A DNA stretch of 64,000 bases from Halomonas sp. MCCC 1A13316 (GTDB lineage: Bacteria; Pseudomonadota; Gammaproteobacteria; Pseudomonadales; Halomonadaceae): positions 2,170,001 through 2,234,000 of the forward strand of contig NZ_CP053382.1 of NCBI RefSeq assembly GCF_014931605.1. Direction: 5' to 3'. Position 1 is the stretch's first letter, and the number at the start of each line of letters is the position of its first letter. Position numbers and translations under genes: made by a program. A model generated the notes under the pieces. The model was not told where the DNA came from, ran no database searches, and saw only the letters and a program-made list of their open reading frames with translations. Positions 1 to 64,000 of the stretch are shown one piece after another.

Positions 1-194
1 GCAAGATCGTCGCGCCGGAGCTCTATATTGCGGTGGGCATTTCCGGCGCCATCCAGCACCTGGCCGGCATGAAGGACTCCAAGGTGATCGTCGCCATCAA
101 CAAGGACGAGGAGGCGCCGATCTTCCAGGTGGCCGATTACGGCCTGGTCGGCGATCTGTTCGAGATCCTGCCGGAGCTGGAAAGCAAGTTGTAA
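1..194 (+). CDS. etfA: Electron transfer flavoprotein alpha subunit, C-terminal part (5' end outside window)
   Basis: The open frame enters from the left edge and ends at TAA 192-194. The visible 63 residues contain [13 protein letters not shown] and [14 protein letters not shown], then end [15 protein letters not shown]. This is the FAD-binding C-terminal region of ETF alpha. ETF accepts electrons from acyl-CoA dehydrogenases and passes them to ETF:ubiquinone oxidoreductase. The convergent operon just downstream encodes two acyl-CoA dehydrogenases, so the neighbourhood fits, although etfA is a housekeeping gene. Two hairpins follow the stop. Confidence 0.95.
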
Positions 195-211
195 GCCTCA
201 TTTCGTTTAAT

Positions 212-266
212 GAAGCCGGCCGTGAGGCCGGCTTTCAAGCAAAAGGCCCCGCGAGGGGCCTTTTGC
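212..266. terminator. Tandem hairpins between etfA and the acyl-CoA dehydrogenase operon
   Basis: Two GC-rich hairpins lie back to back. The first has arms AAGCCGGC and GCCGGCTT (about 212-236). The second has arms AAAAGGCCCC and GGGGCCTTTT (241-264). The A and T flanks of the second suit termination in both directions, as expected between convergent genes. Confidence 0.8.
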
Positions 267-292
267 ATGTCGACAAGCTGACCACGAACGTG

Positions 293-1414
293 TCAGGCGG
301 CGGTAAGCCGTTCGCTGACGAATTCGAGGTGATGGTCCACGTCGCCCAGGTAATGGTCGAACATCATCAGTCGCTTGGCATAGTGGGAAATACTGCATTC
401 ATCGGTCATACCCATGGCGCCGTGGAGCTGAATGGCCTGCTCGGCGATAAAGCGCGCGGCCTCGCCGCAGTAGGCCTTGGCCGCGGCAATGCGGTAGTCG
501 CGTTCGCCGGCAGGGCGCTCGAGACTGGTGGCGGCGAGGATGGCCATGGAGCGGGCCTGCTCCAGGTTCAAGTGCATATCCACCATGCGATGCTGCAGCA
601 CCTGGAAACTTGCCAGAGGCTGGCCGAACTGGCGACGCTCCTTGAGAAACGCCAGGGTCTGCTCGCAGGCGATTTGCATGCTCCCCACCGCCTCGGCACA
701 GAGCGCTGAGCGGCCCAGAGCCAGAGCAGCGTCGAGGGCTTCGCCGGCGTCTTCGGACAGGCAGGCGTCCAGTGGCAGCATGATGCCGCTGAATTCGATG
801 TCGCACGCTGCACGGCCGTCGAGCGTTTGATAATCGCGACGCGTGAGAGCGTCGCTATCGACGGGCACCAGGAAGATACCGAGCCTACCTGTGGCGAGGC
901 GAGCGGTGATCAGCAGCGCCTCGGCCGAGGCAGCCGCCAGCACTACCTGCTTGGTGCCCTCGAGTACCCAGCCTTCGGCCCGACGCTCGGCGCGGGTGGC
1001 GATGTCATGGGCGTCATAGCGGGCCTCGGTTTCCTGCCAGGCCAGCGCCAAGCGGCACTCGCCGGACAGCAAGGGGGTTAGCCAGCGTGTCCGTTGCTCG
1101 TCGTTGGCCAGACTCGCCAGCAGCGTGCCCGGCAGGAGCAAGGCGTCCAGGTAGGGTTCGCTGATCAAGCCCTTGCCCAGCGACTGCATTACGATCATGG
1201 CATCGATGCCGCCGCCGCCCAAGCCGCCAACCGCTTCCTGGAACGGCAGCTGCAGCAGGCCCAGCTCAGCGAAAGTGCGCCACAGGGGAGATGGCGCACT
1301 GGAAGCGGCATTCCTAGCGTGCTGATCGACGCGGGGCAATCCTTCCTGGTCGGCAATCAGGCGCTCCAGGATGTCGGCGAGCATACGCTGCTCGTCGCTG
1401 TAGGAAAAATCCAT
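293..1414 (-). CDS. Acyl-CoA dehydrogenase family protein, small-subunit (PimD-like) type
   Basis: 373 residues with acyl-CoA dehydrogenase architecture: an N-terminal helical domain ([19 protein letters not shown]), a beta domain with [11 protein letters not shown] at about 122-132, and a C-terminal four-helix domain ending [20 protein letters not shown] (about 325-345). The usual YSEPxAGSD flavin motif is degenerate. This matches the small subunit of heteromeric enzymes such as PimCD. It lies 9 bp downstream of the large-type gene in the same operon, with a GGAG site before its ATG. It probably pairs with that gene as one FAD enzyme making a 2-enoyl-CoA. The substrate is unknown; pimeloyl-CoA is only an analogy. 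Confidence 0.85.
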
Positions 1415-1423
1415 GTGGGCTCC

Positions 1424-2617
1424 TTACATGCCGAGTAGAGTCTTGGCGACGATGCTTTTCTGAATCTCGTTGCTGCCGCCGTAGATCGAAAGCTTGCGCC
1501 GATTGAGATACTGGGCGCCGGCGGCGGCATTTTCGGCCTGCTCGGCGTCGAGCTGCGCGTCGCCGAAGAGAAACTCCGGGAAGAACGGCAGCGCCGCCGG
1601 GCCCAGCGCGCGGCGGGTCAGCTCGCTGAGCTCCTGGCGCAGCTCGGACCCTCGCACCTTGAGCAGAGAGCTCTCGGCGCCGGGGGCGCCGCCGTCGCGT
1701 GCGGCAGCGAGTACCCGTAAGTGCGTGACTTCCAGCGCCATCAGCTCGAGCTCCGCCTTGACCACGCGGTGACGGAAGCTGGGCAGCTCGAGCAGTGGCC
1801 GGCCGCGATGTCGAGCACGACTAGCCACCGACTTGAGATGACGCAGCGCCTGCTTTGCGTGGCCCAGTCCGGCGATGCCGGTGCGTTCGTGGGTAAGCAG
1901 GAACTTGGCGCAGGTCCAACCCTGACCCTCCTCGCCGACGCGGTTGGCGACCGGTACGCGCACCTCGTCGAGAAACACCTCGTTGACCTCGTGAGCCCCG
2001 TCAAGCGTGATGATGGGCCGAACGCTGAGCCCCGGGCTTTGCATGTCGATCAACAGGAAGCTGATGCCGGCCTGCTTCTTTGCCTCGGGGTCGGTACGCA
2101 CCAGGCAGAACATCATGTTGGCGTGCTGGCCCAGGGTGGTCCACGTCTTTTGTCCACTGACCACGTAGTCATCCCCATCGCGCACGGCCCGGGTGCGCAG
2201 GCTGGCCAGGTCGGAGCCGGCACCGGGCTCGGAGTAGCCCTGGCACCACCAGTCGTGGTTGGCGAGGATGCGCGGCAGATAGTGGCGCTGCTGGTTCTGG
2301 TTGCCAAACTTCATTATCACCGGCGCGACCATGCTGACACCGAAGGGCACGATTGTCGGCGCGTGAGCCGCGGCGCACTCCTCATCGAAGATGTGTCGTT
2401 CCACCGGGCCCCAGCCCGGGCCGCCATGCTCCTCCGGCCAGTTGGCACCGAGCCAGCCACGCTGACTCAGGAGGTCCTGCCAACGGATGTGATCGTCGGC
2501 GGAGAGCCGTCGGCCGAGTCTCACGCGTTCCCGGATGTCTAGGGGGAGATCGGAAGCCAGGAAATCCCGGACTTGCTGGCGAAACCTTTTCTCATCGGGG
2601 GAGAAATCAAGATTCAC
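1424..2617 (-). CDS. Acyl-CoA dehydrogenase, large-subunit (PimC-like) type
   Basis: 397 residues. The flavin and substrate motif YSEPGAGSDLAS is at about 128-139 and GQKTWTTLGQHA at about 155-166. The C-terminus carries the dinucleotide-contact segment YGGSNEIQKSIVAKTLLGM. It catalyses FAD-dependent alpha,beta-dehydrogenation of an acyl-CoA and would reduce ETF. The start ATG overlaps the stop of the upstream crotonase gene by 4 bases (ATGA), so translation is probably coupled. The large/small pairing resembles PimC/PimD of Rhodopseudomonas. The sequence alone cannot fix the substrate. Confidence 0.9.
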   Translation of the reverse strand: MNLDFSPDEKRFRQQVRDFLASDLPLDIRERVRLGRRLSADDHIRWQDLLSQRGWLGANWPEEHGGPGWGPVERHIFDEECAAAHAPTIVPFGVSMVAPVIMKFGNQNQQRHYLPRILANHDWWCQGYSEPGAGSDLASLRTRAVRDGDDYVVSGQKTWTTLGQHANMMFCLVRTDPEAKKQAGISFLLIDMQSPGLSVRPIITLDGAHEVNEVFLDEVRVPVANRVGEEGQGWTCAKFLLTHERTGIAGLGHAKQALRHLKSVASRARHRGRPLLELPSFRHRVVKAELELMALEVTHLRVLAAARDGGAPGAESSLLKVRGSELRQELSELTRRALGPAALPFFPEFLFGDAQLDAEQAENAAAGAQYLNRRKLSIYGGSNEIQKSIVAKTLLGM

Positions 2618-4035
2618 GAGGCGTGTCCTCCAAGAGTGGCCTGGCGGTGAGGGCCACCCAGGTGGCGCGGGTAGTCGAACGCCTCGATGGCAAGCAGGTC
2701 GATATCGCTGTCGCGGTAGGCCCAGCCGCGGCTTGCCAGCATCAGGCTGGCGGCGTCCATTGCCGCATGCGGGTTGGGCCGATTGTCGCGGATCGCCTTG
2801 TCCAGTGCCGCCAGCAGGCTACCCCGACGGCTCACCACGACCCCTTGGCGCAGCGCCTTCAGCGCATTGGCGACGGCCTGCTGCTGGTCGGGACCGGCGC
2901 TCAGAGCGACCAACTCCGCCATGCCTCCCTCGCTAGGCACGATCAGTGCCATGGCGCTGCCGATAGTGTCGAGATCCTCAGCTTCGCTGGGCGATAGCAG
3001 AGCAATGCGCAGGCAGTGTGCGGGGCACGCCGTATCGGCACCGGGGGCGAGGAGGCAGGCTTGCGTGTCGGCATCGGGACTGTCACTCAGTTCGATGCCG
3101 GCGCGCTCGGCCTTGGCTTTTAAACGCTTGAAGAGTGGATGCTCGCCGAGCAGGGCCATGCGAGTCACCGCGGGTGCCTCGCCGGCGTCGGGGACCTTGT
3201 GAGGCGCGCGAGCGGCGAAGAAGGCGTGGATCAGCCCGGCACGCTGGGGAGAATCCATGCACGCGACAAACAGTGCGCGCTCGCGGCTCAGCCCCTCGGC
3301 CAGGCTGCCTTCGCTGCTGGCGGCGATGGCATCGACACAACGGAAGGGTGAGAAGAGCTCCGGCACCTCGGCTGTGAGCTTCGCACGGTAGCGTTCGACG
3401 GCCGCGTGATTAGCCGTGGGTGGCGGAAGTTCGCCGGTGACTCGCGGCGTTCGCCTGCCGTCGATCACGTCGCGTGCCGCTGCTAGCCCGGCCTCGAGCG
3501 GGCTACCGAACTCCAGCACGGCGTCGACGATGCCGAGCTCGAGTGCTTCCTCGGCCGATGCGAAGCGACCGCTGGTGATCAGGTCCAGCGCCGCCTCGAT
3601 ACCAGCAAGGCGCGGCAAGCGCTGGGTCCCCCCGGCACCGGGCAACAGGCCAAGCTTGACCTCGGGCAGACCGACCTTTGTGCCTGGCAATGCCACGCGC
3701 AACTGGCATCCCAGCGCCACTTCGAGCCCACCTCCGAGTGCCGTTCCGTGCAGCGAGGCGACAATGGGCTTAGCGCTGGACTCGAGGCAAGCAATCACCT
3801 CGGGCAGGATCGGCGCCTGGGGTGGCTTGCCGAACTCACGGATATCGGCACCGGCGATGAAGGTGCGGCCGCGGGCAACCAGCACCAGCACCAGGGCGTC
3901 GGGGTCACCGTTGCCCTGGACGACGGCATCCATCAGGCCTTGGCGAACGGCCTGACCGAGGGCATTGACCGGTGGGTTGTCGATGGAAATGACACCGATG
4001 CCATCCTGGCATTGATAGGTCACGGGGCTGGTCAT
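2614..4035 (-). CDS. Crotonase-family enoyl-CoA hydratase fused to a degenerate 3-hydroxyacyl-CoA dehydrogenase module
   Basis: 473 residues from the ATG of MTSPVTYQ; the frame is open further upstream but that part does not look like protein. Residues 1-190 are a full crotonase domain: oxyanion-hole segment AGADI (61-65), E105 in GGGLEVAL and E125 in LPEVKLGLLPGAGG, the positions of the catalytic glutamates. After the normal FadB-type linker (APHKVPD, 277-283) the expected NAD-binding GxGxxG is absent; ALLGEHPLFKRL stands there. A shrunken relic continues, and the end (SRGWAYRDSDIDLLAIEAF) resembles the C-terminal HAD domain. Related FadB/FadJ/PimF proteins are about 700 residues. Hydratase activity is likely; dehydrogenase activity is doubtful. 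Confidence 0.85.
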   Translation of the reverse strand: MTSPVTYQCQDGIGVISIDNPPVNALGQAVRQGLMDAVVQGNGDPDALVLVLVARGRTFIAGADIREFGKPPQAPILPEVIACLESSAKPIVASLHGTALGGGLEVALGCQLRVALPGTKVGLPEVKLGLLPGAGGTQRLPRLAGIEAALDLITSGRFASAEEALELGIVDAVLEFGSPLEAGLAAARDVIDGRRTPRVTGELPPPTANHAAVERYRAKLTAEVPELFSPFRCVDAIAASSEGSLAEGLSRERALFVACMDSPQRAGLIHAFFAARAPHKVPDAGEAPAVTRMALLGEHPLFKRLKAKAERAGIELSDSPDADTQACLLAPGADTACPAHCLRIALLSPSEAEDLDTIGSAMALIVPSEGGMAELVALSAGPDQQQAVANALKALRQGVVVSRRGSLLAALDKAIRDNRPNPHAAMDAASLMLASRGWAYRDSDIDLLAIEAFDYPRHLGGPHRQATLGGHAS

Positions 4036-4043
4036 GCAATACC

Positions 4044-6068
4044 TCATGAATCGATGGGGGGCGTCAGGCGCGTCTCTCGCTGCCCTGCCTGTCGCTGGCT
4101 CCAGCGTGAAATGACGACGGCCGGGACCAGCGCGGCGAGCGCGAAGGTGAACAGTTCGAGCTGGCTCAGCGGCACCATGCCGCCGCCGGGCAGTGCGAGC
4201 ATGAGGCCGGCCAGCAACACCAACGGCCGAGCCACGCACTCCGAGACCATGCCGATGCCGAGGCGGCCCACGCCGATCAGGTAGCCCTGCATGGCGGAGG
4301 CGAACAACACGATGCCCACTACCGCCTGGACGAAGACCAGACCGATCTGCAGCGCATCGCCCTGCATGATCAAGGCCGGGTTGAGCACGAACAAAAACGG
4401 TATGAAATAGATCACGCTGCCCAGGCGCATGGCCTGCAGGCCGGTGGCCATGGGGCGAGCCCCGGCCACGGTAGCGGCGGCGAAGGCGCCGAGAGCGACG
4501 GGGGGCGTGATGAAACTGAGCATGCCCCAGTAGAGGATGAACATGTGCACCGCCATGGGATCGAGCCCGCCGCCTTGGATCAGGGCGGGTGCCAGCGCCA
4601 CGGCAAGGAAAATGTAGGCGGCGGTGACGGTCATGCCGATACCCAGCACGAAGCTGGTCAGCGCCCCCATGATCAGCAACAGCGGCACGCTGCCCCCGGC
4701 GATGTGAATGAAGTCGTTGGCGATGGTGCCGGATAGCCCGGTCATCGACAGCGCGCCGACCAGCATGCCTACGCCGGCGAGGATGGCGATCAGCTCGGCG
4801 AACAGCTTGGCCGCCGAGGAGAGCGACTCACCCAGCTCGCGCAGCCCCCAGCGGTTGCGCCGCGAGAACTGATTGAGCACCAGCAGCAGTGCAGTAGCGT
4901 AGAACGGCGCCACGGCTTCGCGCTGCATGATCAGCAGCATCCACACCAGCAGCGCGAAGACAAAGATAAAGTACCAGCCCTGCTTGAGGGTCTGCCAAAT
5001 CGAAGGCAGCTCCTCAGCGGGCAGACCCTTGATGTCATGGCGTGCAGCATAGGCGTCGATCTGGATGAACAGGCCGAGGAAATACAGTATCGAGGGGATG
5101 ACGGCAGCCAATGCCACAGCGGCGTAGGGTACGTCGAGGAACATCGCCATGACGAAAGCAGTTGCTCCCATTACCGGCGGCATCAATACGCCACCGGTGG
5201 AAGCGCAGGCTTCCACGCCGCCGGAAAAGGATCGCCCCATCCCGATGCGACGCATGGCGGGAATCGACAACACACCGGTGGTCAGCACGTTGCTGATCAC
5301 ACTGCCGCTCATCGAGCCCATCAGGCCGCTTGAGAAGATGGAAACCTTGGCGGGGCCGCCACGTACGTGTCCCAGCAGGGCGAAGGCCAGGTCGATGAAG
5401 AATTTTCCGCCCCCGCTTTTCTGCAGCACCACGCCAAAGACAAGGAAACCGATGACCAGGCCGGCAAAGGCCTGCAGCGGTACCCCCATGATGCTTTCGG
5501 TACTCATGGTGTGATACATGGCGGTCTCCTCCAGGGTGGAGGGGAACGCCTGTATTGGCCCCGGCACGATATCCGCGACCAGGGGGTAGAGCGAGAAAGT
5601 CGCGGCGATCACGGCGATGGGCCAGCCTCCGGCGCGACGAGCGGCTTCGATGATCAGCAACCACCAGGCATAGCTGGCGATGATCGCAGTATCGGGTGCG
5701 GCGAAAGCCCAGCCACGCTCAAGGATCGACTCGGCATTGTAGACGAAATAACCACCGACGATCAGCGTTACGAGGCTCAACGCATAGTCGTACCAAGGTA
5801 CCGGACGATACTGAAGCGACGACTTGATGGGCCACAACAGGTAGACCAGAGGCAGCAGCAGGGCCACTACGGCGTAATAAAACTGGGTTTCCAGCCCGGT
5901 AACGAAGCGAAGCCACCCCAGGTTGAACAGATAATCCAGGGTCATCAGCATCAGCACCACCGTCACGGCGCCTGGGATCCAGCGCAGGGCGGTAGGCAAC
6001 GGGCGAACGTGAGTGACCTTTTCCTTGAGCTGGCGGGGCGACTCGGGGGGGGATGATGCGGTGGTCAT
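4044..6068 (-). CDS. TRAP transporter permease, fused small (4TM) and large (12TM) subunits
   Basis: 674 residues with about 18 hydrophobic segments. The N-terminal part (TM segments about 30-180) corresponds to DctQ and the rest to DctM. Typical DctM stretches are present, such as GLVIGFLVFGVVLQKSGGGKF, SGLMGSMSGSVISNVLTTG and TPPVALGAFAAATVAG. Fused QM permeases usually pair with TAXI-type receptors, and one is encoded directly upstream (66 bp). It would import an organic acid driven by the sodium or proton gradient. The gene lies 8 bp before the crotonase start in the same operon, which suggests that the imported substrate enters CoA-linked beta-oxidation. Confidence 0.93.
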   Translation of the reverse strand: MTTASSPPESPRQLKEKVTHVRPLPTALRWIPGAVTVVLMLMTLDYLFNLGWLRFVTGLETQFYYAVVALLLPLVYLLWPIKSSLQYRPVPWYDYALSLVTLIVGGYFVYNAESILERGWAFAAPDTAIIASYAWWLLIIEAARRAGGWPIAVIAATFSLYPLVADIVPGPIQAFPSTLEETAMYHTMSTESIMGVPLQAFAGLVIGFLVFGVVLQKSGGGKFFIDLAFALLGHVRGGPAKVSIFSSGLMGSMSGSVISNVLTTGVLSIPAMRRIGMGRSFSGGVEACASTGGVLMPPVMGATAFVMAMFLDVPYAAVALAAVIPSILYFLGLFIQIDAYAARHDIKGLPAEELPSIWQTLKQGWYFIFVFALLVWMLLIMQREAVAPFYATALLLVLNQFSRRNRWGLRELGESLSSAAKLFAELIAILAGVGMLVGALSMTGLSGTIANDFIHIAGGSVPLLLIMGALTSFVLGIGMTVTAAYIFLAVALAPALIQGGGLDPMAVHMFILYWGMLSFITPPVALGAFAAATVAGARPMATGLQAMRLGSVIYFIPFLFVLNPALIMQGDALQIGLVFVQAVVGIVLFASAMQGYLIGVGRLGIGMVSECVARPLVLLAGLMLALPGGGMVPLSQLELFTFALAALVPAVVISRWSQRQAGQRETRLTPPIDS

Positions 6069-6133
6069 GGCGGCGTCCGTGAATCGGGAGAGGGGCGGCG
6101 AAGCCGCCCCGGGATCAGGCTTTTATCGGCTGT

Positions 6134-7294
6134 TCATTCAAATACGGGATCGAAGCCGGCATCGCTGAGCGCTTTCCCGCGCGCATCCATCCAGGCCTTG
6201 CTGAACTCCTCCTCGTCGTCAGGGGCGTCGGTGAGAAAATCGTCCCATGTCTCGAGCAACAGGTCCTGGCGCGCGATCAACTTGTCCTGGTGAGCCTGCA
6301 TCTCCTCAGTCCATTCGTCGATTTCCTTGTAATACTCGACCACGGCGTCATGGAAGGGCAGGACCCAGGTGAGATCCTGGTGTTCGAAGGCATAGCCCAC
6401 GGCGCCGGGGGCGGCATCCTTATAGTCGTCATAGTTCTCCTGCAGCGCCTTGATCAGGCCATAGGCGACCTTGTCGTCGAGATCCTGGTTGGCCACCACG
6501 ATCGGATAGGGGTAACTGGCGCTGGGTACGGGATTGTCGGCACTGACGTCGCCGGCCCCGGCAGTGACTTCGTGGGGCTGGAAGTACGGCGCCACTGCCA
6601 GCATGCGCTCCCACCCCGCGGCGTCATCGGGATCCAGTACCGGCCAACTGATGCCGCGCGGGCTGCTGGCGAGTTGCTGGGCGGGCGGTGTCACGGAAGT
6701 GGTGAAGGAGGCGTCTACATCGCCAGCGATGATGCCGTCGAAAGAGCGTGCATAACCCGGGTAGTCGACGCGCTCGACGTCGTCCCAGGTCAGGCCGCCG
6801 AACGCCAGGTAGGCCTCGGTTCCCTTGTTCAAAGCGTCATCGCCGCGTATATACGCGATTCGCTTGCCGGCGAGGTCCGCCGGGGTTTCCACGCCGATAT
6901 CTCCGGCCACGGCCAATGACAGGCCGAACGAGGCGGTAGAAGTAGTGATGACGCGGATCGGCTGCGGGCCCCAGTCGCGATCGGCGAACATCAGTACACC
7001 CTCGGCACCGTAGTAGCTGGCGATACCGCAGGCACACAGGTCGACTCGGCCCTGCTTGAGGGGCGTCATGCGCGACACGTCGTTGTCGCCGGGAAGAACG
7101 CGAACCGAGGTGCCGTACTGGTTCTGCAGCATGTTGCCGATGGCGACGGCTTGGGCATAGCCGCTGGAATTGGTGCCGTAGGCCGTCCAGGCCATGGTGC
7201 CGGGCAGTTCAACCTCGTTGGCTTGGACCATGCTGACTGAGAACAGCGCGAGGGGAAGTGCGGCGAGAACGCTAGAGCGAGACAGCTGGCGCAT
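6134..7294 (-). CDS. TAXI-family TRAP transporter solute receptor
   Basis: 386 residues from ATG at 7292-7294, chosen because AGGAG sits 6 bases upstream and a signal peptide begins there (MRQLSRSSVLAALPLALFSVSMVQA, cleavage about residue 25). The mature protein is acidic and has TAXI-family features: TAYGTNSSGYAQAVAIGNML, then LKQGRVDLCACG, then GKRIAYIRGDDALNKGTEAYL. The protein is periplasmic and delivers the substrate to the fused permease. It is the first gene of the five-gene operon and has a strong promoter in front. The ligand is unknown; characterised TAXI receptors bind compounds such as glutamate or alpha-ketoglutarate. Confidence 0.93.
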   Translation of the reverse strand: MRQLSRSSVLAALPLALFSVSMVQANEVELPGTMAWTAYGTNSSGYAQAVAIGNMLQNQYGTSVRVLPGDNDVSRMTPLKQGRVDLCACGIASYYGAEGVLMFADRDWGPQPIRVITTSTASFGLSLAVAGDIGVETPADLAGKRIAYIRGDDALNKGTEAYLAFGGLTWDDVERVDYPGYARSFDGIIAGDVDASFTTSVTPPAQQLASSPRGISWPVLDPDDAAGWERMLAVAPYFQPHEVTAGAGDVSADNPVPSASYPYPIVVANQDLDDKVAYGLIKALQENYDDYKDAAPGAVGYAFEHQDLTWVLPFHDAVVEYYKEIDEWTEEMQAHQDKLIARQDLLLETWDDFLTDAPDDEEEFSKAWMDARGKALSDAGFDPVFE

Positions 7295-7364
7295 AGAAGG
7301 CTCCTGTGCTGTTGAAGTGGTTATTGTTTTGCTGTGCGGTATTGGATTCCGAAATCTGTGATCG

Positions 7365-7393
7365 ATACTAGGAAGGCGCTGCGTCGGTGTCAA
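7365..7393 (-). promoter_or_regulatory. Sigma-70 type promoter of the TRAP/acyl-CoA dehydrogenase operon
   Basis: On the minus strand TTGACA (7388-7393) is followed after exactly 17 bases by TAGTAT (7365-7370). This is a near-consensus pair about 70 bases upstream of the receptor start. Transcription would begin near 7358. Confidence 0.7.
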
Positions 7394-7574
7394 CGCATGC
7401 CAGGTAAAGAGACCTCATCGAGTTTTCGCTAGGCGGAACGTGACTTTTCGGTGAGACAAGAATGTCGAGAAAAGAAGGGGTTGCCCGAGTCACCCAGGGA
7501 ACGCTGACGCGAGATGATCGACCAAAGTATAGGGTTGAGCCGCTCGAGTGAGCGGCCTTCCTACGCCTGGCGCA

Positions 7575-9287
7575 CTATTCCGAAGAGCGAGAGAGTTCCC
7601 GCCAGGCGGCGTAGCTGCTGAGGAAAACCCGTCCGGTCATGTCGTCGAGAAAATCGCTGCGCTTGAGCCGATCCATGACCGGCCCCTTCACCTCGGCCAG
7701 GTGCAGCATGACGCGTGAGTCATTGAGACGGGCATTGATGGCATCCAGGCTCTCGAGCGCCGAGGCATCGATCAAGTTTACCGCCGAACAGATCAGCACG
7801 ACGTGCTCGAGTTCGGGCCGCGTCGCCACCAGGTCGTAGACGGTATCCTCCAAGTATCGAGCATTGGCGAAGTAGAGGCTCTCGTCGATGCGCAGCAGTG
7901 CTACGTGGCTGACGCTCTCGGTTTCGTGGCGCTCCACGTTGCGGAAGTGCTCGGTACCGGGTATACGACCGACCAGGGCACTATGCGGGCGGCTGGTGCG
8001 GTAGAGGAATAGCCCGATGGAGAGCGTGACCCCGCCGAGAATGCCGGCTTCGACGCCCTCGACCAGGGTCAGCAGGATAGTTATGGCCATGGCCGAGAAA
8101 TCGCTGCGCGAATAGCGCCAGGTCTGGCGGATCATGGCGACATCGATCAGGGTGATGATCGATACCGTGATGGTGGCCGCGAGGGTGGCAATGGGCAGGT
8201 AATGCAGCGCTGGAGTGAGGAGCAGCGTTATCGCTCCGATGCCGAGCATGGCGAACAGGCCTGCCAGCGGCGTCTGGGCACCGGCATCATGGTTGATTAC
8301 CGTCCGCGTCAGGCCGCCGCTGACGGGCATGCCGGCCGTGAATGCCGCCGCCAGGTTGGTGCCGCCAAGGGCCAGCAGTTCCTGGTTGGGCGAGATGCGT
8401 TCGCGGCGGCGCGCGGCGAGCATCTGGCCCATCGAAACGGACTCGACGAAGCCAACGATGCTGATCAATAGCGCCGGCACCAGCAGGGCTTGCCACAGTG
8501 CGGCGTCGAAGCTGGGCAAGGTCAGCGGTGGCAGGCCTTGAGGGATTTCTCCGATCACGGTCACGCCGCGCTGCTCGAGCCCCCAGTGCCAGGTTGTCAG
8601 GGTGGTAATCAGCACGGCGAAGACTGGCCCGGCCCGAGTCAGCAGGTCGGCTATTTGTCCGGGCAGACCGAGTCGACGCAGGCTGGTCCGACCGTACTGG
8701 CGCGTCAGCAACAGGAAGCAAAGGCTCCCCAAGCCGATGGCGAGGGTTGGCCAGTGCAGTTGGGGCAGATTCTGAACCAGCTCCATTAAACGCGGCAGCA
8801 GTTCCCGGGCAGCCAGCTCGATGCCGAGCAGATGGCCGATCTGACTGGCGGCGATGAGGATGCCCGAGGCCGAGAGGAAACCGCCAATCACCGGGTGACT
8901 GAGGAAATTGGCCACGAAGCCCATTCGCAGTAGCCCCATGATGATCAGGATTGCACCCGACAGCAGGGAGAGCACCAGTGCGGCTTGCAGGTAATCATTC
9001 GTGCCCGGAGTGGCCACGCCGGAGAGTGCCGCACCAGTCATCAGCGCGATGATGGCGACCGGCCCGACGGCCAGGGTGCGACTGGTGCCGAGTAATGCGT
9101 AGGCTAGCGCCGGAAGCAGGCTGGCATAAAGCCCGACGACGGCCGGCAGACCGGCGAGTACGGCGTAAGCCAGGGACTGTGGTATCACCATCACGGTAAC
9201 GATGAAGCCCGCCAACAGGTCGGCAGCGCCGAGGCGGCGGTTGTAGTGAGGCAGCCAGGTGAGGATCGGTAGGTAGCGTCTGAGCAT
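7575..9287 (-). CDS. SulP-family anion transporter with C-terminal STAS domain
   Basis: 570 residues from the ATG of MLRRYLPILTWL. Hydrophobic helices run from about 25 to 430 and include the family signature VIPQSLAYAVLAGLPAVVGLY and the segment VSGGLTRTVINHDAGA. A STAS domain (about 445-560) follows, with LRIDESLYFANARYLE and LICSAVNLIDASALESLDAI. SulP proteins carry sulfate, bicarbonate or other anions. Without a genetic link to carbonic anhydrase or cys genes the substrate stays open. The gene is monocistronic, facing away from metY. Confidence 0.93.
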   Translation of the reverse strand: MLRRYLPILTWLPHYNRRLGAADLLAGFIVTVMVIPQSLAYAVLAGLPAVVGLYASLLPALAYALLGTSRTLAVGPVAIIALMTGAALSGVATPGTNDYLQAALVLSLLSGAILIIMGLLRMGFVANFLSHPVIGGFLSASGILIAASQIGHLLGIELAARELLPRLMELVQNLPQLHWPTLAIGLGSLCFLLLTRQYGRTSLRRLGLPGQIADLLTRAGPVFAVLITTLTTWHWGLEQRGVTVIGEIPQGLPPLTLPSFDAALWQALLVPALLISIVGFVESVSMGQMLAARRRERISPNQELLALGGTNLAAAFTAGMPVSGGLTRTVINHDAGAQTPLAGLFAMLGIGAITLLLTPALHYLPIATLAATITVSIITLIDVAMIRQTWRYSRSDFSAMAITILLTLVEGVEAGILGGVTLSIGLFLYRTSRPHSALVGRIPGTEHFRNVERHETESVSHVALLRIDESLYFANARYLEDTVYDLVATRPELEHVVLICSAVNLIDASALESLDAINARLNDSRVMLHLAEVKGPVMDRLKRSDFLDDMTGRVFLSSYAAWRELSRSSE

Positions 9288-9410
9288 CCCGTCTCTTGTG
9301 TGGCAGGGTAGGGGGACAACCAGACTAAACGATATTGGTGATCGAGTTGAGTCTTGGTTAGCATCAGGTGAAATAACACGGTGCAACGACAACTTTCGAC
9401 AGGACACGCC

Positions 9411-10686
9411 ATGAAGCCCGAGACCATTGCCCTCCACCACGGCTATACCCCCAACGACCAACACGCCGTGGCGGTACCGATCCACCAGACCACCTCGTTC
9501 TCCTTCGACAGCGCCCAGCATGCCGCCGATCTGTTCGACCTCAAGGTCGAGGGAAACATCTATTCACGCATCATGAACCCGACATGTGCCGTGCTGGAGC
9601 AGCGTATCGCTGCGCTGGAGGGCGGGATCGCCGGACTGGCGGTGGCCTCGGGCATGGCCGCGATCACCTATACGATCCAGACCATCGCCGAGGCCGGTGA
9701 TAACATCGTCTCGATCAGCGAACTCTATGGCGGCACCTACAATCTCTTCGCCCACACCCTGCCGCGACAGGGCATCGAGGTGCGTTTTGCCGACAAGGAC
9801 GACATCGACGGTATCGAGTCGCTGATCGACGCACGCACCAAGGCGGTATTCTGCGAGAGCGTCGGCAACCCCTCGGGCAGCGTGGTCGACATGGAAAGGC
9901 TGGCGGAGGTCGCGCACCGCCACGGTGTGCCCGTGATCGTCGACAATACCGTGCCCACGCCGTTCCTGTGGCGGCCGATCGAGCACGGTGCCGATATCGT
10001 CATCCACTCCGCGACCAAGTACATAGGCGGCCATGGCACCACGATCGGCGGCGTCATCGTCGACTCCGGCAAGTTTCCCTGGGCCGCTCACCCCCAGCGC
10101 TTCCCTCTGCTCAACGAACCCGATGTCTCCTATCACGGTGTGAGCTATACCCGCGACGTGGGGCGAGGCGGCCTTCATCGCCCGGGCACGGGTGGTGCCG
10201 CTGCGCAACATGGGGGCGGCGCTCTCCGCACAGGCAGCGTGGAATCTGCTGCAGGGGCTGGAAACGCTGGCACTGCGTATCGAGCGTATCTGCGACAACG
10301 CGCAGCGGGTGGCCGAATACCTGGAAGGGCACCCGGCGGTCACCTGGGTGCAGTATGCCGGACTTCCGAACCACAAGGACCATGCCCTGGCCCAGCGCTA
10401 CATGAACGGCCATGCCTCGGGCATCCTCAGCTTCGGCATTCAGGGCGGTCGCGAGGCAGGGGCGCGCTTCTACGATGCCCTGAGCATGATCCTGCGCCTG
10501 GTGAACATCGGCGATGCCAAGACCTGCTCATCGATTCCGGCCTCTACCACCCACCGCCAACTGAGTGACGACGAACTCGTCGCTGCCGGTGTGACGCCCG
10601 ATATGGTGCGGCTCTCCATCGGTATCGAGCACGTCGACGACATCATTGCCGATCTGGAGCAGGCCCTGGCTGCCAGCCAGGCCTGA
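9411..10686 (+). pseudogene. metY: O-acetylhomoserine aminocarboxypropyltransferase, interrupted by a single-base frameshift
   Basis: The PLP-dependent Cys/Met metabolism enzyme would be 424 residues, the usual length for MetY. It starts at [12 protein letters not shown] (AGGACA upstream). The PLP lysine is in [13 protein letters not shown]. The frame breaks after YTRDVG at a run of four G (10160-10163). Removing one G restores [21 protein letters not shown], and the second half then reads to the stop at 10684-10686 with the normal C-terminus ([26 protein letters not shown]). Both halves are otherwise well conserved, so this is either a sequencing error in the G-run or a very recent mutation. 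The intact enzyme would make homocysteine from O-acetylhomoserine and sulfide. Confidence 0.9.
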
Positions 10687-10690
10687 GATC

Positions 10691-10723
10691 CGCCGGACGT
10701 CTCGCAGAGAGAGACGTCCGGCG
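10691..10723 (+). terminator. Rho-independent terminator after metY
   Basis: A perfect 13-bp stem (CGCCGGACGTCTC / GAGACGTCCGGCG) with a 7-base loop is followed by TTTG, just after the metY stop. Confidence 0.85.
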
Positions 10724-10887
10724 TTTGCATCATGTCGCGGAGGAGAGCACGCCGGCCAAAAAATCACTATCGGCCACTCGAGACAGGACTTGAGTAGCGC
10801 TTTCGTCTGTCAGGCGAAAGTGGTGATGCGAACTTCGCTTACATAAAGTTAATCTTCGCAGACACCTATAACAAAGAGACGACACGC

Positions 10888-12480
10888 ATGCGGATACTGA
10901 TGCTCCTGCTGGCCGCGGTTGCGCTTGCTGCCGGCTTTCTGATCGGCTACCGCGGCGGCGCCGAGTGGCAGGCGCTCCTCTCCGTGGGGCTGGCAATGCT
11001 CGCGGGCGCCATGCTCGCGTTGAGCGGCCTGGCCGCGATCTATCGCGCCAGCGCCGATTCATTGGCTAACGACCGTTTCCATGTCTGGCTACCCGCTTCC
11101 CGCGACTACCTCTCGCTACGGCGCATGGCTCACGGCCTGATTCGACAAGCCAGTACCACGGCCATCGCTTCCGCCGAGGTTTCTCATCATGCCGATCGAA
11201 TGGACCAGCGGCTGGAACGTCAGGAGCAGACCGTACGGGAAGCTTCCTCGAGCATGGCGGCAATCACCTCGGCGATCGAACAGGTAGCGGCCAGCGCTTC
11301 CAATGTGGCCACCCTGGCGAGCCGCTCGCGTGATGCCAGCCATGTCAGTCGCGAGTCGCTGGGGCAGGTGATCGATGAAATGCAAGCCTTGGCCGAGCGT
11401 TCCGAAGAGGCGCTGGAACTGCTCAACGTACTGAGCCAGAAGGCGGACAGCGTTCGCCATGTGACCTCGCTGATCGAAGAGATTGCCGAGCAGACCAACC
11501 TGCTATCACTCAATGCTTCGATCGAAGCCGCCCGGGCCGGCGAGCACGGACGAGGCTTTGCGGTAGTGGCCGGAGAGGTGCGTCAGCTCGCTGGGCGTAC
11601 CGCCGATGCCACGCGTAACGTCGAAGCGCTGGTGGGGGATATCGGCGACAGCAGCCACCGCGTGGTCGATACCATCGGCCATCTGATGCAGCGCGTGGGC
11701 GACCGAGCCAAGGAGATGAGCAAGGTCGGTGAGCAGCTTACCGAAATGACGGGCCATTTCGATCAGGTAGAAGGCGAGATTCGTTCCATTGCTGAGTCGA
11801 TGGAGGATACCAATCGGCACTCCCAGCGCGTGGCCGGCACCCTGGGCTCGCTGGAAGAGGATGCCGAGCAAGGCAATCGCGACATGCACGGTCTGGCGAG
11901 CCAGGCTCGTGCACTGATGGAGGGCGCCGAAGCGGTCGATGCAGCTCTCGCCCAGCAGCGCCTCGAAGGTCGCCATCAGCAGGTGTTCGAGGCGGCACGT
12001 CAGGCGGCAGTCAAGATCGGCGCAATGCTCGATTCCGCGCTCAAGCAGGGCGAGCTGGACGAGCAAACTCTCTTTCATGCCCAGTACACGCCGATCTCCG
12101 GGACCAACCCGGTGCAGTACGAGACCGGCTTCGTGCATTACACAGACGAGCACTTCCCGGTCGTTCAGGAGCCACTTCTGGAGCGATTGGGTGTGGCTTA
12201 TGCCATCGGTATCGATCGTCGCGGCTATATTCCTACGCACAACGTGCAAAGCAGCAAGCCGCCTACCGGCGACTACGAGCACGACCTGAAGTTCTGTCGC
12301 AACCGGCGCATCTACGAAGACACCACCGGTCAACGCTGCGGAACCCACGAGCAGACATTGTTACTGCAGACCTACAAGCGAGATACCGGCGAGATCATGC
12401 ACGACCTGTCCGTCCCTATTTATGTAAGTGGCAAGCACTGGGGCGGGTTCCGTGTCGGCTACAAGCCAGAGACTGCGTAA
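10888..12480 (+). CDS. Methyl-accepting chemotaxis protein with a C-terminal cytoplasmic Cache-like sensor domain
   Basis: 530 residues. Two adjacent membrane helices lie at about 2-20 and 27-50 with almost no periplasmic loop. The signalling hairpin is central, with tip [19 protein letters not shown] (about 200-218) followed by [19 protein letters not shown]. After it, residues about 355-530 form a separate domain with [26 protein letters not shown] and a closing [18 protein letters not shown], which resembles the end of Cache sensors. The input domain is therefore C-terminal and cytoplasmic, so it should sense an internal signal. No chemotaxis genes are nearby. Confidence 0.88.
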
Positions 12481-12488
12481 ACCTTCGA

Positions 12489-12517
12489 GCGCTGGCACGG
12501 TGTCGCCGTGTCAGCGC
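12489..12517. terminator. Hairpin between the convergent chemoreceptor and rarD
   Basis: A 12-bp stem (GCGCTGGCACGG / CCGTGTCAGCGC, one G-U pair) with a 5-base loop. It overlaps the rarD stop codon and could serve both converging transcripts. Confidence 0.55.
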
Positions 12518-13434
12518 TGCTCTGGCGCTGATGCGGTGCCGGCCGGCGCCAGCGGCGAGCGTGTCCGAGTGCTCCAGGCTGACCAGGAGTAGAGCGCCAG
12601 GCTGGCCCAGATCAGCACAAAGGTGGCTAGCTGCACAGGCGAGAGCGGTTCGTGGAACACCAGCAGTGCAATGAAAAACTGGATAGTGGGGTTGAGGTAC
12701 ATCAAGAACCCCAGCGTAGCGAGGCGCAACCGTCGTGCCGCTCCGGCGAAGGCCAGCAACGGCAAGGCAGTGATCACACCGCTTGCCACCAGCAGCATCG
12801 AAACGCGAAACCCATCCAGGAAGTGGGAAAGCTCGCTTGCGCTGAGCCAGGCGAGGGCCAGTAGTCCCAGCGGCAGCAATAGCAGGGTTTCCACGAACAG
12901 ACCTGACAGCCCGTCGAGAGGCACCTGCTTGCGCAGCAAGCCATAGGTGCCGAAGCTCAGCGCCAGCGTCAGACTGATCCAAGGCAGCTCACCCAGCAAT
13001 AGCAACTGGATGGCGATGGCCGTGCCGGCCAGCACGACGGCAATGCGCTGCAGCCCGGCCATTGCCTCGCGCAGCACCAGCATGCCCAATGCAACGTTGA
13101 TCAGCGGGGTGAGAAAGTAGCCGAGACTGGCCTGGAACACCTGACGGGTCTCGACGGCGTAGATATAGAGCCCCCAGTTGATAGCGATCAGCACGGCGCA
13201 GCCAAGCACACGTCCCAAGCGCCTTGGCTGGGTAAATGCCTTGCGGATGGGCGCCCAGCGCTTGAGCAGAGTGACCAATCCGACCAGGAACAGGCACGAC
13301 CAGACGATGCGATGAATCAGCACTTCGTAGGCGGGGATGCCTTCGAACAAGGCAAAGAACAGCGGAAAGCAGCCCCACATGGCGTAGGCGGCCAGACCGA
13401 AGCCGACGCCACGCGCGGCTTCGCGATCACTCAT
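12511..13434 (-). CDS. rarD: EamA-family permease, RarD type
   Basis: 307 residues from ATG at 13432-13434, chosen because MSDREAARGVGFGLAAYAMWG aligns in length with the E. coli RarD N-terminus. In-frame starts also exist at 13449 (ATG) and 13458 (GTG), and none has a strong ribosome site. Ten hydrophobic helices form two EamA repeats; FPLFFALFEGIPAYEVLIHRIVWS is a RarD-like stretch. RarD proteins are inner-membrane DMT-superfamily carriers. The E. coli name comes from chloramphenicol sensitivity, and the physiological substrate is not known. Confidence 0.9.
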   Translation of the reverse strand: MSDREAARGVGFGLAAYAMWGCFPLFFALFEGIPAYEVLIHRIVWSCLFLVGLVTLLKRWAPIRKAFTQPRRLGRVLGCAVLIAINWGLYIYAVETRQVFQASLGYFLTPLINVALGMLVLREAMAGLQRIAVVLAGTAIAIQLLLLGELPWISLTLALSFGTYGLLRKQVPLDGLSGLFVETLLLLPLGLLALAWLSASELSHFLDGFRVSMLLVASGVITALPLLAFAGAARRLRLATLGFLMYLNPTIQFFIALLVFHEPLSPVQLATFVLIWASLALYSWSAWSTRTRSPLAPAGTASAPEQR

Positions 13435-13606
13435 GAACTGCAGGGACATGCCAGTCACTCTGAAGAATTAAGGCTACAATTTAGCAGCCTATTGAACTCG
13501 GCTCCATGGTCCCGCGTCGTTTCGCCAGGCGCGGAAGCGGGCTGACGTCTCTGCCAGCCTGAGTTAGGCTGATGCGATAAACGAGTAACCGCAAGGGAAC
13601 CACTCC

Positions 13607-14422
13607 ATGAGCGATTTGCGTACGACCCTGGTCCAGTGCGACCTGCGCTGGGAAGATCCTCAGGCCAACTGTCGCATGCTCGAAGAGCAGCTGGGCGAGC
13701 TCGGTGGTGACGAGACCGATCTCATCGTGCTGCCCGAAATGTTCTCCACCGGGTTTACCATGAATTCCCGCGAGATGGCCGAGCCCATGGAGCAATGCCG
13801 CGCCGCTACATGGCTGACCGAACAGGCATGCAAGCGCAAGTGCGTCGTGACCGGTAGCGTGGCGATCGTCGAGGATGGCTGCTACTACAACCGCCTGATC
13901 TGGGCGAGACCGGACGGCAGTCGGGTCTGCTACGACAAGCGGCACCTGTTCCGCATGGCCGGCGAGCATGAACGCTACTCCATGGGACATGACCGAGTAA
14001 TCGTGACGCTGAAGGGGTTCCGTATCCTGCTCAGCGTCTGCTACGACCTGCGATTCCCGGTATGGATGCGCCAGAGCCCAGGGCCCGACGAACACTTCGA
14101 GTACGATGCGCTGCTGTGCGTCGCCAACTGGCCGGCACCGCGGCGACACCCATGGCGAATCCTGTTGCAAGCACGCGCAATCGAGAACCTGTGCCCCGTC
14201 ATCGGCGTCAATCGCGTCGGCGAGGATGCCAATGGCATGCGCTACTCCGGCGATTCCATGCTGGTGGATTACAAGGGCGAAGCGATTATCGACGAGCCGC
14301 GCGATACCGCTTTCATCAAGACCGGCACGCTCTCTCGCGCCGACCTCGACGCTTTCCGCGAAAAGTTTCCCGCCTGGCGCGACGCCGACCATTTCACGCT
14401 GGCCGACGGAGTCGGGTACTGA
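13607..14422 (+). CDS. Carbon-nitrogen hydrolase, omega-amidase (YafV/Nit2-like)
   Basis: 271 residues of the nitrilase superfamily. The catalytic triad is visible: glutamate in VLPEMFSTGFTM (about 45), lysine in CYDKRHLFRM, and the nucleophile cysteine in LSVCYDLRFPVW. These contexts match bacterial omega-amidases such as YafV, which hydrolyse alpha-ketoglutaramate or alpha-ketosuccinamate as a metabolite-repair step after transamination and in methionine salvage. The stop overlaps the rsuA start by one base (TGATG), so the two genes are co-transcribed. Confidence 0.9.
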   Translation: MSDLRTTLVQCDLRWEDPQANCRMLEEQLGELGGDETDLIVLPEMFSTGFTMNSREMAEPMEQCRAATWLTEQACKRKCVVTGSVAIVEDGCYYNRLIWARPDGSRVCYDKRHLFRMAGEHERYSMGHDRVIVTLKGFRILLSVCYDLRFPVWMRQSPGPDEHFEYDALLCVANWPAPRRHPWRILLQARAIENLCPVIGVNRVGEDANGMRYSGDSMLVDYKGEAIIDEPRDTAFIKTGTLSRADLDAFREKFPAWRDADHFTLADGVGY

Positions 14423-15123
14423 TGCGCCTTGACCGCTTCCTGGCGGAAACCACGCAACTGACTCGCAGCCTGGCCAAGAAGGCACTACATCGCGGTGAAG
14501 TCAGCGTCAACGGCGTGGTAATCAAACAGCCAGCCAGCCAAGTGGAAGTGTCCGACCGAGTGGAGTGGGACGGGCAGCCGCTGGCTCTGGTCGGCCTGCG
14601 CTACGTGATGCTCAACAAACCCTCCGAGGTCGAATGCAGCGCCCGGCGCGGACTCTATCCACGCGCCGTCGAACTCATCGATCTGCCCAAGGCCGAGCGC
14701 CTGCAGACGGTAGGGCGGCTCGATGTCGATACCACCGGGTTGGTGCTGCTAACCGACGATGGTCAGTGGTCGCACCGTGTGAGCTCACCGCGTAAGCGCT
14801 ACGCCAAGGTTTATCAGGCCACATTGGCCGAGCCGCTCGCAGACGAGGCATTGGCCGCTGCCACCCAGCTGTTCGCGGAGGGGTTGCTGCTCGAGGGGGA
14901 GGATAAGCCGACGCTGCCGGCAGAACTCGTGATGCGTAGCAGCCACGAGGCCGAGCTGACCCTGTACGAAGGACGTTATCATCAGGTCAAGCGCATGTTT
15001 GGCGCCATCGGCAATCGCGTCACAATGCTACATCGCGAATCGGTGGGACCGCTGTCGCTCGGGGATCTGGCTGTGGGGGAGTGGCGTGAGCTGAGCGACG
15101 ATGAGGTTGCCCTGTTCACCTGA
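14422..15123 (+). CDS. rsuA: 16S rRNA pseudouridine(516) synthase
   Basis: 233 residues. An S4 RNA-binding domain is at the N-terminus (MRLDRFLAETTQLTRSLAKK, then HRGEVSVNG), followed by the RsuA-type catalytic domain with VGRLDVDTTGLVLLTDDG, where the aspartate of GRLD is the nucleophile, and GRYHQVKRMFGAIGNRV near the C-terminus. It isomerises U516 of 16S rRNA. The start overlaps the stop of the omega-amidase gene. Confidence 0.93.
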   Translation: MRLDRFLAETTQLTRSLAKKALHRGEVSVNGVVIKQPASQVEVSDRVEWDGQPLALVGLRYVMLNKPSEVECSARRGLYPRAVELIDLPKAERLQTVGRLDVDTTGLVLLTDDGQWSHRVSSPRKRYAKVYQATLAEPLADEALAAATQLFAEGLLLEGEDKPTLPAELVMRSSHEAELTLYEGRYHQVKRMFGAIGNRVTMLHRESVGPLSLGDLAVGEWRELSDDEVALFT

Positions 15124-15124
15124 G

Positions 15125-16891
15125 TCAGGTGGACGGAGCATAGGTTTCGCTACGGTCGCGGCCACGATGCTTGGCCCGATAGAGTGCCTGATCGGCCAAG
15201 CGAATCAGTTCGATCGGGTCGTCGGCATGTGTCGGATAGCTGGCGATCCCGCAGGAGAGGCTGACGCAGCCGAGCACTTCGCCACCATGGAGAAAGAGTC
15301 GCTGGCGCATGGAGTCCAGCAATCGCTCGACCGCTTCGCTGGCCTGCTGTGCCGTGGCGCCAGGCATTACCACGACGAACTCCTCGCCACCCAGGCGGCA
15401 GACCACGTCGGCCTCGCGGAAGTGCTCGCCGATCAGCCGTGCCGCATCTACCAGTACTGCGTCACCCGCCTCGTGCCCGTACAGGTCGTTGAAGTGCTTG
15501 AAATGATCGATATCGAGCATAACCAGGCTCAGCGTAGAACCGCGTCGGGCGATGGCCGCCTCATGAGCGAAAAACTCATCGAAGTGTCGGCGATTCTTCA
15601 AGCCGGTCAACGAGTCTTGATAGGAGAATGCCCGTAGCTGCTCGACCATGTGCTGCAGATCTTGTGTGCGATCGGCAACCTGTTGCTCGAGGTGCTGATT
15701 CAATTCGACCAGTTCTCGTTGTGTAAGGGCGTAATGACGCAGCGAGATCGCCACGATGGCAAGACTGAAGCCCAGTGCACCCAGGCTGACCGGAATTCGC
15801 TGCCACGGTAACAGGCCGTGAGCAACTGCCATGTCGAGCAGCAGCAGCAAGGCGAACAGGCCATAGGCCGCGATGATCAGCCGCTGCTCTCCGTTGAGCT
15901 GCTTGAGGTGTGTGGCGATGAGGACGAACAGCACGGGCAAGCTGATGGCCAGCAGAGCATCGTAAGGCGGAAAGGTGCTGGAAAGGTTGATGACACCACT
16001 CAGGGCCAGACCCAGAGCCAGAGACAGGTAGCCAAGATGAAGTTGCCACAGGCGCCGAATCCAGCGCGAATGATGATTCGAGAACCAGGATTCGAGCAAG
16101 AGACCGATGCCCACCGGAAGTGCATAGTAACTAGCCGCCGCCAGATAGTCCCAAAGTAGCGGTATCGCCAGCAAAAGCTGGCTGGCCTGGGTCTCGGCCA
16201 GGATCATCACACCCGAGGCGAGCGAAAAGAGCCCAATGCCGAAAAAAGTCTGTCGGCGCTGGTGAACCACCGCAAAGCCTCCGGCCAAGAGTGCGAGCAA
16301 CAGGCAGAAGGCACTGACCATCAGGTCGGTTGCCGAGCGATTCATGATCATGGCAAAGAACTCGGGGCGGTCCATCAGGCGGACTTCACCCCACAGTCCG
16401 ATATCGGTGTAGTTGGAGTAGACTCGGAAGGTGAGTTGGCGACCGGGGAAGTTCTCGGGCAGGCTGATCGCATGCCAGGGCCAGCCGATGAAAGGTCCTT
16501 CGCCACGAGCGTCGAAAAGGCCATGCTGGTAGATCAGTTCGGTATCCAGATAGGCTTGGGCAATCAGGTCGATGCTGTAGATATACAGAATCGGGTCGCG
16601 CCAATCGCCCTCAGGCAGAGTGATGCGAAACCACACATGTTGATTCCCTTGGCGGTCGGGCGGGTTGGAAGGGAAGTCGATGGGGTGCCAGTTAGCCTCC
16701 GTCCCTGATTCGACGAGCCACGCAGGTGTGCCGTCGTCGAGTCGAGGCGAGTCTCCCCAGCGATATTCCCAGCCCGTATCGATATCCACGGGCGAGGCCG
16801 TCGCCACGACAGGTAACGAGAACAATACCAGTAGCGCGGATAGCCGCAGCAAGAGGACAAGACAGCGCATGTAAGGCGTTACCACTTTCAT
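15125..16891 (-). CDS. Diguanylate cyclase with 7TM-DISM sensor region
   Basis: 588 residues from the ATG of MKVVTPYMRC, which begins a signal peptide ending near TASP; the upstream ribosome site is weak. Order: periplasmic DISM extracellular domain (about 35-180), seven membrane helices (about 190-390), a short coiled coil (ELNQHLEQQVADRTQDL), then a GGDEF domain. The active-site motif is GGEEF (about 497), with the allosteric I-site READ five residues before it. It should make cyclic di-GMP in response to a periplasmic ligand, possibly a carbohydrate. It converges on rsuA, with stops 1-2 bases apart. Confidence 0.92.
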   Translation of the reverse strand: MKVVTPYMRCLVLLLRLSALLVLFSLPVVATASPVDIDTGWEYRWGDSPRLDDGTPAWLVESGTEANWHPIDFPSNPPDRQGNQHVWFRITLPEGDWRDPILYIYSIDLIAQAYLDTELIYQHGLFDARGEGPFIGWPWHAISLPENFPGRQLTFRVYSNYTDIGLWGEVRLMDRPEFFAMIMNRSATDLMVSAFCLLLALLAGGFAVVHQRRQTFFGIGLFSLASGVMILAETQASQLLLAIPLLWDYLAAASYYALPVGIGLLLESWFSNHHSRWIRRLWQLHLGYLSLALGLALSGVINLSSTFPPYDALLAISLPVLFVLIATHLKQLNGEQRLIIAAYGLFALLLLLDMAVAHGLLPWQRIPVSLGALGFSLAIVAISLRHYALTQRELVELNQHLEQQVADRTQDLQHMVEQLRAFSYQDSLTGLKNRRHFDEFFAHEAAIARRGSTLSLVMLDIDHFKHFNDLYGHEAGDAVLVDAARLIGEHFREADVVCRLGGEEFVVVMPGATAQQASEAVERLLDSMRQRLFLHGGEVLGCVSLSCGIASYPTHADDPIELIRLADQALYRAKHRGRDRSETYAPST

Positions 16892-17019
16892 GGTGGGCAC
16901 GAGGTGCCAAGTATAAGGCAAAGGCTGCTATAGATCGCGTTCGGCATTCTTAGTCATGCGATAGTTTTATACCGTTATCTTCTTGCTGCCCAAAAACAGC
17001 AGTGGAACTCTGACCATCA

Positions 17020-18618
17020 TTAAGTTAGTGGGGTGAGGCCTGCTGCTTTGACTAGGGCACGAGTATAGTCACTGGTGGGGGCGGAAAGCAGCGCCTGACA
17101 GTCCCCTTGTTCCACCAATTCCCCATCCTTCAACACCAACACGCGATGGGCCATGGCACGCACCACGGCCAAGTCGTGACTGATAAAGAGAAAACTCAAT
17201 CCTCGCCGAGCCTGCAGGTCACGCAGCAGTTCCACGAGCTGCTTCTGCACGGTGCGGTCCAACGCCGACGTGGGCTCGTCGAGCACCACAAGGGCTGGTT
17301 CCAGAATGAGGGCACGGGCTACGGCGATTCGCTGTCGCTGGCCGCCGGAAAACTCATGCGGATAGCGTGCGGCACAGTCAGCGGGCAAGCCCACCTCCTG
17401 AATAGCGGCTTGGACGCGCTTCTCCACTTCATCGTCGGCAAGCTCAGGGTAGTGGAAGCGCAGGCCTTCGCTGATGATGTCGGAAACCGGCATGCGTGGT
17501 GACAACGAGCCGTAGGGATCCTGGAAGACCACCTGAATGCGGCGCCTACGCTTGCGCAGGGCATTGCCGGTAAGGCGGTCGAGCCGCTCTCCGTCGAGCT
17601 CGATCTCGCCGCGACTTTCCACAAGCCTCAGCAGTGCCATGGCCAGGGTGGTCTTGCCGGAGCCGGATTCGCCGACGATACCCAGCGTTTCACCCGGTGC
17701 CAGGTGCAAGTCGATCGGTTTCACTGCCTCGAAAGCGGGAGGGCGCTTGGCGAACAGCCGCTTGGGCCGCTGGAAGCTCACTGCAACACCGCGCGCCTCG
17801 AGCAGAGCCTGGGTTGAGGAGACAGGTGTCGGCCGCCCGGTCGGCTCGGCATCCAGTAACGTCCGCGTATAGGTACTGCGTGGCGAGGCAAAGACCTCAC
17901 CGACGGGGCCCGTCTCCTGCTCGTTCCCGTCATAGAGTACGCAGATGCGGTCGGCATGGCGGCGTACCAGATTGAGGTCGTGGGTGATGAACAACATACC
18001 CATGCCATGGCGATCGCGTAGCTCGGCAAGCAGTGCCAATATCTCCTGCTGTACCGTGACATCGAGTGCCGTCGTCGGCTCGTCGGCAATCAACAGCTCC
18101 GGTTCGTTGGCAATGGCCATGGCAATCATCACCCGCTGACGCTGACCGCCCGAGAGCTGATGCGGCCAGGCGTCGAGCAGTTCGTCGGGCCGCGGGAGCT
18201 GGACCTGTTGGAGCAGCGTGCGGGTGCGTTCACGTGCCGCCCGACCCGACAACCCCTGGTGCAGGCGCAGCGTCTCTCCGATCTGCTTGGCTACGGTATG
18301 CAGCGGGTTTAGTGAGGTCATCGGCTCCTGGAACACGAAGCCGACACGACCGCCTCGTAGTGCCTGCCATTCCCGCTTCTTCAGGGCGGTGAGGTCGGTG
18401 TCGCCCAGCCAGCGACCGCCAGTGACTTGAGCATTATCCGGTAGCAGGTTCATGGTGCCGAGAGCCGAGACTGACTTGCCGGAGCCGGATTCACCGACCA
18501 ATGCCAAGGTTTCGCCGCGCCGTACTTCCAAAGTCAACTCGCGCACGACCGGCTTGCCATCGAAGGCAATCGAGAGCTTGTCGAGGCGTAGCAAGGGTTG
18601 TGAACGTGTGTCAGGCAT
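17020..18618 (-). CDS. yejF: Peptide ABC transporter, duplicated ATP-binding protein
   Basis: 532 residues with two nucleotide-binding domains. Walker A motifs are GESGSGKS (about 38) and GESGSGKT (about 315), with signature motifs [14 protein letters not shown] and [14 protein letters not shown] and Walker B segments [12 protein letters not shown] and [12 protein letters not shown]. It powers the YejABEF importer, known for oligopeptides and microcin C in E. coli. Its start overlaps the end of yejE by 8 bases. It is the last gene of the run. Confidence 0.93.
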
Positions 18619-19696
18619 TGGGCTGGGTCCTGGTCAGCGGCGTGGCGCTGGATGCGTGCTGAATATGTCGTGGATCGAATGCGTCACGCAGCCCTTCACC
18701 GATAAAGACCAGCAGCGAGAGCATCAGTGACAGACTGACGAAGGCGGTAATGCCAAGCCAGGGCGCATGCAGATTATTCTTGCCTTGGGCCACCAGCTCA
18801 CCCAGCGAGGGCGAGCCTGGCGGAAGGCCGAAGCCGAGGAAGTCGAGGGCCGTCAGCGTAGTTATGGCTCCGGTGAACAGGAACGGGATGAAGGTGAGGG
18901 TGGCCACCATGGCGTTGGGCAGTACGTGACGCCACATGATCAGGCGTGACGAAAGCCCCATGGCCTTGGCGGCACGCACGTACTCGAGGTTTCGCGCACG
19001 CAGGAACTCGGCGCGTACCACGTCAACCAGGCCAAGCCACGAGAACAACAGCATGATCCCCAGTAGCCACCAGAAGCCGGGCTGGACGAAGCTGGCCAGG
19101 ATGATCAGCAGGAACAGCACTGGCAGCCCGGACCATATCTCGGTCAGGCGCTGACCTATCAGGTCGGTCTTGCCGCCGAAGTAGCCCTGAATACCGCCGA
19201 TGATCACGCCCATCACCAGTGAGCTCCCGGTCAGCACCAGGGCGAAGAACACCGACAGGCGGAAACCGTATATCACGCGCGCCAAAACGTCGCGTCCCTG
19301 GTCGTCCGTTCCCAGCCAGTGTCGCGAATCAGGAGGCGAGGGGGATGGACGCATCATTTGCATGTCCAGCGTCTGGTAGGAGAAGGGAATCAACGGCCAG
19401 ATGGCCATAGCGTCCTTTCCGATCTGCTCTCGAATGAAGGGGTCGTGATAGTCGGTGCGCGTGGGCAGAAAGCCGCCGAATTCCGTCTCGGGATAGTCCA
19501 CCAGTAGCGGCACGTACCACTCACCGTCGTAGTGCATGACGATGGGCTTGTCGTTGGCGATCAACTCAGCCCCCAGACTCACCACGAACAGGGCAAGGAA
19601 GATCCACAGCGAGACACTAGCGCGCCGGTTGCTGCGAAAGACTTCGATGCGACGGCGCGTGATGGGGGAGAGCTTGGAAGTGAACGCAAATGCCAT
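18611..19696 (-). CDS. yejE: Peptide ABC transporter permease
   Basis: 361 residues. A long N-terminal cytoplasmic and first-helix region (ITRRRIEVFRSNRRASVSLWIF) is followed by a periplasmic section, then the permease core with LTGSSLVMGVIIGGIQGYFGGK and the EAA-type segment VRAAKAMGLSSRLIMWRHVLPNA that contacts the ATPase. It lies 4 bp downstream of yejB. The N-terminal extension and SPSPPDSRHWLGTDDQGRDVL are typical of YejE/DppC-type subunits. Confidence 0.92.
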   Translation of the reverse strand: MAFAFTSKLSPITRRRIEVFRSNRRASVSLWIFLALFVVSLGAELIANDKPIVMHYDGEWYVPLLVDYPETEFGGFLPTRTDYHDPFIREQIGKDAMAIWPLIPFSYQTLDMQMMRPSPSPPDSRHWLGTDDQGRDVLARVIYGFRLSVFFALVLTGSSLVMGVIIGGIQGYFGGKTDLIGQRLTEIWSGLPVLFLLIILASFVQPGFWWLLGIMLLFSWLGLVDVVRAEFLRARNLEYVRAAKAMGLSSRLIMWRHVLPNAMVATLTFIPFLFTGAITTLTALDFLGFGLPPGSPSLGELVAQGKNNLHAPWLGITAFVSLSLMLSLLVFIGEGLRDAFDPRHIQHASSATPLTRTQPNA

Positions 19697-19700
19697 TGGC

Positions 19701-20774
19701 TCAGGACTCCCGTGTCTCGAAATCGATGCGCGGATCCACCCACACGTAGGTGAGGTCGGAAACCAGCTTGAGGATCAACCCGATCAGGGTATAGAGAAAA
19801 AGCGTACCGAAGATTACCGGGTAATCACGCTGCATCACCGCCTCGAAGCCGAGCAGCCCGAGTCCCTCCAGCGAGAAAATCACCTCGATCAGCAGCGAAC
19901 CGGTGAAGAAGATGGTGACCAGCGCACCCGGGAGTCCGGCGATGATGATCAGCATGGCGTTGCGAAACACATGACCATAGAGCGTACGGCCGTCGCTGGC
20001 GCCCTTGGCTCTCGCTGTCAGCACGTATTGCTTGTGAATCTCGTCGAGGAAGCTGTTCTTGGTCAGCATGGTCAAGGTGGCAAAGCTGCCAATGGTCATG
20101 GCAATAACCGGCAGGGTGATATGCCAGAAGTAGTCCTTGATCTTGCCCCAAGTGGAAAGCTCACCGAAATCCGGCGAGGTCAGTCCTCGCAGGGGAAAGA
20201 GGTCCCAGTAGCTGCCGCCGGCAAACAGCACGATCAACAGGATGGCGAACAGGAATCCCGGGATGGCGTAGCCGACGATGACCAGTCCCGACGTCCAGAC
20301 GTCGAAGCGCGAGCCGTGGTGCAGTGCCTTGCGTATGCCCAGTGGTATCGAGATCAGGTAGACCAGCAGGGTGGTCCACAGCCCCAACGAGATCGATACC
20401 GGCAGCCGTTCGATCATCAGCTCGACGACAGGGCGATCGCGAAAGAAGCTGTTGCCGAAATCGAAGGTGGCGTAATCGCGCATCATGCCCAGGAAGCGCT
20501 CGTGAGCCGGCTTGTCAAAACCGAACTGCTGTTCGAGTTGCTCGATGAAGCGTGGATCGATGCCGCGTGCGCCACGCGACTCGTCGCGTACCACCACGTC
20601 ACCGCCGCCGGCGTCCATGCGTGTGCTGACCATGCTGTCGACTCCCTCGAAGCGGGCCAGCATCTGGTCGATCGGCCCACCTGGGGCGGCCTGCACGATG
20701 ATGAAGTTGAGCAACATGATCCCCACCAGAGTGGGAATCATCAGCAGCAGTCGGCGCAGGATGTAGCGGCTCAC
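19701..20774 (-). CDS. yejB: Peptide ABC transporter permease
   Basis: 357 residues read from a GTG start (20772-20774). It opens [22 protein letters not shown], the usual DppB-like first helix, and has the EAA loop [22 protein letters not shown]. The Yej-specific periplasmic insertion after the first helix contains [20 protein letters not shown]. It forms the heterodimeric channel with yejE. The start lies 28 bases downstream of the yejA stop. Confidence 0.92.
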
Positions 20775-20801
20775 GTCAGGTCATCCTCATGGAGCGGCGG
20801 C

Positions 20802-22637
20802 CTAGCGGCGGCCTAGGCGCTGGTTGATCTCTGCTTCGCGTTCGGCATCGACCCACCAAGCGGCGAGATCGAGCCCGTACTTCGGGAAGGGCTGCGGATA
20901 ACCGAATTTGTCCCAGACGGCGATCCGTGTCTCGCCGGAGTGGTATTGCGGAATGGTGATGAAGCTCCAGCGCAGGACTCGGTCCAGCGCACGTGCCACG
21001 GTGTTCAGTTCTTCACGGCTGCCGGCACGAATCAGCCGCTCCACCAGAGCATCGACAGCAGGGTTTTCCAGTCCCATCAGGTTGCGGCTCTGTGGGCTGT
21101 TGGCGAATTCGCCGGTCCAGTATTCTCGCTGCTCGTTGCCAGGGTTGTTGGATTGCGGGAATTGACCGACGATGATATCGAAATCGAAACTGCGCACACG
21201 GTTGAGGTACTGGTTGATATCCACGATGCGTAGGCTGCCGGCGATACCCAGCCGCGACATGTTGCGCAGCATTGGCTGCACTACGCGCTCCATACCGCTG
21301 TCGTAAAGCATGACCTCGACTGTGAGCGGGCGGCCGCTCTCGGCATCGACCAGGGTGCCGTCGCGTACCTCGTAACCCGCCTCGATCAGCAGGTCGTAGG
21401 CAAGCCGCAGGCGCTCGCGGAGATTCTCGGGATGATCGACGGGCAGCGGTTCGTTGAAGACCCGCTCCGGTAGCTCGTCGCGAAAGGGCTCGAGCAATTC
21501 GAGTTCCGCGTCGCTCGGTAGCCCCTCGGCCGCCATGTCCGAGTTCTGGAAGTAGCTCTCGGTGCGCCGGTAGGTGTCATAGAAGAGGTTGGCATTGAGC
21601 CAGGGAAAATCGAAAGTGAGGTTGAGCGCTTCGCGCACCCGCAGATCCTGAAACTTGTCGCGCCGCAGATTGAACACGAAGGCCTGCATCCGCGACGGCT
21701 GGCCATCCGGCACGGTGATTCGCTTGACCAGCCCCTCGTGATAGGCCGGGAAGTCGTAGCCGATGGCCCAGGTCGCGGCACGAGCATCTATGCGATAGTC
21801 CAACACGCCGGCCTTGAACGCCTCCCAGGCAATGTCTCGGTCGCGGTAGTAGTCGTAGATCAAGCGATCGATATTGTGCCGCCCCACGTTGACCGGCAAT
21901 TCTTGGCCCCAGTAGTCCTCCGCGCGCTCGTAGACGATGCGACGGCCAGGTTCCACTTCGCCGATGCGATAGGGCCCTGAGCCGGGATGCCGGTCCAGTG
22001 TGGGGCTGGAGAAGTCGCGCTCCTCCCAATAGTGCTTGGGCAGGATCGGTAGTTGTCCAACGATCAGCGGCAGTTCACGGGAGTCGTTGGTCGCGAACTC
22101 GAAGCGCACGGTGTGACGATCGAGCGCCTCGACGCTTTCCACGTCGGCGTAGTAGCCGCGGTAGAAGGGATTCCCCTCGTCGCGCAGCAGGTGGAAGCTA
22201 TAGACTACGTCCTCGGCAGTGACCGGTTCGCCGTCATGAAAGCGTGCCTCGGGGCGCAGGTCGAATTCGATCCAATAGCGGTCCGGATCGAGTCGTATAC
22301 CCTTGGCCAGCAGGCCATAAACGCTGAATGGCTCGTCGAGGTTCTGTACCAGCAAGGTATCGTAGATCTCGCCGATACCGATCGCCGGCGTGCCGCGGAT
22401 GATGAAGGGATTGGTCGAATCGAAGCTGCTGCCCACCGCGGCTTGGGTCATGCTGCCGCCCTTTGGGGCGTCCGGGTCGACATAAGAAAAGTGACTGAAG
22501 TCGGCGGGCAGGGCCGGCTCATCGTAAAGGGCCAGTCCATGCACCGTCGGCACCTCGTCCGCTTCGTCGGCGAAAGACGGGACTCCCCAGCCAAGCAACA
22601 GACAACAGACGAGAGTGGAACGCAAGACGAACCGCAT
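20802..22637 (-). CDS. yejA: Extracellular peptide-binding protein of the Yej transporter
   Basis: 611 residues from the ATG of MRFVLRSTLVCCLLLGWGVPSFA, a signal peptide with AAGGA upstream. SBP_bac_5 family: YDTLLVQNLDEPFSVYGLLA, FDLRPEARFHDGEPVTAEDVVYSFHLL and RVREALNLTFDFPWLNANLFYD. It captures peptides in the periplasm for YejBEF. The gap to mltD upstream is 112 bp on the same strand, so co-transcription is possible. Confidence 0.92.
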   Translation of the reverse strand: MRFVLRSTLVCCLLLGWGVPSFADEADEVPTVHGLALYDEPALPADFSHFSYVDPDAPKGGSMTQAAVGSSFDSTNPFIIRGTPAIGIGEIYDTLLVQNLDEPFSVYGLLAKGIRLDPDRYWIEFDLRPEARFHDGEPVTAEDVVYSFHLLRDEGNPFYRGYYADVESVEALDRHTVRFEFATNDSRELPLIVGQLPILPKHYWEERDFSSPTLDRHPGSGPYRIGEVEPGRRIVYERAEDYWGQELPVNVGRHNIDRLIYDYYRDRDIAWEAFKAGVLDYRIDARAATWAIGYDFPAYHEGLVKRITVPDGQPSRMQAFVFNLRRDKFQDLRVREALNLTFDFPWLNANLFYDTYRRTESYFQNSDMAAEGLPSDAELELLEPFRDELPERVFNEPLPVDHPENLRERLRLAYDLLIEAGYEVRDGTLVDAESGRPLTVEVMLYDSGMERVVQPMLRNMSRLGIAGSLRIVDINQYLNRVRSFDFDIIVGQFPQSNNPGNEQREYWTGEFANSPQSRNLMGLENPAVDALVERLIRAGSREELNTVARALDRVLRWSFITIPQYHSGETRIAVWDKFGYPQPFPKYGLDLAAWWVDAEREAEINQRLGRR

Positions 22638-22749
22638 CAATGAGATCCTTCGTGGAGGCTGGCCCGGCATCCCGGGCGTTACCGCCATAAGGTGTCAGGC
22701 CATCCGTCGCTTGTAAACCTCGGTGTGCGACGGATGCTCGTTGCCTGAT

Positions 22750-23907
22750 TCAACGTGCCGCCAGGCTGCGGCGTGGGATCTCGAGCTGTTGGCCGGCGTG
22801 AATGACATCGCCGCTGAGACCGTTGTGCCGGCGCAGTTCGGCCACGCTGATGCCATGACGGCCGGCAATGGCAGAGAGACTATCACCACGCTGGACGAGG
22901 TACTGTGCACCTTCGTGGGGGGTCGACTGAGTCGGAGCCTGCAGCTCTGCAAGTATGGCTTCTTCCTGTTCGATAGGTACCAGTACTTCGTCGACCGTGG
23001 CGGGGCTGGCGGTGCCATTGATCAGACCGGGATTCAGCGCAGCGAGTTCGGCATGTTCCACGCCAGTCACGGTGGCCAGTTGCGCCAGGTTGATAGTTGT
23101 GGTGACCGGCACTTTGGCAAAAGCGGGTACGTCGTCGATCTCGGGTAGCGCAACGCCATGGGCCTCGGGATTGTCGATGATGGCAGCGATGGCATTGAGT
23201 TTGGGCAGGTAGTTCATCGTCTCGCTGGGCAGTTGCAGATGCCAGTAATCACTGGGCGCACCGCGTGACGTGGCGGCGTGTCGAGCCCGGTTCACCGTAC
23301 CGGCGCCGGCATTGTACGCCGCCAGCGAGAGTTCGATATCCCCCTCGTACCACTGTTCGGCCTGCAGCTCGATATAATCCAGCGCCGCCTGGGTCGAGGC
23401 GACGACGTCGAGACGGGCGTCGTAGCCATTGTGGCGATGCAAGCCCAAAGCATCGGCGGTACCGGGCATGAACTGCCACAGCCCGGCGGCACCGCGGTGA
23501 CTGCGGGCCAAGGGGTCGTAGGAGCTCTCCACGAAGGGGATCAATCCGATCTCGCCCGGCAGGCCCCGCAATTCGACCTGTTCGTTGATCCATGCCATCC
23601 ACGGGCGGGCGCGTTCGATGATCTCGACGACATTGCCGGGGTTGGCCCGGTAGTAGTCGATCCACTCCTGCACCCTGGCATCATGGCGGCGATCGTGCCA
23701 TTCCAGGTTGTCGCGCAAGCGCTCCCAGGCATCGCCGGGGAGAAACTCGAGCTTCAGGTCGTCCCAGAAATGGTGGGACGATTGGGTCGGCGCAGCGCCG
23801 GGATGCGGGCTCGCCAGTAGTGTCGGGCTGGTCGCCGACAGCGCACCGATCAAGGCGATACCACCGGCAAGGGCCAAGGTCCACTGCCGCGTCGTTCGGT
23901 AGGTCAT
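22750..23907 (-). CDS. mltD: Membrane-bound lytic murein transglycosylase D
   Basis: 385 residues from the ATG of MTYRTTRQWT (AAGGAG at good spacing). An N-terminal export signal precedes a GH23-type lytic transglycosylase domain with the catalytic glutamate in IPFVESSYDPLARS, then GLWQFMPGTADALGL and LAAYNAGAGTVNRA. One clear LysM repeat lies at the C-terminus (YLVQRGDSLSAIAGRHGISVAELRRHN). No typical lipobox cysteine is obvious at the cleavage region. It cleaves the glycan strand to 1,6-anhydro products. It is 54 bp downstream of gloB, the same pairing as in E. coli. Confidence 0.92.
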   Translation of the reverse strand: MTYRTTRQWTLALAGGIALIGALSATSPTLLASPHPGAAPTQSSHHFWDDLKLEFLPGDAWERLRDNLEWHDRRHDARVQEWIDYYRANPGNVVEIIERARPWMAWINEQVELRGLPGEIGLIPFVESSYDPLARSHRGAAGLWQFMPGTADALGLHRHNGYDARLDVVASTQAALDYIELQAEQWYEGDIELSLAAYNAGAGTVNRARHAATSRGAPSDYWHLQLPSETMNYLPKLNAIAAIIDNPEAHGVALPEIDDVPAFAKVPVTTTINLAQLATVTGVEHAELAALNPGLINGTASPATVDEVLVPIEQEEAILAELQAPTQSTPHEGAQYLVQRGDSLSAIAGRHGISVAELRRHNGLSGDVIHAGQQLEIPRRSLAAR

Positions 23908-23961
23908 GCGTTCTCCTTCAGGGCAGGTGGGGTTCACGCTGCCCATGGGATGCGTCGATTC

Positions 23962-24729
23962 TTAGAAACTGTCTTTCCAGGCACGCAGGGTGGTGAACGT
24001 GGCCTGGTCGGTATCGGTATTGCCGTGCTGCGCAGCCGTGGCGCGTACATCCGGGTTATCGCAGCGCAAGAAGGGGTTGATGCGCTTCTCCCGGGCCAGA
24101 TGGCTCGGCAGGGTAGGGCGGTCGAGATCGCGGGCGCGCTGGGCCTCGACAATGGCATCGGCAACGTCGCGGTTATGCGGGTCGGCCGCCTGGGCAAACT
24201 TGAGGTTGGCCAAGGTATACTCATGAGCAGCGAACACCAGCGTGTCGTCCGGCAATGCGGTCAGGGTCTGCAGCGAACGGTACATCTGCTCGGGAGTGCC
24301 TTCGAACAGACGACCACAGCCTGCGGAAAACAGCGTGTCGCCACAGAACAGAAGTGGCGGGATGCCGGCGGTAAAGAAGGCGATATGATCGAGAGTATGC
24401 CCCGGCACTTCATGCACATCGAAGCGCCGTCCCATGACCCGGCAGGTATCGCCTTTCGCAACACGTTTCGTCAGGCCGTCGATGTCCGGGTTGTCAGGTC
24501 CGATTACCTGCGGCGAGTAGCGATCGATGAGTTCCGGCAAGCCACCGGTATGATCGGGGTGATGATGGGTGACGAGAATAGTGCCGAGGGTGAGCCCTTC
24601 TTGCTCGAGGACACGGATGACCGGCTCTGCGTCGCCTGGATCCACGACACAGACGTCGGGGCTCGTGTCCTGGCGCATGAGCCAGATATAGTTGTCGCTT
24701 AAAGCGGGAATCGGTGTCACGCTCAGCAT
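23962..24729 (-). CDS. gloB: Hydroxyacylglutathione hydrolase (glyoxalase II)
   Basis: 255 residues. The metallo-beta-lactamase metal motif THHHPDH is at 54-60, followed by VPGHTLDHIAF and FCGDTLFSAGCGRLFEG, and the C-terminal HAGH domain ends KRINPFLRCDNPDVRA. It hydrolyses S-lactoylglutathione to lactate and glutathione in methylglyoxal detoxification. It is divergent from the yafS-like gene and first in the co-directional run gloB, mltD, yejABEF. Confidence 0.95.
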   Translation of the reverse strand: MLSVTPIPALSDNYIWLMRQDTSPDVCVVDPGDAEPVIRVLEQEGLTLGTILVTHHHPDHTGGLPELIDRYSPQVIGPDNPDIDGLTKRVAKGDTCRVMGRRFDVHEVPGHTLDHIAFFTAGIPPLLFCGDTLFSAGCGRLFEGTPEQMYRSLQTLTALPDDTLVFAAHEYTLANLKFAQAADPHNRDVADAIVEAQRARDLDRPTLPSHLAREKRINPFLRCDNPDVRATAAQHGNTDTDQATFTTLRAWKDSF

Positions 24730-24907
24730 AGGCGGTCTGTCCTTCGTCGCGTCGTCAACCGAAGTGAGTGGCGGTCGTTGGTCCGTTCCTCGCCCTTGGC
24801 GGCACAGCAGGGCGCCACCGCGAATGCTCGCTCGAGATGAGGGCCGAGCACGGCAAAAAGCCAGAAATGGCCTGCAAAACCGATGATCATGGAGGTAATG
24901 ATCAGTA

Positions 24908-25699
24908 ATGTCAAACCCGCATGAAGCGCTTGCCCTGGCACGGCTGTGTCGAGAAGGGCGTCGCTACTGGTCCAGTGAAGATGGCCAGGCCCACTGGCGT
25001 GCCGAGCGAGCCTGCCTGGGGCCGATCTGCGAGAGCCTGCACGGCGGCCATAGCCTGGAGCTCGGCGTCGGGCCTTCTCTTACCGACATGTCGCCCATCC
25101 GTCATAACATACGCTGGGCACCAACGACCGAGCTGTCGGAGTCCGCTTCCACTCTGGTGTGCCCTCTGGACGCGCTCGCGTTGCCCGACGAATGCCTTCA
25201 CCTCGTGGTCGTTCATCATCTGCTGGAAGTTGTCGACGAGCCTCATCGGCTGCTGCAGGAGGCGGCCCGGGTTACCGCTGACGATGGGTGCCTGGTCGTG
25301 CTTGGCTGGATGCCGTTGGGCATGGGCGGTCTCTCGCGACTCTCGCCGGGGCGCCGCAGCCGCCTGCCTTGGCGTGGGCATTGGCGCACGCCATCCAAGC
25401 TGAGTGAGTGGCTCGCATTTGTCGATTTCCGCGTCGAGCGGGTAGACTACTGCGGATTTCACCTGCCCGGCAGTCCGCCTGGCAATACCGTTCTGGAAAC
25501 GCTGGGGCGCCGCCACAACGTGCCGCTAGGTGACAGCTATATCATTCACGCCCGCCGCCGAAACCGACTCGCTCAGAGCCAGCGTCCCCGCTTGAGGCTG
25601 CAGGGCTCCTTGGGCGGTGGTGCGCTGGGTCATGCCACGCGTGTCGGCAGTACCACACCGGAACCAAGCAGAAGGACCACCGAAGTTGAGTGTCAGTGA
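24908..25699 (+). CDS. Class I SAM-dependent methyltransferase, YafS-like
   Basis: 263 residues. The SAM-binding region is [12 protein letters not shown] (about 50-61), and the Methyltransf_11 core reads [38 protein letters not shown]. Position between gloB and rnhA/dnaQ is the same as yafS in E. coli, whose substrate is unknown. The last 50 residues are basic and low in complexity. The end overlaps the start of rnhA by 14 bases. Confidence 0.82.
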
Positions 25700-26183
25700 C
25701 CCCGACAAGCCATTGCCCAAAGTCATCATTCATACCGACGGTGCCTGCCGTGGCAATCCCGGGCCTGGTGGGTGGGGGGCCGTGCTTTGCAGCGGCCGGC
25801 ATGAGAAGACCCTGAACGGCTTCGAGGCGACCACTACCAACAACCGGATGGAGCTGATGGCAGCGATCATGGCGCTGAGAACGCTCAAGCAGGCCTGCGA
25901 AGTGGAGCTGTGGACCGATTCCGAATACTTGCGCCGCGGCATTACCGAGTGGATACACGGCTGGATGAAGCGCAACTGGAAGACCGCTAGCAAGCAGCCG
26001 GTCAAGAACGCCGAACTGTGGCGCGAGTTACTCGAGGAGACTCATCGCCATCGTATCGAGTGGCACTGGGTCAAGGGGCACAGCGGCCACCCCGGTAATG
26101 AGCGTGCCGACGCGCTGGCCAATGCCGCCATCGATGCCCACTGGACCCGCGGCAAGCCGCAAGCCACCCAACCTGAGTCCTAG
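25686..26183 (+). CDS. rnhA: Ribonuclease HI
   Basis: 165 residues if started at TTG 25686; no ATG lies in frame near the domain start, and GAAGGA is upstream of this TTG. The carboxylate quartet is present: D in [12 protein letters not shown] (about 18), E in [11 protein letters not shown] in [11 protein letters not shown] and D in [12 protein letters not shown]. It degrades RNA in RNA:DNA hybrids. It overlaps the preceding methyltransferase gene and lies 3 bp before dnaQ, so it is translated within the same transcript. Confidence 0.93.
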
Positions 26184-26186
26184 ATC

Positions 26187-26951
26187 ATGCGTCAGATCGT
26201 TCTGGATACCGAAACCACCGGCATCGATCCACGCGAGGGCCACCGCCTGATCGAGATAGGTGCTGTGGAACTCGTCAACCGGCGCCTAACGGGCAATACC
26301 TACCATCAGTACATCAACCCCCAGCGTGAAGTCGAGGCAGAGGCCATTGGTGTGCACGGCATCACCAATGAGTTTCTCGTCGACAAACCGCTATTCGCCG
26401 AGGTCGCCGATGCCTTCTGGGAATTCATTCGCGGCGCGGAACTGGTGATCCACAACGCCGCTTTCGACGTCGGCTTCATCGATAATGAGTTCACACTCTT
26501 GCTGGGTGCACGCGGTGAGCCACGCCTAGGGCCGGTGGCGGAGCACTGTCGCATCCTCGACACCTTGCAACTGGCCCGTGCGCGCCACCCCGGACAGCGC
26601 AACAGCCTCGACGCACTCTGCAAGCGCTACGAGATCGACAACGGTCGTCGGGTGCTGCACGGGGCACTGCTCGATGCCGAGATTCTGGCCGACGTCTACC
26701 TGGCTATGACCGGCGGGCAGACGGCGCTGTCATTGGATGCGGAAGAGCGGGGCGACAGCCAGGCCATGGCCAGCGGTCTATCGATCCGGCGCATGTCGCT
26801 TGCCGCCGGCGCCCTGCGTGTGCTGCGGCCTGGCCAGGCTGAGCTCGCGGCGCATCAGGCCAAGCTCGAGAAGATTCGACTGGCGGCGGGAAGCTGCCAG
26901 TGGGATATGTTGGCGAGCCAGCCTCATGGGAACGACGATGCTGCGCCGTGA
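26187..26951 (+). CDS. dnaQ: DNA polymerase III epsilon subunit (3'-5' proofreading exonuclease)
   Basis: 254 residues. DEDDh exonuclease motifs: D7 and E9 in IVLDTETTG, D in IHNAAFDVGFIDNEF, and HGALLDAEILADVY with the final H and D. The C-terminal tail, which should bind the alpha subunit, follows a variable linker. It is co-directional with rnhA; in E. coli the two are divergent. Its last bases overlap the start of nudC. Confidence 0.95.
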   Translation: MRQIVLDTETTGIDPREGHRLIEIGAVELVNRRLTGNTYHQYINPQREVEAEAIGVHGITNEFLVDKPLFAEVADAFWEFIRGAELVIHNAAFDVGFIDNEFTLLLGARGEPRLGPVAEHCRILDTLQLARARHPGQRNSLDALCKRYEIDNGRRVLHGALLDAEILADVYLAMTGGQTALSLDAEERGDSQAMASGLSIRRMSLAAGALRVLRPGQAELAAHQAKLEKIRLAAGSCQWDMLASQPHGNDDAAP

Positions 26952-27732
26952 GCTGCCCCTGACGGCCAGCAGCGGAAGACTCATCCGGGTCGCTTCGGGG
27001 CGTATTGCCCCAGGTCCCGATGATACCCCTCTCCAACCGGCGCAGCCTTGGCCCGAGAATATACAACCGTTGGCGTACTGGCACGACGAACCGATCGGCC
27101 TTTCGGTGGAGGAGCATGCCGGTGAGCACTGGCCCGATGCTCGCCATTGGCTTACCCGCCTTCCCGAATCTTGGTTTCCCTTGATCTCCACTGCGCTGCA
27201 GGTTGCCGCCTGGCTCCGCGATCATCGTTTCTGTGGTCGCTGCGGTGCGCCTGCGTCCCGGCTCGATGCCGAGTTCGCCATGCACTGCAACCAGTGCGGT
27301 CACCGCAACTACCCTCGTATCTCGCCATGCATCATTACCCTGGTCACCCATGGCGATGCCATGCTGCTGGCTCGTAGCCCGCGCTTTCCACCCGGGCGCT
27401 ACTCCACCCTGGCGGGTTTCATCGAGCCGGGGGAATCGGCCGAGGAAGCGGTGCATCGAGAAATATACGAAGAGGTGGGCATCACGGTAGGGCGTACACG
27501 CTATTACCGTAGCCAGGCCTGGCCTTTCCCACATGCGCTGATGCTGGGCTTCTTTGCCGAAGCGGCCAGCCGGCGCATCCGTATCGATGGAATCGAGATC
27601 GCCGACGCTGCCTGGTTCCACCCAAAGCGACTACCGCAGTTGCCGCCGCCCTATTCCATTTCGCGGGCGCTGATCGAGACCCACCTTGCCGAGGTGGCCG
27701 ACGGTATCGGCCAGTTGGGCAGACTGCAATGA
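26938..27732 (+). CDS. nudC: NAD(+) diphosphatase / decapping hydrolase
   Basis: 264 residues from ATG 26938, preceded by GGGA at about 8 bases; ATG 26926 is an alternative. A zinc-ribbon with CGRCG and CNQCG precedes the Nudix box GFIEPGESAEEAVHREIYEE followed by VG. The NudC signature SQPWPFPxS reads SQAWPFPHA here, a variant. It hydrolyses NAD(H) and removes NAD caps from RNA. It overlaps the 3' end of dnaQ by 14 bases. Confidence 0.92.
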   Translation: MLRRELPLTASSGRLIRVASGRIAPGPDDTPLQPAQPWPENIQPLAYWHDEPIGLSVEEHAGEHWPDARHWLTRLPESWFPLISTALQVAAWLRDHRFCGRCGAPASRLDAEFAMHCNQCGHRNYPRISPCIITLVTHGDAMLLARSPRFPPGRYSTLAGFIEPGESAEEAVHREIYEEVGITVGRTRYYRSQAWPFPHALMLGFFAEAASRRIRIDGIEIADAAWFHPKRLPQLPPPYSISRALIETHLAEVADGIGQLGRLQ

Positions 27733-27733
27733 A

Positions 27734-27757
27734 ACGGGCCGCCTTGAGGCGGCCCGT
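27734..27757. terminator. Hairpin between convergent nudC and the SCP2 gene
   Basis: A perfect 10-bp stem, ACGGGCCGCC / GGCGGCCCGT, with loop TTGA. There is only a short T-run on the minus side, so it may be a weak bidirectional terminator. Confidence 0.6.
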
Positions 27758-27777
27758 AGCGACTGTGCAGCATGTTT

Positions 27778-28089
27778 TCAGCGATTCGGGAACAGACTCG
27801 TCAGCTTGGTCGCCAGCATCACGTTACCGGTGGCCTTGAGCTTGCCGGTCATGAAAGCCGTCATGCCATTGACTTCTCCGGTCATGATGCCCTTCAACGT
27901 ATCGCTGCTCATGGAGAGCGATACGGAAGGGTCGTCATGTTCGCCTTCCGTGATCGCCAGGGTGCCATCCTTCACTACCAGATAGTGGCTGCCGTTGTCG
28001 CTGAAGTGAAACTGGAAGACATCGTCCATGCCCTCGGCAGCCTGGGGGTCGAAGCGCTCTTGCAGCTTGTCTAATGTCGAAGTGGACAT
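27778..28089 (-). CDS. SCP2 sterol-binding domain protein
   Basis: 103 residues that consist of one SCP2 fold: FQFHFSDNGSHYLVVKDGTLAITEGEHDDPSVSLSMSSDTL is split here by the typical DGTLAI turn, and the end is MTGKLKATGNVMLATKLTSLF. SCP2 domains bind lipids or acyl chains non-covalently. The protein is cytosolic and has no signal peptide. Similar short stand-alone proteins are common in gammaproteobacteria and have no fixed function. It appears monocistronic. Confidence 0.88.
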   Translation of the reverse strand: MSTSTLDKLQERFDPQAAEGMDDVFQFHFSDNGSHYLVVKDGTLAITEGEHDDPSVSLSMSSDTLKGIMTGEVNGMTAFMTGKLKATGNVMLATKLTSLFPNR

Positions 28090-28232
28090 GGGGCGTTTCC
28101 TTTACGGGTAATCGGTGATTAGGGGGCTCCTCTGTCAGAGGTTATTTCAAACGATTGTTTCAATCAAGCCCATTGTCAGTGATGCCGCTCGGAGTCACGA
28201 TTGGGCGCACAAAGCAAAAACGGAGTGGCGAC

Positions 28233-29273
28233 GTGAATGAATGGTTGATGGATATGGGGCGCTTCGTCGTACAGACGTCGATCTTGACCCTGCTGGTCGT
28301 GATTGCGGTTATCGTGATTGCACGCATCAAGAGCGAGGCGGGTGAGCGCGTTCGACTACGAGTCGATGAGTTGAACGAACGTCTTGAGTACCGGCGCCGG
28401 CGCTTGACCCTGGCCGCTACCGAGCCGAACGCACGCAAACGCCTGCTCAAGGCCTTCCGGCGCGATGACAAGAGCCGCACCCGAGCTGGCCGCAAACAGG
28501 CTGGCGAATCACGCGGTACGGTATGGGTACTGGACTTTGTTGGTGATCTCAAGGCCACCGGAGTAGGCCGTTTCGCCGAAGAAATCTCTGCTGTCGCGGC
28601 GGCAGCGAGCGATGGGGACGAGGTCGTGATTCGCCTGGAGTCGGCGGGAGGTCTCGTACACGGCTACGGGCTGGCCGCCGCTCAGGTAGACCGACTGCGT
28701 GAAGCAGGACTTAGCACCACGATATGCGTAGACAAGGTGGCCGCCAGCGGTGGCTATCTCATGGCATGCGCCGCGGACCATCTGCGTGCCGCGCCGTTTG
28801 CCGTTCTGGGCTCGATTGGTGTAGTGGCCCAGCTGCCCAACGTCCATCGCCTGCTCAAGCGTCATGACGTCGATTTCGAGCTACTTACCGCAGGCGAGTA
28901 CAAGCGAACCCTTACCGTATTCGGAGAGAACACCGAGGAGGGACGGGAGAAGTTCCAATCGGACCTGGAGCACATACACGACCTGTTCAAGCGTCACGTG
29001 GCCGAGCGCCGCCCAACGCTGGACATCGAGGCGGTAGCTACGGGCGAGGTGTGGTACGGGCGCGACGCACTCGAAAAAGGGCTGGTGGACGCCCTGGGTA
29101 CCAGTGAGGCCTATCTGGTAGCGCGGATGGAGGAGGCACGGGTGGTCAGCGTGCGCCTGGAAGCTCGGCATCCCATGGGAAAGCGGCTCGGCATGGCCGT
29201 CAAGGAAGGCGTGGAAGGGGGTGTCGAACGCTTACTGGAACGCCTCGACGCAAGTCGTTGGGAAAAGCGCTGA
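28233..29273 (+). CDS. sohB: Inner-membrane S49 serine peptidase
   Basis: 346 residues from GTG 28233, which has GGAG seven bases upstream. An N-terminal membrane helix (about 12-32) is followed by a basic cytoplasmic linker and a peptidase S49 domain. The catalytic serine is in DKVAASGGYLMACAADHL and the general-base lysine in TAGEYKRTLTVFGENTEEGREKF. SohB is a SppA relative; in E. coli it suppresses loss of DegP when overproduced. It converges on the ArsR-type regulator gene. Confidence 0.93.
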   Translation: MNEWLMDMGRFVVQTSILTLLVVIAVIVIARIKSEAGERVRLRVDELNERLEYRRRRLTLAATEPNARKRLLKAFRRDDKSRTRAGRKQAGESRGTVWVLDFVGDLKATGVGRFAEEISAVAAAASDGDEVVIRLESAGGLVHGYGLAAAQVDRLREAGLSTTICVDKVAASGGYLMACAADHLRAAPFAVLGSIGVVAQLPNVHRLLKRHDVDFELLTAGEYKRTLTVFGENTEEGREKFQSDLEHIHDLFKRHVAERRPTLDIEAVATGEVWYGRDALEKGLVDALGTSEAYLVARMEEARVVSVRLEARHPMGKRLGMAVKEGVEGGVERLLERLDASRWEKR

Positions 29274-29292
29274 ACCGATACCCCAGGCTTCG

Positions 29293-29613
29293 TCACGCTT
29301 CCTGCAGCTTTACTAGCGCTTCGATCATCCGCCGCGCCTGCTGTCCTTGAAGCGAGTAGTAAATGGTCTGTGATGCTCGACGTGTCGAGACCAGACCCTC
29401 CCGCCTCAGGATCGCCAGATGCTGGGACAAGGCCGACTGGCTCAAGGCCAGCCGTTGATTGAGTTCGGTGACCGACAGCTCGGATCCATCCAGCAAGCAC
29501 AGGATGCGCAACCGGTTATCGTTTGCCAGTGCCTTCAGCAGTGCGGTGGCCTGGTCGATGGCCGGATTGCCGGCCTGGAGAAGGCGAGATGCAGCGCTGT
29601 TCGAGGTGCTCAT
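29293..29613 (-). CDS. ArsR-family transcriptional regulator
   Basis: 106 residues with one winged helix: LLKALANDNRLRILCLLDGSELSVTELNQRL and the recognition helix SQSALSQHLAILRREGLVSTRR. No cysteine pair for arsenic (ELCVCDL type) is visible; the equivalent stretch is ELSVTEL, so it is probably not an arsenic sensor. It resembles the SmtB/BigR-like non-metal group. It is divergent from prpE across a 370-bp spacer. The arsC gene of this window lies 21 kb away. Confidence 0.88.
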   Translation of the reverse strand: MSTSNSAASRLLQAGNPAIDQATALLKALANDNRLRILCLLDGSELSVTELNQRLALSQSALSQHLAILRREGLVSTRRASQTIYYSLQGQQARRMIEALVKLQEA

Positions 29614-29983
29614 GATGATCTCCCCGTATTTGCTGTCCGAGCAAAAAGCTGGCTCCGACAGGCGGCTTCGGGCGACTACCTCGGCTCACGACAGAAAGCG
29701 CAAATTATCTGTCGCAGACGATGCGATCCGGGCAGTGCCCAAGTTTGGTCATGCCTTGCTGATTTAGTCATCATTGATAGTGACACTGCGGCTGTCAAAC
29801 GAAGAATCAACTTAGTAACTCTTCGCATCGGCATTAGGCTCGCAATTGTCAACAATAAGTCACTAAAAATATGCCTTGCCTCAGTCTTTCAGCCAAAATT
29901 AGCCAATGGTATGAAGGAAATTCCGGAGAAAATCTCTAAAGTGTCAACAATCTTAGTTCTCTGCGATGCCGGACGGGACGTAC
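29614..29983. promoter_or_regulatory. AT-rich 370-bp regulatory spacer between the arsR-type gene and prpE
   Basis: No gene is visible here. From about 29765 to 29960 the base composition is clearly richer in A+T than its surroundings. It holds an inverted repeat TGACA-N7-TGTCA (29781-29797) and a repeated decamer TGTCAACAAT at 29847-29856 and 29942-29951. The first copy sits in the partial palindrome ATTGTCAACAAT. TTGTCA (29846-29851) could be a -35 element for prpE, but I see no good -10 at standard spacing. Confidence 0.5.
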
Positions 29984-31894
29984 ATGACAACCTATAACGC
30001 CGAATTCCAACGTTCGATCGACCAGCCGGAAGCCTTCTGGGCCGAACAGGCATACCGTATACCATGGTTCACGCCACCCAGTACCGTCCTCGACTTCGAC
30101 GAGCAAGGCCACGCTCGCTGGTATACGGACGGAGAGATGAACATCTGTCATGCCGCGCTGGATCACCATGTCGCGCAGGGACGTGGCGACCAGCCGGCCG
30201 TCTATTGGGACTCGCCGGTCACCGGCGGCAAGCGCACCCTGACCTATCGTGAAATGCGCGACGAGGTGGCTCTGTTCGCCGGTGCCTTGAAGGGTCTCGG
30301 GGTAGAAAAGGGCGATCGAGTCGTCATCTACATGCCCATGGTCCCGGAGGCCCTGGTGGCAATGTACGCTTGCGCGCGGCTGGGAGCCGTGCACTCCGTG
30401 GTGTTCGGTGGCTTCGCCCCGCACGAGCTTGCCGTTCGCATCGACGATGCACAGCCGAAGGTCGTTGTCGCAGCCTCCTGCGGTATCGAAATCGATCGGG
30501 TCATACCCTACAAGCCGAATATCGATGCGGCTATCGAGCAGAGCGAGCATAAGCCCGATGCCTGTATTTTCCTGCAGCGCGACCAGCAGCGGGCCGAGCT
30601 CGGTGTACGCGACCATGACTGGTCGACGCTGGTGCAGCGCGCAACGCCTGCCGAATGCGTACCGGTCAAGGGCAGCGATCCGCTTTATGTGCTGTATACC
30701 TCCGGCACCACGGGCAAGCCCAAGGGTGTGGTTCGCGACACGGCGGGCTACGCGGTGGCACTGCACTACTCCATGGAAACCATCTACGACGTAGCACCGG
30801 GCGATGTGTTCTTCTCTGCCTCGGACGTCGGCTGGGTAGTGGGCCACTCCTATATCGTCTATGCACCACTGCTGCGCGGCTGTACCACCGTTGTGTACGA
30901 GGGCAAGCCGGTCAAGACGCCGGATGCCGGTGCCTTCTGGCGGCTCGTCAGCCAGTATCGTGTCAAGAGCTTCTTCACCGCTCCGACGGCTTTTCGTGCG
31001 ATCAAGAAGGAGGATCCAGACGGCAAGCTGTTGCAGCAGTACGACATCTCCTGCCTGAAGGCGCTCTATCTGGCCGGTGAGCGCCTCGACCCGCCGACGT
31101 TCCATTGGCTCGACGACCTGCTCGAGGTGCCGGTTATCGACCACTGGTGGCAGACCGAGAGCGGCTGGCCGATCGCCGCCAACCTGCAAGGGTTGGAGCC
31201 GATGCCCACCAAGGCCGGCAGCGCCACCGTACCGGTACCCGGCTTCAACGTGCAGATCCTGGATCGCGAGGGCGAACAGTCCGGGCCGATGGCACAAGGC
31301 AGCGTAGTGATCAAGCAGCCCTTGCCGCCGGGTTGCCTGGTGGGAATATGGGGCGACCCGAAACGCTTTCACAGCGCCTACATGGCAGCTTACCCAGGCT
31401 ATTACCTGACTGGCGACGGCGGCTACTTCGACGAAGACGGCTATCTGTTCATCATGGGGCGTACCGATGACGTCATCAACGTGGCCGGGCACCGACTATC
31501 GACTGGAGAAATGGAAGAGGTGGTCGGTGCGCACAAAGCGGTAGCTGAATGTGCCGTCATCGGCATCCACGATGCACTCAAGGGGCAGATACCGGTCGGC
31601 CTGGTAATACCCAAGGACGGCTTCGACGGCGACGAGGTCACGCTCGAGAACGAGCTGATCGCGCTGGTGCGTGAGAAGATCGGCCCAGTTGCCTGCTTCA
31701 AGCAGGTCCTGGTAGTCAACCGGCTGCCCAAGACTCGCTCCGGCAAGATTCTGCGCAAGCTGTTGCGCAATATTGCCGACGGCAAGGAGTACGGTGTGCC
31801 TTCGACCATTGACGATCCGGCCAGCCTCCAGGACGTGCATGAAGCCATGAGGGAGCGCGACGTCGGCTCCGCCCACGAGGCTCGCCAAGTCTGA
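29984..31894 (+). CDS. prpE: Propionyl-CoA synthetase
   Basis: 636 residues from the ATG of MTTYNAEFQRSIDQPEAFW; another ATG 18 bases upstream is possible. ANL superfamily: P-loop-like YTSGTTGKPKGVVRD, WWQTESGWPI, YLTGDGGYFDEDGYLFIMGRTDDVINVAGHR is represented by TGDGG and GRTDDVINVAGHRLSTGE, and the C-terminal acetylation-site motif PKTRSGKILRK. The overall pattern (FGGFAPHELAVRIDDAQPK) is closer to PrpE than to Acs. It activates propionate, and possibly acetate, to the CoA thioester. No prpBCD genes are nearby. The long AT-rich leader suggests regulated expression. Confidence 0.88.
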   Translation: MTTYNAEFQRSIDQPEAFWAEQAYRIPWFTPPSTVLDFDEQGHARWYTDGEMNICHAALDHHVAQGRGDQPAVYWDSPVTGGKRTLTYREMRDEVALFAGALKGLGVEKGDRVVIYMPMVPEALVAMYACARLGAVHSVVFGGFAPHELAVRIDDAQPKVVVAASCGIEIDRVIPYKPNIDAAIEQSEHKPDACIFLQRDQQRAELGVRDHDWSTLVQRATPAECVPVKGSDPLYVLYTSGTTGKPKGVVRDTAGYAVALHYSMETIYDVAPGDVFFSASDVGWVVGHSYIVYAPLLRGCTTVVYEGKPVKTPDAGAFWRLVSQYRVKSFFTAPTAFRAIKKEDPDGKLLQQYDISCLKALYLAGERLDPPTFHWLDDLLEVPVIDHWWQTESGWPIAANLQGLEPMPTKAGSATVPVPGFNVQILDREGEQSGPMAQGSVVIKQPLPPGCLVGIWGDPKRFHSAYMAAYPGYYLTGDGGYFDEDGYLFIMGRTDDVINVAGHRLSTGEMEEVVGAHKAVAECAVIGIHDALKGQIPVGLVIPKDGFDGDEVTLENELIALVREKIGPVACFKQVLVVNRLPKTRSGKILRKLLRNIADGKEYGVPSTIDDPASLQDVHEAMRERDVGSAHEARQV

Positions 31895-31918
31895 GCAGAG
31901 ACGAAGCAGGAACTGTAT

Positions 31919-31944
31919 CGCGCCGCCCAACGGGCGGCGCGTTT
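31919..31944 (+). terminator. Rho-independent terminator after prpE
   Basis: A perfect 10-bp stem CGCGCCGCCC / GGGCGGCGCG with a 3-base loop is followed by TTT. Confidence 0.85.
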
Positions 31945-31966
31945 GCTGAAGGCCCCTGGTTCCATA

Positions 31967-31996
31967 TTGGCCAGCGCCACGGGTGGCACGTATAAT
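31967..31996 (+). promoter_or_regulatory. Sigma-70 type promoter of yhhQ
   Basis: TTGGCC (31967-31972), an 18-base spacer and a consensus TATAAT (31991-31996) lie 105 bases before the yhhQ ATG. The predicted leader of about 98 nt folds into at least two hairpins: GGTACCCGA/TCGGGCACC near 32010-32033, and GAGGG/CCCTC near 32037-32049. Confidence 0.7.
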
Positions 31997-32100
31997 CACC
32001 GCCTCATTTCGGTACCCGATCATGTCGGGCACCGGCGAGGGTTCCCTCACCCCTTGCCAGTCGACATGGCCACGCCAAGGCCGCCAAAAAGGATTCGCCC

Positions 32101-32772
32101 ATGTTCGTATTGTCGCAAGCGCAGCAGCGCCGCTGCATGCTGTTGCTGGTGTCGTTCCATATTCTGGTGATCGCCGCCAGCAACTATCTCGTGCAGTTGC
32201 CTTTTACTCTGTTCGGGTTCCACACCACCTGGGGGGCGTTCAGCTTTCCCTTCATCTTCCTTGCCACCGACCTCACGGTGAGGCTGTTCGGCAAGGAGCA
32301 GGCACGAGCCATCATCATGCGGGTCATGCTGCCGGCATTGATCATCTCCTATGTCGTCTCGGTCGTCTTCCCGCGCGGTAGTTTCGTCGGGTTCGAAACG
32401 CTGGGAGAGTGGAACCTGTTCGTGGCCCGTATCGCACTGGCGAGTTTCACGGCCTATGTACTGGGTCAATTGCTCGACGTTCAGGTTTTCGATCGCCTGC
32501 GCGCCCTGCGGTCGTGGTGGATAGCGCCGGCAGTTTCCACCGTGCTGGGTAACCTTGCCGATACGGCGGCATTCTTCGCCATGGCGTTCTACCGCAGTCC
32601 CGACCCCTTCATGGCGGCGAACTGGGTTGAAATCGCTACGGTGGACTACGTGATCAAGCTCGTCATCAGCCTGTTGTTCTTCCTGCCGTTGTATGGCGTG
32701 CTGCTGGCCTGGCTGAGCCGCAGGCTGGTGGAATTCACCGGGCAGCAGGATCTGGTGCCTCAGCGCTCCTGA
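32101..32772 (+). CDS. yhhQ: Queuosine precursor transporter
   Basis: 223 residues with six hydrophobic helices. It has the ECF/VUT_1 family sequence FPFIFLATDLTVRLFGKEQAR and SWWIAPAVSTVLGNLADTAAFF. YhhQ imports preQ0 and preQ1 for queuosine tRNA modification. AAGGA precedes the ATG. A consensus-like promoter and a structured leader of about 100 nt come before it. The esterase gene follows 48 bp downstream on the same strand. Confidence 0.93.
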   Translation: MFVLSQAQQRRCMLLLVSFHILVIAASNYLVQLPFTLFGFHTTWGAFSFPFIFLATDLTVRLFGKEQARAIIMRVMLPALIISYVVSVVFPRGSFVGFETLGEWNLFVARIALASFTAYVLGQLLDVQVFDRLRALRSWWIAPAVSTVLGNLADTAAFFAMAFYRSPDPFMAANWVEIATVDYVIKLVISLLFFLPLYGVLLAWLSRRLVEFTGQQDLVPQRS

Positions 32773-32820
32773 GCAAAAGCATCCTGGCACCGCCAAGCCA
32801 ATAACCACGGGGAGATAAGG

Positions 32821-33603
32821 ATGAGCGTCGAACTCAACTATCAGGACACCGGCGGAGAGGGCACGCCCCTAATCGTGGTCCACGGCCTGCTGGGCAGTGC
32901 CGATAACTGGCGTTCGCACGTCAAGCAGTGGCAAGATCGGCGGCGCGTGGTGGCGGTCGACTTGCGTAACCACGGCCGCTCCCCCCATGCTGAGGGTATG
33001 AGCTATCACGAGATGGCCGAAGATCTGCTGGCACTCATGGATCGCTTGCACATCGAGAAGGCGCACCTGCTCGGCCACTCTATGGGCGGCAAGGTCGTCA
33101 TCAGCCTGGCACGCCTGGCGCCCGATCGCGTGGCATCGCTGATAGTCGCGGATATCGCACCACAAGCCTACGGGCATGGTCATGACGCCGTATTCGCCGG
33201 GCTCAGGCATCTCCAGCGTGGCAACCCCACGAATCGGCGCGAAGCCGATGAACTGTTGGCCGAGCATGTCGACGAGCGCGCCACCCGGCTGTTTCTGGCC
33301 ACCAACCTGGAGCGTGCCGAAAGTGGTGAGCTAGTGCTGCGAGTCGGCCTCGACCAGATCGAGGCTGGCTACCAGGACATCATGCAGGAACCGGCCGGGG
33401 AGGGTGCCTTCGAGGGACCAGTGCTAGTACTGCGGGGAGGCAGATCGCACTACGTACCGGATGCTGCCTTGTCGGGTCTGCGTGAGGTGCTGCCTCACTC
33501 GCAGCTAGTGACGCTCGACGAGGCCGGCCATTGGCTGCACGCCGAGCAGCCCGAAGCGTTCCAGTCGGCGGTCAACGATTTTCTGGATTCGCTGGCCGAC
33601 TGA
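32821..33603 (+). CDS. Alpha/beta-fold hydrolase, YbfF-like esterase
   Basis: 260 residues. Oxyanion-hole segment VVHGLLGSADNW, nucleophile elbow LLGHSMGGKVV (serine about 88), and catalytic histidine near the end in LDEAGHWLHAEQPEAF. Residues around RNHGRSPHAEGMSYHEMAEDL match E. coli YbfF, an acyl-thioesterase/esterase with no settled physiological role. GGGGAGATAAGG upstream gives a good ribosome site. Confidence 0.9.
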   Translation: MSVELNYQDTGGEGTPLIVVHGLLGSADNWRSHVKQWQDRRRVVAVDLRNHGRSPHAEGMSYHEMAEDLLALMDRLHIEKAHLLGHSMGGKVVISLARLAPDRVASLIVADIAPQAYGHGHDAVFAGLRHLQRGNPTNRREADELLAEHVDERATRLFLATNLERAESGELVLRVGLDQIEAGYQDIMQEPAGEGAFEGPVLVLRGGRSHYVPDAALSGLREVLPHSQLVTLDEAGHWLHAEQPEAFQSAVNDFLDSLAD

Positions 33604-33609
33604 AGACCA

Positions 33610-34875
33610 TCAGGGAGCAGCCGTGCCGAGGTCGATGGCAAGTTGCTCAAGCGGCGTCACGGCTTCAACGACACCCGCATCGAAAAGGTACTGTTCGAAG
33701 CGCAGATAGCGGCCATGGTCCACGGCTGCAGGCTGCAGCGCCAGACGAGGGAAAATGTCAGCCCAGGCGTCCTGGCTGGCTTGATCGGCGAGTGCAGGCT
33801 CGACCCTCTCCAGCAGCTTCCAGGCCTCCTGCGGATGGTTGACGATCCACAGCGCGGCCTCTTCCAGGGCCGATACCAAGCGGCGTACGGCATCACGCTT
33901 GCCATTGAGCCGGTCTCGATTGGCCATCAGGATCAATCCATCATGGGCGGGCAGCCCATTTGCCTCGCTCAGCAGCATTCTCGTCATCACTCCCTCATCG
34001 GCCAGTTGTCGGGGGAGCAGATATCGATGGTTCACCACCATTCCATCGATACGCTGCTCCCGCATGGCATCGAGAGTCGAGTAGCCAACTTCCTCGAGCC
34101 CAACCAGTTCCAGACCGTTTGCCACACCCAGCTGCTTCTTGAGCATTCCAGCCAGCAGCACATCGCGGCCGTCGACATCGGTAAAACCAATACGCAACCC
34201 CTCGATAGGGGGCTCGGGGGATTCATTGTCAAGGCTGGCATTCAGCACCAGGCCTGAAACGGGAGCCGCAACCAAAGTGGCCACGCGTATCAGTGGCAGC
34301 CCTTTATCGGCCAGCAAATGGAGCTGAGGCTGGCGTCCGAGCGCCAGGTCGGTGCGTCCTGCAGCCAGCAGTTTGGCAGGCACGCTGGGATCTGCAGGTA
34401 CTGCCAGCGCCACATCCAGACCTCGGCGAGAGAACATGCCTTTCTCGCGAGCCACCAGCAGGGAGGCATGCTGAGGATTGAGATACCATTCGAGGGTAAC
34501 GGTCAGGCGGGTCAGGGGGGGCGGCACGATGGGCTCGGCAGGTTCACTGACCACCGAGGGTACATCCAGGACCGGCTCTGCTCGGCGTGGCTCGACGTTA
34601 GGCTCGTTCGTCAGCCGATGATCGACGCCTCCCGAGCCCTCGATCACAGATGGCACCTCGATGATCGGCGTAGCTTCGCTTGGCGACAAGGTTTCGGTGT
34701 CCCGCAGCATCAACGAGGGCACCTTGACGATAGGATCGAGCTGCAGCGGAGGCGCGGGGAGCGGTGCGCTTTCCCTGTCGGTTTCAGCCCCGAGTTGCAG
34801 GGAAAACGGCAGAGTCAGGATTGCAATCGTTCCAGCCAGGGCGCGAGCCATGCAGCTTCGGTAGGGCTTGGCCAT
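33610..34875 (-). CDS. NMT1/Thi5-like (ThiY-type) substrate-binding protein with a repeated N-terminal linker
   Basis: 421 residues from the ATG of MAKPYRSCMARALAG (GGAG upstream), with an export signal ending near residue 30. Residues 31-120 form a proline- and acid-rich linker that holds three copies of a short motif: PIVKVPSLM (48-56), PIIEVPSVI (70-78) and PVLDVPSVV (101-109). From about 123 the NMT1 domain begins, LTVTLEWYLNPQHASLLVAREKGMF. Such proteins bind pyrimidine or other small organic ligands for ABC import, yet no permease or ATPase gene is adjacent. A tethered, non-transport role is therefore possible. Confidence 0.8.
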   Translation of the reverse strand: MAKPYRSCMARALAGTIAILTLPFSLQLGAETDRESAPLPAPPLQLDPIVKVPSLMLRDTETLSPSEATPIIEVPSVIEGSGGVDHRLTNEPNVEPRRAEPVLDVPSVVSEPAEPIVPPPLTRLTVTLEWYLNPQHASLLVAREKGMFSRRGLDVALAVPADPSVPAKLLAAGRTDLALGRQPQLHLLADKGLPLIRVATLVAAPVSGLVLNASLDNESPEPPIEGLRIGFTDVDGRDVLLAGMLKKQLGVANGLELVGLEEVGYSTLDAMREQRIDGMVVNHRYLLPRQLADEGVMTRMLLSEANGLPAHDGLILMANRDRLNGKRDAVRRLVSALEEAALWIVNHPQEAWKLLERVEPALADQASQDAWADIFPRLALQPAAVDHGRYLRFEQYLFDAGVVEAVTPLEQLAIDLGTAAP

Positions 34876-35017
34876 GGATGGGATCTCCAGGGAAAAACGC
34901 AAGGTTCAGTAAGCAGTTAGTTTATCGTTGTCGTGCCAGCCATGGCTACCCGCGGCGCTGCCTGCTCGTCCCTGGGCTCCCGTGGCATAATGGAGCCATT
35001 CCAGCTCGAGGTCATGC

Positions 35018-36724
35018 ATGGACACCATCAATACCCTTTTCCTGCTTTCCGGTTTTTTGATCGCCCTCAGCGTCGTGGCCAGCCGTATCTCTTCGATGGT
35101 GGGGCTGCCGCTGCTGCTGGTCTTCCTGGGCCTGGGAATGCTGGCAGGCGAGGAGGGGATACTCGGCATCCAGTTCGACGACTACTCGCTGGCTTTTTTG
35201 ATCGGCCATCTTGCGCTGGCCATGATCCTGCTGGATGGCGGCCTGAGGACTCGGCTCAAGACCTTTCGCGTCGGCTTCAAGCCCGCCCTGTCATTGGCCA
35301 CCCTGGGGGTGTTCGTCACCAGTGGCGTCGTGGGGCTGTTCGCCATGTGGGTTTTCGATCTTACCTTGGTACAGGGCCTGCTGGTCGGCGCCATCGTCGG
35401 TTCGACGGACGCAGCAGCGGTATTCTCGATGCTCAGCGGGCGTGGCGTACATCTGAACGAGCGTGTCAGCGCCACGCTCGAGATCGAATCCGGTACCAAC
35501 GACCCCATGGCGATCTTCCTGACCCTGCTGCTGGTCGAGCTGCTGGTCGGGGATATCCGCGGCCCGTTCGAGACCCTGATGTTCATGGCACTGCAATTCG
35601 GTCTCGCTACTCTGATCGGCCTGGGTGGAGGCTGGCTGAGCGCCAAGCTGCTGCGCTGGCTCGATCTGGCTCCCGGGCTCTATTCACTACTGGCTCTGGG
35701 GCTGGGATTCTGCGTCTTCGGTACGACCAGTTTTCTTGGGGGGAGCGGATTCCTGGCGATCTATCTGACCGGGCTGATGATCGGCAACCAGCCGGGCAGG
35801 CACCTCAATTTCATCCTTCCCGTCCACGATGGCCTGGCTTGGCTGAGTCAGATCGGCCTGTTCTTGATACTGGGCCTGCTGGTCAACCCGTCCGGGCTGC
35901 TCGAATTTGCACTGCCAGCCTCACTGGTTGCGCTGGTTCTGATCTTCGTCGCACGTCCTCTGGCGGTGCTGATCACGGTGAAGCCCTTTTTCCGCTTTCG
36001 TTGGCGCGAGATCGGCTTTCTTTCCTGGGTTGGTTTGCGTGGCGCGGTCCCCATCGTGCTCGCTATCTTTCCGGTCATCGGTGGAGTGGAGAATGCCGCG
36101 CTCTATTTCAACGTCGCCTTTGCCGTGGTGTTGCTGTCCTTGCTCATCCAGGGCGGCACGCTGCCTTTGATGGCACGCTGGACGAAGGTCGAGATCCCCG
36201 TGGGAGTCACCCCGAATCACCGGGGGCCGCTGGGAATTCTGCCCGAGAACGACTACGAGATGTTCGTCTACAGCGTGGATAACCAGGACCTCGACGACGT
36301 CCCTATTCGCCTGTTGCGCTTCCCCTCCGGCGCGGTGATTTCGGCGCTCTTCCGCGAACATGCCATGCTGCATCCCAAGGGCAGCACCCGACTCAAGCCG
36401 GGCGACGTTCTTTGCGTCATCGGCCGCAGCGAAGACGTGCCGGCACTCAATCGGCTATTCAGTGGCGATGCCAAGCTCAAGCGCGAGCGCGCCTTCTTTG
36501 GTACTTTCACTTTCGATGGCGATGCCTTGATGAAGGATATTGCCAATGTCTATGGGCTCACGCTCAGCCCTGGCGAGAGCGAAATGTCGCTGGCCGATTT
36601 CGTCTCGCTGCGAGTTGGCGGCCACCCGGTAGTCGGCGACGATGTTGACTGGCACGGTATTCATTGGGTCGTCAGTGAAATGGACGGCAATCGTGTCACC
36701 CGGGTCGGCTTGCGTCTTTACTAG
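35018..36724 (+). CDS. nhaP2: Potassium/proton antiporter, CPA1 family
   Basis: 568 residues. The membrane domain (about 5-395) has the ion-binding region AIVGSTDAAAVFSML and ESGTNDPMAIFLT, and LSWVGLRGAVPIVLAIFPVI. It is followed by an RCK_C domain (about 405-485) and a C-terminal CorC-like region, the layout of NhaP2/CvrA. It exports K+ (and Na+) against H+ under alkaline or osmotic stress. GAGGT precedes the ATG. It is divergent from the ThiY-like gene. Confidence 0.92.
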   Translation: MDTINTLFLLSGFLIALSVVASRISSMVGLPLLLVFLGLGMLAGEEGILGIQFDDYSLAFLIGHLALAMILLDGGLRTRLKTFRVGFKPALSLATLGVFVTSGVVGLFAMWVFDLTLVQGLLVGAIVGSTDAAAVFSMLSGRGVHLNERVSATLEIESGTNDPMAIFLTLLLVELLVGDIRGPFETLMFMALQFGLATLIGLGGGWLSAKLLRWLDLAPGLYSLLALGLGFCVFGTTSFLGGSGFLAIYLTGLMIGNQPGRHLNFILPVHDGLAWLSQIGLFLILGLLVNPSGLLEFALPASLVALVLIFVARPLAVLITVKPFFRFRWREIGFLSWVGLRGAVPIVLAIFPVIGGVENAALYFNVAFAVVLLSLLIQGGTLPLMARWTKVEIPVGVTPNHRGPLGILPENDYEMFVYSVDNQDLDDVPIRLLRFPSGAVISALFREHAMLHPKGSTRLKPGDVLCVIGRSEDVPALNRLFSGDAKLKRERAFFGTFTFDGDALMKDIANVYGLTLSPGESEMSLADFVSLRVGGHPVVGDDVDWHGIHWVVSEMDGNRVTRVGLRLY

Positions 36725-36845
36725 TGGCTAGTCGCCTCGCTTGTCATCCCTATGAAGGCCATCTATCTTCGTCGATACCATCACGCTCAACAGGACTTGA
36801 CGGAGGTTCGGAGGGGCGTCTTCATTACCAAGGAGGAGTGGCTAG

Positions 36846-36932
36846 ATGCTCAAGTTTCTGGCAAGTACCGTCGGAATCATCTTTCTCATCGGCTTGGCAG
36901 TTGTCATCGGCCTGCTGATGCTCATCTTCTGA
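36846..36932 (+). CDS. Predicted 28-residue single-helix membrane microprotein
   Basis: The ATG lies 9 bases after AAGGAGG, among the best ribosome sites in the window. The peptide starts MLKFLASTVG, continues as an uninterrupted hydrophobic helix rich in I, L and V, and ends in MLIF before TGA. A lysine at position 3 would keep the N-terminus inside. It is 121 bp downstream of nhaP2 and could share its transcript. I do not recognise the family. Small single-helix proteins often modulate membrane transporters, but that role is a guess here. Confidence 0.55.
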   Translation: MLKFLASTVGIIFLIGLAVVIGLLMLIF

Positions 36933-37082
36933 GAAATGGCCAGGTCCGAGGCAACACGGCTTTTTCCTGCTTCGCAAGACCAGGCTTCCCTTCGCTAGGG
37001 CGCGGCCGTGGGAATGGCCGCCGGCCATGTGATCTTCTTCGCGCCAGCGTGGTGATGCTGGGCAATTGATCCTGCAAAAATA

Positions 37083-37102
37083 CGCCCGGCCGAAGCCGGG
37101 CG
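37083..37102 (-). terminator. Rho-independent terminator of nhaD
   Basis: Stem CGCCCGGC / GCCGGGCG with a 4-base loop. On the minus strand it is followed by TATTTTTG, directly downstream of the nhaD stop. Confidence 0.85.
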
Positions 37103-37128
37103 TAGAGAGTGGATGTAGACCGAAGCCA

Positions 37129-38613
37129 TCAGCCGGAGACGGCAAAGCTTCCTGCGTTAATCCATAGGTGAGCGGCAACGCTGGCGGCATAGCCTAATGC
37201 GATGACTGGCGCCCAGCGCAGATGCCCGAGAAAAGTATAATTGCCGCGCGCCTGGCCCATCAGCGCGACGCCAGCGGCCGAGCCGATCGACAGTAGGCTG
37301 CCGCCTACGCCAGCAGTGAGGGTGATCAGCAGCCAATGTCCGTGCGACATCTCGGGATTCATTGTCAGTACGGCGAACATCACGGGAATGTTGTCGACCA
37401 CCGCGGAAACCACGCCCAGCGCGATATTGGCCCAGGTAGCGTCCCAACCGACATAGAGCGCCTCGGACAACATGCCGAGGTACCCCAAAAAGCCCAGACC
37501 GCCAACGGCAACGACGACCCCGTAGAAGAACAACAGGGTATCCCACTCGGAGCGGGCCACGCGATTGAAGACATCGAAGGGCACCACGCTACCCAACTGC
37601 CTCAGCTTGCGCTCGTCGCCGCGCTGGGTGTAACGGATTCGCTTCTTCTCCAGCGAGCGGGGCAATGTCATACGCAGGAAGTAACCGAAGAACTGCAGAT
37701 AGCCAAGACCGGTCATCATGCCGAGTACCGGCGGCAGGTGCAGCAGGGTATGACAGGCCACCGCGGTAGTAATGGTGAGCAGGAACAGCAGGACGATGCG
37801 CCGCGCACCACGCTTGAGCCAGACGTCTTCATAGACGCCCTCCGGCTTGCGGTTGTTGATGAAGAAAGTCATCAGGATCGCCGGGATCAGGAAATTGACC
37901 AGCGACGGTATCAGCAAAGTAAAGAACTCATAGAACTGCACGATGCCCGCCTGCCAGACCATCAGCGTGGTGATGTCGCCGAAGGGGCTGAATGCGCCGC
38001 CGGCATTGGCCGCCACCACGATATTGATACAGGCCAGGTTGATGAAACGCTTGTCGCCTTCCGCCACCTTGGTGACCACGGCGCACATGAGCATGGCCGT
38101 CGTCAGGTTGTCGGCGATCGGCGAAATCACGAAGGCAAGGCCACCGGTCAGCCAGAACAGCTGCTTGTAGCTGAATCCTTTGCGGATCATCCAGGAGCGC
38201 AGCGCATCGAAGACGCGTCGCTCGTCCATGGCGTTGATATAGGTCATCGCCACCAGCAGGAACAGCATCAGCTCGGCGAATTCGAGCAGCGTCTCGCGGA
38301 AGGCGTGTTCGGCTTCGTTGGGCATGCCGGACTGCACGTAGACCCAGCCGATCATGAACCAGATCAGACCAGCGGCCACCAATACCGGCTTGGACTTGCG
38401 CATGTGCAATTTTTCCTCGCCCATGACCAGCATATAGGCGAGAACGAAGATAGCCACGGCAATGTAGCCCACGGCGGAGTTGGTCAGATCCATACTGCCT
38501 GTCACCGCCAAAGCGGCGGGGCTGAAGAGCAGGATGCCGAAAACGAGCAATAGAACACTCGGCCAACGGAGAATTTTCCGTAGCCTGGGTTTTGAACAGC
38601 AGCCAGTTGGCAT
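37129..38613 (-). CDS. nhaD: Na+/H+ antiporter NhaD
   Basis: 494 residues with about 13 membrane helices, starting with a signal-like first helix. Characteristic NhaD stretches are LAFVISPIADNLTTAMLMCAVV, AANAGGAFSPFGDITTLMVW and VVDNIPVMFAVLTMNPEMSHG. NhaD exports Na+ or Li+ and is typical of halophilic and alkaliphilic gammaproteobacteria. AGGA precedes the ATG at 9 bases. It has a clear terminator. It converges with nhaP2, so two cation/proton antiporters share this locus. Confidence 0.95.
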   Translation of the reverse strand: MPTGCCSKPRLRKILRWPSVLLLVFGILLFSPAALAVTGSMDLTNSAVGYIAVAIFVLAYMLVMGEEKLHMRKSKPVLVAAGLIWFMIGWVYVQSGMPNEAEHAFRETLLEFAELMLFLLVAMTYINAMDERRVFDALRSWMIRKGFSYKQLFWLTGGLAFVISPIADNLTTAMLMCAVVTKVAEGDKRFINLACINIVVAANAGGAFSPFGDITTLMVWQAGIVQFYEFFTLLIPSLVNFLIPAILMTFFINNRKPEGVYEDVWLKRGARRIVLLFLLTITTAVACHTLLHLPPVLGMMTGLGYLQFFGYFLRMTLPRSLEKKRIRYTQRGDERKLRQLGSVVPFDVFNRVARSEWDTLLFFYGVVVAVGGLGFLGYLGMLSEALYVGWDATWANIALGVVSAVVDNIPVMFAVLTMNPEMSHGHWLLITLTAGVGGSLLSIGSAAGVALMGQARGNYTFLGHLRWAPVIALGYAASVAAHLWINAGSFAVSG

Positions 38614-38748
38614 GGATGGTAATCCTGTTTGTTAAGGTTTTCAGGGAGAGGTGAAAAAAGCGCCTGAATTTTACCATGCCCTGTTGCGGTGCAACAGTTA
38701 TCCAGAAGGGGTATGAGGCGGGCTGTGGCTAGACTTTGGTCAATAAAA

Positions 38749-38770
38749 AACCCTTGCCGCAGCAAGGGTT
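38749..38770 (-). terminator. Rho-independent terminator of tRNA-Ser
   Basis: A perfect 9-bp stem AACCCTTGC / GCAAGGGTT with loop CGCA. On the minus strand it ends in a run of T (GGGTTTTTT), 15 bases after the tRNA 3' end. Confidence 0.9.
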
Positions 38771-38785
38771 TTCAAGAAAGTAGAG

Positions 38786-38875
38786 TGGCGGAGGGACAGG
38801 GATTCGAACCCTGGGTAGGCTCTCACCTACGCCGGTTTTCAAGACCGGTGCATTCAACCGCTCTGCCATCCCTCC
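38786..38875 (-). tRNA. tRNA-Ser(UGA)
   Basis: On the minus strand the sequence opens GGAGGGATGGCAGAGCGG, has an anticodon loop CTTGAAA (anticodon TGA), a long variable arm (GTAGGTGAGAGCCTAC), the T-arm GGTTCGAATCC, and ends TCCCTCCGCCA with the CCA encoded. 90 nt is typical of a class II tRNA-Ser. A terminator follows. No integrated element is seen at its 3' end. Confidence 0.97.
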
Positions 38876-38951
38876 GGCTTACGGGGGCGAATATTACCAG
38901 TTATGTTCATGAGGTCAAGGGCTCGCAGCCAGGTACCGCCAAGGAGTTCGT

Positions 38952-39395
38952 ATGTCGTGCCATACAAATCCTGTAGTAAAGCCGACCCCAGCCGTGGCCG
39001 CAGCCGTGGTGTTCCAAGGGAGAGTGCTAATGGTACAGCGGCGCAACCCGCCCAATGCCGGCTTACTGGCGCTTCCGGGTGGGCGGGTGGAACCCGGCGA
39101 GCCGCTGCTGTCAGCCGCCCAGCGCGAGCTGCACGAGGAGACCGGCATCATTGCCGACGCAGAGCGAGTAATGACTGCCATCGATCAGTTCCAGCATGAC
39201 GATCGAGGCCGCTTGCTCAGCCACTTCGTCATAGTCGTAGTAGTCTGCCGCTGGGTCGAAGGAGTCGCGGTCGCCGGTGACGATGCCAGTCAGGTCCACT
39301 GGCTCGATGCCGCTCAGATAAGCAGCGAACCAAGCCTCTGCGCCAGCGCGAGGCGAATTGCCGCCAACCTTCTTGCCGACCCCTCGAGACGATGA
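38952..39395 (+). CDS. Nudix hydrolase, ADP-ribose pyrophosphatase-like
   Basis: 147 residues. The Nudix box is GGRVEPGEPLLSAAQRELHEE followed by TG, with all catalytic glutamates. VLMVQRRNPPNAGLLALPGG and the C-terminal HWLDAAQI fit the short ADP-ribose pyrophosphatase/MutT-like group. The substrate cannot be settled from sequence. AAGGAG lies at good distance before the ATG. Confidence 0.87.
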   Translation: MSCHTNPVVKPTPAVAAAVVFQGRVLMVQRRNPPNAGLLALPGGRVEPGEPLLSAAQRELHEETGIIADAERVMTAIDQFQHDDRGRLLSHFVIVVVVCRWVEGVAVAGDDASQVHWLDAAQISSEPSLCASARRIAANLLADPSRR

Positions 39396-39505
39396 AGGTT
39401 CGTTGAGTCTTGTAGAACTAAGGACTTGCGCCGGGAACCAACCAACGGCATCCTTGGTCAACAGCAGAGATCAAATCAAGATCAATCACAGGGAGCTCTG
39501 GATCA

Positions 39506-40174
39506 ATGGCCTATCACGATACACATGTGGCCCAGCAATCGTCCCAGGCCGTCAGTGCCAACAAGGTATTGCGCAACACCTACGCGCTTCTGGCGATGAC
39601 ACTGCTGTTTTCCGCCGTCACGGCGGGTGCCGCCATGGCCATGGGCGTCGAGCGGATGAACATCTTCGTGTTCTTCATCGGCGCATACGGCCTGATGTTC
39701 CTGGTCCACAAAACCGCCAATTCGGCTGCTGGCCTGCTGGCCACCTTCGCCTTCACCGGCTTCATGGGCTTCACGCTCGGCCCTATCCTCAGCGCCTACC
39801 TTGCTCTACCCAACGGCGCTGCGCTGATCATGAATGCGCTCGCCATGACCGGACTGACCTTCATCGGTCTCTCCGCCGTGGCACTGATTACAAAGAAGGA
39901 TTTCAGTTTCCTGGGCAACTTCCTGATGGCAGGTGGCATCGTGCTGATCCTGGCCATGGTGGCTGGTCTGGTGTTCCAGATCCCCGCCCTGATGTTGATG
40001 GTATCGGCAGGTTTCGTGCTGTTCGCTTCGGCCGCCATCCTCTTCCAGACCAGTGAAATCGTACACCGTGCCGGTGAGACCAACTACATCCTCGCCACCA
40101 TCACCCTATATGTGTCGATCTACAACCTCTTCATCAGCCTGCTGTCGCTGCTCGGTATCATGAGCAGCGACTGA
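39506..40174 (+). CDS. Bax inhibitor-1 family membrane protein, YccA-like
   Basis: 222 residues with seven hydrophobic helices. An N-terminal soluble stretch (MAYHDTHVAQQSSQAVSANKVL) precedes NTYALLAMTLLFSAVTAG, and the C-terminal part reads IVHRAGETNYILATITLYVSIYNLFISLL. E. coli YccA is an FtsH substrate and modulator in the inner membrane. It stands just upstream of the tus operon, separated by a terminator. Confidence 0.92.
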   Translation: MAYHDTHVAQQSSQAVSANKVLRNTYALLAMTLLFSAVTAGAAMAMGVERMNIFVFFIGAYGLMFLVHKTANSAAGLLATFAFTGFMGFTLGPILSAYLALPNGAALIMNALAMTGLTFIGLSAVALITKKDFSFLGNFLMAGGIVLILAMVAGLVFQIPALMLMVSAGFVLFASAAILFQTSEIVHRAGETNYILATITLYVSIYNLFISLLSLLGIMSSD

Positions 40175-40195
40175 AACCAACAGGTCAGGTAGCGC

Positions 40196-40217
40196 CAGGC
40201 CCCGCCGATGCGGGGCC
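40196..40217 (+). terminator. Rho-independent terminator between yccA-like gene and tusD
   Basis: A 9-bp stem AGGCCCCGC / GCGGGGCCT with loop CGAT, followed by GCGTGTTTG. Confidence 0.75.
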
Positions 40218-40244
40218 TGCGTGTTTGAGAGGGCAGGAACCGTC

Positions 40245-40637
40245 ATGCGCTATGGTCTACTCGTCGAGGGAGCGCCCTACAGCAGCCAGGCGTCCCATTC
40301 CGCTTTGCGCTTTGCTGCTGCGCTGATCGCGAAAGGGCACCGACTGGAGAGTGTCTTCTTCTATCATGATGGGGTTCACAATGCGGCACGCCTTGCCGCG
40401 CCGCCTCAGGACGAACCCCACCTGTACGATGCCTGGTGCTCGCTCAATGCTGAACATGGCACTCAACTGCAGGTCTGCATTGCTGCCGCTCTGCGCCGTG
40501 GACTGCTCGATGCACGGGAAGCCGACCGCCATGGCAAGGCAGGTCATAGCGTCGAATCTCCCTTCGAGCTAACGGGACTCGGTCAGTTGATCGACCTGGG
40601 ACGAACGGTCGACCGCCTGGTGACCTTCGCCCCCTGA
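40245..40637 (+). CDS. tusD: Sulfurtransferase TusD (DsrE family)
   Basis: 130 residues from the ATG of MRYGLLVEGAPYSSQASHSALRF is the DsrE-like start (MRYGLLVEGAPYSSQ), with AGGA in front. The active cysteine lies in QLQVCIAAALRRGLL (about 79), matching the persulfide-carrying cysteine of E. coli TusD. It forms TusBCD with the next two genes and relays sulfur from TusA to TusE for 2-thiouridine in tRNA. Confidence 0.93.
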   Translation: MRYGLLVEGAPYSSQASHSALRFAAALIAKGHRLESVFFYHDGVHNAARLAAPPQDEPHLYDAWCSLNAEHGTQLQVCIAAALRRGLLDAREADRHGKAGHSVESPFELTGLGQLIDLGRTVDRLVTFAP

Positions 40638-40649
40638 GGAGAACGAGCG

Positions 40650-41027
40650 ATGCGATCACACCCAACTGTCAGCGGCGACCTGTTGGTCATTCTTCGCCAT
40701 GCACCGCATGGCAGCAGTTGGCTGCGCGAGGGTCTCGATGCCGCGTTGGTGGCTGCGGCTTTCGGCCAGTCGGTGACGCTGCTGTTCCAAGGCGACGGTG
40801 TCCTGGCCCTGGCCAGGGGGCAGCAGAGTGGTCCCTTGGGACAGAAGGGCACCGCGGCCACCCTGGACATGCTGGAGATGTATGACATCGACTCGCTGCA
40901 CTTCGATCTGGAGGCGCTCGAGCGATTCGGTCTCACCCAGCAGGACCTGCAGCTCCCTGCCGCTGGGGTCGATGCCGGTTCGATTCCACGACTGATCGCC
41001 GGGCATCGACTGGTCCTGACATTCTGA
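40650..41027 (+). CDS. tusC: Sulfurtransferase complex subunit TusC (DsrF)
   Basis: 125 residues. DsrE/F fold: LLVILRHAPHGSSWLREGLDAALVAAAFGQ, then LLFQGDGVLALA and AATLDMLEMYDIDSL. It lacks the conserved active cysteine of TusD, as expected for the TusC subunit. AGGAGAACGAGCG precedes the ATG. It is 12 bp after tusD. Confidence 0.92.
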   Translation: MRSHPTVSGDLLVILRHAPHGSSWLREGLDAALVAAAFGQSVTLLFQGDGVLALARGQQSGPLGQKGTAATLDMLEMYDIDSLHFDLEALERFGLTQQDLQLPAAGVDAGSIPRLIAGHRLVLTF

Positions 41028-41056
41028 ATGGCTACGACGCCTTTGCGAGGACACCC

Positions 41057-41347
41057 ATGATCCTGCATATTCTCAATCGACCGCCCAGTTCGAGCCTGGT
41101 CTACCGCGATGCACTTGCTGCCATGGGAAATGAGGATCGACTGCTGCTGATCGAGGATGGAGTGCTGGGTGCCATGACGGCGCAGATTCGCCATTTCCAG
41201 GCGGTAGATGGGCGTCTTTTCGCCCTGCGCGAAGATCTGAGCGCGCGCGGGCTCCTGGGCCAGTGCGACGCCAGCGTGCAGGTCGTCGATGTGGATGGCT
41301 TCGTCACCCTGACCGAAGAGGCCGACAAAACAGTGAGCTGGTTCTGA
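41057..41347 (+). CDS. tusB: Sulfurtransferase complex subunit TusB (DsrH)
   Basis: 96 residues: MILHILNRPPSSSLVYRDAL, LLLIEDGVLGAM and the C-terminal VDVDGFVTLTEEADKTVSWF, which is characteristic of DsrH/TusB. The stop TGA overlaps the ATG of tusE (TGATG). Confidence 0.92.
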   Translation: MILHILNRPPSSSLVYRDALAAMGNEDRLLLIEDGVLGAMTAQIRHFQAVDGRLFALREDLSARGLLGQCDASVQVVDVDGFVTLTEEADKTVSWF

Positions 41348-41700
41348 TGGCTTCCACCGAGACCGATCGTTACCTGAACGTCGACAGTCAGCGTGTTGCG
41401 CTCGACCCCGAAGGCTATCTCGTCGACCTCGCGGACTGGACGCCAGCCGTGGCCGAAGCTCTCGCCGCCGAGGAGGGACGCGAACTGTCTGCAGAGCACT
41501 GGGAAGTAATCGAGGTAATCCGCGGCTTCTACTCGCGCTACGAAGCGTCGCCGACCATGCGCCCGCTGGTCAAGGCAGTGGGCCAGGCACTGGGGCCGGA
41601 AAAAGGCCGTTCGCTGCATCTGATGAAACTCTTTCCCGACAGTCCCGCCAAGGTGGCGGCTCGCCTTGCCGGGTTGCCGAAACCCGCCAATTGCCTCTGA
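41347..41700 (+). CDS. tusE: Sulfur carrier TusE (DsrC family)
   Basis: 117 residues from the ATG overlapping the tusB stop. DsrC features are [49 protein letters not shown] and the flexible C-terminal arm KPANCL, with the reactive cysteine next to last. It takes sulfur from TusBCD and hands it to MnmA. The second upstream cysteine of dissimilatory DsrC is absent, consistent with the tRNA-thiolation type. Confidence 0.93.
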   Translation: MASTETDRYLNVDSQRVALDPEGYLVDLADWTPAVAEALAAEEGRELSAEHWEVIEVIRGFYSRYEASPTMRPLVKAVGQALGPEKGRSLHLMKLFPDSPAKVAARLAGLPKPANCL

Positions 41701-41710
41701 TGGCCGCGAC

Positions 41711-42286
41711 ATGAATTTCCTGGCCCATGCCTGGCTTGCCCGTGGCGGTAGCGATGATTTCCTCTATGGCAACCTGATCGCCGACGGGGTGAAGGGTAGT
41801 GACCTGTCGGCGTGGTCGGAGGAGGTCGCCAGCGGCATTCGACATCATCGCCGGGTCGATGCCTATGTCGATGCCCATCCTGCGGTACTGGCGGCACGCA
41901 GGCGTGCGCCCGTAGCGTATCGTCGCTACGCCGGCATCGCCCTCGACCTGGTATGGGATCACTTCGTGGCGCGTGAGCTCGCACTCGACAGGAACGAATC
42001 CCGTCTGGTACTGCGCAGCTACCGGGTACTTGGTCGCCATCCCGCCCCGGCCCGCCTGGAGCGCATGGTGCCGGTGCTGGTCGCCCAGGACTGGCTGCAT
42101 CGCTACGCCGACTTCGGCTTCACCTGCGATGCAGTACGTGGCATGGGGCAGCGCCTATCCAGGCCGAATCGCTTGGCAGCACTGGTACCTTGGCTGAAAG
42201 AGGACTATGACGGCCTCGAACGGGACTTCCAGCACTTGTGGCCGGCGGTTGCCGACGAACTCGAAGTCCCCTCCGGCGGTCCATGA
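41711..42286 (+). CDS. acpH: Acyl carrier protein phosphodiesterase
   Basis: 191 residues from the ATG of MNFLAHAWLARGGSDDFLYGNL. HD-type AcpH motifs are NLIADGVKGSD, GIRHHRRVDAYVDAHP and ALDLVWDHFVARE. It removes the 4'-phosphopantetheine group from holo-ACP. It starts 10 bases after tusE on the same transcript and converges on moeA with a 9-bp gap. Confidence 0.9.
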   Translation: MNFLAHAWLARGGSDDFLYGNLIADGVKGSDLSAWSEEVASGIRHHRRVDAYVDAHPAVLAARRRAPVAYRRYAGIALDLVWDHFVARELALDRNESRLVLRSYRVLGRHPAPARLERMVPVLVAQDWLHRYADFGFTCDAVRGMGQRLSRPNRLAALVPWLKEDYDGLERDFQHLWPAVADELEVPSGGP

Positions 42287-42295
42287 CTCGGTCGT

Positions 42296-43504
42296 TCAGT
42301 CGCTTATGAGCCAGAGACAGTCGATCGGATCTCCCTCTTCGATGCGAGAGTCCGCCGGGATTGCCGCCAAGGCGTCAGCATTCACGCAAGAGGAGAGCAC
42401 GCCGGAGCCTTGGTCCGGAAAGGCGTGCGCCGTGATGCCATGCCTATCAATTTGCAGTCGGACACGCATGTAGTGCCGCCGAGGCCCGGTGCGTGTCGAG
42501 AAAGCAGCCCTCGCAGGCAGCGTCGGCAGGCTGGCCAGGCTCGGGCAGGCGAGCAGGGCGCCCATCAGCGGGCGCAAGAAGAGCCAGGCGGCAACGAAGC
42601 TTGAAACAGGATTGCCGGGTAGGCCGACGAAGCGAACTTCATGCCCGTCGCTGGCCGAGAGCCTCCCCAAGGCCAAGGGCTTGCCGGGCTTGAGCGCCAG
42701 GCGCCACAGGTCGAGTCGACCGATCGCCTCGATGGCCGCCTTGACATGGTCCTCTTCACCCACGCTGACCCCGCCAGTCGTTACCACCACGTCGACCTGC
42801 TCGGCAGCGTGCGCCAGCATGGCCCGAGTACCATCGGCGTCGTCGGGCATCGTGGCGATGAAGGAAACTTCGGCGCCGAATTTTTCCAACAGGTCTCGCA
42901 GCATGGGCCGGTTGCTGTTGTAGATCTGCCCCGCAGCCAGCGGCTGGCCCGGCTCGACGATTTCATCACCGCTGGTGAGCAGGGCGACTCGCGGCTGCCG
43001 GCACACCGACACCTCGACAATACCCTGACTCGCCAAGTGCCCCAGAGCTGCGGCATCCAGGCGTTGCCCACGTTCGAGCAGCACATCGCCGGCCGTCACG
43101 TCGCTACCGCGATGGCGTACGTTGTTGCTTGCCGGGATCTGCGCCGGTACCGAAGCCTCGGCATCGATGACTTCGACTTTCTCCTGCATCACTACGCAGT
43201 CGGCACCAGGAGGCAGCGGGGCGCCGGTGAAGATTCGTGCGCAGGTACCTCTGACGAGGGGCTGCGCTTGTGTTCCCGCGGCGATACGCTGAGCGATCGG
43301 CAGGCGCTTGCCGGCATCGTCATGATGCAGTGCATAACCGTCCATTGCGCTGTTGTCGAACGGCGGCACGTCGAGCCGCGCGACGACCTCGTCGGCCAGA
43401 ACTCGCTGCCCGGCCATCTCGCAGGACAGGTTTTCCGCTTGCACCGGGGCGACATCCTTCAGCAGGGCGGCCAGGGCCGCCTCGACGGACTGCAGTTCAG
43501 ACAT
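42296..43504 (-). CDS. moeA: Molybdopterin molybdenumtransferase
   Basis: 402 residues from the ATG of MSELQSVEAAL. MoeA landmarks are PPFDNSAMDGYAL (about 59), GTCARIFTGAPLPPGADCVVMQE, the MPT-binding TTGGVSVGEEDHVK and FVGLPGNPVSSFVAAWLFLRP. It inserts molybdate into adenylylated molybdopterin. Its start overlaps the end of moaB by 8 bases. Confidence 0.95.
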   Translation of the reverse strand: MSELQSVEAALAALLKDVAPVQAENLSCEMAGQRVLADEVVARLDVPPFDNSAMDGYALHHDDAGKRLPIAQRIAAGTQAQPLVRGTCARIFTGAPLPPGADCVVMQEKVEVIDAEASVPAQIPASNNVRHRGSDVTAGDVLLERGQRLDAAALGHLASQGIVEVSVCRQPRVALLTSGDEIVEPGQPLAAGQIYNSNRPMLRDLLEKFGAEVSFIATMPDDADGTRAMLAHAAEQVDVVVTTGGVSVGEEDHVKAAIEAIGRLDLWRLALKPGKPLALGRLSASDGHEVRFVGLPGNPVSSFVAAWLFLRPLMGALLACPSLASLPTLPARAAFSTRTGPRRHYMRVRLQIDRHGITAHAFPDQGSGVLSSCVNADALAAIPADSRIEEGDPIDCLWLISD

Positions 43505-44018
43505 GCTGGCCTCGCTCGGGGATGACCAGATTGGCAAAGTTGCACGGCTTGTGCCGGCTGTCGAGCTGCTCGGCGAGCAGGCCGTCCCAGGCCGTGCGGC
43601 AGGCGCCACTCGAGCCGGGGAGGCAAAACACGACGGTAGCATTGGCCAGGCCACCGAGACAGCGGCTCTGGATGGTCGAGCTGCCGACCTCTTGCCAAGA
43701 GAGCTGGCGGAACTGCTCGCCAAAGCCCTCTATGCGCTTGTCCAGCAGCACCGATACCGCTTCCGGGGTGGAATCCCGGCCGGTGAACCCGGTGCCGCCG
43801 GTAGTCAGGATCACCTGGATTTCAGGGTCGGCGATCCATTCGGAAACTGTGGCGCGAATCCGGTAGACATCATCAATGACGATGCGTCGCTCTGCCAGGC
43901 GATGCCCCGCCTCGCTGAGACGCTCGGCGAGCAGGGCACCGCTACGGTCGCTGTTGAAGTCTCGTGTATCGGAAATAGTCAGCACTGCGATGGTGAGCGG
44001 AATCATCGCTTCGCTCAT
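43497..44018 (-). CDS. moaB: Molybdenum cofactor biosynthesis protein B
   Basis: 173 residues from the ATG of MSEAMIPLTIAVLTISDT (GGGAG upstream). The MoCF_biosynth domain has LTTGGTGFTGRDSTPEAV and LPGSSGACRTAWDGLL. MoaB/MogA-type proteins adenylylate molybdopterin. The gene sits between the DUF1244 gene (ATGA overlap) and moeA (8-base overlap), so all three are translationally coupled. Confidence 0.94.
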   Translation of the reverse strand: MSEAMIPLTIAVLTISDTRDFNSDRSGALLAERLSEAGHRLAERRIVIDDVYRIRATVSEWIADPEIQVILTTGGTGFTGRDSTPEAVSVLLDKRIEGFGEQFRQLSWQEVGSSTIQSRCLGGLANATVVFCLPGSSGACRTAWDGLLAEQLDSRHKPCNFANLVIPERGQHV

Positions 44019-44335
44019 GATTGCGACTCCCGCCTGCTTGCCTGCCGCGCCTCGAAGGCGGCCTGCTGTGCCGGCGTGGCCTCCTGCTGGTATTTCTCTT
44101 TCCACTCCGGGTAGGGCATGCCATAGACGTATTCGCGCGCGGCTTCGTAATCGAGTTCGGCCCCTCGCTCGTCGGCAGCGGCCACCAGCCACTTGGAAAG
44201 ACAGTTGCGGCAGAAGTCGGCAAGAATCATCAGGTCGATGTTCTGAACATCCTTCTTGGCATCCAGATGCTGAAGCAGGCGACGGAAGGCGGCGGCCTCT
44301 AGCTGGGTGCGTGTGGCGTCGTCGAGATGCTGCAT
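44015..44335 (-). CDS. DUF1244 domain protein
   Basis: 106 residues. The DUF1244 signature is clear: RRLLQHLDAKKDVQNIDLM, DFCRNCLSKWL with a CxxC-like pair (about 42-45), and YGMPYPEWKEKYQ. The function of this family is unknown. AGGAG precedes the ATG. Its stop overlaps the moaB start (ATGA), which ties it to molybdenum cofactor synthesis by position only. Confidence 0.9.
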   Translation of the reverse strand: MQHLDDATRTQLEAAAFRRLLQHLDAKKDVQNIDLMILADFCRNCLSKWLVAAADERGAELDYEAAREYVYGMPYPEWKEKYQQEATPAQQAAFEARQASRRESQS

Positions 44336-44402
44336 GACGTTGGCTCCTGGTTGAGTTGCTTCAGGATAACAAAAATGGCGCCGAGCCTGGCGCCCTCACC
44401 GG

Positions 44403-45035
44403 TCAGGCCGTATCGCCACGCGTGCAGACCGAGAGCACCACGGCGTCTTCATCGCTCACCGACACCAAGGCGTGGCCCATGTCGCTGTCGAAATAGATGC
44501 TGTCGCCACGCGATAGCTGCAGCGGCTCGTAGAACTCGGTATAGAGATGGATTTCGCCTTCCAGCACCATCAGGAACTCTTCGCCATCATGACGTACCCA
44601 TTCACTGAACTCATCGAAGCTGCGCGCCCGTACGATGGTCTTGAAGGGGATCATGCGCTTTTGGGCCAATTCGCAGCTGAGCAGCTCGTGTTCGTAGGTC
44701 GGCGTCGGGTGGCGCTGCCCATCGCCCTGGCGGGTCAGGTCACGGCGGCCCATGGTGCGGGGTTGCACCTTGGGCGGTGTGAGCAACTGGGGCAGGTCGA
44801 TGTCCAGGCCATTGATCAGTTTCTGCACTGCGGTGAACGTCGGCGAAATCTGGTCGTTCTCGATCTTGGACAGCGTGGATCGAGCCAGTCCGGTACGCTG
44901 GCTGACATCCTCCAGTGTCCACTGGTTGGCCAGGCGGATTTCCTTGAGTCGTTCACCGAGACGCAATGGTTCGACGAACGGTTTGCGTCCCGAGGCGATA
45001 CGCAACGCGGCCTGCTGGTCGGTGTTGGTGGGCAT
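44403..45035 (-). CDS. XRE-family regulator with C-terminal cupin domain
   Basis: 210 residues from the ATG of MPTNTDQQAALR. Residues about 24-80 are a lambda-repressor-like HTH (ERLKEIRLANQWTLEDVSQRTGL, recognition helix ARSTLSKIENDQISP). Residues about 140-205 are a cupin (HDGEEFLMVLEGEIHLYTEF and SRGDSIYFDSDMGHALVSV). This layout is shared with PuuR/PauR-type regulators that sense small molecules. There is no ribosome site before the ATG. A TATAGT box ends 10 bases upstream of it, so the message may be almost leaderless. Confidence 0.9.
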   Translation of the reverse strand: MPTNTDQQAALRIASGRKPFVEPLRLGERLKEIRLANQWTLEDVSQRTGLARSTLSKIENDQISPTFTAVQKLINGLDIDLPQLLTPPKVQPRTMGRRDLTRQGDGQRHPTPTYEHELLSCELAQKRMIPFKTIVRARSFDEFSEWVRHDGEEFLMVLEGEIHLYTEFYEPLQLSRGDSIYFDSDMGHALVSVSDEDAVVLSVCTRGDTA

Positions 45036-45045
45036 TGAGAAGTTC

Positions 45046-45066
45046 ACTATAGGAAACAGAGTTTCC
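45046..45066 (-). promoter_or_regulatory. Promoter box with adjoining palindromic operator of the XRE-cupin gene
   Basis: On the minus strand the perfect palindrome GGAAAC-N3-GTTTCC (45052-45066) directly abuts a -10 like TATAGT (45046-45051). The palindrome fills most of the spacer between -35 and -10, the usual place for a repressor site. No good -35 is visible. Autoregulation is the simplest reading. The half-sites also resemble the GAAAC/GTTTC pattern described for PsrA. Confidence 0.6.
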
Positions 45067-45148
45067 CGAAGCGTACCACAGAAGTATTGCGTGCACCGGC
45101 CGAGAGGCGCCACCGTTGTGCGTGTTCCCGACACTGCTCAGTGACGAT

Positions 45149-46084
45149 TCAAGCTTCGAAGGGTAGGCCGAGCAGTGCCTTGACGTGCGCCTCGGCGCTA
45201 CGCCCCAGGGAGTCCAGATCGTAGCCGCCCTCAAGCACCGAGACCAGGCGATTGTCGGCATACAGGGCGGCAATATCCAAGGCTAGACGAGTTATCCAGT
45301 AATAGTCTTCATCTTCCAGACATAGCTCGGCCAGAGGATCCTCACGATGCGCATCGAAGCCGGCCGAGACCAGCACCAGTTCGGGCTTGAAGGAATGCAG
45401 CGCCGGTAGCCAGTCGTCCTCTATCGCGCGGCGGAAGGCGGCGCTGTCGGTGCCGGCCTCCAGCGGTGTGTTGACCACGTTCTGCCACTCGCTGCGCAGA
45501 TAACGCCAGGGGTAGAAGGGAAACTGGAAGCTGGAGCAGATCAATATGTCCGGATCGTCCTTGAAGATATCGATGGTGCCGTTGCACTGATGCACGTCGA
45601 AGTCGAGGATGGCAATACGTCGCGCCCCGTAACGGGCTCGTGCATGCGCCGCACCGACGGCAACGTTGTTGTAGAAGCAAAAGCCCATGGCGTCGGTGGC
45701 TTCGGCATGATGCCCGGGCGGGCGCACGGCGCAGAATACGTTATCGGCCTGGCCGCGGTAGACCTGATCGACGCCGCGAATCACTGCGCCCGCCGCCACG
45801 CGGGCGGCATCCAGGCTGTCGGGATTCATCATGGTGTCGCTGTCCAGCGTCACGATGCCCGACTGGGGAACGCACTTGTCGAGCGCACGCAGGTGGCGCA
45901 GGGGATGAACGCGGCCAAGTTCCTCCTCGCTGGCAGGTCGGGCTTCCGATTGCATGGTCTGCTGCAGCAGACCACTCAGGGCCAGGCGGGCGCGTATGGC
46001 TTCGAGCCGCAGGGGGCTTTCGGGATGCTCCGGGCCCATATGGTGAAGGTCACAATCGGGATGCGAGATGAACGCCGTGATCAT
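45149..46084 (-). CDS. Histone deacetylase superfamily protein
   Basis: 311 residues from the ATG of MITAFISHPDCDLHHMGPEHPES (GGAG upstream). Arginase-fold deacetylase motifs: RPPGHHAEATDAMGFCFYNN (121-140) with the active histidine pair, zinc ligands D163 and H165 in DFDVHQCNGT, a third aspartate in VSAGFDAHREDPLA, and the catalytic-loop tyrosine in LEGGYDLDSLG. HQCNGT differs from the usual HHGNGT. Substrates of such enzymes are acetyl-lysine proteins or acetylpolyamines. It is divergent from the Pat-type acetyltransferase gene across 108 bp, which favours protein deacetylation. Confidence 0.9.
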   Translation of the reverse strand: MITAFISHPDCDLHHMGPEHPESPLRLEAIRARLALSGLLQQTMQSEARPASEEELGRVHPLRHLRALDKCVPQSGIVTLDSDTMMNPDSLDAARVAAGAVIRGVDQVYRGQADNVFCAVRPPGHHAEATDAMGFCFYNNVAVGAAHARARYGARRIAILDFDVHQCNGTIDIFKDDPDILICSSFQFPFYPWRYLRSEWQNVVNTPLEAGTDSAAFRRAIEDDWLPALHSFKPELVLVSAGFDAHREDPLAELCLEDEDYYWITRLALDIAALYADNRLVSVLEGGYDLDSLGRSAEAHVKALLGLPFEA

Positions 46085-46192
46085 ATGGAACTCCAGAATG
46101 ACTGAAGTCACCTTAATGCGCGCAGGCCCTTGCACAACAGTGTCAATAAGTCGTACACAAGGAGGCATGTACAGCTCTGGTGAGGTAACGTC

Positions 46193-48940
46193 TTGAGCAC
46201 CCGATTCCTGCGCCACTTCTTCGAACCTCGAACCATCGCCGTGATCGGCGCCTCGGAAAAACCCCACTCCATCGGCGGCATCGTGATTCGCAACCTCCAG
46301 GAAGCCGGTTTTCCCGGGCAACTGTGGACGGTCAACCGCAAAGGCTACGAGACGGTCTTTGGGCAAGTCTGCGTCACACGGATCAGCGATCTGCCCGAGA
46401 CACCCGATCTCGCCGTCGTCTGCACCCCGGCGGCTACCCTGCCCAAGGTGATCTCACGCCTGGGGCGGATTGGCGTCAAGGCGGCATTGGTATTGTCGGG
46501 CGGGGCCCACCTCGACGAGGCCGAAGGAGACAAGGGCTCGATTCGCGAGCGCATGCTGCTGTCCGCGCGCGAGTCGGGCATCCGCGTGCTGGGGCCGGAG
46601 TGCATGGGCTTGATCGTACCGGGGCGACGCATCAATGCCTCCTACTCCAGCCAGCCGGTCAAGGCGGGCAAGGTCGCCTACCTGGGTCAGTCGGGCATGC
46701 TCGGTAACGCCATGATCGATTGGGCGGCGGGACGCGGCATCGGCTTCTCGCACCTGATTACGGTGGGAGACAGTGTCGATGTCATGCTTCCCGACTTGAT
46801 CGACTACATCAACCAGTACGCCCCGACTCAGGCCATTCTGCTACATCTGGAACGCATCCAGGACGCCCAGCACTTCATGACCGCCTTGCGCGACGCCTCT
46901 CGTCACCGCCTGGTGCTGGCGATCAAGAGCGGCCGCACACCGCAATCCGACCTTTCCGACATGCCACCGACCCCGGGCATCGCCAACCGCGACGTGGTTT
47001 TCGATGCTGCTTTCTCGCGTGCCGGCGTGGTGCGAGTCAACGATTCCGACGAACTATTCGATGCGTTGATGACGCTGTCGCAGATGCGACCGCTCAAGGG
47101 CGACCGCCTGGCCATCGTCTCAAACGGGCTAGGACCGGCCATGCTGGCCATCGACAAGTTGATCAGCGCCGGGGGAAGCTTGGCAAGCTTCAGTGCCGAG
47201 ACACGCCAGGCGTTACGGCAGGGTGAGTTCGACATGAGCAAGCCTGGCGAGAACCCGGTGGACTTGGGCGGGAACGCTACGCCTGAGCGCTTCGTCGAAG
47301 CGCTGGAAATCGTGACGGGGGACCCCAGCGTCGACGCCGTGCTGGTAGTGCATGCCCCCACACGCCTGGCGCCCTCGAAGAGCACTGCCCAGGCACTCAT
47401 TGCCAACCGCAAGCGCTTCAAACGCAACCTGCTGACCAGTTGGATGGGGCTCGAAGGCGCCCTTTATGCGCGCCACGAATGCAGCATGGCGGGTATACCG
47501 ACCTATGTCTCACCAGAAAAAGCGGTCAAGGCGTTCATGCATATGGTCGACTACCAGCGCGTGCAGGCGCTGCTGCAGGAGACCCCTCCCAGCTTGCCGT
47601 TCAGTACCACCGCGGACATCCGCAGTCGCTGCCATACGCTCATCGAGCAGGCCAGGACCGAAGGGCGCGAGACCTTGTCGCACTCCGAGACCGCGCGGGT
47701 ACTCGAGGCCTACGGCATACCCGTGGCCCCAAGCCGCTATGTGCAGACACCGGAGGAGGCCGCTGCCGCGGCAGTAGAACTCGAGGGCCCCTGGGCGCTG
47801 AAGATAGTGCACGACGGCAACTGCCGGCCGTTCCGCTACCGCAAGCATCCTCACCGCATTTCGGCGGGGCTGTTGCAGGACCTGCACGAACCGGGACAGG
47901 TGGCACAAGGGCTCAGCCGGCTCGGCGACAAGGTGCACGAAAAATTTCCTCCGGTGAAGATTCGCGAATACTGCCTGCAGCCTATGCAGCGCGGCAAGCA
48001 GTCGATGCAGATCTGCGCCGGCATCACCCGTGACCCGGTATTCGGTCCGCTCATCGTGTTCGGGATCGGCGGCTACAAGGTCAATATCCTGGCCGACCGC
48101 CAAGTGGCGCTACCGCCGCTGAACATGACCCTGGCCGCCGATGTGGTCGGTCGTACCCACGCCGCACGGTTGATTCGCGAGCATTCGAGCGATCCCGAAC
48201 GCGACTTGGAAAGGCTGTGCCAGCTACTGGTCAAGCTATCGCAGATGGCCACGGATCTGCTCGAGTTGCGCGGGTTGGAGCTGAACCCCTTGCTGCTCAA
48301 TCGAGACGGCATGCTGGCGGTAGATTTCGCCCTCGACCTCGGCCCCCCTGCACGCTTCGCGATCATGCCGTACCCGGAGGAACTGCGGGAATGGGTGACG
48401 CTGAACAACGGCATGTTGGTCGAGGTGCGCCCCATCCGTGCCGAGGATGCACCGCTGATCACCAATTTTCACAGCCAACTGTCGGAGGAGAGCATTCGCT
48501 TCCGCTATTTTCACAACAAATCGGACCTCAGCCAGCGCGACCTGTCGATCCTGTCCCACATAAACTATGACAGACAGATGGCCTTCATCGCCGAACACCA
48601 GCAGGAGGACGGCAGCAAGGAGATGCTCGGCGTGGTACGAGTGTGGAACGATCCGGATAACATCCGCACCGAGTTCTCCATCATCGTGCGCGACGACATG
48701 GCAGGGCAGGGGCTCGGCAGCCTGTTGATGAGAAAGATGATCGGCTACTGCAAGAGCGTGGGTACGCTGGAGATGATCGGCAAGATAATGGTCGACAACC
48801 ACCCCATGCGGGCGCTGATGAAGCACTTGGGCTTCCGCTGTCGCTACAACATGGAGGAGCAAGTGGTGGATGCGGTGCTGCGCCTCAATGAGCCGCAGAG
48901 CGAATGGCAGCGGCATCGGTTGGAGAGCCTGCCGGACTAA
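46193..48940 (+). CDS. Pat/PatZ-type protein lysine acetyltransferase (ADP-forming acyl-CoA synthetase-like plus GNAT)
   Basis: 915 residues from TTG 46193, which has GAGG 7 bases upstream. Order: CoA-binding Rossmann domain (about 5-130, FFEPRTIAVIGASEKPHSIGG), succinyl-CoA-ligase-like domains (LGQSGMLGNAMIDWAAGRGIG), an ATP-grasp-like region (about 490-700), and a GNAT domain (about 735-890) with RIRAEDAPLITNFHSQLSEE and the acetyl-CoA loop DMAGQGLGSLLMRKM. In Salmonella and E. coli, Pat/PatZ (YfiQ) acetylates Acs and other enzymes. The paired deacetylase gene is divergent. Confidence 0.94.
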   Translation: MSTRFLRHFFEPRTIAVIGASEKPHSIGGIVIRNLQEAGFPGQLWTVNRKGYETVFGQVCVTRISDLPETPDLAVVCTPAATLPKVISRLGRIGVKAALVLSGGAHLDEAEGDKGSIRERMLLSARESGIRVLGPECMGLIVPGRRINASYSSQPVKAGKVAYLGQSGMLGNAMIDWAAGRGIGFSHLITVGDSVDVMLPDLIDYINQYAPTQAILLHLERIQDAQHFMTALRDASRHRLVLAIKSGRTPQSDLSDMPPTPGIANRDVVFDAAFSRAGVVRVNDSDELFDALMTLSQMRPLKGDRLAIVSNGLGPAMLAIDKLISAGGSLASFSAETRQALRQGEFDMSKPGENPVDLGGNATPERFVEALEIVTGDPSVDAVLVVHAPTRLAPSKSTAQALIANRKRFKRNLLTSWMGLEGALYARHECSMAGIPTYVSPEKAVKAFMHMVDYQRVQALLQETPPSLPFSTTADIRSRCHTLIEQARTEGRETLSHSETARVLEAYGIPVAPSRYVQTPEEAAAAAVELEGPWALKIVHDGNCRPFRYRKHPHRISAGLLQDLHEPGQVAQGLSRLGDKVHEKFPPVKIREYCLQPMQRGKQSMQICAGITRDPVFGPLIVFGIGGYKVNILADRQVALPPLNMTLAADVVGRTHAARLIREHSSDPERDLERLCQLLVKLSQMATDLLELRGLELNPLLLNRDGMLAVDFALDLGPPARFAIMPYPEELREWVTLNNGMLVEVRPIRAEDAPLITNFHSQLSEESIRFRYFHNKSDLSQRDLSILSHINYDRQMAFIAEHQQEDGSKEMLGVVRVWNDPDNIRTEFSIIVRDDMAGQGLGSLLMRKMIGYCKSVGTLEMIGKIMVDNHPMRALMKHLGFRCRYNMEEQVVDAVLRLNEPQSEWQRHRLESLPD

Positions 48941-48941
48941 A

Positions 48942-48981
48942 GGAAACCCTGCTTTCGCTCGTAATGCGAATCAGGGCTTCC
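48942..48981. terminator. Bidirectional hairpin between convergent pat-type gene and pdxH
   Basis: Outer stem GGAAACCCTG / CAGGGCTTCC (one mismatch) encloses an inner stem TTCGC / GCGAA. It occupies the gap between the two stops. Confidence 0.55.
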
Positions 48982-49000
48982 ATCGCTGGACCTCAGCAGG

Positions 49001-49642
49001 TCAGGGCGCCAGGCGGAAGGAGCGCCAGGCTTCGTCGCGAAACTCGTAACGGATGCGGTCGTGAAGTCGGCTCGGCTGCCCCTGCCAGAACTCGATCATG
49101 TCGGGAGTGACACGGTACCCGCCCCAATGCCCGGGCCGCGGGATATCTTGGCCCTCGTAGGCTTGCTCGAAGCGGTGTTGACGCTCCTCGATCCAGTGAC
49201 GGTCGGGAATCACCACGCTCTGAGTCGCGACCCAGGCGCCCAGTTGGCTGGCACGGGGGCGGCTGTTGAAGTAGGCATCCGACTCCTCGTCGCTTACCGG
49301 CTCCACGCGGCCCTCGACTCGGATTTGACGCCCCAGGGAAGGCCACCAGAACACCAGCGCGGCATATGGCACATTGGTCAGTTCACTGCCCTTGTGGCTG
49401 TGGTAGTTGGTGTAGAACACCAGGCCACGCTCGTCGTAGCCCTTCAACAGCACAATCCGCGCATGGGGCAGACCCTGACTGTCGACGGTGGCCAGTGTCA
49501 TCACGTTGCCGTCTTCACCCTCGGCATCCAATGCCAACGTCAGCCACTCGTCGAACAGCACCATGGGCTCTACCGGCACCATGCCTTCCTCGAGCCTGCC
49601 ACCCTCGTAATCGCGCCGGATGTCGGCAATGTTGCGTGTCAT
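49001..49642 (-). CDS. pdxH: Pyridoxamine 5'-phosphate oxidase
   Basis: 213 residues from the ATG of MTRNIADIRRDYEGG (GAGGAG upstream). FMN-binding sequences are ARIVLLKGYDERGLVFYTNYHSHKG split as ARIVLLKGYDE and FYTNYHSHKG, then SRPRASQLGAW and the C-terminal SRLHDRIRYEF with W..FRLAP. It oxidises PNP and PMP to PLP. In this halophile the usual ERLxP ending reads SFRLAP. Confidence 0.95.
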   Translation of the reverse strand: MTRNIADIRRDYEGGRLEEGMVPVEPMVLFDEWLTLALDAEGEDGNVMTLATVDSQGLPHARIVLLKGYDERGLVFYTNYHSHKGSELTNVPYAALVFWWPSLGRQIRVEGRVEPVSDEESDAYFNSRPRASQLGAWVATQSVVIPDRHWIEERQHRFEQAYEGQDIPRPGHWGGYRVTPDMIEFWQGQPSRLHDRIRYEFRDEAWRSFRLAP

Positions 49643-49760
49643 GGCGTACTCCTCGTCCTTTTTCTTCATGGTCGCCGCTGTGGGGCAGCAGCACAACACC
49701 CGCGGCTTGACCAGCATCACATATTTCGACATCCGAACTCGGCCGGCACGTCCTCGCGCT

Positions 49761-50812
<1,052 letters not shown>

Positions 50813-51169
50813 TCAGTCATTCGCGTGGAGCAGGGCGAGCACATCCTCGGGAGGGCGTCCGATCACGGCGCGCTTGCCGTCGTCTGCGATGGGCCGCTCC
50901 ATCAGCTTGGGATGGCGAACGATGGCCGCGATCACCTGCTCCTGATCCTGCAGGTTTGTATCTTCGACATCCTGCCACTCAGGCTCCTGGGTACGTACCA
51001 GACGCTCACCGTCGGCGTCGAGTCGCCCCATCAGGTCGCGAAGTTCTTCTTCGTTCAGCGGTTCGTCGAGATAGCGCCGCACCGCCACCTCGGCACCGTG
51101 CTCCTCCAGTAACGCCAAGGCCTGGCGCGACTTGGAACAGCGGGGGTTGTGATAGAGCGTAATGGCCAT
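50813..51169 (-). CDS. arsC: Arsenate reductase, glutaredoxin-coupled
   Basis: 118 residues. The catalytic cysteine is in LYHNPRCSKSRQALALLEE (residue 11), and the arsenate-binding arginines are near RHPKLMERPIADDGKRAVIGRPPE, here seen as LMERPI and AVIGRP. Genes of this group are often annotated arsC/yfgD; no ars transporter or ars regulator is adjacent, so a detoxifying role is not certain. GAGGAG precedes the ATG. Confidence 0.9.
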   Translation of the reverse strand: MAITLYHNPRCSKSRQALALLEEHGAEVAVRRYLDEPLNEEELRDLMGRLDADGERLVRTQEPEWQDVEDTNLQDQEQVIAAIVRHPKLMERPIADDGKRAVIGRPPEDVLALLHAND

Positions 51170-51260
51170 GCGAGACTCCTCGATCCTTGGAAGGCTGGCC
51201 CATATTGTAGAAGGGGCGCCGTGTCGGCCACAACCGCAGCCATCCGCAAGCTCCTGTCGA

Positions 51261-51722
51261 TCAGCTGTTTGTGCTGACGCTAGAGGGGTGCTGCAGTTCG
51301 CTCATGCGCCGATATACCCAGGCCATGCGGCCGTCGTCGAGACGCATGGGCACGCGTTCGTAGCGAACTCCCAAGCGCTCGTAGCGATCCAGACGCTTCA
51401 GTTCGTCGGCATCGACCACGATGACCTCGCCCTCGACCCGCTCACCCGGCGCCTCGGTCAGGTCCAGCCCCTCGCGACGAAATCCCTCGAGAAAGGCCGG
51501 CTCGGTCTCTCCGGCGCGCCTCATCACTACCCAGCGGATCGGCGCCAATCGCAACGTGCCATAGACGAATACGACATGTTCGCCCTCCTTGATGTCAGGC
51601 AAGTGATCGGGGCGCTCATAGATGAACGGGCTCAGCATGGTGAGCCAGAGCCAGCCCGACACGGCCAGCAGGACGATAAACAGGCTCACCACGACATAGA
51701 GGGAGCGAGGTCGAGGACGCAT
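51261..51722 (-). CDS. Membrane-anchored gamma-glutamylcyclotransferase-like (AIG2) protein
   Basis: 153 residues from the ATG at 51720-51722 (AAGGAG spaced 6). An N-terminal helix (about 8-30) anchors it; the AIG2/GGCT domain follows with the substrate loop VFVYGTLRLAPIRW (about 52) and YERVPMRLDDGRMAWVYRR at the end. Membrane-tethered GGCT proteins are less common than soluble ones, and the catalytic role is not proven by sequence. Confidence 0.85.
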   Translation of the reverse strand: MRPRPRSLYVVVSLFIVLLAVSGWLWLTMLSPFIYERPDHLPDIKEGEHVVFVYGTLRLAPIRWVVMRRAGETEPAFLEGFRREGLDLTEAPGERVEGEVIVVDADELKRLDRYERLGVRYERVPMRLDDGRMAWVYRRMSELQHPSSVSTNS

Positions 51723-51844
51723 GCGCACTCCTTGAGTTTTCGTGCCAGCTATCCTGCCATGGCAGGGGGAGGGCTGTCCGGTTCAACGCCGGCTCGAAGC
51801 TCTGGTAGGATGCCAAGCAAGGCTCGATACAGTGGAGGATGCCC

Positions 51845-52438
51845 ATGGCTCAGTCAGCGCACGATGATAAGGACTTCAGGGCATTGATGGGAGACGTGAA
51901 GCCGCTGCGCAGCGGCGTCAATCGAGCCGATCCTGGCCCACACCGCTCGCGCCCCACCGAGGCCCAGTTGGCGCGGCGCGAGAGCGCCCAGGCGGATCTC
52001 GGCCAGGACAGCTTCCTGTCGGACGACTTCGTCGAACTATTGCCACCGTTCGACCCTGTCGAGTTCCGCCGTGACGGCATCCAGCAGGGCGTTATCGACC
52101 GCCTGCGCCACGGCGGATATGCAGCCCAGTCGCGCCTGCACCTGCTGCGCCGACCGCTGGACGAGTGCCGGCGGGCGCTGCCGCCCTTCATACACGAGGC
52201 CTATGCGCACGATCTTCGCTCGGTATTGATCGTGCACGGCCGCGGTTCGGAGATCGACAGCCCGGCCAATGTGCTGCGCTCCTACCTGGCCAAGTGGCTC
52301 GCGCAGTTCGACCAGGTACAGGCCTACGTGTCGGCCCAACAGGCCGACGGCGGATTGGGGGCAACATGGGTCATGCTGCGCAAGAGCGAAAGGGCGAAGG
52401 CGGACAACCGTGAGCGCCAGCAGAAGCGGCGTGGCTGA
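51845..52438 (+). CDS. smrA: Smr-domain DNA endonuclease, SmrA/YdaL type
   Basis: 197 residues from ATG 51845 (GGAGG at 6 bases; an ATG 6 bases earlier is too close to that site). A basic, disordered N-terminus leads into a DUF1795-like linker and the Smr domain with LHLLRRPLDECRRALPPF, VLIVHGRGSE and the C-terminal GGLGATWVMLRK. Smr domains nick or cut nucleic acid; the LDLHG motif is replaced by LHLLRRP. Confidence 0.87.
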   Translation: MAQSAHDDKDFRALMGDVKPLRSGVNRADPGPHRSRPTEAQLARRESAQADLGQDSFLSDDFVELLPPFDPVEFRRDGIQQGVIDRLRHGGYAAQSRLHLLRRPLDECRRALPPFIHEAYAHDLRSVLIVHGRGSEIDSPANVLRSYLAKWLAQFDQVQAYVSAQQADGGLGATWVMLRKSERAKADNRERQQKRRG

Positions 52439-52451
52439 CATCAGGAACGCC

Positions 52452-52476
52452 GGAAGCCGGCGCTAGGCCGGCTTCC
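52452..52476. terminator. Hairpin after smrA, convergent with the DUF934 gene
   Basis: A perfect 10-bp stem GGAAGCCGGC / GCCGGCTTCC with a 5-base loop between the converging genes. No long T-run follows. Confidence 0.7.
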
Positions 52477-52502
52477 GTGAAAGGCAATGCGAATCGATAA
52501 CG

Positions 52503-53036
52503 CTAGACCAGCGCCGGCTCCACGCGTTCTACGGCTTCACGCATGCGATGACGAAACAGCGGCTCGGCCACGTCGACGGCCGGCTGATAGGCACGGCTGA
52601 AGGCATTCAGCGCCTGCAGTGCATCTTCCAGCCACTGGTCCTCACGCAGCGAAAGGGCGTCGAACCCACAGCGGGTCAGAAAGAAGACCTGATCGACGAG
52701 CACGTCGCCGATGGCACGAATCTCGCCGTCATAGCCATAACGTTCGCGCAGCAGCCGCGCCAGGCTATAGCCCCGGCCATCGGTGAACTTGGGGAAGTCG
52801 ATGGCGATCAACGGCGCGCCGGACAGTTCCTCTGCCAGCTCCGGTGTCAGCTCGGTGTCGCTCGACAGCCAGGGTGCCAGCTCATGGCCACGCTTCGATG
52901 CGTGCCAGCGTGCCAGGGGCACGATGGCAGGGGAGTCGGGCAGTGCCGCCTCCTCATCACGAACCAGCTCCCAGCGGTCCTCGGCCGGCTTGCCGCCCCG
53001 GATGAAGGGGTGGACGGAGGCGTTCTGATCAGGCAT
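52503..53036 (-). CDS. DUF934 protein linked to sulfite reductase
   Basis: 177 residues from the ATG of MPDQNASVHPFIRGGK (AAGGAG upstream). DUF934 features are APLIAIDFPKFTDGRGYSLARLLRER, split as IDFPKFTDGRGYS and LLRERYGY, then GDVLVDQVFFLTRCGFDAL. Its start overlaps the end of cysI by 8 bases. The family is found almost always beside a cysI-type reductase, so a role as an electron-transfer or assembly partner is inferred. Confidence 0.92.
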   Translation of the reverse strand: MPDQNASVHPFIRGGKPAEDRWELVRDEEAALPDSPAIVPLARWHASKRGHELAPWLSSDTELTPELAEELSGAPLIAIDFPKFTDGRGYSLARLLRERYGYDGEIRAIGDVLVDQVFFLTRCGFDALSLREDQWLEDALQALNAFSRAYQPAVDVAEPLFRHRMREAVERVEPALV

Positions 53037-54681
53037 ATACCCGCTCCTTGAAAGGCTTGAGGCCGACACGGCGATACGTCTCGATGAAGGTCTCGCCCTC
53101 GGCACGCTCGCCGACGTAGACCTGCAGCACCTTGTCGATGACCTCGGGCACGCTCTCGCGATCGAACGAGGGGCCCAGGATCTTGCCTAGCGACGATTCG
53201 TTGCCCTGGGCACCGCCGAGCGAGATCTGATACCACTCCTCGCCCTTCTTGTCGACGCCGAGAATGCCGATGTGACCGACATGGTGGTGGCCGCAGGCGT
53301 TCATGCAGCCCGAGATATTGAGGTCCAGCGGCCCCAGATCGTAGAGGTAATCGATGTCCTCGAAGCGCTCCTGGATGGCCTGGGCGACCGGGATCGACTT
53401 GGCGTTGGCCAGAGCGCAGTAGTCGCCGCCGGGGCAGCAGATCAGGTCGGCCAGGGTACCCACGGTCGGGTTGGCCAGGCCGAGCTCCTGGAGACGCTGC
53501 CAGAGCGCCTCCAGGCGATCCACGGCTACGTCGGCCAGCACCAAATTCTGCTCGTGGGTGACGCGGATCTCACCGTAGCTGAACTCGTCGGCCAGGTCGG
53601 CGACCTGGTGCATCTGCTCCCAGGTCAAGTCGCCGGGAGAGTGACCGCTGCGCTTGAGGGATAGCGTGACGGCCTTGTAGCCCGGCACCTTGTGGCCATG
53701 CATGTTGTTAGTTACGAAACGGGCGAAGGCACGGTTCTCGCCACGCAGGCGCTCGAAATCGGCGATCGCCTCCTCGCTGATGACGCGCCGCTCGGGGTCG
53801 ACGAAGTGCGAGTGCATCGCCTCGATCGCTTCGCGGGTCAGCGTCTGGGGACCATCCTTGAGGTGCGCCCATTCGGCGTCGACCCGGCGGCGGAACTCCT
53901 CGACGCCCAGCGCCTTGACCAGAATCTTGATGCGCGCCTTGAACTTGTTGTCGCGGCGGCCGAACTGATTGTAGACGCGTACCAGTGCTTCCAGATAAGT
54001 CAGCAGATGCTGCCATGGCAGGTCTTCGCGCACCACCTCGCCGATCATCGGTGTGCGGCCAAGTCCGCCGCCGGCCAGTACCTTGACGCGTACCTCGCCC
54101 TGGTCGTCACGCCACAGGCGCAAGCCTACGTCGTGTACCTGAATGGCGGCACGATCCTCCACGGAGCCCGTCACGGCAATCTTAAATTTGCGCGGCAGGT
54201 AAGTGAACTCGGGATGGAAGGTCGACCACTGGCGAATCAGCTCGCACCAGGGGCGCGGATCGACCTCTTCGTCCTCGGCGATGCCGGCGAACTGGTCGGA
54301 AGAAGTGTTGCGAATGTCGTTGCCGCTGGTCTGGATCGCATGCATCTGCACGCTGGCAAGCTCGGCCAGCATGTCGGGCACCGTTTCCAGCTTCGGCCAG
54401 TTCAGCTGCAGATTGGTACGGGTGGTGAAGTGCCCGTAGCCGCGGTCGAAGTCACGCGCCAGATCACCCAACTTGCGTAGCTGATAGGAAGCCAGCATGC
54501 CGTAGGGAATGGCGATGCGCAGCATGGGCGCGTAACGCTGGACATAGAGTCCGTTCTGCACGCGCAGCGGCAGAAATTCTTCGTCGCTGATCCGGCCGGC
54601 CAGATAGCGGTTCATCTGGTCGCGAAACTGGGCGACGCGTTCATTGACCAGAGTCTGATCATGTGTGTCGTAGCGATACAT
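53029..54681 (-). CDS. cysI: Sulfite/nitrite reductase hemoprotein (siroheme, 4Fe-4S)
   Basis: 550 residues. Cluster and siroheme ligands are the cysteines in ICCPGGDYCALA (about 412-423, CX5C) and SGCMNACGHHH (about 460-470, CX3C). The two ferredoxin-like half-domains carry YGHFTTRTNLQLNW and ATGN-type NDIRNTSSDQFAG. It reduces sulfite to sulfide for cysteine synthesis. No flavoprotein cysJ is adjacent; the DUF934 gene instead follows with 8 bases of overlap, the usual layout in pseudomonads and halomonads. Confidence 0.93.
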   Translation of the reverse strand: MYRYDTHDQTLVNERVAQFRDQMNRYLAGRISDEEFLPLRVQNGLYVQRYAPMLRIAIPYGMLASYQLRKLGDLARDFDRGYGHFTTRTNLQLNWPKLETVPDMLAELASVQMHAIQTSGNDIRNTSSDQFAGIAEDEEVDPRPWCELIRQWSTFHPEFTYLPRKFKIAVTGSVEDRAAIQVHDVGLRLWRDDQGEVRVKVLAGGGLGRTPMIGEVVREDLPWQHLLTYLEALVRVYNQFGRRDNKFKARIKILVKALGVEEFRRRVDAEWAHLKDGPQTLTREAIEAMHSHFVDPERRVISEEAIADFERLRGENRAFARFVTNNMHGHKVPGYKAVTLSLKRSGHSPGDLTWEQMHQVADLADEFSYGEIRVTHEQNLVLADVAVDRLEALWQRLQELGLANPTVGTLADLICCPGGDYCALANAKSIPVAQAIQERFEDIDYLYDLGPLDLNISGCMNACGHHHVGHIGILGVDKKGEEWYQISLGGAQGNESSLGKILGPSFDRESVPEVIDKVLQVYVGERAEGETFIETYRRVGLKPFKERVYA

Positions 54682-54818
54682 TCAGCCGGTCCTGCTGCTA
54701 GGGGATTGGCGAAGCGTCAGGGGGCACCATAACGCCCATGACATATTCTATGAAAGAATAAATACTTATATTTTTTATACGTAAAAGCATATAAAGCGTC
54801 AAATCGGCTACGTGCTGG

Positions 54819-56147
54819 TCATACCTGTAGCCGCAGCCACTGGCGGCGCTGCCAGATCACCGCGAACCAGAGAGAGTTCAGGCAGCGATAGCCGAGCTGT
54901 ACCCACCAGATCCCCAGTAACCCCGCCTCCATGACCACGCCGACCCACCAGGCCAACGGCAGGAAGACCAGCCATTGCAGAGTCAGCGTGGTGGTCATCA
55001 CGGTGCGATTGGCGCCGGCACCGAGCAGGGCCTGCCCCAACACCAAGGCGGCCGCATCCAGCACGATCATGACCGCGGTGAGCTGCAGCGGAAAGCGAGC
55101 CAAGGCAATCAGTTCTCGATCATGCAGGAAAATACCCAGCACCTGATCGGGAAACGCCGCCAGGGGCAGCGCCAGGGCGGCCAGGCATAGCCAGGCCAGG
55201 CGCACCACATCCCAACCCCAGCGGTGTGCATCGCTATGGTCCTGCTGCCCAAGCGACTGGCCGACCAGGCTCATCGCGGCCATGCCCAGCCCCACGCCAG
55301 GCAGGATCAGCAGCAGCGACAGGTTCACCAGTACATGGCCCACGGCGACGCTTGCCGTGTCGATTCGGCCCAGGATACAGAACAGCACCGCGTAACCAGC
55401 GGCGAACCAGAGCTGCTGAAAGGAGTGCGGCGCCGCCAGGCGCAGGGTGGCCAAGAGCGCAGGGCGCTGGGACAGGCTAGTGAGAAACCCATTGGGCACG
55501 GCGCGGCGGAAGCTGAGCAGCACCCAGAGCCCAAGGCCCACGAACAGCGAAAGGGTGGTTCCCGCGCCGGCACCAGCCGCCCCCATGGCCGGTAGGCCCA
55601 GGTGGCCGAAGATCAGGCCGATGCTGGCTGCCACGTTTACGACGTGCATCATCAGCATGATGCGCAGGTATAACCCGCTCTGCTCGATGCCGTTCCAGTA
55701 GCCGCGGAAGCAGAAGATCATCGCCACGGCAACGAGCGACAGCACCCGCCAGCGAAAGTAGTCCACTGCCACGGCATTCACTGCCACATCGGGATTGAGA
55801 AGCGCCATCAGCCGTGGCGCCTGCCACAGGCAGAGCAGGGTGACGGGAAGCGATATCAGCAGCGCAATGATCAATCCCGCATTGAGCGGCAGGGCACGCA
55901 GCTGCCAGGCCTGCTCGCCGTGTCGCCAGGCGGTCTGCGCCTGCACGCCCGAAGAGAGCCCGAACACCACCGCGGTAACAAGGAACATGCCATAGCCGCC
56001 GATACCCACGCCGGCCAGGGGCACATCGCCGAGCGAGCCGACCAGGGCCGCATCGATCAGGTTGATCAGGCTCTGGGTCAGCATCGCGGCAATGATCGGC
56101 ACGGCGAGGCTCAGAATACGCCGGCGGCGGATCGAGTCGGGTAGCAT
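54819..56147 (-). CDS. MATE-family efflux transporter
   Basis: 442 residues from the ATG of MLPDSIRRRRILSLAVPII, with 12 hydrophobic helices in two homologous halves. MATE landmarks are QSLINLIDAALVGSLGDVPLAGVGIG in the first half and LPGVGLGMAAMSLVGQSLGQQ in the second. It exports organic cations or drugs by a sodium or proton gradient. The closest style is the DinF-like group. It lies downstream of metH on the same strand, 62 bp apart. Confidence 0.9.
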   Translation of the reverse strand: MLPDSIRRRRILSLAVPIIAAMLTQSLINLIDAALVGSLGDVPLAGVGIGGYGMFLVTAVVFGLSSGVQAQTAWRHGEQAWQLRALPLNAGLIIALLISLPVTLLCLWQAPRLMALLNPDVAVNAVAVDYFRWRVLSLVAVAMIFCFRGYWNGIEQSGLYLRIMLMMHVVNVAASIGLIFGHLGLPAMGAAGAGAGTTLSLFVGLGLWVLLSFRRAVPNGFLTSLSQRPALLATLRLAAPHSFQQLWFAAGYAVLFCILGRIDTASVAVGHVLVNLSLLLILPGVGLGMAAMSLVGQSLGQQDHSDAHRWGWDVVRLAWLCLAALALPLAAFPDQVLGIFLHDRELIALARFPLQLTAVMIVLDAAALVLGQALLGAGANRTVMTTTLTLQWLVFLPLAWWVGVVMEAGLLGIWWVQLGYRCLNSLWFAVIWQRRQWLRLQV

Positions 56148-56209
56148 CCGTCTATCGTTGGTTTCGGCAGGCGCCCACACCATGGGTGCGGGCGCGCTTG
56201 GCTCTGGTA

Positions 56210-59200
56210 TCAGGCGGGGTCATAGGAGAGGACTGGGGACAGCCAGCGCTCCATTTCCACAAGCGACATACCCTTGCGCTGGGCCAATGCCTCGACCTGA
56301 TCGCGGGTGATCTTGCCGGTGGAGAAATACTTCGACTGCGGATGAGAGAAGTACCACCCCGATACCGCCGCGGCCGGCCACATGGCGAAGTTCTCGGTCA
56401 GCTCGATGCCGGCGTTCTCGGTGGCCTCGAGCAAGCGGAACAAGGTACGCTTCTCGGTATGATCGGGGCAGGCGGGGTAGCCCGGCGCCGGTCGGATGCC
56501 TTGGTATTTCTCGGCGATCAGGGCATCGTTGTCCAGCGTCTCGTCGGGCACATAGCCCCAGTACTCCTTGCGCACACGCTCGTGCATGCGCTCGGCGAAA
56601 GCCTCGGCCAGGCGGTCGGTGAGCGCCTGGACCATGATCGCGCTGTAGTCGTCGCCGGCGGCCTTGTAGCGCTCGGCCAAGGCCTCGACGCCGTGCCCGG
56701 TTGTCACGGCAAAGCCGCCGATCCAGTCGGGCTTGCCGCTTTCCTTGGGCGCCACGAAATCGGCCAGGCTGTAGCACACGCCGTCGCGATTCTTGGTGGT
56801 CTGCTGGCGAATGTGATGCAACCGTTTGATCACTTCACTGCGCGTTTCATCGGCATAGACCTCGATGACGTCATCATCGACGCTGTTGGCAGGCCACAGG
56901 CCGATCACGCCACGTGCCTCGACGTGCTTCTCGTCGATCAGCTTGCGCAGCATTTCCTGCCCGTCGGCAAACAGGTTGCGCGCCGCCTCGCCGACCACCG
57001 CATCGTCGAGAATCTTGGGATATTTACCTGTCAGTTCCCAGCTCATGAAGAAGGGCGTCCAGTCGATGCGCTCGACCAGCTCCTCGATACCGTAGCCGTG
57101 GAACACCTTGAGTCCGGTGAAGGTGGGCTTGGGCGGGGTATAGCCGTCCCAATCGATGGGCAGCTTGCGCTGGCGGGCTTCGGCATAGCTCAGGTCGGCA
57201 GCCTTGGGTCGCCGTTTGGCATTGCGGTCGCGCACCTGCTCGTACTCGGCCTTGATCTCGGCGATATAGGCCGGCTTGAGGATGGGTGAAAGCAATTTGC
57301 CTGCCACGCCTACCGCACGCGAGGCATCGGTCACGTAAATCACCGGCTCGTCGTACTGCGGTTCGACCTTGACCGCTGTATGCGCCTTGGAAGTCGTCGC
57401 ACCACCGATCAGCAACGGTAGCGTGAACCCCTGACGCTTCATCTCCTTGGCCACGTGGACCATTTCGTCCAGAGAAGGGGTGATCAGGCCGGAGAGGCCA
57501 ATGATGTCGGCATTCTCCTGGCGGGCCGTCTGCAGGATCTTCTCGGCCGGCACCATCACACCGAGGTCCACCACGTCGTAGTTGTTGCATTGCAGGACAA
57601 CGCCGACGATGTTCTTGCCGATATCGTGCACATCGCCCTTGACCGTGGCCATGACGATCTTGCCCTTGGCCTGGGTACCTTCGCTCTTCTCAGCTTCGAT
57701 GTAGGGAATGAGGTAGGCCACCGCCTGCTTCATGACGCGGGCCGACTTGACCACCTGGGGAAGGAACATCTTGCCGGCACCGAACAGGTCGCCGACCACG
57801 TTCATGCCATCCATCAACGGCCCTTCGATCACTTCGATGGGGCGCGCGGCGCGCTGACGGGCAAGTTCGGTATCTTCTTCTATAAAGACGGTGATGCCCT
57901 TGACCAGAGCGTGCTCGATGCGCTTCTCCACCGGCCAGCTGCGCCACTCGAGGTCCTCCTTCTTGGCCGCGCCGCTACCGTCACCCTTGTACTTGTCGGC
58001 CAGGTCGACCAGTCGCTCGGTACCGTCGCTGCGACGGTTGAGCACCACGTCCTCGACCGCTTCGCGCAGCTCGGCCGGCAGGCCGTCGTAGACCGCCAAC
58101 TGACCGGCATTGACGATGCCCATGGTCAGGCCGGCGCGGATGGCGTGGTAAAGGAACACCGAATGGATCGCCTCGCGCACCGGGTCGTTGCCGCGAAACG
58201 AGAACGACACGTTGGAGACGCCGCCTGACACCATGGCATGGGGCAGATGTTCGCGGATCCAGCGGGTGGCTTCGATGAAGTCGACGGCGTAGTTGTCGTG
58301 CTCCTCGATGCCGGTGGCGATGGCAAAGATATTGGGATCGAAGATGATGTCTTCGGGCGGGAAGCCGATCTCTTCCACCAGCAGCTCATAGGCGCGCTGA
58401 CAGATCTCCGTCTTGCGCGCGAAGGTGTCGGCCTGGCCGGCCTCGTCGAACGCCATTACCACTACGGCAGCGCCGTAGCGGCGGCACAGCGTCGCCTGCT
58501 CGCGGAAAGCCGCTTCGCCCTCCTTGAGCGAGATGGAGTTGACCACCGCCTTGCCCTGCACGCACTTGAGCCCGGCCTCGATGATCTCCCACTTGGACGA
58601 GTCGATCATGATCGGCACGCGAGCGATGTCGGGCTCTCCGGCGATCAGGTTGAGGAAGCGCACCATCGCTTCCTGCGACTCCAGCATGCCCTCGTCCATG
58701 TTGATGTCGATAACCTGTGCACCGTTCTCCACCTGCTCCAGCGCCACCTCCAGCGCCGTGGTGTAGTCCTCATCGACGATCAGGCGCTTGAAGCGCGCCG
58801 AGCCGGTGACGTTGGTGCGCTCGCCGACGTTGACGAACAGCGAATCCTTCTCGATGTTGAACGGCTCGAGCCCCGAAAGCCGGCAGGCGCGCGGACGCTC
58901 GGGCACCTGACGCGGTGCCAGGCCTTGAATGGCGGCATGGATCGCGGCGATGTGTTCAGGGGTCGAACCGCAGCAGCCACCGATGATGTTGACCAGGCCG
59001 CTCTCGGCAAATTCGGCAACGATGTTGGCCATCTCTTCCGGCGTCTGGTCGTACTCGCCGAACTCGTTGGGCAGGCCGGCATTGGGGTGCGCGGAGACAA
59101 AGGTGTCGGCCTTGGTCGAAAGCTCTTCCAGGTAGGGGCGCAGCTCCTCGGCACCCAGCGCACAGTTCAGGCCGATGGAAAGCGGCCGGGCATGACGTAC

Positions 59201-59911
59201 AGAATTCCAGAACGCCTCGGTAGTCTGGCCCGAGAGGGTGCGGCCGGAGGCGTCGGTGATGGTGCCGGAGATCATCACCGGCAACCGCTCGCCGCGATCG
59301 TCGAACAGCGTCTCCAAGGCGAAGATGGCCGCCTTGGCGTTGAGCGTATCGAAGATGGTCTCGATCAGGATCAGGTCGGCACCACCCTCGATCAGCGCCT
59401 CGGCGGCTTCGTAGTAGTTCTCGCGCAGCTGGTCGAAGGTGACGTTGCGCTTGGCCGGGTCGTTGACGTCGGGCGACAGCGAGGCGGTGCGTGAGGTCGG
59501 CCCCAGCACCCCGGCCACGTAACGCGGCACGCCGGTTTCGGCCGCAACGGCGTCGCATACTGCACGCGCCAGGCGTGCCGATTCACGATTCAGTTCGGGT
59601 ACCAGTTCCTCCATGCCATAGTCCGCCTGCGAAAGACGGGTACTGTTGAAGGTGTTGGTCTCGACGATGTCGGCGCCGGCTTCGAGGTAGTCGCGATGAA
59701 TGCGCGTCACCAGCTCGGGGCAGGTCAGCGCCAACAGATCGTTGTTGCCCTTGAGTTCGGAGGGCCAGTCGCGGAAGCGCTCGCCGCGGAAATCCTCTTC
59801 GTCGAGCCGGGCATTCTGCAACATGGTACCCATGCCGCCATCCAGCATGAGGATGCGCTCGCCGAGCCGTTCGGTGAGGGTAGCGGTCAGTGCAGAGGGT
59901 AGGGCGGCCAT
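56210..59911 (-). CDS. metH: Cobalamin-dependent methionine synthase
   Basis: 1233 residues with all modules. Homocysteine domain (about 1-325) with [10 protein letters not shown] and zinc cysteines in GLNCALGA and [11 protein letters not shown]; pterin domain (about 355-620); cobalamin cap and Rossmann module with [17 protein letters not shown] holding the cobalt-ligating histidine; AdoMet activation domain (about 900-1233) with [15 protein letters not shown]. It transfers the methyl group of 5-methyltetrahydrofolate to homocysteine. The leader (59912 to about 60060) has a hairpin ACCAGCC/GGCTGGT (60020-60045) but I do not see a cobalamin or SAH riboswitch. Confidence 0.97.
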
Positions 59912-60091
59912 GGGTTGGGTCGGTCTCCAGCGAAAGTCACGTCTATGAATCTATGCCGCCCCGCTGATTCTTGTTGGCTACTGGCAGGGTCGGTCGTGTC
60001 AGCCCGACATGGTAGCAAAACCAGCCGCTTGAGGGCAGGGCTGGTCAAAAACCGAGCAAAATAGTCGGGATTGTCTCGCGGCAGGCTTTTG

Positions 60092-60108
60092 CATACCATA
60101 ATGGTATG
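60092..60108. promoter_or_regulatory. Perfect 17-bp palindrome in the metH/nfuA divergent region
   Basis: CATACCAT-A-ATGGTATG is perfectly symmetric and lies 49 bases before the nfuA ATG. It covers the likely nfuA -10 (CATAAT 60097-60102 or TACCAT 60094-60099, with TTGTCT 60071-60076 as -35). It is well placed to be an operator for nfuA. It does not match the IscR motifs I know. Confidence 0.6.
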
Positions 60109-60156
60109 TCACATATGGCCGGCCCGACGAGGCCCAGCCCGACCAGCGAGAACACC

Positions 60157-60747
60157 ATGAGCGAGATCATCCGGATTACCGACAGCGCCCAGGACTACCT
60201 CGCCGAGCTGCTCGAGAAGCAGAACGTCGAAGGAATTGCGGTGCGCATCTTCATCACCCAGCCGGGTACCCCCTATGCCGAGACCTGCCTGGCCTATTGC
60301 CGGCCTGGCGAGGAGGAGCCCAGCGATGAGCGCCTGGAGCTAGAAAAGATCACGGCGCTGATCGACAAGAACAGCATTGCCTTCCTCGAGGAAGCGGTGG
60401 TCGACTTCAATGCCGATCGCATGGGCGGCCAGCTGACCATCAAGGCGCCCAATGCCAAGATGCCTAAGGTCAACGCCGACAGCCCGATCGAAGATCGCGT
60501 CAATTACATCCTCTACAGCGAGATCAACCCCGGGCTTGCCGCCCACGGCGGTGAAATCAAGCTGGTCGAATTGACCGCGGATCAGGTGGCGGTACTCGCT
60601 TTTGGTGGAGGTTGCCAGGGCTGTGCAGCAGTCGATCTGACTCTCAAGGAAGGCGTGGAGAAGACCCTGATGGAGCGCATTCCTGAGCTTGCCGGTATCC
60701 GCGACGTGACCGACCACACCGACACCACCAACGCCTATTATCGCTGA
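60157..60747 (+). CDS. nfuA: Fe-S cluster carrier NfuA
   Basis: 196 residues from the ATG of [19 protein letters not shown]. An N-terminal degenerate A-type carrier domain (about 1-95) is fused to a C-terminal Nfu domain with the cluster-binding cysteines in [15 protein letters not shown] (about 150-153). It delivers 4Fe-4S clusters to client enzymes, especially under stress. SufE is encoded 2.6 kb away. A symmetric candidate operator overlaps the promoter. Confidence 0.95.
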
Positions 60748-60791
60748 TCACTCCACTTCGGTCCCTCTTTCGCCGACACCGTCTTAAACCG

Positions 60792-60822
60792 TTCAGGCGC
60801 GCCCCTCAGGGGCACGCCTGAA
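60792..60822. terminator. Bidirectional terminator between nfuA and the kfrA-like gene
   Basis: A 14-bp stem TTCAGGCGCGCCCC / GGGGCACGCCTGAA with one mismatch and loop TCA. It lies between the converging genes. Confidence 0.75.
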
Positions 60823-60826
60823 GGCT

Positions 60827-61876
60827 TCATCGAACGCTCTCGGAGGGCTCCGCTGCAGAGTCAGAGTCTTCCTGCGCTTCAGCTCCTCCCTCCGAATGGC
60901 GCGACACCACGCCATCTTCACCCGGCTGCCAGATGCGCCGCATCAGCTCGGCATCGAGCGTGCGCAGGCGTGCCGCCTGCTCGTCGATATGACGCTTCTG
61001 ATCGTCGATGCGCGCCTGCAGCAGTGACTGCTCGTGGCGCATGGTATCGATGCGCTCCTCGGCGCGGCTCCTGGCCCACTGCGTCTCACGGTGCTGCTTC
61101 TCCTCGCGCCCCAGTGCTGCCTGCGTTTCGTGAAGCTGTCGCTGCAGGTTGTCCTGACGTTTCTCCAGCTGCTGGACGGTGGCGTCATGCCGCTTCTCGG
61201 CCGACACCCGTTCCTGCCGAGACTCGTCGAGCAGGCTCATAAGACGCGCCTCGGCCGCCTCGTGGCGCTGCTCCTCCTGATTCAGGCGCGCCAACTGCTG
61301 AGCGTCGCGGTCGGCCAATGCCTGCTGGTGGGCCTTACCCTGCTGCTCGTTCTCCTTTTGCAGCTTGTCGAGCTGCTGCAAGGAGCGAGCTAGCCGCTCC
61401 TCCAATTGGCGGGCGCGCTCCTGCCACTGGTCGCGCTCGGCTTCCACCCGTGCCAAGGCGGCACTGCGCTGCTCGAGACGCTGCTCCGTTCCCGCCAGGT
61501 GCGACGACAGGGCGGCTTCGCGCTGCTCGGCATCTTCAACCTGGCGCTGCGCCTCCTGCATGGCAGCCTCGATCTCGGCCACGCGTCGGTCGGCCTCCTC
61601 GCGGTAACTTGCCAGGACCTCACCGGCTGACTCCTGAGCCTTTTGCCACAGGCCTTCCGCCAGCCTGAGCACCGGCTCCGGCATGGCATGAGAGGCGGGC
61701 AGGTCACGGTTAGCGTCGCGCTGGAACCGCCACTCGCGCAGGTGATCGCTGATCGTAGTGAAACTGCCGGTTCCCAGCACGTCACGAATTTTCTGGACAC
61801 TGGGGGCATCCCCTTTGGCCAGCAGGGCCTCGATGGCCTGCTGAACGTCCTCGTACTGCACACCGCTGCGTGCCAT
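60827..61876 (-). CDS. KfrA-like DNA-binding coiled-coil protein
   Basis: 349 residues. The N-terminus (about 1-115) is a KfrA_N domain: VQQAIEALLAKGDAPSVQKIRDVLGTGSFTT and ISDHLREWRFQRD form the DNA-binding part. From about 90 to 315 the chain is an unbroken coiled coil rich in Q, E and R. The acidic tail has SEGGAEAQEDSDSAAE. Plasmid KfrA proteins bind palindromic sites in their own promoters and help stabilise plasmids. Here the gene is chromosomal and divergent from a tyrosine recombinase gene, with large palindromes between. AAGGAG precedes the ATG. Confidence 0.87.
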   Translation of the reverse strand: MARSGVQYEDVQQAIEALLAKGDAPSVQKIRDVLGTGSFTTISDHLREWRFQRDANRDLPASHAMPEPVLRLAEGLWQKAQESAGEVLASYREEADRRVAEIEAAMQEAQRQVEDAEQREAALSSHLAGTEQRLEQRSAALARVEAERDQWQERARQLEERLARSLQQLDKLQKENEQQGKAHQQALADRDAQQLARLNQEEQRHEAAEARLMSLLDESRQERVSAEKRHDATVQQLEKRQDNLQRQLHETQAALGREEKQHRETQWARSRAEERIDTMRHEQSLLQARIDDQKRHIDEQAARLRTLDAELMRRIWQPGEDGVVSRHSEGGAEAQEDSDSAAEPSESVR

Positions 61877-61996
61877 GACGATCTCCTTGGTGGTGTGGCG
61901 GCTGATCCTTGCTCACGCGGCAGGGCGTCGCTTGTTCTTGCTGTTGCCGTGCGCCCTGGATAGCTAAGCATAGCGACTTTCGTCCAATCCGAAAAG

Positions 61997-62073
61997 AAGA
62001 TTACATTACGTTTATTACGTAATAAACATAATGAAATGGTTATAAATTCAAGATTACCCGTCTTATCTTGAAT
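61997..62073. repeat. AT-rich spacer with inverted and direct repeats between kfrA-like and integrase genes
   Basis: A 30-bp palindrome spans 62004-62033: arms CATTACGTTTATTAC and GTAATAAACATAATG, symmetric except for one base pair, with a perfect core TTTATTACGTAATAAA (62011-62026). A second inverted repeat, ATTCAAGAT (62046-62054) and ATCTTGAAT (62065-62073), has a 10-base spacer. AAGATTAC occurs as a direct repeat at 61997-62004 and 62050-62057, 53 bases apart. They could be KfrA operators, recombinase sites, or both. Confidence 0.75.
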
Positions 62074-62131
62074 AAATTATCGCTACAGGCGAGACTCGAG
62101 CCATTCGATAGCAGAAACGGGAGGAGGCGCG

Positions 62132-63325
62132 ATGAGGGTACCGATCGGGGAGGGCGACGGCGCCGTTCTTCCCGGCCAGCAGCAGGGGGCGAGCATGCCC
62201 ACCCCGGCACTTGACGTGGCGCTGCCCGAGGCAAGCCGGACAGCACGTATTGCCGCCGGAAGCGACGCCGAGGCGGTAGCGCAATGGCTCGCCGAGTTTC
62301 GCGCCAGCCCGCAGACGCTACGCGCCTACCGCCGCGAGGCAGAGCGCCTGCTGCTATGGCTCGGGCGGGAAGGGCGCAGCCTGACCGAGCTGCGCCGGCA
62401 CGACCTCGATGCCTACGAGGCCTTTCTCGCCGCTCCCTCGCCGCATCAGCTCTGGGTAGGCCCATCACGGCCGCGCCATTCGCCGGACTGGCGTCCGTTT
62501 CGTGGACCACTATCCCCGGCCAGCCGCCGACAGAGCCTGATCATTCTGCAGGGTATGTTCACCTGGCTGGTGGAGGCAGGGTGGGTCAGCCACAATCCGT
62601 TCCGCCTGATGCGCGACAAGCGCCGCCGCCTCGACAATCGCCAGCCCGGCATCGATCGCTATCTGGAACGCCCGTTATGGGAGTGGCTATGGCAATGGTT
62701 GACACGACCGCAGCAGGGGAACATCAGCGTTCGCGAGCGATACATCCGGCACCGACGGATCATTATTTTCGGCTTCGCCTACTTGTTGGCGCCGCGAATC
62801 AGCGAGATGGCCGCCGCCGAAATGGGTGACTTCTTCCGGCGCGAAGGGAGATGGTGGTGGCATGTGGTGGGCAAGGGCGACAAGACGGCGCGAATACCGG
62901 TACCCGACGACATGCTGGCCCTGCTGGGCGGCTGGCGAGAAATGCTGGGCCTGGCACCCGAGCCACTTCCGGGCGAGGAGGGAGCCGTACTGCGCGGCCT
63001 GAATGGCCAGCGCGGCCTGGGCGACAACCAGCTCTATCGACTGATTCGCGATGCCTTTCGCCAGGCGGCCGATGCCCTGGAGGCCGAGGCGGGAGAGAAG
63101 GCAATGTCGCAAGTGGCCCGGCTGCGTGACGCGACCCCGCACTGGTTGCGCCATACTGCACTCACGCACCAGGCCCAGGCCGGCGTCGAGCTACGCTACC
63201 TCGCCAGCACCGCACGTCATTCCCGACTGGACACCACCGCGCAGTACCTGCATGCCGAAGACGAGGAGTGGCATCGCCAGCAATCCACCCATGTCTTGCC
63301 CGCCCGGGTGGAGGAGCCGGTATAA
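62132..63325 (+). CDS. Tyrosine recombinase / site-specific integrase
   Basis: 397 residues from the ATG of MRVPIGEGDG (GGAGGAGG upstream). An N-terminal SAM-like core-binding domain (about 45-165) precedes the catalytic domain (about 180-380). All active residues are visible: R222 in APRISEMAA, K248 in GKGDK, H337 and R340 in HWLRHT, H363 in ARHSRLDTTAQYLH, and nucleophile Y372. There is no cargo and no tRNA target at this locus, so it may be a resident, domesticated enzyme rather than an active island integrase. The stop overlaps a TATAAT box of sufE. Confidence 0.92.
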   Translation: MRVPIGEGDGAVLPGQQQGASMPTPALDVALPEASRTARIAAGSDAEAVAQWLAEFRASPQTLRAYRREAERLLLWLGREGRSLTELRRHDLDAYEAFLAAPSPHQLWVGPSRPRHSPDWRPFRGPLSPASRRQSLIILQGMFTWLVEAGWVSHNPFRLMRDKRRRLDNRQPGIDRYLERPLWEWLWQWLTRPQQGNISVRERYIRHRRIIIFGFAYLLAPRISEMAAAEMGDFFRREGRWWWHVVGKGDKTARIPVPDDMLALLGGWREMLGLAPEPLPGEEGAVLRGLNGQRGLGDNQLYRLIRDAFRQAADALEAEAGEKAMSQVARLRDATPHWLRHTALTHQAQAGVELRYLASTARHSRLDTTAQYLHAEDEEWHRQQSTHVLPARVEEPV

Positions 63326-63326
63326 T
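63296..63326 (+). promoter_or_regulatory. Candidate promoter of sufE inside the integrase 3' end
   Basis: TATAAT (63321-63326) includes the integrase stop codon. TTGCCC (63296-63301) lies 19 bases upstream, a slightly long spacer. Confidence 0.45.
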
Positions 63327-63353
63327 AGCGGTCAAGCCAACCAGGGAGACGAC

Positions 63354-63785
63354 ATGACCACCGAAGCCACGGCCGAACAAGCCCAGCAGGCCCTGCAGGA
63401 AGAGTTCGAGATGTTCGATAACTGGATGGATCGCTACCAGTACATCATCGACATGGGCAAGCAACTGCCGGCGTTTCCGGAGGAGTGGAAGACCCCCGAG
63501 CGCAAGATCCAGGGCTGCCAGTCGAACGTGTGGATGCATCATCGCCGCGACGGCGAGATGCTGCACTTCGATGCGGTGTCGGATGCCGCCATCGTCTCCG
63601 GCCTGATCGCGGTGCTGTTGCGTATTTACAATGACCGTCCGGCCGGTGAAATTCGCGATACCAGCCCGCATTTCCTCGGAGACCTGGGGCTCGACAAGCA
63701 CCTGTCCCCCACACGCAGCAATGGCCTGCACGCCATGCTCGGCAAGATCTACGAAGTTGCTGCGGAAGCGGCACCCGCTAGCTGA
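63354..63785 (+). CDS. sufE: Cysteine desulfuration protein SufE
   Basis: 143 residues from the ATG of MTTEATAEQAQQALQEEF (GGGAG upstream). The sulfur-accepting cysteine is C55 in KIQGCQSNVWMH. Other family features are DRYQYIIDMGKQLP and HLSPTRSNGLHAMLGKI. It takes persulfide sulfur from a SufS-type desulfurase. No sufBCDS genes are near, so it works from a separate locus. It begins 28 bases after the integrase stop. Confidence 0.95.
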   Translation: MTTEATAEQAQQALQEEFEMFDNWMDRYQYIIDMGKQLPAFPEEWKTPERKIQGCQSNVWMHHRRDGEMLHFDAVSDAAIVSGLIAVLLRIYNDRPAGEIRDTSPHFLGDLGLDKHLSPTRSNGLHAMLGKIYEVAAEAAPAS

Positions 63786-64000
63786 CGTTGCGCTACAGGT
63801 AGCTTGGCGGCATGCCGTATGCGCTCGCGCTCGAGAATTTGCTCGGCATCAAGACTGCAGATGGCAACGTCCCGTGCAGCGGGTATCTCTCCCGCCAACT
63901 GAAGCACCTGGTAACGAGCGCAGCAAACGCGCAGGAAGGAAGCGAAGTTGGCGGGATCGTGCCCAGCCTCGGCGCACTCTCGTGAGAGCTTCGCCACCAG
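63749..64000 (-). CDS. Unidentified partial reading frame at the right edge
   Basis: A minus-strand frame enters from the right edge and stops at 63749, overlapping the sufE end by 37 bases. It contains RECAEAGHDPANFASFLRV and LDAEQILERERIRHAAKLP, with codon use consistent with coding. I do not recognise the family. The overlap with sufE weakens the case, so the true end or frame may differ. Confidence 0.35.
   Translation of the reverse strand: MVAKLSRECAEAGHDPANFASFLRVCCARYQVLQLAGEIPAARDVAICSLDAEQILERERIRHAAKLPVAQRQLAGAASAATS

Follow-up and report, generated by a model that had tools for sequence, protein, structure and literature searches.

A Candidate Resolution Module of a KfrA-Like Protein and a Tyrosine Recombinase near dif in Halomonadaceae

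Introduction

Among described systems, the TnpS/TnpT-rst system of Tn3-family transposons is similar to the locus reported here. According to two papers (PMC7157771; PMC4619425), the genes for TnpS and TnpT diverge, and rst, which lies between them, combines an accessory repeat for TnpT with a core for TnpS. A preliminary description of our locus had stated that no function was described for such a pair of genes; in the light of these accounts, this was too strong. As in Tn4651, a tyrosine recombinase gene and the gene of a KfrA_N helper diverge here, and their spacer holds a putative accessory block and a putative core inverted repeat. In contrast to the Tn3-family systems, however, the module lacks tnpA, is chromosomal and family-wide, lies near dif, and is flanked by nfuA and sufE. 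The KfrA stability factors of plasmids likewise consist of a KfrA_N domain and a coiled coil, whereas the gene is chromosomal in our case.

Considering that the core is a 28-bp site of 11-6-11 geometry at the replication terminus, it also resembles XerCD/dif. With XerCD and the single-recombinase Xer systems (XerS, XerH, and XerL) it shares a chromosomal recombinase whose sites are copied by plasmids. Unlike these, the module runs beside XerCD/dif and does not replace it, and it has a KfrA helper and a block. The plasmid sites cer/psi and pdif use the Xer recombinases of the host, and ColE1 carries cer. Small plasmids of Halomonadaceae similarly bear the core site alone, but their site matches the core of the second recombinase and not dif. 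In the open literature of PMC (subscription papers lie outside it), we found nothing on Halomonas in connection with a dif site and XerC or with chromosome dimer resolution, and term searches of the main texts of PMC2731167, PMC3025954, and PMC9765430 returned no occurrence of Halomonas.

Results and Discussion

Genes of the Locus

The window, that is, the whole 64-kb stretch of DNA that was analysed, covers positions 2170001–2234000 of the 4,490,931-bp single-contig genome of Halomonas sp. MCCC 1A13316. The preliminary description had seen a KfrA_N gene and an intact tyrosine recombinase gene diverging over 255 bp, flanked by the core genes nfuA and sufE without cargo. Pfam matches and coordinates agree with the former (table 1), and Pfam together with synteny agrees with the latter; no cargo was seen between nfuA and sufE.

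Table 1. Features of the locus in window coordinates (a dot in the strand column means no strand)
Feature	Position	Strand	Remarks
nfuA	60106-60747	+	Pfam NifU and Fe-S_biosyn; core flank, outside the system
kfrA-like gene	60827-61876	-	349 aa; Pfam PF11740 KfrA_N, E 7.1e-27
AT-rich divergent spacer	61877-62131	.	255 bp between kfrA and the recombinase gene
Palindromic TTACGTAA-type block	62000-62037	.	TTACRTA-like units; candidate KfrA site/operator
dif-like core	62046-62073	+	28 bp, 11-6-11 inverted repeat; putative recombinase crossover site
Tyrosine recombinase gene	62132-63325	+	397 aa; Pfam PF00589, E 1.5e-11
sufE	63354-63785	+	Pfam SufE, E 1.5e-45; core flank, outside the system

The kfrA product consists of a KfrA_N DNA-binding domain and a long coiled coil, as in a TnpT-like helper. 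The catalytic residues of the recombinase (R222, K248, H337, R340, H363, and Y372) were invariant in 28 of the 29 aligned rows, the remaining row being gapped there, and the copy of one genome (G024) was interrupted by a stop. Six pairwise comparisons for each gene gave dN/dS values of 0.10–0.22 for the recombinase and 0.09–0.33 for kfrA, that is, purifying selection. Both proteins are thus in use, judging from this selection and the kept catalytic residues. The recombinase fell below the NCBIfam cut-offs for XerC (62.4 bits, cut-off 335) and XerD (42.7 bits, cut-off 330), and Padloc, NCBIfam, and PDB searches of the proteins returned nothing beyond generic coiled-coil and Xer matches.

Block and Core in the Divergent Spacer

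The spacer, reported to be richer in AT than its flanks, has 47.5% GC against 62.2% in the window, and the GC content of positions 61978–62095 (31.4%) is lower than that of any other 118-bp stretch of the 64 kb. The palindrome noticed there is a 28-bp inverted repeat (62005–62032), centred on TTACGTAA and lying inside the block, whose 16-bp centre occurs once against 0.01 expected occurrences. A second inverted repeat had also been recognized correctly: it is the core, ATTCAAGATTA-CCCGTC-TTATCTTGAAT, with 11-bp arms that differ by one mismatch on either side of six central bases. With up to three mismatches allowed, the core pattern was found at one place in the window (on both strands, as it is near-palindromic), whereas 0 were expected from 100 shuffles, and its 24-bp pattern has a single occurrence in the whole genome. 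The bare geometry is not unique, since seven 11-6-11 repeats with at most one mismatch, those of the block and core included, exist in the 64 kb (20 local shuffles averaged 1.0); it is conservation in relatives that marks out these two repeats. A direct repeat with copies 53 bp apart, AAGATTAC at 61997 and 62050, is real as reported, but it is absent from the compared relatives and hence incidental. A promoter scan found none.

The core was present in all 29 loci fetched by protein, 27 of them without a mismatch to AAGATTACNCGNCTTATCTT, and most of its variation fell in the six bases between the arms, which fits a crossover site. Measured at a constant offset from the core, the block scored at least 37 (consensus register) in 19 of these loci and 6–34 in the other 10, with a model built from the same 29 loci; the spacing of block and core is mostly, not strictly, held. 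Together they can be read as one composite site, with a part for KfrA and a part for the recombinase, which at about 75 bp is small and directly testable.

Inverted repeats adjoining a recombinase gene might also be taken for an invertible switch run by this enzyme. Inversion, however, needs two cores and the genome contains only one at up to three mismatches, on which ground we rejected this candidate; moreover, kfrA, core, and recombinase gene keep a constant relative orientation in 29 aligned loci, so that a switch is hardly credible.

Conservation in Halomonadaceae

The recombinase was detected in 175 of 201 family genomes, representing 20 of 24 genera (E ≤ 1e-30), and KfrA in 198 of the 201 (E ≤ 1e-12). 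In a first sample restricted to the genus, 34 of 37 genomes, our own included, had the recombinase; the three without it include two assemblies (G002 and G025) that are 79% and 85% complete. Among 30 same-genus loci, kfrA diverged from the recombinase gene in 29, the 30th being cut by a contig end, and sufE was downstream of the recombinase gene in all 30. A GTDB scan with the core pattern gave at least 119 stretches, and 78 of the 80 matches listed were from Halomonadaceae, to which we take the newer genus names to belong; loci picked in this way by the core pattern were left out of the core conservation counts. The locus had been proposed to be a resident two-gene system, and this proposal is upheld: the co-occurrence survey of Halomonadaceae found family-wide presence and not the sporadic presence that, together with flanking att repeats, would have pointed to a mobile-element remnant.

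These counts also bear on the view that the locus is what remains of an integrated mobile element and its att site. Relatives of the pair do reside on plasmids, one of them adjoining a Tn3 transposase, but the recombinase is family-wide with the same neighbours in the opened loci, its catalytic residues are intact under purifying selection, and cargo is missing between nfuA and sufE. We regard such a remnant as very improbable, and a recent island remnant in particular is contradicted by the family-wide presence. An ancient origin of the module from a mobile-element remnant is likely.

Distribution of Block and Core among Loci with and without the Recombinase

The preliminary description had lumped the spacer repeats together. 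Recombinase-less loci separate them into two elements: the block follows KfrA, and the core follows the recombinase. A core match with at most two mismatches, anywhere in the genome, was found in 160 of the 175 genomes with the recombinase versus 1 of the 26 without it, and this one (G170) had two weak matches; the reversed pattern, used as a control, gave 3 matches in the 201 genomes. In three recombinase-less genomes that were opened (G028, G208, and G156), the core is absent, while kfrA and a TTACGTAA-type block are kept, with block model scores of 17.3, 38.1, and 0.8, respectively, that were reached by 0, 0, and 1 of 300 shuffles. In five other genomes, genes intervene between the core and the recombinase gene, over about 9 kb (G073 and G093), 3 kb (G107), or 1 kb (G029 and G035), yet block and core stay side by side near kfrA. 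KfrA is retained in 23 of the 26 recombinase-less genomes and must therefore have some other use; lineages that lack recombinase and core and keep helper and block provide a natural experiment on a lone KfrA/TnpT helper.

Two smaller observations were made in this survey. The block of G156 is weaker than those of G208 and G028. Chance or coding may account for some of the extra forward core matches, for example one that recurs in genus g23.

Position at the Replication Terminus

Using what we take to be the canonical dif consensus, we located dif at genome positions 2239836–2239859, 7.8 kb from the core and just beyond the window. Over the 400 kb around dif, cumulative GC skew has its peak at 2242676. 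Within this region, GGGNAGGG, presumably a KOPS-like motif, occurs 29 times to the left versus 5 times to the right of dif, its complement showing 5 versus 27. The right arms of the core, TTATCTTGAAT, and of the dif match, TTATGTTAAAT, agree at 9 of 11 positions. The genome encodes XerD, scoring above the cut-off, and a second Xer-like protein below it, which was taken for XerC. Given that dif, XerD, and the XerC-like gene are present, the recombinase and its core constitute an additional set at the terminus.

The arrangement is general in the family. dif was recognized, at up to three mismatches, in 188 of 201 genomes. Joining 150 recombinase rows with 119 dif rows yielded 111 genomes with both, 110 of them on one contig; in these 110, the median distance from the recombinase start to dif was 6,999 bp, 107 of the distances were below 20 kb, the longest was 51 kb, and dif was always downstream of the recombinase gene. 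In the recombinase-less genome G156, the nfuA-kfrA-sufE segment still adjoins dif. On account of this synteny and of shared ancestry, the distance to dif is not independent evidence of function.

The constancy of KfrA raises the alternative that KfrA plays the main part, as a nucleoid or segregation protein linked to the terminus, with the recombinase as a secondary or decaying partner. Two observations speak for this: KfrA is present in 198 of 201 genomes, most of those without recombinase included, and, judged by coordinates or opened loci, no more than about 8 kb separate it from dif in six recombinase-less genomes (G028, G074, G094, G146, G156, and G208). We nevertheless consider it improbable, as the recombinase is under purifying selection and exact TTACGTAA occurs once in the 400 kb of the terminus, which led us to reject a MatP-like array of KfrA sites. 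The block model, which is AT-driven and weakly specific, shows no clear second site: it gave 74 matches above a score of 8 in the 400 kb, the best of which (31.2 at 2086641) is not our own block (31.0), and for its AT dependence it is not decisive on an array.

Relatives of the Gene Pair

TnpT of Tn4651 (pWW0) is itself a KfrA_N protein (E 2.6e-26) and shares 40% identity with the kfrA product over 87 N-terminal residues. A TTACATA block resembling ours is present in its spacer (its score was reached by 3 of 300 shuffles), and block similarity was also found in pND6-1, L272, and L274 (0 of 300 each); the comparison failed for pRK1-3 (29 of 300) and G051 (54 of 300). In L272 and L274, the KfrA_N gene has no neighbour annotated as a recombinase.

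The recombinase, on the other hand, shows no significant similarity to TnpS in BLASTP. In the tree it groups with plasmid recombinases of Cupriavidus, Undibacterium, and Halioglobus (support 94/96, just below the strict mark). TnpS and its relative from pND6-1 cluster with XerC and XerD (99/97), which leaves the Halomonas recombinase outside the TnpS clade. Judged by sequence, therefore, the Halomonas recombinase is not a TnpS, and the closest relatives of the pair are plasmid-borne divergent KfrA_N/recombinase pairs. Their recombinases are 37–42% identical to that of Halomonas, and six of the nine plasmid relatives opened have a divergent KfrA_N partner, either full-length (pOLGA1, pSBC1_3, and the Rhodanobacter, Azonexus, and C. 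taiwanensis plasmids) or as a short frame (pRK1-3); an adjacent KfrA_N gene was absent from the opened loci of pUKW01, pRR3-57, and C. metallidurans p1. One pair adjoins a Tn3-family transposase.

In the five pairs with a full-length partner the spacer measures 164–181 bp, and a comparable block and core are visible by eye in most of the plasmid spacers. A formal 10-6-10 test detected a core-like repeat in the spacers of Azonexus, C. taiwanensis, pRK1-3, and pND6-1 and no core in those of pOLGA1, pSBC1_3, and Rhodanobacter, where inspection by eye shows a less symmetric AAATTTAYGATAA-N6-TAATCG. These pairs differ from the Halomonas pair in their plasmid location and in their arm sequences. A resolution module of a plasmid or of Tn3 may be the ancestor of the present module, which would work in a similar way.

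Core Sites on Plasmids and Viral Contigs

Extra cores were found on contigs of 6.5–20 kb, presumably plasmids, in ten genomes (G014, G020, G036, G064, G081, G106, G115, G148, G205, and G211). In G014 and G205, the plasmid core shares its central hexamer with the chromosomal core. The ends of contigs L115, L119, and L123 overlap exactly, as those of circular contigs do, and the ends of L118, L121, and L122 do not; L116 is a head-to-tail dimer with 98.5% identity. When PLSDB was searched, our own core matched nine records, three of them from Halomonas (pIGAnt2, E 7e-4; pHAL40, E 0.4; p2-bachu37, E 5), and the plasmid-type core matched seven, four of them from Halomonadaceae (pHAL40, E 6e-3; pZB5060, pTHAF12_a, and pTHAF12_c, E 0.02). 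The short query makes such E-values weak, and the other records look like chance. The match in pZB5060 falls within an annotated hypothetical gene. Plasmid cores have no block, with at most one TTACRT unit in the 150 bp upstream, so KfrA may be unneeded there. A cognate recombinase was not seen on the small core-bearing plasmids in the searches made.

Among viral contigs, the degenerate core had 15 matches against a rough chance estimate of 14, for which the collection size was assumed. Only L127, L128, and L132 have extended core arms, with a block that is weak or missing (2, 121, and 172 of 200 shuffles at the best score). No convincing core match was present among the best 12 of 34 and the best 12 of 48 INPHARED records.

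A cointegrate offered one case of plasmid fusion: pTHAF12_a holds all 23,068 bp of pTHAF12_c. Its junction is another imperfect repeat, and we rejected it as a product of core recombination. With this as the one cointegrate examined, no recombination event at the core was found, which counts against the resolution module proposed below.

The plasmid cores could mean that plasmids alone are served, that is, the chromosome keeps a plasmid- or transposon-derived resolvase that small plasmids exploit, and the chromosomal site only autoregulates the two genes. Such a state would agree with the plasmid-borne relatives of the recombinase and with the presence of dif and Xer genes. It is harder to reconcile with the core that stays near kfrA where the recombinase gene lies 1–9 kb away, for this core is no longer its promoter region, nor with the location of the pair near dif throughout the family, though this is possibly synteny. 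We judge service to plasmids only to be rather unlikely, while giving it serious weight.

Proposed Mechanism

On balance, we lean toward the explanation that kfrA, the recombinase gene, and the composite site form a transposase-free resolution module, chromosomally resident and fixed near dif, that works like TnpS/TnpT-rst. The sequences themselves show the parts of the module, their conservation, the element that goes with each gene, the place at the terminus, and the cores on plasmids. In the mechanism that we infer for binding, catalysis, helper role, and multimer resolution, recombinase protomers would sit on both arms of the core, and strands would be exchanged within its central hexamer. 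KfrA would bind the block and autoregulate its own gene. It would further act as an accessory factor whose long coiled coil holds two sites in one synapse, selects this synapse, and favours resolution, in parallel to the supposed role of TnpT; that KfrA organises DNA for the recombinase, as suggested earlier, is plausible. The module would probably serve small plasmids and phage-plasmids bearing the core alone, as ColE1 does with cer, by reducing their multimers to monomers. Chromosome dimers would probably be resolved too, as a second layer beside XerCD/dif, although a chromosomal need for the module is not obvious because XerCD and dif are present.

If this is true, a transposon-type resolution module has turned into a resident terminus system of a whole family, beside XerCD/dif, and from the cores on plasmids one can predict how small plasmids of Halomonas remain monomeric. 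A bolder version, which we put forward tentatively as possible but doubtful, is that two dimer-resolution systems work side by side at the Halomonadaceae terminus, XerCD/dif and the KfrA-assisted recombinase with its core, the synapse of the latter being chosen by the KfrA block and not by FtsK. Plasmids and phage-plasmids would parasitise this second system, and in other families of the order XerCD may have given way to a sister clade of the recombinase. A dif-like site was not found beside the sister recombinases for most of 20 genes. The sister clade occurs in 56 of 61 XerD-less genomes from these other families.

Sister-Clade Recombinases and the Absence of XerD

We found that tyrosine recombinases of about 420 aa, which form a sister clade to the Halomonas recombinase, were present in 71 of the 244 genomes of the order (E<=1e-60). 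The presence or absence of XerD in these genomes was called at E<=1e-60. The sister-clade gene occurred in 56 of 61 genomes lacking XerD versus 15 of 183 possessing it (Fisher p 5e-35, a value that ignores relatedness). In most near-complete XerD-less genomes it lay near mid-contig, which suggests a location at the terminus, provided that the contigs begin at the origin. The sister-clade recombinase is a candidate replacement for XerCD, and Saccharophagus appears without dif/Xer in a published listing (PMC2731167). No shared dif-like site adjoining the sister-clade genes was found.

The Core and the Block on Mobile Elements

The core, the dif-like inverted repeat at which the recombinase is predicted to act, was found with extended arms and in full in 3 of 15 viral-contig matches from IMG/VR (L127, L128, and L132). 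L132 carries genes for both a P2-type major head protein and a plasmid-type replication initiator, and L127 one for a ParA-like protein (6 proteins tested); these contents suggest phage-plasmids that make use of the core. It is also borne by a small plasmid-like contig of 7,661 bp (G106:C29, L116), a head-to-tail arrangement of a 3,751-bp unit with halves 98.5% identical, reflecting either a real dimer or an assembly effect. In Halomonas sp. THAF12, the entire 23,068-bp plasmid pTHAF12_c (NZ_CP045402.1) is contained in pTHAF12_a at 100% identity. The junction falls at the imperfect repeat TCTACTTATTAAAATGATGATTTRAGRAAGTAGAG, which is probably the site of another recombinase.

Using the KfrA-like protein as a tblastn query, we retrieved KfrA-like genes on two plasmids (L272 and L274), each preceded by a TTACGTA-type block whose score was reached by 0 of 300 shuffles. 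Neither gene has an annotated recombinase neighbor, so the block may represent an operator of KfrA proteins in general.

Repeats at the Recombinase Gene Start and dif Orientation

Runs of 7-bp tandem repeats were observed at the recombinase gene start in several Halomonas (L013, L014, L015, L018, L024, and L030). Placed between the core and the gene, with units such as (AAGGAGC)n, (GGGGCGA)n, and (GTGAGGA)n, they could render recombinase expression variable. The canonical dif and the recombinase gene shared a strand in 7 of 110 genomes and lay on opposite strands in the others.

Table. Positions and sources of the features described
Feature	Genome, locus, or accession	Position or identity
pTHAF12_c copy within pTHAF12_a	NZ_CP045400.1	4317-27384
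Block-bearing plasmid	L272	Xanthomonas pXAS220
Block-bearing plasmid	L274	Klebsiella pPSKoxy4_2
Sister-clade recombinase, examples	G041 (L066), G054 (L071), G051 (L067), G052 (L069), G057 (L072)	
Sister-clade gene, relative contig position	G041, G265, G291, G313, G448, G434, G282	0.49-0.53
Sister-clade gene, relative contig position	G432	0.60
Sister-clade gene, relative contig position	G358	0.40
Sister-clade gene, relative contig position	G340	0.08
Same-strand dif	G036, G130, G017, G018, G164, G093, G073
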